Source: Candidatus Gracilibacteria bacterium CG2_30_37_12
GTDB lineage: Bacteria; Patescibacteriota; Gracilibacteria; BD1-5; UBA2023
DNA length: 15,248 nucleotides
Direction: 5' to 3'
NCBI GenBank assembly: GCA_001873165.1
Contig: MNYO01000092.1
Location: forward strand, 1-15,248
A model generated the notes under the pieces. That model was not told the origin of the DNA. It was given only the letters and a program-made list of their open reading frames with translations, and did no database searches. This document shows positions 1-15,248 of the stretch, one piece after another (the stretch's first letter is position 1; each line of letters begins with the position of its first letter). Both the position numbers and the translations under genes were made by a program.

Positions 1-273
1 TATCCAGATCAGAAATCATCTATGGCGATATTAAACGTATATTTTTTAAGTGCTTGTATATTTTGGCATAATGGCAAAAAGTGTGTGGCTGTTTTGACTA
101 CTTCACCCCGCTTCCAGAGGGCAGATAAGGGGGTAAATTAGTCAAAAACAAGCCAAATTTAGCGAGAAATATAAAAGTTGATACTTGGGTGCCTTAGATA
201 AGAGAACAACTTGTATTTTTAACCACACATAATTTTCTATTTAACCAGTACTGAGATTATTTCCCAGTATTTT
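1..273. other. Leader/intergenic region with no convincing gene
   Basis: No convincing coding region is seen. The third plus frame is open from base 3 to a TAA at 69-71 and could be the last 22 codons of an upstream gene, but that is too short to support. A TGg-CATAAT extended -10-like element lies at 64-72 and would start transcription near base 79, just ahead of the long hairpin at 87-154. Otherwise the stretch is AT-rich with no motif I recognise. Confidence 0.4.
87..154. repeat. Long imperfect inverted repeat / hairpin
   Basis: Bases 87-109 pair with 130-154. About 20 base pairs form, with two mismatches (104/135 and 101/138) and two single-base bulges near 148 and 150, around a 20-base loop (110-129). 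The core is TTTTGACTA against TAGTCAAAA, with CCCC/GGGG nearest the loop. No T-run follows on the plus strand, so it is not a normal plus-strand intrinsic terminator. It could be a leader structure for the genes downstream, a binding site, or a small mobile-repeat remnant. Confidence 0.6.
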
Positions 274-471
274 ATGAATGATGTAGTTCCAAATGAAACA
301 GGACAAAAACTGGAGCCATCTGAGATTATTGAGGTACTTCGTGTCCCTATAAATGAACTTAATACTCTCATGAAGAAAGTAGCAGATCTTACTAATCTCT
401 TTGTCGTGGATGCAAAAATTGCACAAGCAATACAATTTGCATCATTACGGGGATACCTTGAGAAACTATAA
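274..471 (+). CDS. Small hypothetical protein (65 aa)
   Basis: A 65-codon ORF starting ATG and ending TAA, upstream of and in the same direction as the NrtR-type regulator, with 61 bases between them. The predicted product is mildly acidic, starts MNDVVPNETG, and is mostly helical-looking after residue 16 with alternating hydrophobic residues (IIEVLRV, LNTLMKKVADL). There is no signal peptide, membrane segment, Cys cluster or family motif that I recognise. No Shine-Dalgarno precedes the start. Codon choice looks like that of the neighbours, and no other frame here is as good, but the length is small enough that it could be chance. Confidence 0.4.
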   Translation: MNDVVPNETGQKLEPSEIIEVLRVPINELNTLMKKVADLTNLFVVDAKIAQAIQFASLRGYLEKL

Positions 472-498
472 AGAATTTTGCTTTTTCTCCACTCTTCT

Positions 499-515
499 AT
501 ACAATCTGGTTGTAT
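499..515. promoter_or_regulatory. Short dyad upstream of nrtR (candidate operator)
   Basis: ATACAA (499-504) and TTGTAT (510-515) form a perfect 6-base inverted repeat with a 5-base spacer, 17 bases before the chosen NrtR start. NrtR-type regulators are known to bind palindromes near their targets, so autoregulation is an attractive inference. A short AT-rich dyad can also arise by chance. Confidence 0.25.
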
Positions 516-532
516 TTCTTACACTTTCTCCT

Positions 533-1234
533 ATGCAATCAGCAACTATTCAACAAGAATTCACCAAGAATATCTTTGGACTTTCTATTCCAGTACTGGC
601 ACTCGATGTCGTTATATTTACCATCTATCATGGAGTCCTCTGTCTCGTACTGGCAAAACGAGAAAAAGAACCATCCAAAGGAACTTTTATCCTCCCCGGT
701 GGACTTATGAAAGTAGGTATTTCCCTCGAAGAAAACTTTGATGATATCCTTCTTCGAAAAACAGGAATCACAGAAGTTTACAAAGAACAACTCTATAGTT
801 TTGGTGAACCAGATCGTGATACCAGAGGACATATTGTGACTGTTGCTTACTATGCACTCGTGGATAATGACGTACTCCTTCGAACTGCTGATCTCACCCG
901 AGTACAACTCATAGAATACAATTCTCTCGATACTACATCAATTGGTTTTGATCACAAGAAAATTATTCAGTACGCTCACCAGCGTCTCATTTGGAAGTTT
1001 GAATACACCAATATTGCCATGAATATTCTCCCAAAACAATTCACACTCTCCGAACTCCAGTGAGTTTATGAGATGATTCTCGGCAAAGAACTCGACAAAC
1101 GAAACTTTCGGAAGAAAATTCTCTCTCTTGAGATGATTCAAGAAACAGGAGAACTTGATCGAGATAGTTCCAATCGTCCTGCGAAACTTTATGAATTCAA
1201 AGACAAAGAACTTAAAATTGTGGAGGTGTTTTAG
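533..1234 (+). CDS. nrtR: NrtR-type Nudix/winged-helix regulator (UGA read as Gly)
   Basis: A 233-residue protein of the NrtR family: an N-terminal Nudix domain that senses ADP-ribose-type nucleotides, joined to a C-terminal winged-helix DNA-binding domain (about residues 165-233). In NrtR-type proteins this controls NAD or sugar metabolism genes. Residues 55-79 (PGGLMKVG... to TGI) are the Nudix box, but the catalytic REUxEE positions are replaced (D, I, R, K). This fits a ligand sensor without hydrolase activity. FGEPDRDTRGH at 90-100 is also typical. The reading frame meets TGA at codon 177 (base 1061), inside the family motif FTLSELQ-x-VYEMILG; reading it as Gly continues through LDKRNFRRK-like sequence to TAG at 1232. 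The start is placed at the ATG at 533; in-frame upstream codons look non-coding. Its target genes are not evident here. Confidence 0.85.
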
Positions 1235-1272
1235 TGAATTACTGTGATGGACTATGTTCTTCACGACACACG

Positions 1273-1304
1273 AAAAAGGGCGCCCGGAAGTGCCCTTTTA
1301 TTTT
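1273..1304. terminator. Bidirectional rho-independent terminator
   Basis: AAAAGGGC (1274-1281) pairs with GCCCTTTT (1292-1299) around a 10-base loop, followed by TTTTATTTT on the plus strand and preceded by a run of A that becomes TTTTT on the minus strand. It can end the NrtR transcript (plus) and the 1538-1273 RNA (minus). Confidence 0.85.
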
Positions 1305-1333
1305 CTCTGTGAGAGATTTTTTGATTAGCATAG

Positions 1334-1513
1334 CTAACCAAAGCCCGTCCCTTGTCCTCTAAGGAGCAGTCGACGTTTCGGAAGAGGACTTTTATCTCCT
1401 CTCTCACAGATAGTATTGAAGTATTGATCTACGGTTATCCCGTAAACAAATACACTCTTTGAAATTATTTTCTCCCAGAACATATGGAGGAAATAGATGA
1501 TGGATTTCATCAT
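1334..1513 (-). CDS. Possible small ORF (59 aa) with strong Shine-Dalgarno
   Basis: ATG-ATG at 1513-1508 is preceded at 5 bases by AGGGAGG (1525-1519), the best Shine-Dalgarno in the window, and lies just downstream of a good promoter. The frame runs 59 codons to TAG with no TGA. The product begins MMKSIIYFLHMFWEKI, hydrophobic and aromatic at first, then turns strongly basic (LPKRRLLLRG). The second half of the frame is the paired RNA described above and the start codons lie in a 6-bp hairpin, so the peptide may be a leader, or the ORF may be an accident of an RNA gene. No family recognised. Confidence 0.3.
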   Translation of the reverse strand: MMKSIIYFLHMFWEKIISKSVFVYGITVDQYFNTICERGDKSPLPKRRLLLRGQGTGFG

Positions 1514-1544
1514 GTTAGCCTCCCTAGTTGGTTGAATTTCCTGT

Positions 1545-1572
1545 ATTATATGAAGAACCTCTTGTAAGTTAA
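1545..1572 (-). promoter_or_regulatory. Promoter of the small RNA/ORF unit
   Basis: On the minus strand TTAACT (1572-1567), a 16-base spacer and a consensus TATAAT (1550-1545). Transcription would start near 1538, about 13 bases before the Shine-Dalgarno of the small ORF. It sits just after the mnmA stop, so this unit need not be read through from mnmA. Confidence 0.5.
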
Positions 1573-1582
1573 TTCTTTTTAA

Positions 1583-2632
1583 TTATTCAATAATCCCACT
1601 CGCAATAAGTTCGTCACCATCGTAAATCACAATCATCTGACCACTGGTAATTGCTCGTTGTGGAGAGATAAATCGCACTCTAACACGATTTTCGCCATCT
1701 TGGACACATTCGATGTCTTGGTTATCCTGTCGGTAGCGAATCTTGGCTCGAGCCGAAAATGGAAATACTCGAGTTTCAGCAACCCAATGCCAATCTATCG
1801 CAGTTAATTCACTAGAATAGAGTTCGAGTTCTGCCTCCGTCCCGACGATGATAGTATTCTTCATGATATCTTTGGCAATAACAAAAAGGGCTGGACCTCA
1901 TCCCACCTGAATTCCTTTTCTTTGACCAATCGTATAACTAAAAGCTCATTCATGCGTTCCAAGAATATTCCCGTGAATATCGAGAATATTTCCTGGTTTC
2001 TTAGGAAGTCGTTTCTCGAGAAATTCTTTCATACTTACCTTCCCAATAAAACAGAGTCCTTGACTATCTTTTCGAGCAGCATTCGGAAGTCCTGCCCTTC
2101 TCGCTATCTCTCGTACTTCTGGTTTCTCTAGGTGTCCAATAGGAAAAAGCGCATGAGAAAGTTGGAATTGATTCAATCGAGACAGAAAATAGGTCTGATC
2201 CTTATTCGGATCCACTCACTTCAGAAGATGATATATCCCATCGTTCTCTTCTATCCTCGCATAGTGACCTGTGGCAATCTTGTCGAAACCGTATTCGAGC
2301 GCCTCTTTGAGAAAACAATCGAATTTCACAAGGTTATTACAGAGGATATCAGGATTAGGAGTGAGTCATTTCTGGTATCCTTCATAAATATAGTTCACAA
2401 TTCGTTTCTCATATTCTTCCCGGAAATCGAAGGTATGAAATGGAAGTCAGAGATATTCAGCAACCTTCCTTGCCTCTTCTATATCGACAAGTGTTGGGCA
2501 ATCTTCCGTATCTGAGATATAGTTGATCATAAAACCACACGAAACATCATACCCAGCTTCACGCAGAAGATAAGCAACAACAGCAGAATCTACTCCGCCT
2601 GAGAGTCATACGAGGATTTTAGTTTTTTTCAT
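1583..2632 (-). CDS. mnmA: tRNA-specific 2-thiouridylase MnmA (six UGA-Gly codons)
   Basis: MnmA adenylates and thiolates U34 of tRNA for Lys, Glu and Gln, using ATP and a persulfide sulfur donor. The 349-residue frame from the ATG at 2632 to TAA at 1583 shows the PP-loop SGGVDS (11-16), the catalytic CNN after TPNPDIL (Cys98), the KDQTYFL motif (144-150), the second catalytic Cys in QGLCFIG (Cys194), YTIGQRKG and the C-terminal beta-barrel. It is normal in length. Six in-frame TGA codons (residues 9, 62, 89, 139, 229, 245) fall where MnmA proteins carry Gly or a small residue, including VG-LSGG, KG-LTPNPD and HEG-x-x-YTIGQ. This gene is the strongest single proof of the altered code. It lies 73 bases after the ABC ATPase gene in the same direction, probably cotranscribed. 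Confidence 0.97.
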
Positions 2633-2705
2633 AAAGAAGGGATTGTATCAAATCGGGAACTTCGTCCCAGTGGTGTATTCTTTGGGATATTTGGAAAATT
2701 TCAAT

Positions 2706-3455
2706 TTAGATCACCTCCAAATGTCCTTCCGTGTTCTCTTCTATCTTTTGTATGAAATATTCTTCGAGAGGTTCTTTCAAATCTTTCACTTTTTCACTCG
2801 TAACAAGGTGTCCTTGGTGAATAATAGCAAAGGAATCACAGATGGACTCTACATCCGAAAGGATATGGGTATTGAAAAATACTGTTGTCCCTTTCGCTTT
2901 CAACTCAAGTATGAGGTCTTTAACCATCTTTCGACCAATAGGATCCAGCCCGCTCATCGGCTCATCGAGGAATACAATGGAAGGATTATTAATAATCGCC
3001 TGCCCGAGTCCGATTCGTTGCAACATCCCTTTTGAATATTTCGCAAGAAGTTTATCACCTGCCTTATGAAGTCCCACCTTATGAAGGATTTCTTCGATTC
3101 GCTCTTCGAGTTCACTATCAGAAATTTGAAAGAATTTTCCATTGAAACGGAGAAATTCTCGACCAGTCAAGTATTTATAAAGGTAGGTATTCTCTGGCAT
3201 AAATCCGATTTTTTCTTTGGTTTCATTGGAAAGATTTGTATCACCGAGGATACTGATAGTTCCCTCATCTGGGCGAATGAGTCCAAGAATAGCTTTCATA
3301 GTGGTTGTTTTTCCTGCACCATTTGGTCCGAGAAATCCGAATACTTCTCCAGAAAAAATGGAGAGATTTACATCGAAAAGTATTTGTTTCCCATCGAGGT
3401 ATTTACTCAGATTTTCTATTAAAACTGCGGGTGTTGGTATTTCTATTGTGCTCAT
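2706..3455 (-). CDS. ABC transporter ATP-binding protein (ABC-2 type)
   Basis: A 249-residue ATPase subunit that would drive a membrane permease. Visible motifs are Walker A GPNGAGKT (43-50), a Q-loop region with MPENTYLY (86-93, Glu in place of Gln, as in CcmA/NatA-like members), the signature YSKGMLQR (140-147), Walker B IVFLDEP (160-166), D-loop SGLD, and the H-loop His197 (NTHIL). The YSKGMLQR signature is typical of ABC-2 exporters for drugs, Na+ or lipid-linked polymers. No permease gene is adjacent, so the partner must be encoded elsewhere. The ATG at 3455 gives the usual start just before the first strand; an in-frame ATG at 3506 would add 17 atypical residues. No in-frame TGA. The substrate cannot be told. 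Confidence 0.92.
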   Translation of the reverse strand: MSTIEIPTPAVLIENLSKYLDGKQILFDVNLSIFSGEVFGFLGPNGAGKTTTMKAILGLIRPDEGTISILGDTNLSNETKEKIGFMPENTYLYKYLTGREFLRFNGKFFQISDSELEERIEEILHKVGLHKAGDKLLAKYSKGMLQRIGLGQAIINNPSIVFLDEPMSGLDPIGRKMVKDLILELKAKGTTVFFNTHILSDVESICDSFAIIHQGHLVTSEKVKDLKEPLEEYFIQKIEENTEGHLEVI

Positions 3456-3785
3456 ATATATATTTTGGATAAAAAATATTTCTCCTATTATAGAAAAATG
3501 TTTCATTTTTCAAAATTTCCTTGCAAAAATCTCAACAATTCGTATCATAACACGTTCCTGTTTTAGGGAAATTACATTCCTCTTTCAATAACACATATGA
3601 AAGAGAAATATGTATATATTTTATTACGATGACGAAATGGTCTTGGAAAACAAGAAAATGTTTACTGACTTCGTTTCGACGAAAAATAAATATATATACA
3701 TATGGGATGTAATGATACACTTTTCAGGACTTTCTATTCTTTCACTTTTCAAGTTATGTCACATTCATGCGATTTCGAAGAAATT
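3456..3785. other. Divergent intergenic region, no gene seen
   Basis: This 330-base, very AT-rich stretch separates the divergent ABC ATPase and peroxiredoxin genes. On the minus strand a TATAAT at 3492-3487 with a weak TTTTGA 17 bases upstream may start the ABC-mnmA operon. On the plus strand TTGCAA (3521-3526), 16 bases and TATCAT (3543-3548) is a possible but distant promoter for the peroxiredoxin. A small dyad TTCGT-TTCG-ACGAA lies at 3670-3683. Open frames across it (about 61-62 codons on both strands) look like translated AT-rich DNA and were not called. Confidence 0.5.
3487..3492 (-). promoter_or_regulatory. Probable -10 element of the ABC ATPase-mnmA operon
   Basis: A consensus TATAAT on the minus strand, about 32 bases before the ABC ATPase start at 3455. 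The -35 is poor (TTTTGA at 17 bases). An AGGAGA just downstream is too far from the ATG to act as its ribosome binding site. Confidence 0.35.
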
Positions 3786-4373
3786 ATGTTCGTAAAAATC
3801 GATGAGCCAGCTCCTGGTTTTGATCTTCCGGCATATGACCCTATTAAAGACGATGAAACACGAGTTTCCCTCGAATCTCTTGCGGGGAAATGGTCCGTTC
3901 TCTTCTATTATCCAGCTGATTTTACTTTTGTTTGTCCAACAGAATTGAAGGATATGGCAGATATGAAAAGTCGTTTCGACGAACTCGGAGTAACTATTCT
4001 CACTGCTTCCACTGATACTCATTTCTCTCATCGAGCTTGGGTAAAACATGAGCGCCTTATGGAAGGTTTCCCTTATACGATGCTTGCTGATCATAATGGA
4101 GAAGTTGCTTCTATGTATAATATCCTCGATTTCAATAGTGGAATCGCTGGACGGGGAACTTTCGTCATCGATCCAGATGGAATCGTTCGCGCTATTGAAG
4201 TAACTTCTGGACCACTCGGACGAAATAGTGCCGAACTCATCCGAAAAATTGAAGCTCTTCAGTTTATGCGAGCCAATCCAGGAACTGCTTGTCCAGCAAA
4301 ATGGGCAATCGGAGCAAAAACTCTTACTCCTTCTATCAAAATCGCTGGAGAAGTATATGAGGCACTCCAATAG
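3786..4373 (+). CDS. ahpC: 2-Cys peroxiredoxin (AhpC/Prx1 type)
   Basis: A thiol peroxidase that reduces hydrogen peroxide, organic hydroperoxides and peroxynitrite in the cytoplasm. The 195-residue product has the thioredoxin fold with the peroxidatic Cys50 in FTFVCPTEL, the catalytic Thr47 and Pro43 of the active-site loop, and Arg/Trp of the RAW motif. The resolving Cys169 lies in GTACPAKW. Length is normal for typical 2-Cys enzymes. The C-terminus ends EVYEALQ without a YF motif, and GGLG is not present, so by family knowledge it should resist over-oxidation. The start at 3786 (MFVKIDEPAPGF) matches the family; in-frame ATGs upstream add unrelated residues. No AhpF or thioredoxin reductase is adjacent. 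It contains no in-frame TGA and ends in TAG, followed by a strong terminator. Confidence 0.96.
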   Translation: MFVKIDEPAPGFDLPAYDPIKDDETRVSLESLAGKWSVLFYYPADFTFVCPTELKDMADMKSRFDELGVTILTASTDTHFSHRAWVKHERLMEGFPYTMLADHNGEVASMYNILDFNSGIAGRGTFVIDPDGIVRAIEVTSGPLGRNSAELIRKIEALQFMRANPGTACPAKWAIGAKTLTPSIKIAGEVYEALQ

Positions 4374-4391
4374 GCCTTGAAGAATCGACAA

Positions 4392-4440
4392 AAAAACACT
4401 CCCCCAGAACAGCAAAGTTCTCGGGGAGTTTTGTTATTTT
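4392..4440. terminator. Bidirectional terminator between convergent genes
   Basis: A stem of CTCCCCcAGAAC (about 4398-4410) with GTTCTcGGGGAG (4417-4429) around the loop AGCAAA. It has flanking A and T runs on both sides, so it can stop the peroxiredoxin transcript (plus) and the 168-residue gene (minus). The minus-strand gene's TAA (4436-4434) sits at the base of the stem. Confidence 0.9.
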
Positions 4441-4940
4441 CTGCTTCCGTTTCGTCTGGAAAGACGAGAAGAAGTCAGATTTTGTATTTTTGCTCGTCCA
4501 TCGCGGTGAATTCCACGAGGGATGTTTAGCTTCATCAACAAAGAATGTTTCGTCGGTATCGCCTTCATTCGATGCTTTGGATGAGAGTAATATGGAAAAA
4601 CTGGCCGATGATTGATTTTGCACAAAATAGAATTCGCAAACAATCCTATCTGAACTGTCTCGTTCATTATCCTGTCAATATCCACAAGTGCAAGCCCCAA
4701 TGACAATACTACTATATTTCCTTTTCTCATTTCCAGTTCCTCTCTTGTGACAAATATAAAATCCTGAGGGTCCCCAGAATCAAACATAACCCGATTCAAT
4801 AACTCCAATTGTTCTTGAAGATGCTGATTTGGAGGATGTATAATTACCATTCTCGGAATATATCCCATTTCTGGATCTTCATCAGGAGTATTTCCCCAAT
4901 CAATATGTTCTTCATTTCCTATATTTATGTCTTCTGTCAT
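4434..4940 (-). CDS. Hypothetical protein (168 aa)
   Basis: I do not recognise a family. The product has an acidic N-terminus (about residues 1-25, rich in D, E and N), a probable alpha/beta core (about 29-115) with IPRMVIIHPP, LQEQLELLNRVMF, DFIFVTREELE and NIVVLSLGLALVDIDRIM, and a strongly basic tail (about 120-168) ending SRLSRRNGSRK that could bind nucleic acid. No signal peptide, membrane segment or metal motif. The start at 4940 is chosen because GGGAG lies about 8 bases upstream; an in-frame ATG at 4958 lies before that site. It is divergent from gltX and convergent with ahpC, so it is a single-gene transcript. It contains no in-frame TGA and ends in TAA. Confidence 0.75.
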   Translation of the reverse strand: MTEDINIGNEEHIDWGNTPDEDPEMGYIPRMVIIHPPNQHLQEQLELLNRVMFDSGDPQDFIFVTREELEMRKGNIVVLSLGLALVDIDRIMNETVQIGLFANSILCKINHRPVFPYYSHPKHRMKAIPTKHSLLMKLNIPRGIHRDGRAKIQNLTSSRLSRRNGSRK

Positions 4941-4980
4941 TTTGTTTCTCCCTCGCATTATTTTGAAACAAGTTATGAGG

Positions 4981-5007
4981 ATAATATGGTTTTTCTCTAA
5001 AAGTCAA
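4981..5007 (-). promoter_or_regulatory. Promoter of the 168-aa protein gene
   Basis: On the minus strand TTGACT (5007-5002) and TATTAT (4986-4981) with a short 15-base spacer. The start codon is about 40 bases downstream. It lies back to back with the gltX promoter. Confidence 0.4.
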
Positions 5008-5022
5008 TGGGAATACTTCGTA

Positions 5023-5050
5023 TTGCTTTTTATCATCAAATTCATATGAT
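5023..5050 (+). promoter_or_regulatory. Promoter of gltX
   Basis: TTGCTT (5023-5028), a 16-base spacer and TATGAT (5045-5050) would start transcription near 5057, about 25 bases before the ATG at 5082. This argues against the longer gltX frame, whose ATGs at 5007 and 5046 lie upstream of that start site. Confidence 0.4.
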
Positions 5051-5081
5051 ATCGCCAATTATTTCTCTTTCCCATTCTCTT

Positions 5082-6722
5082 ATGACCGATTCCAATCTCG
5101 CAATTGCCAACCTTCTTTTTCCCAATCCTTCCTATACTCTGGAAGAACTCGAAAATATATACCCCAATAGAACGGTATCAATCGTGACTCGTGTCAGTCC
5201 AAGTCCAACGGGGTTTTTGCATATAGGAACCGTCTATACAGCACTTCTCTCGGAACGTCTTGCTCATCTGAATGGTGGAGTATTTTACCTCCGCAATGAA
5301 GATACAGACGATAAACGTGAGATTGAAAATGCTGCCAGTACGATTGTAAATGGGATTCAAAAATTTGGAATCACTATCGATGAAGGAGCTATCGGTCCAG
5401 ATGGTTCTGATATAGGAAAATATGGACCATATACCCAATCCAAACGTGGACCGATTTATCAATCTTATGTACGAGATATGATCGCTCGAGGGATGGCGTA
5501 TCCTTGTTTCTTGGATGAGGCGGAAACCACCACTATTCGTGCCGAACAAACGGTTTCGGGACAGCCGACAGGAATCTATGGTTCTTATTCTCCTTGGCGA
5601 GTAGCGACTCTGGAGGAGGTACAAGGGGCGATTGTAGCAGGGAAGAAATATGTCGTTCGCCTCCGGAGTCATGGAAATCCGAGTAAGCGAGTAAAACTTG
5701 TAGATGAAATTCGTGGAGAGATCGAAATGCAAGATAATTTCATGGATACCGTTCTCTTGAAACAAACTGGTATTCCCACTTATCACCTTGCTCATGTGGT
5801 GGATGATCACCTGATGCGAACAACTCATGTAACTCGTGGTGATGAATGGCTTCCATCCTATCCGCTCCACGTACAACTTACCGAAGCTCTTGGATTCACT
5901 CTTCCGCAATACATCCATATTTCCCCGCTTATGAAAACAGATGGTGGTGGAAAACGAAAACTTTCTAAACGAAAAGATCCCGAGGCAAATGTAGAATACT
6001 TTTTCGAGCAAGGCTATATTATCGAGGCACTTATCGACTATATGCTCGGTATTATGGATTCCAGATATGAGGCTTGGAGACTTGAAAATCCAACGGCAGA
6101 CTACCGCAGCTACCCTCTCACCACTGAGAAACTTCCACTTTCTGGAGCTCTTTTCGATATCACGAAACTTGATTCCATCGCGAACAATTTTTTGACGAAA
6201 CTATCCACTGAAGAACTTCAATCACAAGGACTTGAATGGGCTCGAAAATATGACAAAGAACTTGCAAAACTTATGGAAGTATATCTAGATCTCACCTATC
6301 GAGCACTCGATATAGAGCGCCACACCGAAAAAGATCCACGAAGATTCACGAAATTTTCGGACCTCCGAGGGCAACTCCAGTTTTTCTATACAGAAACTTT
6401 CGAAACTATGAAAAATGCCGCACCAGCCCTTCCCGAGTGCATAACTCCCGAAGTTCGCCAGGCTTTCGTAGAGGATTATATGAAATCTTATGACCCAGCT
6501 ATGGAGCGAGAAGAATGGTTCGAGCAACTCAAGAATCTCGCACATATGCACAAATTCGCTCGAACGGGTGAAGAATGGAAAACGGGTGAATATCTCGGAA
6601 AGGTTGGAGATATTGCTATGATGCTCCGCCTCCTTCTCTGTGCTTCTACTAAAACTCCCGATCTCTGCTACACAATGAAAGTACTTGGGAAGGAAGTTAT
6701 GGAAAAGAGGCTCTGAGAGTAA
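5082..6722 (+). CDS. gltX: Glutamyl-tRNA synthetase (ends Gly-Glu through UGA)
   Basis: Class I aminoacyl-tRNA synthetase that charges tRNA-Glu (and possibly tRNA-Gln if non-discriminating). The 546-residue product has an extra 30 or so residues (LFPNPSYTLEELE) before the first strand, then SPSPTGFLHIG with the HIGH-type motif at 47-50, the NEDTDDKRE substrate loop, the Glu-specific TRGDEWLPSYP region and the KMSKS-type motif KLSKR (293-297), followed by a helical anticodon-binding domain. ATG 5082 is preferred because the likely promoter lies directly upstream. Under the standard code the frame would stop at TGA 6714, but reading this as Gly (residue 545) adds only Gly-Glu before TAA at 6720. 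The TGA-GAG-TAA ending is easy to misannotate. It heads a plus-strand run with the methyltransferase and VTT genes. Confidence 0.95.
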
Positions 6723-6817
6723 AAATTTTCTTCTCATATTACCAGTTCGGTTTTTTACGTATATTTTACAGGTACTCTCTATACTCAATATCTCTTACCT
6801 CAACGTACCTATTATTT

Positions 6818-7357
6818 ATGTCATTTCTCAAAAGTGTTTTTAGTAATTATCGCACAATTGGAGCCATAAGTCCTTCTTCTCCGTTTCTCTACAAACAAAT
6901 GATTAGCCCAATGGACCTCTCTTATGACATCCATATTGTCGAGTTTGGGGCAGGAAGTGGGACTTTTACTGATGCACTTCTCAAGAAGATTACCCTCGGA
7001 TCTAGTCTCAGCATCTTCGAGATTGACCCGCTTTTTATCAAAAAACTACAACTCAAATACAAAGGAGACAATAGAGTGGTAGTTTACTCCCTCGGAGCAG
7101 AGGAATCTACTAAATTTTTTGAACCAGAAAGTATAGATTATATTATCAGTTCTCTCCCATTTGGCTTTATGAATTCTGCTTTGGTCTTTCATATATTAGA
7201 AAGTGCAAAACATATTTTAAAGAAACAAGGGAAATTTATCCAGTTTCAGTATTTTCTCCAGAACAAAAAACATATTCACCAGATATTTCCTAAAGTTCGA
7301 TATAGATTTACACTCTTGAATCTCCCGCCAGCTTTTATATATATTTGCAAGAAGTAA
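6818..7357 (+). CDS. SAM-dependent methyltransferase, PmtA-like
   Basis: A 179-residue Rossmann-fold methyltransferase. The start FLKSVFSNYRTIGAISPSS (3-21) and the SAM-binding motif IVEFGAGSGTFT (40-51) are characteristic of the phospholipid N-methyltransferase (PmtA)/KsgA-like group. An acidic residue at the end of the second strand (FEID, 67-70) would bind the SAM ribose, and SSLPFGF (111-117) matches the SxLPF substrate-side motif of PmtA-like proteins. Family knowledge suggests phosphatidylethanolamine methylation, but small rRNA or other methyltransferases share these motifs and CPR bacteria often lack lipid synthesis, so the substrate is uncertain. It lies 95 bases after gltX and 12 before the VTT gene. 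No in-frame TGA; the stop is TAA. Confidence 0.8.
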   Translation: MSFLKSVFSNYRTIGAISPSSPFLYKQMISPMDLSYDIHIVEFGAGSGTFTDALLKKITLGSSLSIFEIDPLFIKKLQLKYKGDNRVVVYSLGAEESTKFFEPESIDYIISSLPFGFMNSALVFHILESAKHILKKQGKFIQFQYFLQNKKHIHQIFPKVRYRFTLLNLPPAFIYICKK

Positions 7358-7369
7358 TCAATTTCTCCA

Positions 7370-8008
7370 ATGAGCTACACACGTAAACCCCTTCTATTAA
7401 TAATAATTATCCTTCTGTTTACAGTCGGGATTTTTACGAGTACTTATCTCTATATAACAGGGTTTGATTTAAAAGCTTTTTTTACCTCTTTGGATATAAA
7501 TATCTACGGAAAAATAGGGATTCTTTTTCTCTTCTATGCTTTTCGGAATTATCTTTTTGTACCATCCACTGTTATTATTATTCTCTCGGGAGTTGTATTA
7601 CAGGATTTCCTTCTCACAGCTATTGTGAGTATCATCGGGGTCGGTATCGGTATCGCGGAAACCTATACCATTGGATATCTCTTTCGTAAAAATGTCGTGG
7701 AAGATAATAAAAAACTTCCAATTATTAATAAGTATAAGAAGCAGATACAGGAAAATGGCGTAAAAATCGTATTTTTCAGTTGTATGTTTCCGCTCACGCC
7801 AGTTGATCTTCTCTATTATGCAGCAGGGTTTGTGAAATATAGGTTTACTCCTTTTTTCCTAGCAGCTATCGCTGGAGAGATGTGGCTCATCCTTCTCTAT
7901 TCCTACCTCGGAGTCGAAGCACAAAAATATACAAGTTTTGCCGTGTATTTTGCTGGATTTTTCATAGTAGGATTTGGTGGGTGGTGGATATGGAAGAAAA
8001 GGGAATAG
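7370..8008 (+). CDS. VTT/DedA-family (TVP38/TMEM64) membrane protein
   Basis: A 212-residue integral membrane protein with about five or six hydrophobic segments (roughly 7-29, 47-66, 68-92, 129-152, 158-177, 186-207). The central part, with FVPSTVIIILSG (about 63-74), a glycine-rich VGIGIAETYTIGYLFRK stretch and MFPLTPVDLLYYAAGF (about 139-154), matches the VTT (SNARE-associated) domain of TVP38/DedA proteins. These have been linked to lipid scramblase or undecaprenyl-phosphate recycling roles. The gene follows the PmtA-like methyltransferase by 12 bases, so the two probably act in membrane lipid biology together. No in-frame TGA; the stop is TAG. The exact substrate cannot be told. Confidence 0.85.
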   Translation: MSYTRKPLLLIIIILLFTVGIFTSTYLYITGFDLKAFFTSLDINIYGKIGILFLFYAFRNYLFVPSTVIIILSGVVLQDFLLTAIVSIIGVGIGIAETYTIGYLFRKNVVEDNKKLPIINKYKKQIQENGVKIVFFSCMFPLTPVDLLYYAAGFVKYRFTPFFLAAIAGEMWLILLYSYLGVEAQKYTSFAVYFAGFFIVGFGGWWIWKKRE

Positions 8009-8009
8009 A

Positions 8010-8044
8010 ATGATTGAATTTTTTTTGACAAAAAATTCAATCAT
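8010..8044. repeat. Perfect 15-bp inverted repeat overlapping a promoter
   Basis: ATGATTGAATTTTTT (8010-8024) and its exact complement AAAAAATTCAATCAT (8030-8044) flank a 5-base centre TTGAC. The centre plus the first A of the right arm is the consensus -35 of the next gene. It begins just after the VTT stop codon. Without a T-run after the right arm it is a poor terminator on the plus strand; an operator or DNA-cruciform role at the promoter is more likely. Confidence 0.7.
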
Positions 8045-8054
8045 ATGATATATT
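8025..8054 (+). promoter_or_regulatory. Promoter of the EEP hydrolase gene
   Basis: Consensus TTGACA (8025-8030), an 18-base spacer and TATATT (8049-8054). Transcription would start near 8061, about 20 bases before the ATG at 8080. The -35 sits at the centre of the perfect dyad at 8010-8044, so a protein bound to the dyad would block it. Confidence 0.6.
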
Positions 8055-8079
8055 GTAGGTAATTCACTTTATTATCTGG

Positions 8080-8982
8080 ATGATTATAACATATCTTCTT
8101 GAAGCAAATATTGGTATGTGACTTGATCATCAGAACTCTCCTTGGGAAATAGCTCGTGCCGCTGGTGCTTTCTTTCTTATCAGAGACCCTGAAGTTTTTA
8201 GGAAACATTCAGAAGTTCAGAGCTATTGTCGGTATATTGAAAAACAAAATCCGGATGTTATTTTCTTGACGGAAGTATGCGGGGAAGATCAAAAAGATGA
8301 TATATGTGATTTCTTGGAATCCAAAGGATATCATCTCCAATTCATGCGCGCATTTGAGCTCCATAATATGAATGCGGAATCACACCGGTTTCTCTATAAC
8401 ATCATTGCATCGAAGACCCCGATCATCACTCATAACGAGTTCCAATCAAAAGTGCAACACAAGATTTCGGAGAAAATCTATTCGTTTTCACGAATAAAAA
8501 ATCGACTATGAAAGACGGATGATGCAACATATACTGAGCTAAAGACCAAGAAATTTGTTTGAGGTATTCTCGATGGAGCGGGAGCACATTGTGAGATAGA
8601 CGGGATTCATTTCTGACTCTTACATGCTCATGGTACCTCGAGTTCCATTATCGAAAACCTCCGAGACAGTCTCCCAGAAGGTACAAAAGGTATCCTCTGA
8701 GGGGATTTCAATGTGACGCAGGAGAAATGAAAGATGCTTGCAGGAGAGAGATTCTCATATATAGAACCAAATACGAGAACCTTTCCGTATTACGGACAAA
8801 ATGACGGAATAATTTCCCGCACTATCCATAGACTCGCCAATAATTCTCAAGCTATGCTCAGTCACCCAGACCAGTTTTATAAAAACAGTTCTATTTTATG
8901 AGCGACCGCTCGGGTTCTCTGACCACGAGAAATAGGACTTGGAAGCGACCATGCGGTGACACATGTGCATATAGGAGAATAA
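8080..8982 (+). CDS. EEP-family metal-dependent phosphodiesterase (eight UGA-Gly codons)
   Basis: A 300-residue protein of the endonuclease/exonuclease/phosphatase fold, which hydrolyses phosphodiester bonds with Mg2+. Motifs appear in the family order: Asn10 in LEANIG, the metal ligand Glu65 in VIFLTEV, LHAHGTS (181-187), GGDFN with Asp209 and Asn211, and the C-terminal SDH with Asp290 and His291. It is complete from ATG to TAA only if TGA is read as Gly, at residues 14, 144, 161, 179, 207, 217, 274 and 281; the one at 207 is the first Gly of GGDFN. This is the highest UGA density in the window. No signal peptide is visible, so it is probably intracellular. Members act on DNA, RNA, phosphoinositides or nucleotides, so the substrate is open. 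It converges on the lytic transglycosylase gene with only 9 bases between the stops. Confidence 0.88.
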
Positions 8983-8991
8983 TTTTCCTAC

Positions 8992-10923
8992 CTATTTTAG
9001 ATACATTCCTGCTATTTGTATAGTCTTAAGTACATATGTCTGTGATTCATTGTAAGTACTATGGATATTCCCAATCTGTGCTTTTATTTCTGTAATTTCA
9101 GCAGAAGAGAGGTGATCATATTTCTTCATCGTATGTTTATTTGTCATTTGTTGAAACTTCTGTAATTTCTCTTCCAGAGGCTTTATGTGTGCCTTCCTTG
9201 CCTGCTCCATCTTTTCGAAAATCACTTGAGAAGTGAGTCTCTTTTTATATTCTCAGAGAGGTGCGTCTATTGGGATATCTCCGAATATTTCTTTAATAAT
9301 CCGTGCCATATTTCCATTATACCCTGCAGCCCAAAGAGCCATTATATATATGCGAGTGTGTGAATCGGTTATAAGCTCTTGCCAGTGATCTCGGATAGGT
9401 TTCGGAAACTGACATATTTGATCATCAAAATGTGCTACTTGGAGACGAAAACTCGCATGATGATCTTGTGATGCAGTCTGGAAATCGAGTCACTTAAACC
9501 AGTCACTATATTTAGGATGTTTCTGATAGAGAGCGAGAGTACTTGGCATCATTTGTCCAATACCCGCGGCTCAAACTTTACTTTTCTGCCATTGATAAGA
9601 CTCCTTGTCATTGAGTCAAATAGTTGTCAGAGCTTGGGTGGCTTGTTTTTTCATGATTACGTTAATCTCTCTTGGATCCTTGAGAGTAAGTCCATCGGGT
9701 TTATAATACACCTGATAATCCATTCTCTCTACGAGATTGAGAAGAAGTGGGAAATGAGGAGGAATCGCTTTATTGATCGTCAATCCTGGTATCGTACTGT
9801 GAATCTCCGATATTTTTTTCCCAGACACAGGAAAATTATATGACTCTCCCATCTCTTTTGAAAGATATACATATCATTTATCTTGTACTTTTGAAGTATT
9901 CAGCTTCTCTGTAAAAGGAACATATGGGAAATACTGATAGGGAGATGTATGAGCCAAATTTTCTTTTGTCTGATTCAGTTGTTTTTTTGTTTCTCTTTCT
10001 TGCTCTTGCAACTCTGCAAGCTCTTTTCTATGATCTGTATGTTTTATTCTGATTCCTTTCTTTCTATGAGCACTCTGCTTGCGTGATAGGGAAATTTTTG
10101 ATGTCTGAGAAAGTGTATGAATACGATTCTCTATGCTTGATAGTTGTGTTTCTAATTCTCGTTTTTCATCTAATTCTTTCTTGTAATCTGGAGTATCGGC
10201 AGGATACAAGATATCAAGTTGTGTAGCCATTCCTCTTGGCTTCATAATGATATCATACGCCGTATTATATCCATTCGATTTTGGCTTGGGAGTGAGAGAA
10301 AAATGGATTCCCGAGGTTTCTACCTGAATAACCTTATTCTCATTATTGGTTCGTGGTATTGGCAATAATATAAAATCTCCCCTTTCATGAGTCGTATTAG
10401 TATAATGCACGAGTAAAACGGCTTTTCCAAAATATTGTTCTGAAAGAGGTTTTGTATTCTCAGTGAGATATTTTTTCCCTATCCCTGAGAGGAGAAGTTC
10501 ATCAATCTTTGGCTTTTTCTCAACTACTTTTTCTTGATCAAGAAAAGATGTTATCGAATGTAATTTTTCCAGAAACCATCATTTTGGATTCTCGGAAAAT
10601 ATTGGAGTTTTCTTTTGAGACTGAAAATGTCTCAATTGCTGTATCCTATCGTATTCAGTCCAAATAGTTTCTCAAGGAGACTTTTTCTGAACCACACCAT
10701 TTTGAAGAGTGGCCTCGGGGGATATATGTTTCTCAGAAGAAGGAGTAAGATTTTGTGTGTGTTTAGTCGTATCCATATTTTCTGAAAAAACTGGTTGACT
10801 TATGAGTGTCGCAACGAGCAAACAAACACCGGGAGACAAAAACAATATCTTGCTTTGTGGTTCACTCGATGAAGCATTTCTAGATATTGAAAAATCTTCT
10901 CTCGGAGAGGATGATGTGTTCAT
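8992..10923 (-). CDS. Membrane-anchored SLT lytic transglycosylase (seven UGA-Gly codons)
   Basis: A 643-residue enzyme predicted to cleave peptidoglycan between MurNAc and GlcNAc. A hydrophobic segment at about 25-46 (signal anchor or signal peptide, possible cleavage after FS at 47) puts the rest outside the membrane. Residues 248-325 look like a charged coiled coil with a basic break. The SLT domain is at about 425-550, with the catalytic Glu441 in NDKESYQWQ, then VG-AAGIGQMMPS (450-461), and AAGYNGN (532-538) in place of the usual AYNAG. A second charged helical stretch follows to the end. TGA is read as Gly at 84, 115, 350, 436, 451, 478 and 557; 451 is the conserved Gly of the GA-GxxQ motif. 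Under the standard code only four fragments would be seen. It is the last gene of a cluster with a VirB4-type ATPase, which suggests the VirB1-like role of opening the wall. Confidence 0.88.
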
Positions 10924-10947
10924 AGTATGGAATATATATGAATTCTT

Positions 10948-11154
10948 TTAAACCATTTCTACCTCCACGCCGTCAAAATTGACTTTGTCTCCTTTTCGGA
11001 GCTTTTTTCGAAGCTGTAGTTCTGTTACGCCATTCAGAGTCACGAGTCCCTGAGATATAGCAATCTTTGCCTGTCCACCAGTCTCGGTGAGTTGCAAGAG
11101 TTTCATAAGTTTATTCATCTCGATATATTCGGATGTAAGGGTGAAAGTTTTCAT
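10948..11154 (-). CDS. S4-domain RNA-binding protein (YbcJ/YaaA type)
   Basis: A 68-residue single-domain protein. From about residue 11 it follows the S4 fold used to bind structured RNA: IEMNKLMKLLQL, then GGQAKIAISQGLVTLNG (26-42), RKKLRKGDKVNFDG (49-62). Free-standing S4 proteins of this size (YbcJ/RlbA/YaaA group) are linked to ribosomes or RNA, and often sit next to recF. An in-frame ATG at 11190 would overlap the preceding gene; the one at 11154 (MKTFTLTSEY) fits the family start and leaves a 10-base gap. It lies inside the VirB4-transglycosylase cluster, 24 bases before the transglycosylase. No in-frame TGA; the stop is TAA. Confidence 0.85.
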   Translation of the reverse strand: MKTFTLTSEYIEMNKLMKLLQLTETGGQAKIAISQGLVTLNGVTELQLRKKLRKGDKVNFDGVEVEMV

Positions 11155-11164
11155 AAAAAGGTTT

Positions 11165-11689
11165 TTAGTAAGTAATAGTATTAATATCAAGACAAGCAGC
11201 TACAAATAAGTATCGAAGTGCTTCCATGACCCTCTCGTTGGTTTGTATAATTATCTTATCCGTATTTATCTCTGCCCCTTTACTAGAAGTGAAAGTAATG
11301 GTATGCGGAGATATTCTCCTCTTTTTTATAGTCATAGATACTGTTTCCTCTGTCTTTTGAATTACTAAGAAAACATCTTCTATATCATGTCATGATCGGA
11401 TTTTTACTTCCGTAAGATTGTTTGTACATACTAATACTGGGAAACCTTCCGTAGTAGAATCATTGTTTATGGCTCATATAAGATATTCTAGTGCTGCGCG
11501 TACATGGGGCATCTCATCTCCACCCCCAATTCCCCGAACATAGAATGCTCCATCTCCTCAAGAACCGTCAGTGGGACAATCCGTAAGTAAACTGATAACA
11601 CTCTCACTAAATCGATACTGCGAAATACTTAATCGTGCTAATGTACCATCTTTTCAACAATCTAACAACTCAGCCTCGTTATTTTTCAT
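11165..11689 (-). CDS. Unknown 174-aa protein (four UGA-Gly codons)
   Basis: A complete frame from ATG 11689 to TAA at 11165, invisible under the standard code because TGA occurs at codons 12, 44, 72 and 100. It fills exactly the gap between the VirB4-like gene (18 bases upstream) and the S4 gene (10 bases downstream), which supports it being real. The product is rich in Gly around 42-57 (DGSGGDGAFYVRGIGGGDE), with possible helices at 60-75 (VRAALEYLIGAI) and near the C-terminus (ERVMEALRYLFVAACL), and beta-like stretches between (FPVLVCTNNLTEVKI, VFLVIQKTEETVSMTIKK). No membrane segment or signal peptide, and no family I recognise. Its position suggests a role in the same machine or its regulation. 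Confidence 0.8.
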
Positions 11690-11707
11690 ACTAGATATAG
11701 TAAATGT

Positions 11708-13666
11708 TTACTTCCCTGCATTTGGATTCGTCGTTATAACCTGTTCTTCGAAGTAACTCGCGAGAACTTGTATTCCCACGTGCTCCGTTCCGGCAAAGAA
11801 AAGTCCTTGTCCAACGGAGGAATTCAGGAGGATATATTTCTCTTGTTCCGTGAGTTTAAAGACATTTTGCAGGACATCGATAGAAGCAGGAGATTGTTTG
11901 AGAAGGAGTTGTATAGAGGAGTTTGTCACAATAGCTTTTCCCTGAGGACTTCCCATAAAATCCTCGACATCTTGTGTGATGGTCGTTACTCCGAGTCCGT
12001 ATTTTCGAGCTCGTTTTACAAGGCCGAAAATGAATTTCGCACAATCTTCATATTGCATAAGATTCCATGCCTCATCAATAACGAGAACGCGTTTACGAAG
12101 AGAACTTCGTGTGATGTTCCACACATATCCGAGCATCATATACATGGCAATGGGTCGAAGTATTTCGTCCAAATCACGGACAGAGAACACCACAAGTCCT
12201 TCTGTCAGATTAATATTGGTTGGTTCTGAAAATACCCCGGAAAATATTCCGGTTACGTACTTCTCAAGTCGTTCACATATCCCCTTTGCACCATCCATGG
12301 TTTCGAGGACAGAATAGAGTTCTTTCATTACTGGAACCTCTTTCCCAGTAATATCATCATCTGTCATGGTAATCCCTTTCAGGGAATATGTCGTAACAAT
12401 AGCCTTTTCCAGTATGGACACCTCGGATGGAGTACATTTCCCGAGCATCAGATTCATAAGTCCGAGAAGATTTATGACCGCGCCACGGAGAAGATCTCCA
12501 GATTTCGTCTCAGTATCTTTCAGAGCTCGCGGGAGATCAAATGGATTGATTCGTTCATTGGAGTTCAGATTGATATTGACATACGTTCCACCGACGGTGT
12601 CCACGAGCGTTTTATACTCATTTTCTGGATCGAGAACGATGACGTCGGTTCCGAGCATAAGTGAACGGAGAATCTCAAGCTTCACCGCAAAGGATTTTCC
12701 TCATCCTGACTTCGCAAATACGACCATATTGGCATTTTCTGTACGAAATCGATCGAAGATAATAAGGGAATTATTATGGGTATTGATTCCATAAAGGATT
12801 CCATCATCCTGAGAAAGAGAATTGGAAGTGAATGGAAAAGTAGTCGAAAGTCCCTTCGTAGAGATATTACGGTACACTCCCACTTCATCCCGAGCAAATG
12901 GACCAGTTGCGATAAATCCCTGTTCTGATCGGAGAAATGCTTGTTTCGTGAGAATATTACGTCCGGAGAGAAGCGTATCAAGAGTGTTGGAAAGTTTCTT
13001 CACTTGTTCCTCTGAATCAGCATAGATACTGATATAGATAGAGAAATGAAAATATCGTTCCTGTCCTCGCGTCAAACTCGAACGAAGTTCTTCTACATCC
13101 TGCACCTGAGCATCGAGAGCGGGATCATTTATGAGTCCTTTGTCCATATTAATAGAACGTTCAGAATGGAGTTCTGTCAGACGTTTTCGAAGATATTTCA
13201 TAATATATGCCGACTCGATCGGGTATATAAACATAGACATATCAAACTTCACATCCCAGTTGATAAGCGGTCCGAGCCAGTTCCCTTCGAGAAAATCTGG
13301 ATACGCATACGTGAAAAATGTTCGAATATAGGTATCTCCTATTTGAAGTTTCGTCGCATCGATTTTCATCATAGAAGGAGCGATTGCATCTTTGACAAAT
13401 GCGAGTGCTTCACGATATTCCTTCTCTCCTTGTCGAATCTCATCTGCCTCTTGTTTGGTAAGTTTTTTGGAGGTATTTTCAGTCACTACTGGTACCTCAG
13501 GAGAAAATGGGGGAGTTATTTCTGCGGGTGTTGGAGCTGATATATTCTCAAGAAATGAGGTTGGAGTGACAGCAACATCTTGTTGTTTTAAAAGATCTTG
13601 TTCATATCCAAGTGCATCACCGGTGTAGTTCTTTGCAATAAGATCGAGAAGTGCTTGATTTGCCAT
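11708..13666 (-). CDS. VirB4-like type IV secretion ATPase (UGA-Gly in the P-loop)
   Basis: A 652-residue VirB4/TraC-type AAA+ ATPase that powers type IV secretion or conjugation machines from the cytoplasmic face of the membrane. A Pro-rich linker (about 38-64) precedes the N-terminal VirB4 domain. Walker A is AKSGGGKS (318-325), in which Gly322 is the in-frame TGA at 12703-12701. LDPENEY (345-351) and NPFDL (374-378) are VirB4-family motifs. Walker B is LVIDEAWNLM (528-537) and a late TQDVEDF motif follows. Without UGA as Gly the gene splits into two ORFs exactly at the P-loop. The start at 13666 (MANQALLDLIAKN) is preferred over an ORF extension to 13714 because that crosses a likely promoter region. 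It is slightly shorter than classic VirB4 (about 790 residues). PrgI- or VirB6-like partners are not in the window. Confidence 0.92.
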
Positions 13667-13704
13667 AAAAAAATATTTTCGAGAAGTAGAAGTATTGTGT
13701 TTTA

Positions 13705-13719
13705 CTACAGTCACTGCAG
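13705..13719. promoter_or_regulatory. Dyad at the transcription start of virB4-like cluster (candidate operator)
   Basis: CTACAGT (13705-13711), one central base, and ACTGCAG (13713-13719) form an inverted repeat with one mismatch. It overlaps the likely transcription start just downstream of the -10 element, where a repressor would act. Confidence 0.35.
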
Positions 13720-13745
13720 TATACGAAGAGTTCGGTAAAATTCAA
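13718..13745 (-). promoter_or_regulatory. Promoter of the VirB4-like cluster
   Basis: On the minus strand TTGAAT (13745-13740), a 16-base spacer and TATACT (13723-13718). Transcription would begin near 13711, about 45 bases before the ATG at 13666. It lies in the 97-base gap after the phosphatase gene, so the cluster can be transcribed separately. Confidence 0.45.
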
Positions 13746-13763
13746 TCTTTTAGTGAAAATATA

Positions 13764-14948
13764 TTATTCTCTCCAATTCCATTCGGTTATAAATTGAGGG
13801 GCAATTTCTGGGGAAACATTATTTTCTATGATGGAATTTCCTTTGTTATGCATAACAATCAAAGTGATATCATCGAACTGTCGATATCCGTACCCCATAA
13901 ATCTGGAAAGTTCTATGGTAATATTATTGAAAACTCCTTGAGCTGTTTTAATCGGTGTATGCTCAATGATTTCCATAAATCGATCCATTCCGAGCATCAT
14001 ATCACTTTCATGTTTTCCATTTCGTGCCTCTGTAATGCCATCCGTATAGAGAATAATAATATCGTCTTTCGCTATGGAAATTTCTATTTCCTTGAGGATT
14101 TTTGATATATTTTTCGTCATACCAAGGGCAACTCCTCCAGATTTAATCTTAAATGCTCGTTTTTCTGCAGCCTTGTAAATAATAAGGTATTCATGTCCCG
14201 CTCCTGTTATATACATCTTTTGTTTTTCTTCATCCCAACGAATCATAAGAAGAGTCATAAGAATATTGGACTTTACACGAGGTTTTACAATTTCATTGGT
14301 CCTTGCGAGGATATCAGCAGAATTTTCGACAATCTTTGAAAACCCTGATATAAGTGCATTTACAATCATCATAACAAATCCAGCAGCAACTCCATGTCCC
14401 GTTACATCTCCGATATAGATGTAATAATTGTGGCCCTGCTCAATGATATCGAAACTATCTCCCCCCACTTCTGTTGCAGATTTTGTATTAGCAACAACAT
14501 CCATAGATGGAATAACGACCGTATTTTTCTTCAAGACATGACGTTGAATCTCTGAGGCAAATTCTACTTCCGATTTCAAGATACGCCCCGCTTTAAACTC
14601 CTCTTTAAAATTCTTCAGAATCTCCAAACTTTTATTGAAAAAATTGATAACATATCGAGCATCTGGATTCATATTTCCCACTGTCAAAGAAGTTCCTTCT
14701 TTCGATCCAGTGATAAAAAAAGCAATCTCCTTTTTCAGACTACGAATCGGCTTTATAGAAGTTATATACGCAAGTCCGGAAAGGATGATGATTTCTCATA
14801 TGGCGATCCCAGGAAAATACGTAATATATGCCTGTAGGGATGTATATATTTCCGTTCCTACAAAGATATCACCAAAGATAAAAAATGCATCCGCCACTAA
14901 AAAGAGGAAAACAAAGATAAAAAAAATATTACGCAGAAGAAAATTCAT
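13764..14948 (-). CDS. Membrane-anchored SpoIIE/RsbU-type PP2C phosphatase
   Basis: A 394-residue signalling phosphatase. Two hydrophobic segments (about 7-26 and 45-64) enclose a short external loop; a HAMP-like linker (IKPIRSLKKEI, 65-75) and helical region follow, then the SpoIIE/PP2C domain from about 120. Metal-binding motifs are intact: EVGGDSFD (160-167), IGDVTGHGVAAG (179-190), LYTDGITEA (300-308) and DDITLIV (359-365). Such enzymes dephosphorylate anti-sigma antagonists (STAS proteins) in partner switching. No STAS or anti-sigma kinase gene is in the window. The true start, ATG 14948, is hidden because codon 51 in the second membrane segment is TGA (14798-14796), read as Gly; the standard code would trim the membrane part and leave a seemingly soluble protein. 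The stop is TAA. Confidence 0.9.
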
Positions 14949-14976
14949 AAACAATGATGGGATTAAATACTTCTGT

Positions 14977-15005
14977 AGAATATCACATATCCCTTATAGA
15001 AGCAA
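14977..15005 (-). promoter_or_regulatory. Possible promoter of the phosphatase gene
   Basis: On the minus strand TTGCTT (15005-15000), a 17-base spacer and TATTCT (14982-14977), about 28 bases before the ATG at 14948. The match is moderate. Confidence 0.35.
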
Positions 15006-15048
15006 AATTTGGCACATAAAAACCTCAATTCCACCCATTTTTTCTCAC

Positions 15049-15248
15049 CTAACCAACCGTAAAAAGCCTTTGTTGTGCTGAGTCTAACGGATTTCTATTG
15101 ATGTGTTTTCTTGGATCCTTTTTAGGTCGTTTATAGAGTTGTTCCAGACAGTGAGAGATGAAGGTAATAATGGAGTTACGATTCATCGTAAGTCCGAGTC
15201 TCCGTGTAAATTTTTCAAACTTCTTGGTAAACTCTTTTCCGGCTCGAA
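15049..15248 (-). CDS. C-terminal end of an unknown protein (partial)
   Basis: The minus strand is open from the window edge for 65 codons to TAG at 15051-15049. The visible product is basic and helical-looking (RAGKEFTKKFEKFTRRLG, then an ISHCLEQLYKRP stretch), and ends LDSAQQRLFTVG. The other minus frames are blocked or need UGA early. I do not recognise a family. It lies 100 bases upstream of the phosphatase gene in the same direction. Its start is outside the window. Confidence 0.55.
   Translation of the reverse strand, partial: RAGKEFTKKFEKFTRRLGLTMNRNSIITFISHCLEQLYKRPKKDPRKHINRNPLDSAQQRLFTVG

Follow-up and report, generated by a model that had tools for sequence, protein, structure and literature searches.

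The stretch of DNA analysed here (the window, 15,248 nt) almost certainly comes from a small uncultured bacterium of the Gracilibacteria whose genome follows NCBI code 25, in which a dedicated tRNA-Gly(UCA) decodes UGA as glycine and release factor RF2 has been lost. The assignment of UGA to glycine in this genome is well supported, and the genetic code of the window is already known for its group: proof by proteomics dates from 2014 (PMC4032931).

In-frame TGA codons and gene calls

Gene calling under code 25 gave 14 complete genes in the window, eight of which together contain 29 in-frame TGA codons (Table 1), in agreement with the preliminary description. All 14 genes end in TAA or TAG, as had also been claimed, and TGA terminates none.

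Table 1. Genes of the window with in-frame TGA codons, and the TGA codon of the VirB4 Walker A loop.
Feature	Position	Strand	In-frame TGA	Remarks
NrtR-like Nudix/winged-helix regulator	533..1234	+	1	codon 177
mnmA	1583..2632	-	6	codons 9, 62, 89, 139, 229, 245
gltX	5007..6722	+	1	codon 570, bases 6714-6716, penultimate sense codon
EEP-like gene	8080..8982	+	8	borderline Pfam match
SLT-like gene (putative label)	8992..10923	-	7	no family match
Orphan gene	11165..11689	-	4	no family match
virB4-like ATPase, CD1110 family	11708..13714	-	1	
virB4 codon 338	12701..12703	-		TGA is the middle Gly of KSGGGKS, Walker A loop
SpoIIE-like phosphatase	13764..14954	-	1	codon 53

Several of the gene labels are tentative. 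The EEP-like protein scored 24.7 bits against a Pfam cut-off of 24.5, and its gene was present in 2/40 genomes, one of which is the genome under study. The SLT label is unsupported, as searches of Pfam, PDB and NCBIfam gave no match; family searches with the orphan gene, including NCBIfam, were likewise negative, and neither the EEP-like nor the SLT-like protein matched anything in PDB. Protein-database searches returned four matches for each of these two proteins, one of the EEP-like matches being the window's own, and these were left out as a test because their translation code is not established.

The chance that TGA is a true stop, with the genes broken or read through, is close to nil. 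Six of the 14 window genes contain no TGA, and gltX, virB4, the phosphatase gene and the NrtR-like gene hold only one each, as might be expected under such a reading. Against it, when TGA is treated as a stop, open reading frames of 100 aa or longer occupy 0.636 of the DNA, and their share is 0.856 when it is treated as sense, as compared with control values of 0.773 for TAA and 0.666 for TAG as sense (145,949 bases of this genome, comprising the window and 17 contig stretches). Together with the gene ends, the failure to find RF2 and the TGA codons kept in mnmA of relatives (both below), this coverage rules out the stop reading. In the same 145,949 bases TGA makes up 375/2,522 of GGN plus TGA codons. 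Within the window, the TGA share of glycine codons ranges from 0 to 31% across the 14 genes and is uneven between them (permutation p 0.00015).

Comparison of UGA codons with homologues

The amino acid at UGA was investigated by homologue comparison for nine of the 29 codons: six in mnmA and one each in virB4, gltX and the NrtR-like gene. With TGA masked, all six MnmA codons face Gly in 4/4 solved chains among the matches listed, which bears out and extends the earlier claim that codons 9 and 89 lie at conserved Gly sites. A lack of Gly enrichment in the TGA columns had been named beforehand as evidence against this assignment, and mnmA does not show it. Among relatives (17-18 per codon), the mnmA columns hold TGA or GGN in 101/107 cells (GGN 61, TGA 40) and Trp in none; the six cells with neither TGA nor Gly all sit at codon 62.

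Opposite codon 177 of the NrtR-like gene, three solved relatives have Ser, His and Lys, and gltX codon 570 faces Lys, Gln and Arg; neither column is Gly-conserved. Since the gltX TGA is the penultimate sense codon, a code 11 reading would drop only two residues; however, 5/5 gltX relatives end in TAA or TAG exactly at the later site, beyond codon 570, which favours the sense reading. Codon 338 of virB4 faces Ala in one solved relative, and 29 relatives have TGA (19), Gly (7) or Ser (3) at this position.

Translation of UGA as tryptophan, as in code 4, is the commoner change among bacteria (PMC8629427), and database proteins of relatives do carry Trp at expected Gly positions, although these are taken to be code-4 translations. 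This reading is nevertheless extremely improbable. Columns occupied by TGG here contain Trp in 91/95 relative cells and TGA in none, as expected from the earlier claim that Trp is encoded by TGG, and pairing with TGG was seen for 0/107 of the genome's own TGA cells and 0/174 of those of relatives. Such codon exchange with relatives and the masked MnmA alignment rule out UGA as Trp.

Release factors and tRNAs

A single release factor match was obtained and classed as RF1, with a prfA score of 457.2 (cut-off 423.25) and a prfB score of 268.6, below the cut-off of 370. RF2 was searched for and not found in this assembly, which is 90.5% complete. A search for tRNA-Gly(UCA) in the same incomplete assembly was also negative. 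The preliminary description had named RF2 without tRNA-Gly(UCA) as the combination speaking against code 25; the tRNA part of it holds for this incomplete assembly only, and the RF2 part does not, none having been found. The tRNA was matched in 5/6 congeners (four of the five checked with ARAGORN), and its site there corresponds to an assembly gap in this genome, so that this strain probably carries the same tRNA-Gly(UCA) inside the gap. Across 59 genomes tRNA(UCA) was matched in 17, and ARAGORN, run on 12 of these, confirmed all 12. The Gly identity set G1:C72, C2:G71, G3:C70 and U73 was present in 7/7 loci inspected; the tRNA of this strain would likewise be charged with glycine and used. 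A computed fold of the UCA tRNA reproduced its acceptor and anticodon stems, whereas both the D arm and the T arm were missing from it (z -0.44).

ARAGORN labels this tRNA 'SeC' from its anticodon at 12/12 loci, and in three other families a second gene carries Cys in the central column of Walker A, both of which would suit selenocysteine at TGA. The likelihood of this is nonetheless negligible: a SelA search of this genome gave no matches, with the positive control matched in 2/14 genomes; TGA occurs inside 103/126 ORFs of the 145,949 bases; and the UCA tRNA has a 7-pair acceptor stem and, as read by eye, a short variable loop and U73. Selenocysteine was rejected on the SelA result for this incomplete assembly, the spread of TGA over ORFs and the tRNA shape.

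Taken together, these data fit a scheme under code 25 in which a dedicated tRNA-Gly with anticodon UCA and the above identity set would decode UGA as glycine, RF2, the terminator at UGA, would have been lost, RF1 would terminate at UAA and UAG, and UGG would be decoded by tRNA-Trp(CCA), which has an ordinary five-pair anticodon stem (read by eye). The placement in Gracilibacteria put forward earlier agrees with the GltX relatives, 5/5 of which were deposited as Candidatus Gracilibacteria.

The Walker A UGA of VirB4 and glycine codon alternation

Within its clade, VirB4 retains the UGA of the Walker A loop in 20/21 genomes, including genomes whose virB4 has no other UGA. This is a side result that may be new to the literature. 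The gain-loss model relied on the fit to these 21 genomes alone, because 13 low-UGA genomes gave no sensible rate (loss 125 per unit). In KSGGGKS loops, GGN and UGA alternate in 112/130. A start codon lying out of frame over the TGA of the Walker A loop was considered and rejected, as inspection of the ORF list by eye revealed no 60-aa ORF there.

It is conceivable, though on balance doubtful, that the KSGGGKS triples of VirB4 and of a VirD4-like coupling protein in Gracilibacteria are under site-specific selection to mix two glycine tRNAs. Selection would then act at the Walker A loops of these type IV secretion ATPases and would favour GGN-UGA-GGN, or UGA-GGN-UGA in cases where UGA is the more frequent codon.

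A broader possibility, held just as tentatively, is that UGA is mainly Gly and yet not fully equivalent to GGN, being slower or slightly error-prone and tuned by site. Its uneven use between genes, the retention of virB4 codon 338 and the KSGGGKS alternation are consistent with this, as are the other residues seen at low level at UGA by proteomics (PMC4032931). The controls on general glycine triples are divided. Alternation, measured by permutation of middle versus outer codons, was first noticed in genomes G043 (p < 0.0005) and G016 (p 0.0095); of four further genomes, G031 showed it (p 0.004), G049 weakly (p 0.19), and G039 (p 0.53) and G047 (p 0.67) did not. The genome under study and G005 did not alternate either, so that general alternation holds only in part. 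Avoidance of GGN-GGN-GGN as a general feature of low-UGA genomes was rejected, with 8 observed against 7.7 expected here and 36 against 33.6 in G005. UGA-UGA-UGA was observed 0 times in G047 against 3.4 expected; in this genome adjacent UGA-UGA pairs slightly exceed expectation (14 against 9.4, z 2.5), which speaks against an avoidance rule. Identical neighbours are likewise strongly avoided for Lys and Phe (homopolymers), and for Glu pairs in G016 only. The control triple MnmA 244-246, with TGA in the middle here, did not keep it: codon 245 is TGA in only 4/18 relatives.

Discussion

Glycine at UGA remains the preferred reading, and no difference was found between this genome and NCBI translation table 25 (the SR1 and Gracilibacteria code). 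Both have UGA as Gly and stop at UAA and UAG, and RF2, absent under that code, was not found in this 90.5% complete assembly; a tRNA-Gly(UCA) that shares its identity elements is seen in congeners and would fall outside this incomplete assembly. Mycoplasma code 4 likewise reads UGA as sense and differs in the amino acid, Trp, and in the tRNA; RF2 is lost there as well. Absconditabacteria (SR1), a sister lineage, have the UGA change in common and also read CGA and CGG as Trp (PMC8629427). Unlike in that lineage, the CGG codons of this genome face Arg in 31/36 relative cells and Trp in none, which rules out CGG as Trp for this genus, and CGA faces Arg in 264/345, with Trp outside the seven commonest residues.

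The main finding adds one further genome to a known code, and cautions that database entries for proteins from this group may contain spurious tryptophans. Should the side result hold, it makes it possible to ask whether a captured stop codon fully equals its synonyms, and the same genes can be compared across genomes in which UGA makes up 2% to 97% of virB4 or mnmA glycine codons. If selection at the Walker A loops is real, the captured stop codon would have taken on an additional function, such as signalling translation speed at the nucleotide-binding loop.

UGA is read as glycine

The preliminary description held that UGA is a glycine codon throughout the window (genetic code 25). This reading is correct and was already known, UGA having reportedly been assigned to glycine in SR1 and Gracilibacteria by Campbell and by Rinke in 2013. 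Hanke 2014 gives 97 peptides that match only the Gly reading and three that match only Trp (PMC4032931). Codetta examined 15 Gracilibacteria species and assigned UGA to Gly in 13, the remaining two having RF2 and lacking the UCA tRNA (PMC8629427); prfB was undetected in all BD1-5 genomes available at publication (PMC6851277), and code use has been studied in phages of UGA = Gly hosts (PMC10746230).

The window corresponds to contig C98 of the source assembly, which is 90.5% complete and comprises 946,456 bases across 134 contigs. Under code 25, 14 complete genes were called on both strands of the window; all 14 stop at TAA or TAG and eight contain in-frame TGA, 29 in total, as previously described. 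Pfam families were matched by 11 of the 14 (borderline for the EEP-like gene) and by none of genes 4434-4958, 8992-10923 (previously called "SLT") and 11165-11689. Over 145,949 bases, opening TGA raised coding density from 0.636 to 0.856, vs 0.773 for TAA and 0.666 for TAG, and 103 of 126 ORFs contained TGA. The TGA of gltX lies two codons ahead of TAA; all five relatives stop later, at TAA or TAG in the same place as that TAA, and carry Lys, Lys, Gln, Arg and Lys codons at the TGA. Across window 533-14954, UGA made up 20-31% of the Gly codons of four genes (mnmA and those called EEP-like, SLT-like and orphan) and 0-8% of those of the remaining ten. The EEP-like gene was found in 2 of 40 genomes and virB4 in 40 of 40.

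TGA was masked as X before protein alignment, to keep the answer from steering the alignment. Four solved MnmA chains were displayed, from S. pneumoniae and E. coli, and in every one of them all six masked residues aligned with Gly. The VirB4 residue aligned with Ala in the sole solved relative, and the NrtR-like residue with Ser, His and Lys. At the codon level (107 cells, all mnmA, 17-18 genomes per codon), the source TGA met TGA in 40 cells, GGN in 61, GAA in three, and AGA, AAC and GAT in one each; TGG was met in none, in agreement with the argument against a Trp reading. Conversely, TGA codons of relatives (174 cells) met 40 TGA, 104 GGN, 30 other codons and no TGG in the source genome, whose own TGG met Trp in 91 of 95 cells and TGA in none. 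Reassignment of CGG is predicted for some Gracilibacteria (PMC8629427); no such change was seen here, because the source CGG coincided with Arg in 31 of 36 cells and never with Trp. Database proteins P0010-P0016, from relatives, have Trp at expected Gly positions, such as those near the DFN motif, and so look to have been translated under code 4. In seven relatives (G001:C3, G003:C3, G004:C65, G012:C1, G027:C1, G035:C4, G036:C13) the mnmA match was split into two or three segments near residue 125-132 of the source protein, a pattern that a variable-length insert after the TGHYAR motif would produce.

Decoding machinery

No RF2 was found in the source assembly, as expected from the preliminary description; its single release-factor domain match scored above the RF1 cut-off and below that for RF2. 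At domain level, RF1 and RF2 combined, 52 of 59 genomes (source included) had one match, one had two and six had none. SelA was absent from the source genome. By eye, the source tRNA-Trp(CCA) has an anticodon stem of five pairs, in line with what PMC13092985 expects for such genomes.

The anticipated tRNA-Gly(UCA) was matched in five of six congeners and was not among the 22 tRNAs of the source assembly, nor did a direct search with that of congener G005 find it. Seven amino acids lack any tRNA, and the source tRNA set is therefore incomplete. Across the 59 genomes 17 matched, the five congeners included, chosen by eye from 52 pattern matches. ARAGORN, given 12 of these 17 and five other loci, called a UCA tRNA in 12 of 12 and 0 of 5, respectively. 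All seven printed in full have G1:C72, C2:G71, G3:C70, U73 and CCA, the criteria set out in PMC8629427. The source copy would lie in a missing 5.7 kb, since, by arithmetic from alignments to L158 (a stretch of G005), contig C124 reaches ~5607 and C133 resumes at ~11311. Stretches of ~90-140 bases at L158:4850-4985 and 13160-13295 resemble a dispersed repeat, matching several source contigs with about 70-80% identity.

Coordinates of the Walker A features and of the tRNA genes of congener G005
Feature	Location	Strand	Remark
virB4 codons 337-339, Walker A Gly triple	window 12701-12709	minus	UGA/GGN mix
Second Walker A ATPase gene	L288:648-3590	minus	mixed UGA/GGN triple
tRNA-Gly(UCA)	L158:7437-7512		
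tRNA-Arg(GCG)	L158:7564-7638		

UGA in the Walker A loop

UGA accounts for 1 of 43 virB4 Gly codons in the source genome and 38 of 43 in G016, and for up to 32 of 33 in mnmA (G031); in virB4 its use falls as GC3 rises (Spearman -0.68, 30 genomes). Codon 338, the middle Gly of KSGGGKS, reads TGA in 20 of the 30 genomes, where the UGA shares of the individual genomes predict 5.6 (z 8.2 vs a largest z for any column of 4.9 in 1,000 shuffles). It is the sole TGA of aligned virB4 in G000, G014, G022 and G023, and is GGT in UGA-rich G016, G017, G018 and G041. Codon 36 is also enriched (14/19, z 6.6), and mnmA codons 9 and 139 mildly so (z 4.4 and 4.3 vs a shuffle maximum of 4.3). One clade of the virB4 protein tree, some forks of which are weak, has the codon 338 TGA in 20 of its 21 genomes. 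A homogeneous gain-loss model fitted on 33 other Gly columns and started from TGA gave a mean of 5.0 TGA tips and reached 20 in 0 of 20,000 simulations. Synonymous neighbours vary freely in part: in the clade's genomes with TGA at codon 338, codon 337 is GGA or GGT and codon 339 is GGA in 19 of 20.

KSGGGKS was matched in at least 124 of 353 genomes of the class. Among the matches listed, 20 rows whose triple included a codon for Cys or Trp were left out; in the other 130, which are related and non-independent, the triples (T, TGA; G, GGN) were GTG in 71, TGT in 41, TGG in six, GGT and GGG in five each, GTT in two, and TTT and TTG in none. Stretches around 21 motifs contained two VirB4, two other P-loop proteins and 17 with the motif context of a second gene, whose source copy matches the type IV secretion coupling-protein family and has its Walker A TGA as one of two TGA among 69 Gly codons. 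The middle codon was Cys (TGT or TGC) in four of these 17 (families f10, f13, f15). An old Cys-to-Gly change followed by slow loss is one candidate cause; Cys TGY is one step from a middle TGA or GGT, but this origin leaves the opposite outer codons unexplained. Avoidance of one tRNA decoding three times running is another candidate. General Gly triples alternate in G043, G016 and G031, and weakly in G049; no such alternation was seen in G039, G047, the source genome or G005. Literature titles and abstract openings yielded nothing on the Walker A UGA/GGN pattern, and novelty is not claimed.

In two type IV secretion ATPases the Walker A Gly triple mixes UGA and GGN, and the mix is kept in UGA-rare and UGA-dominated genomes alike. 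A translational pause at the nucleotide-binding loop is a further candidate for what keeps it.
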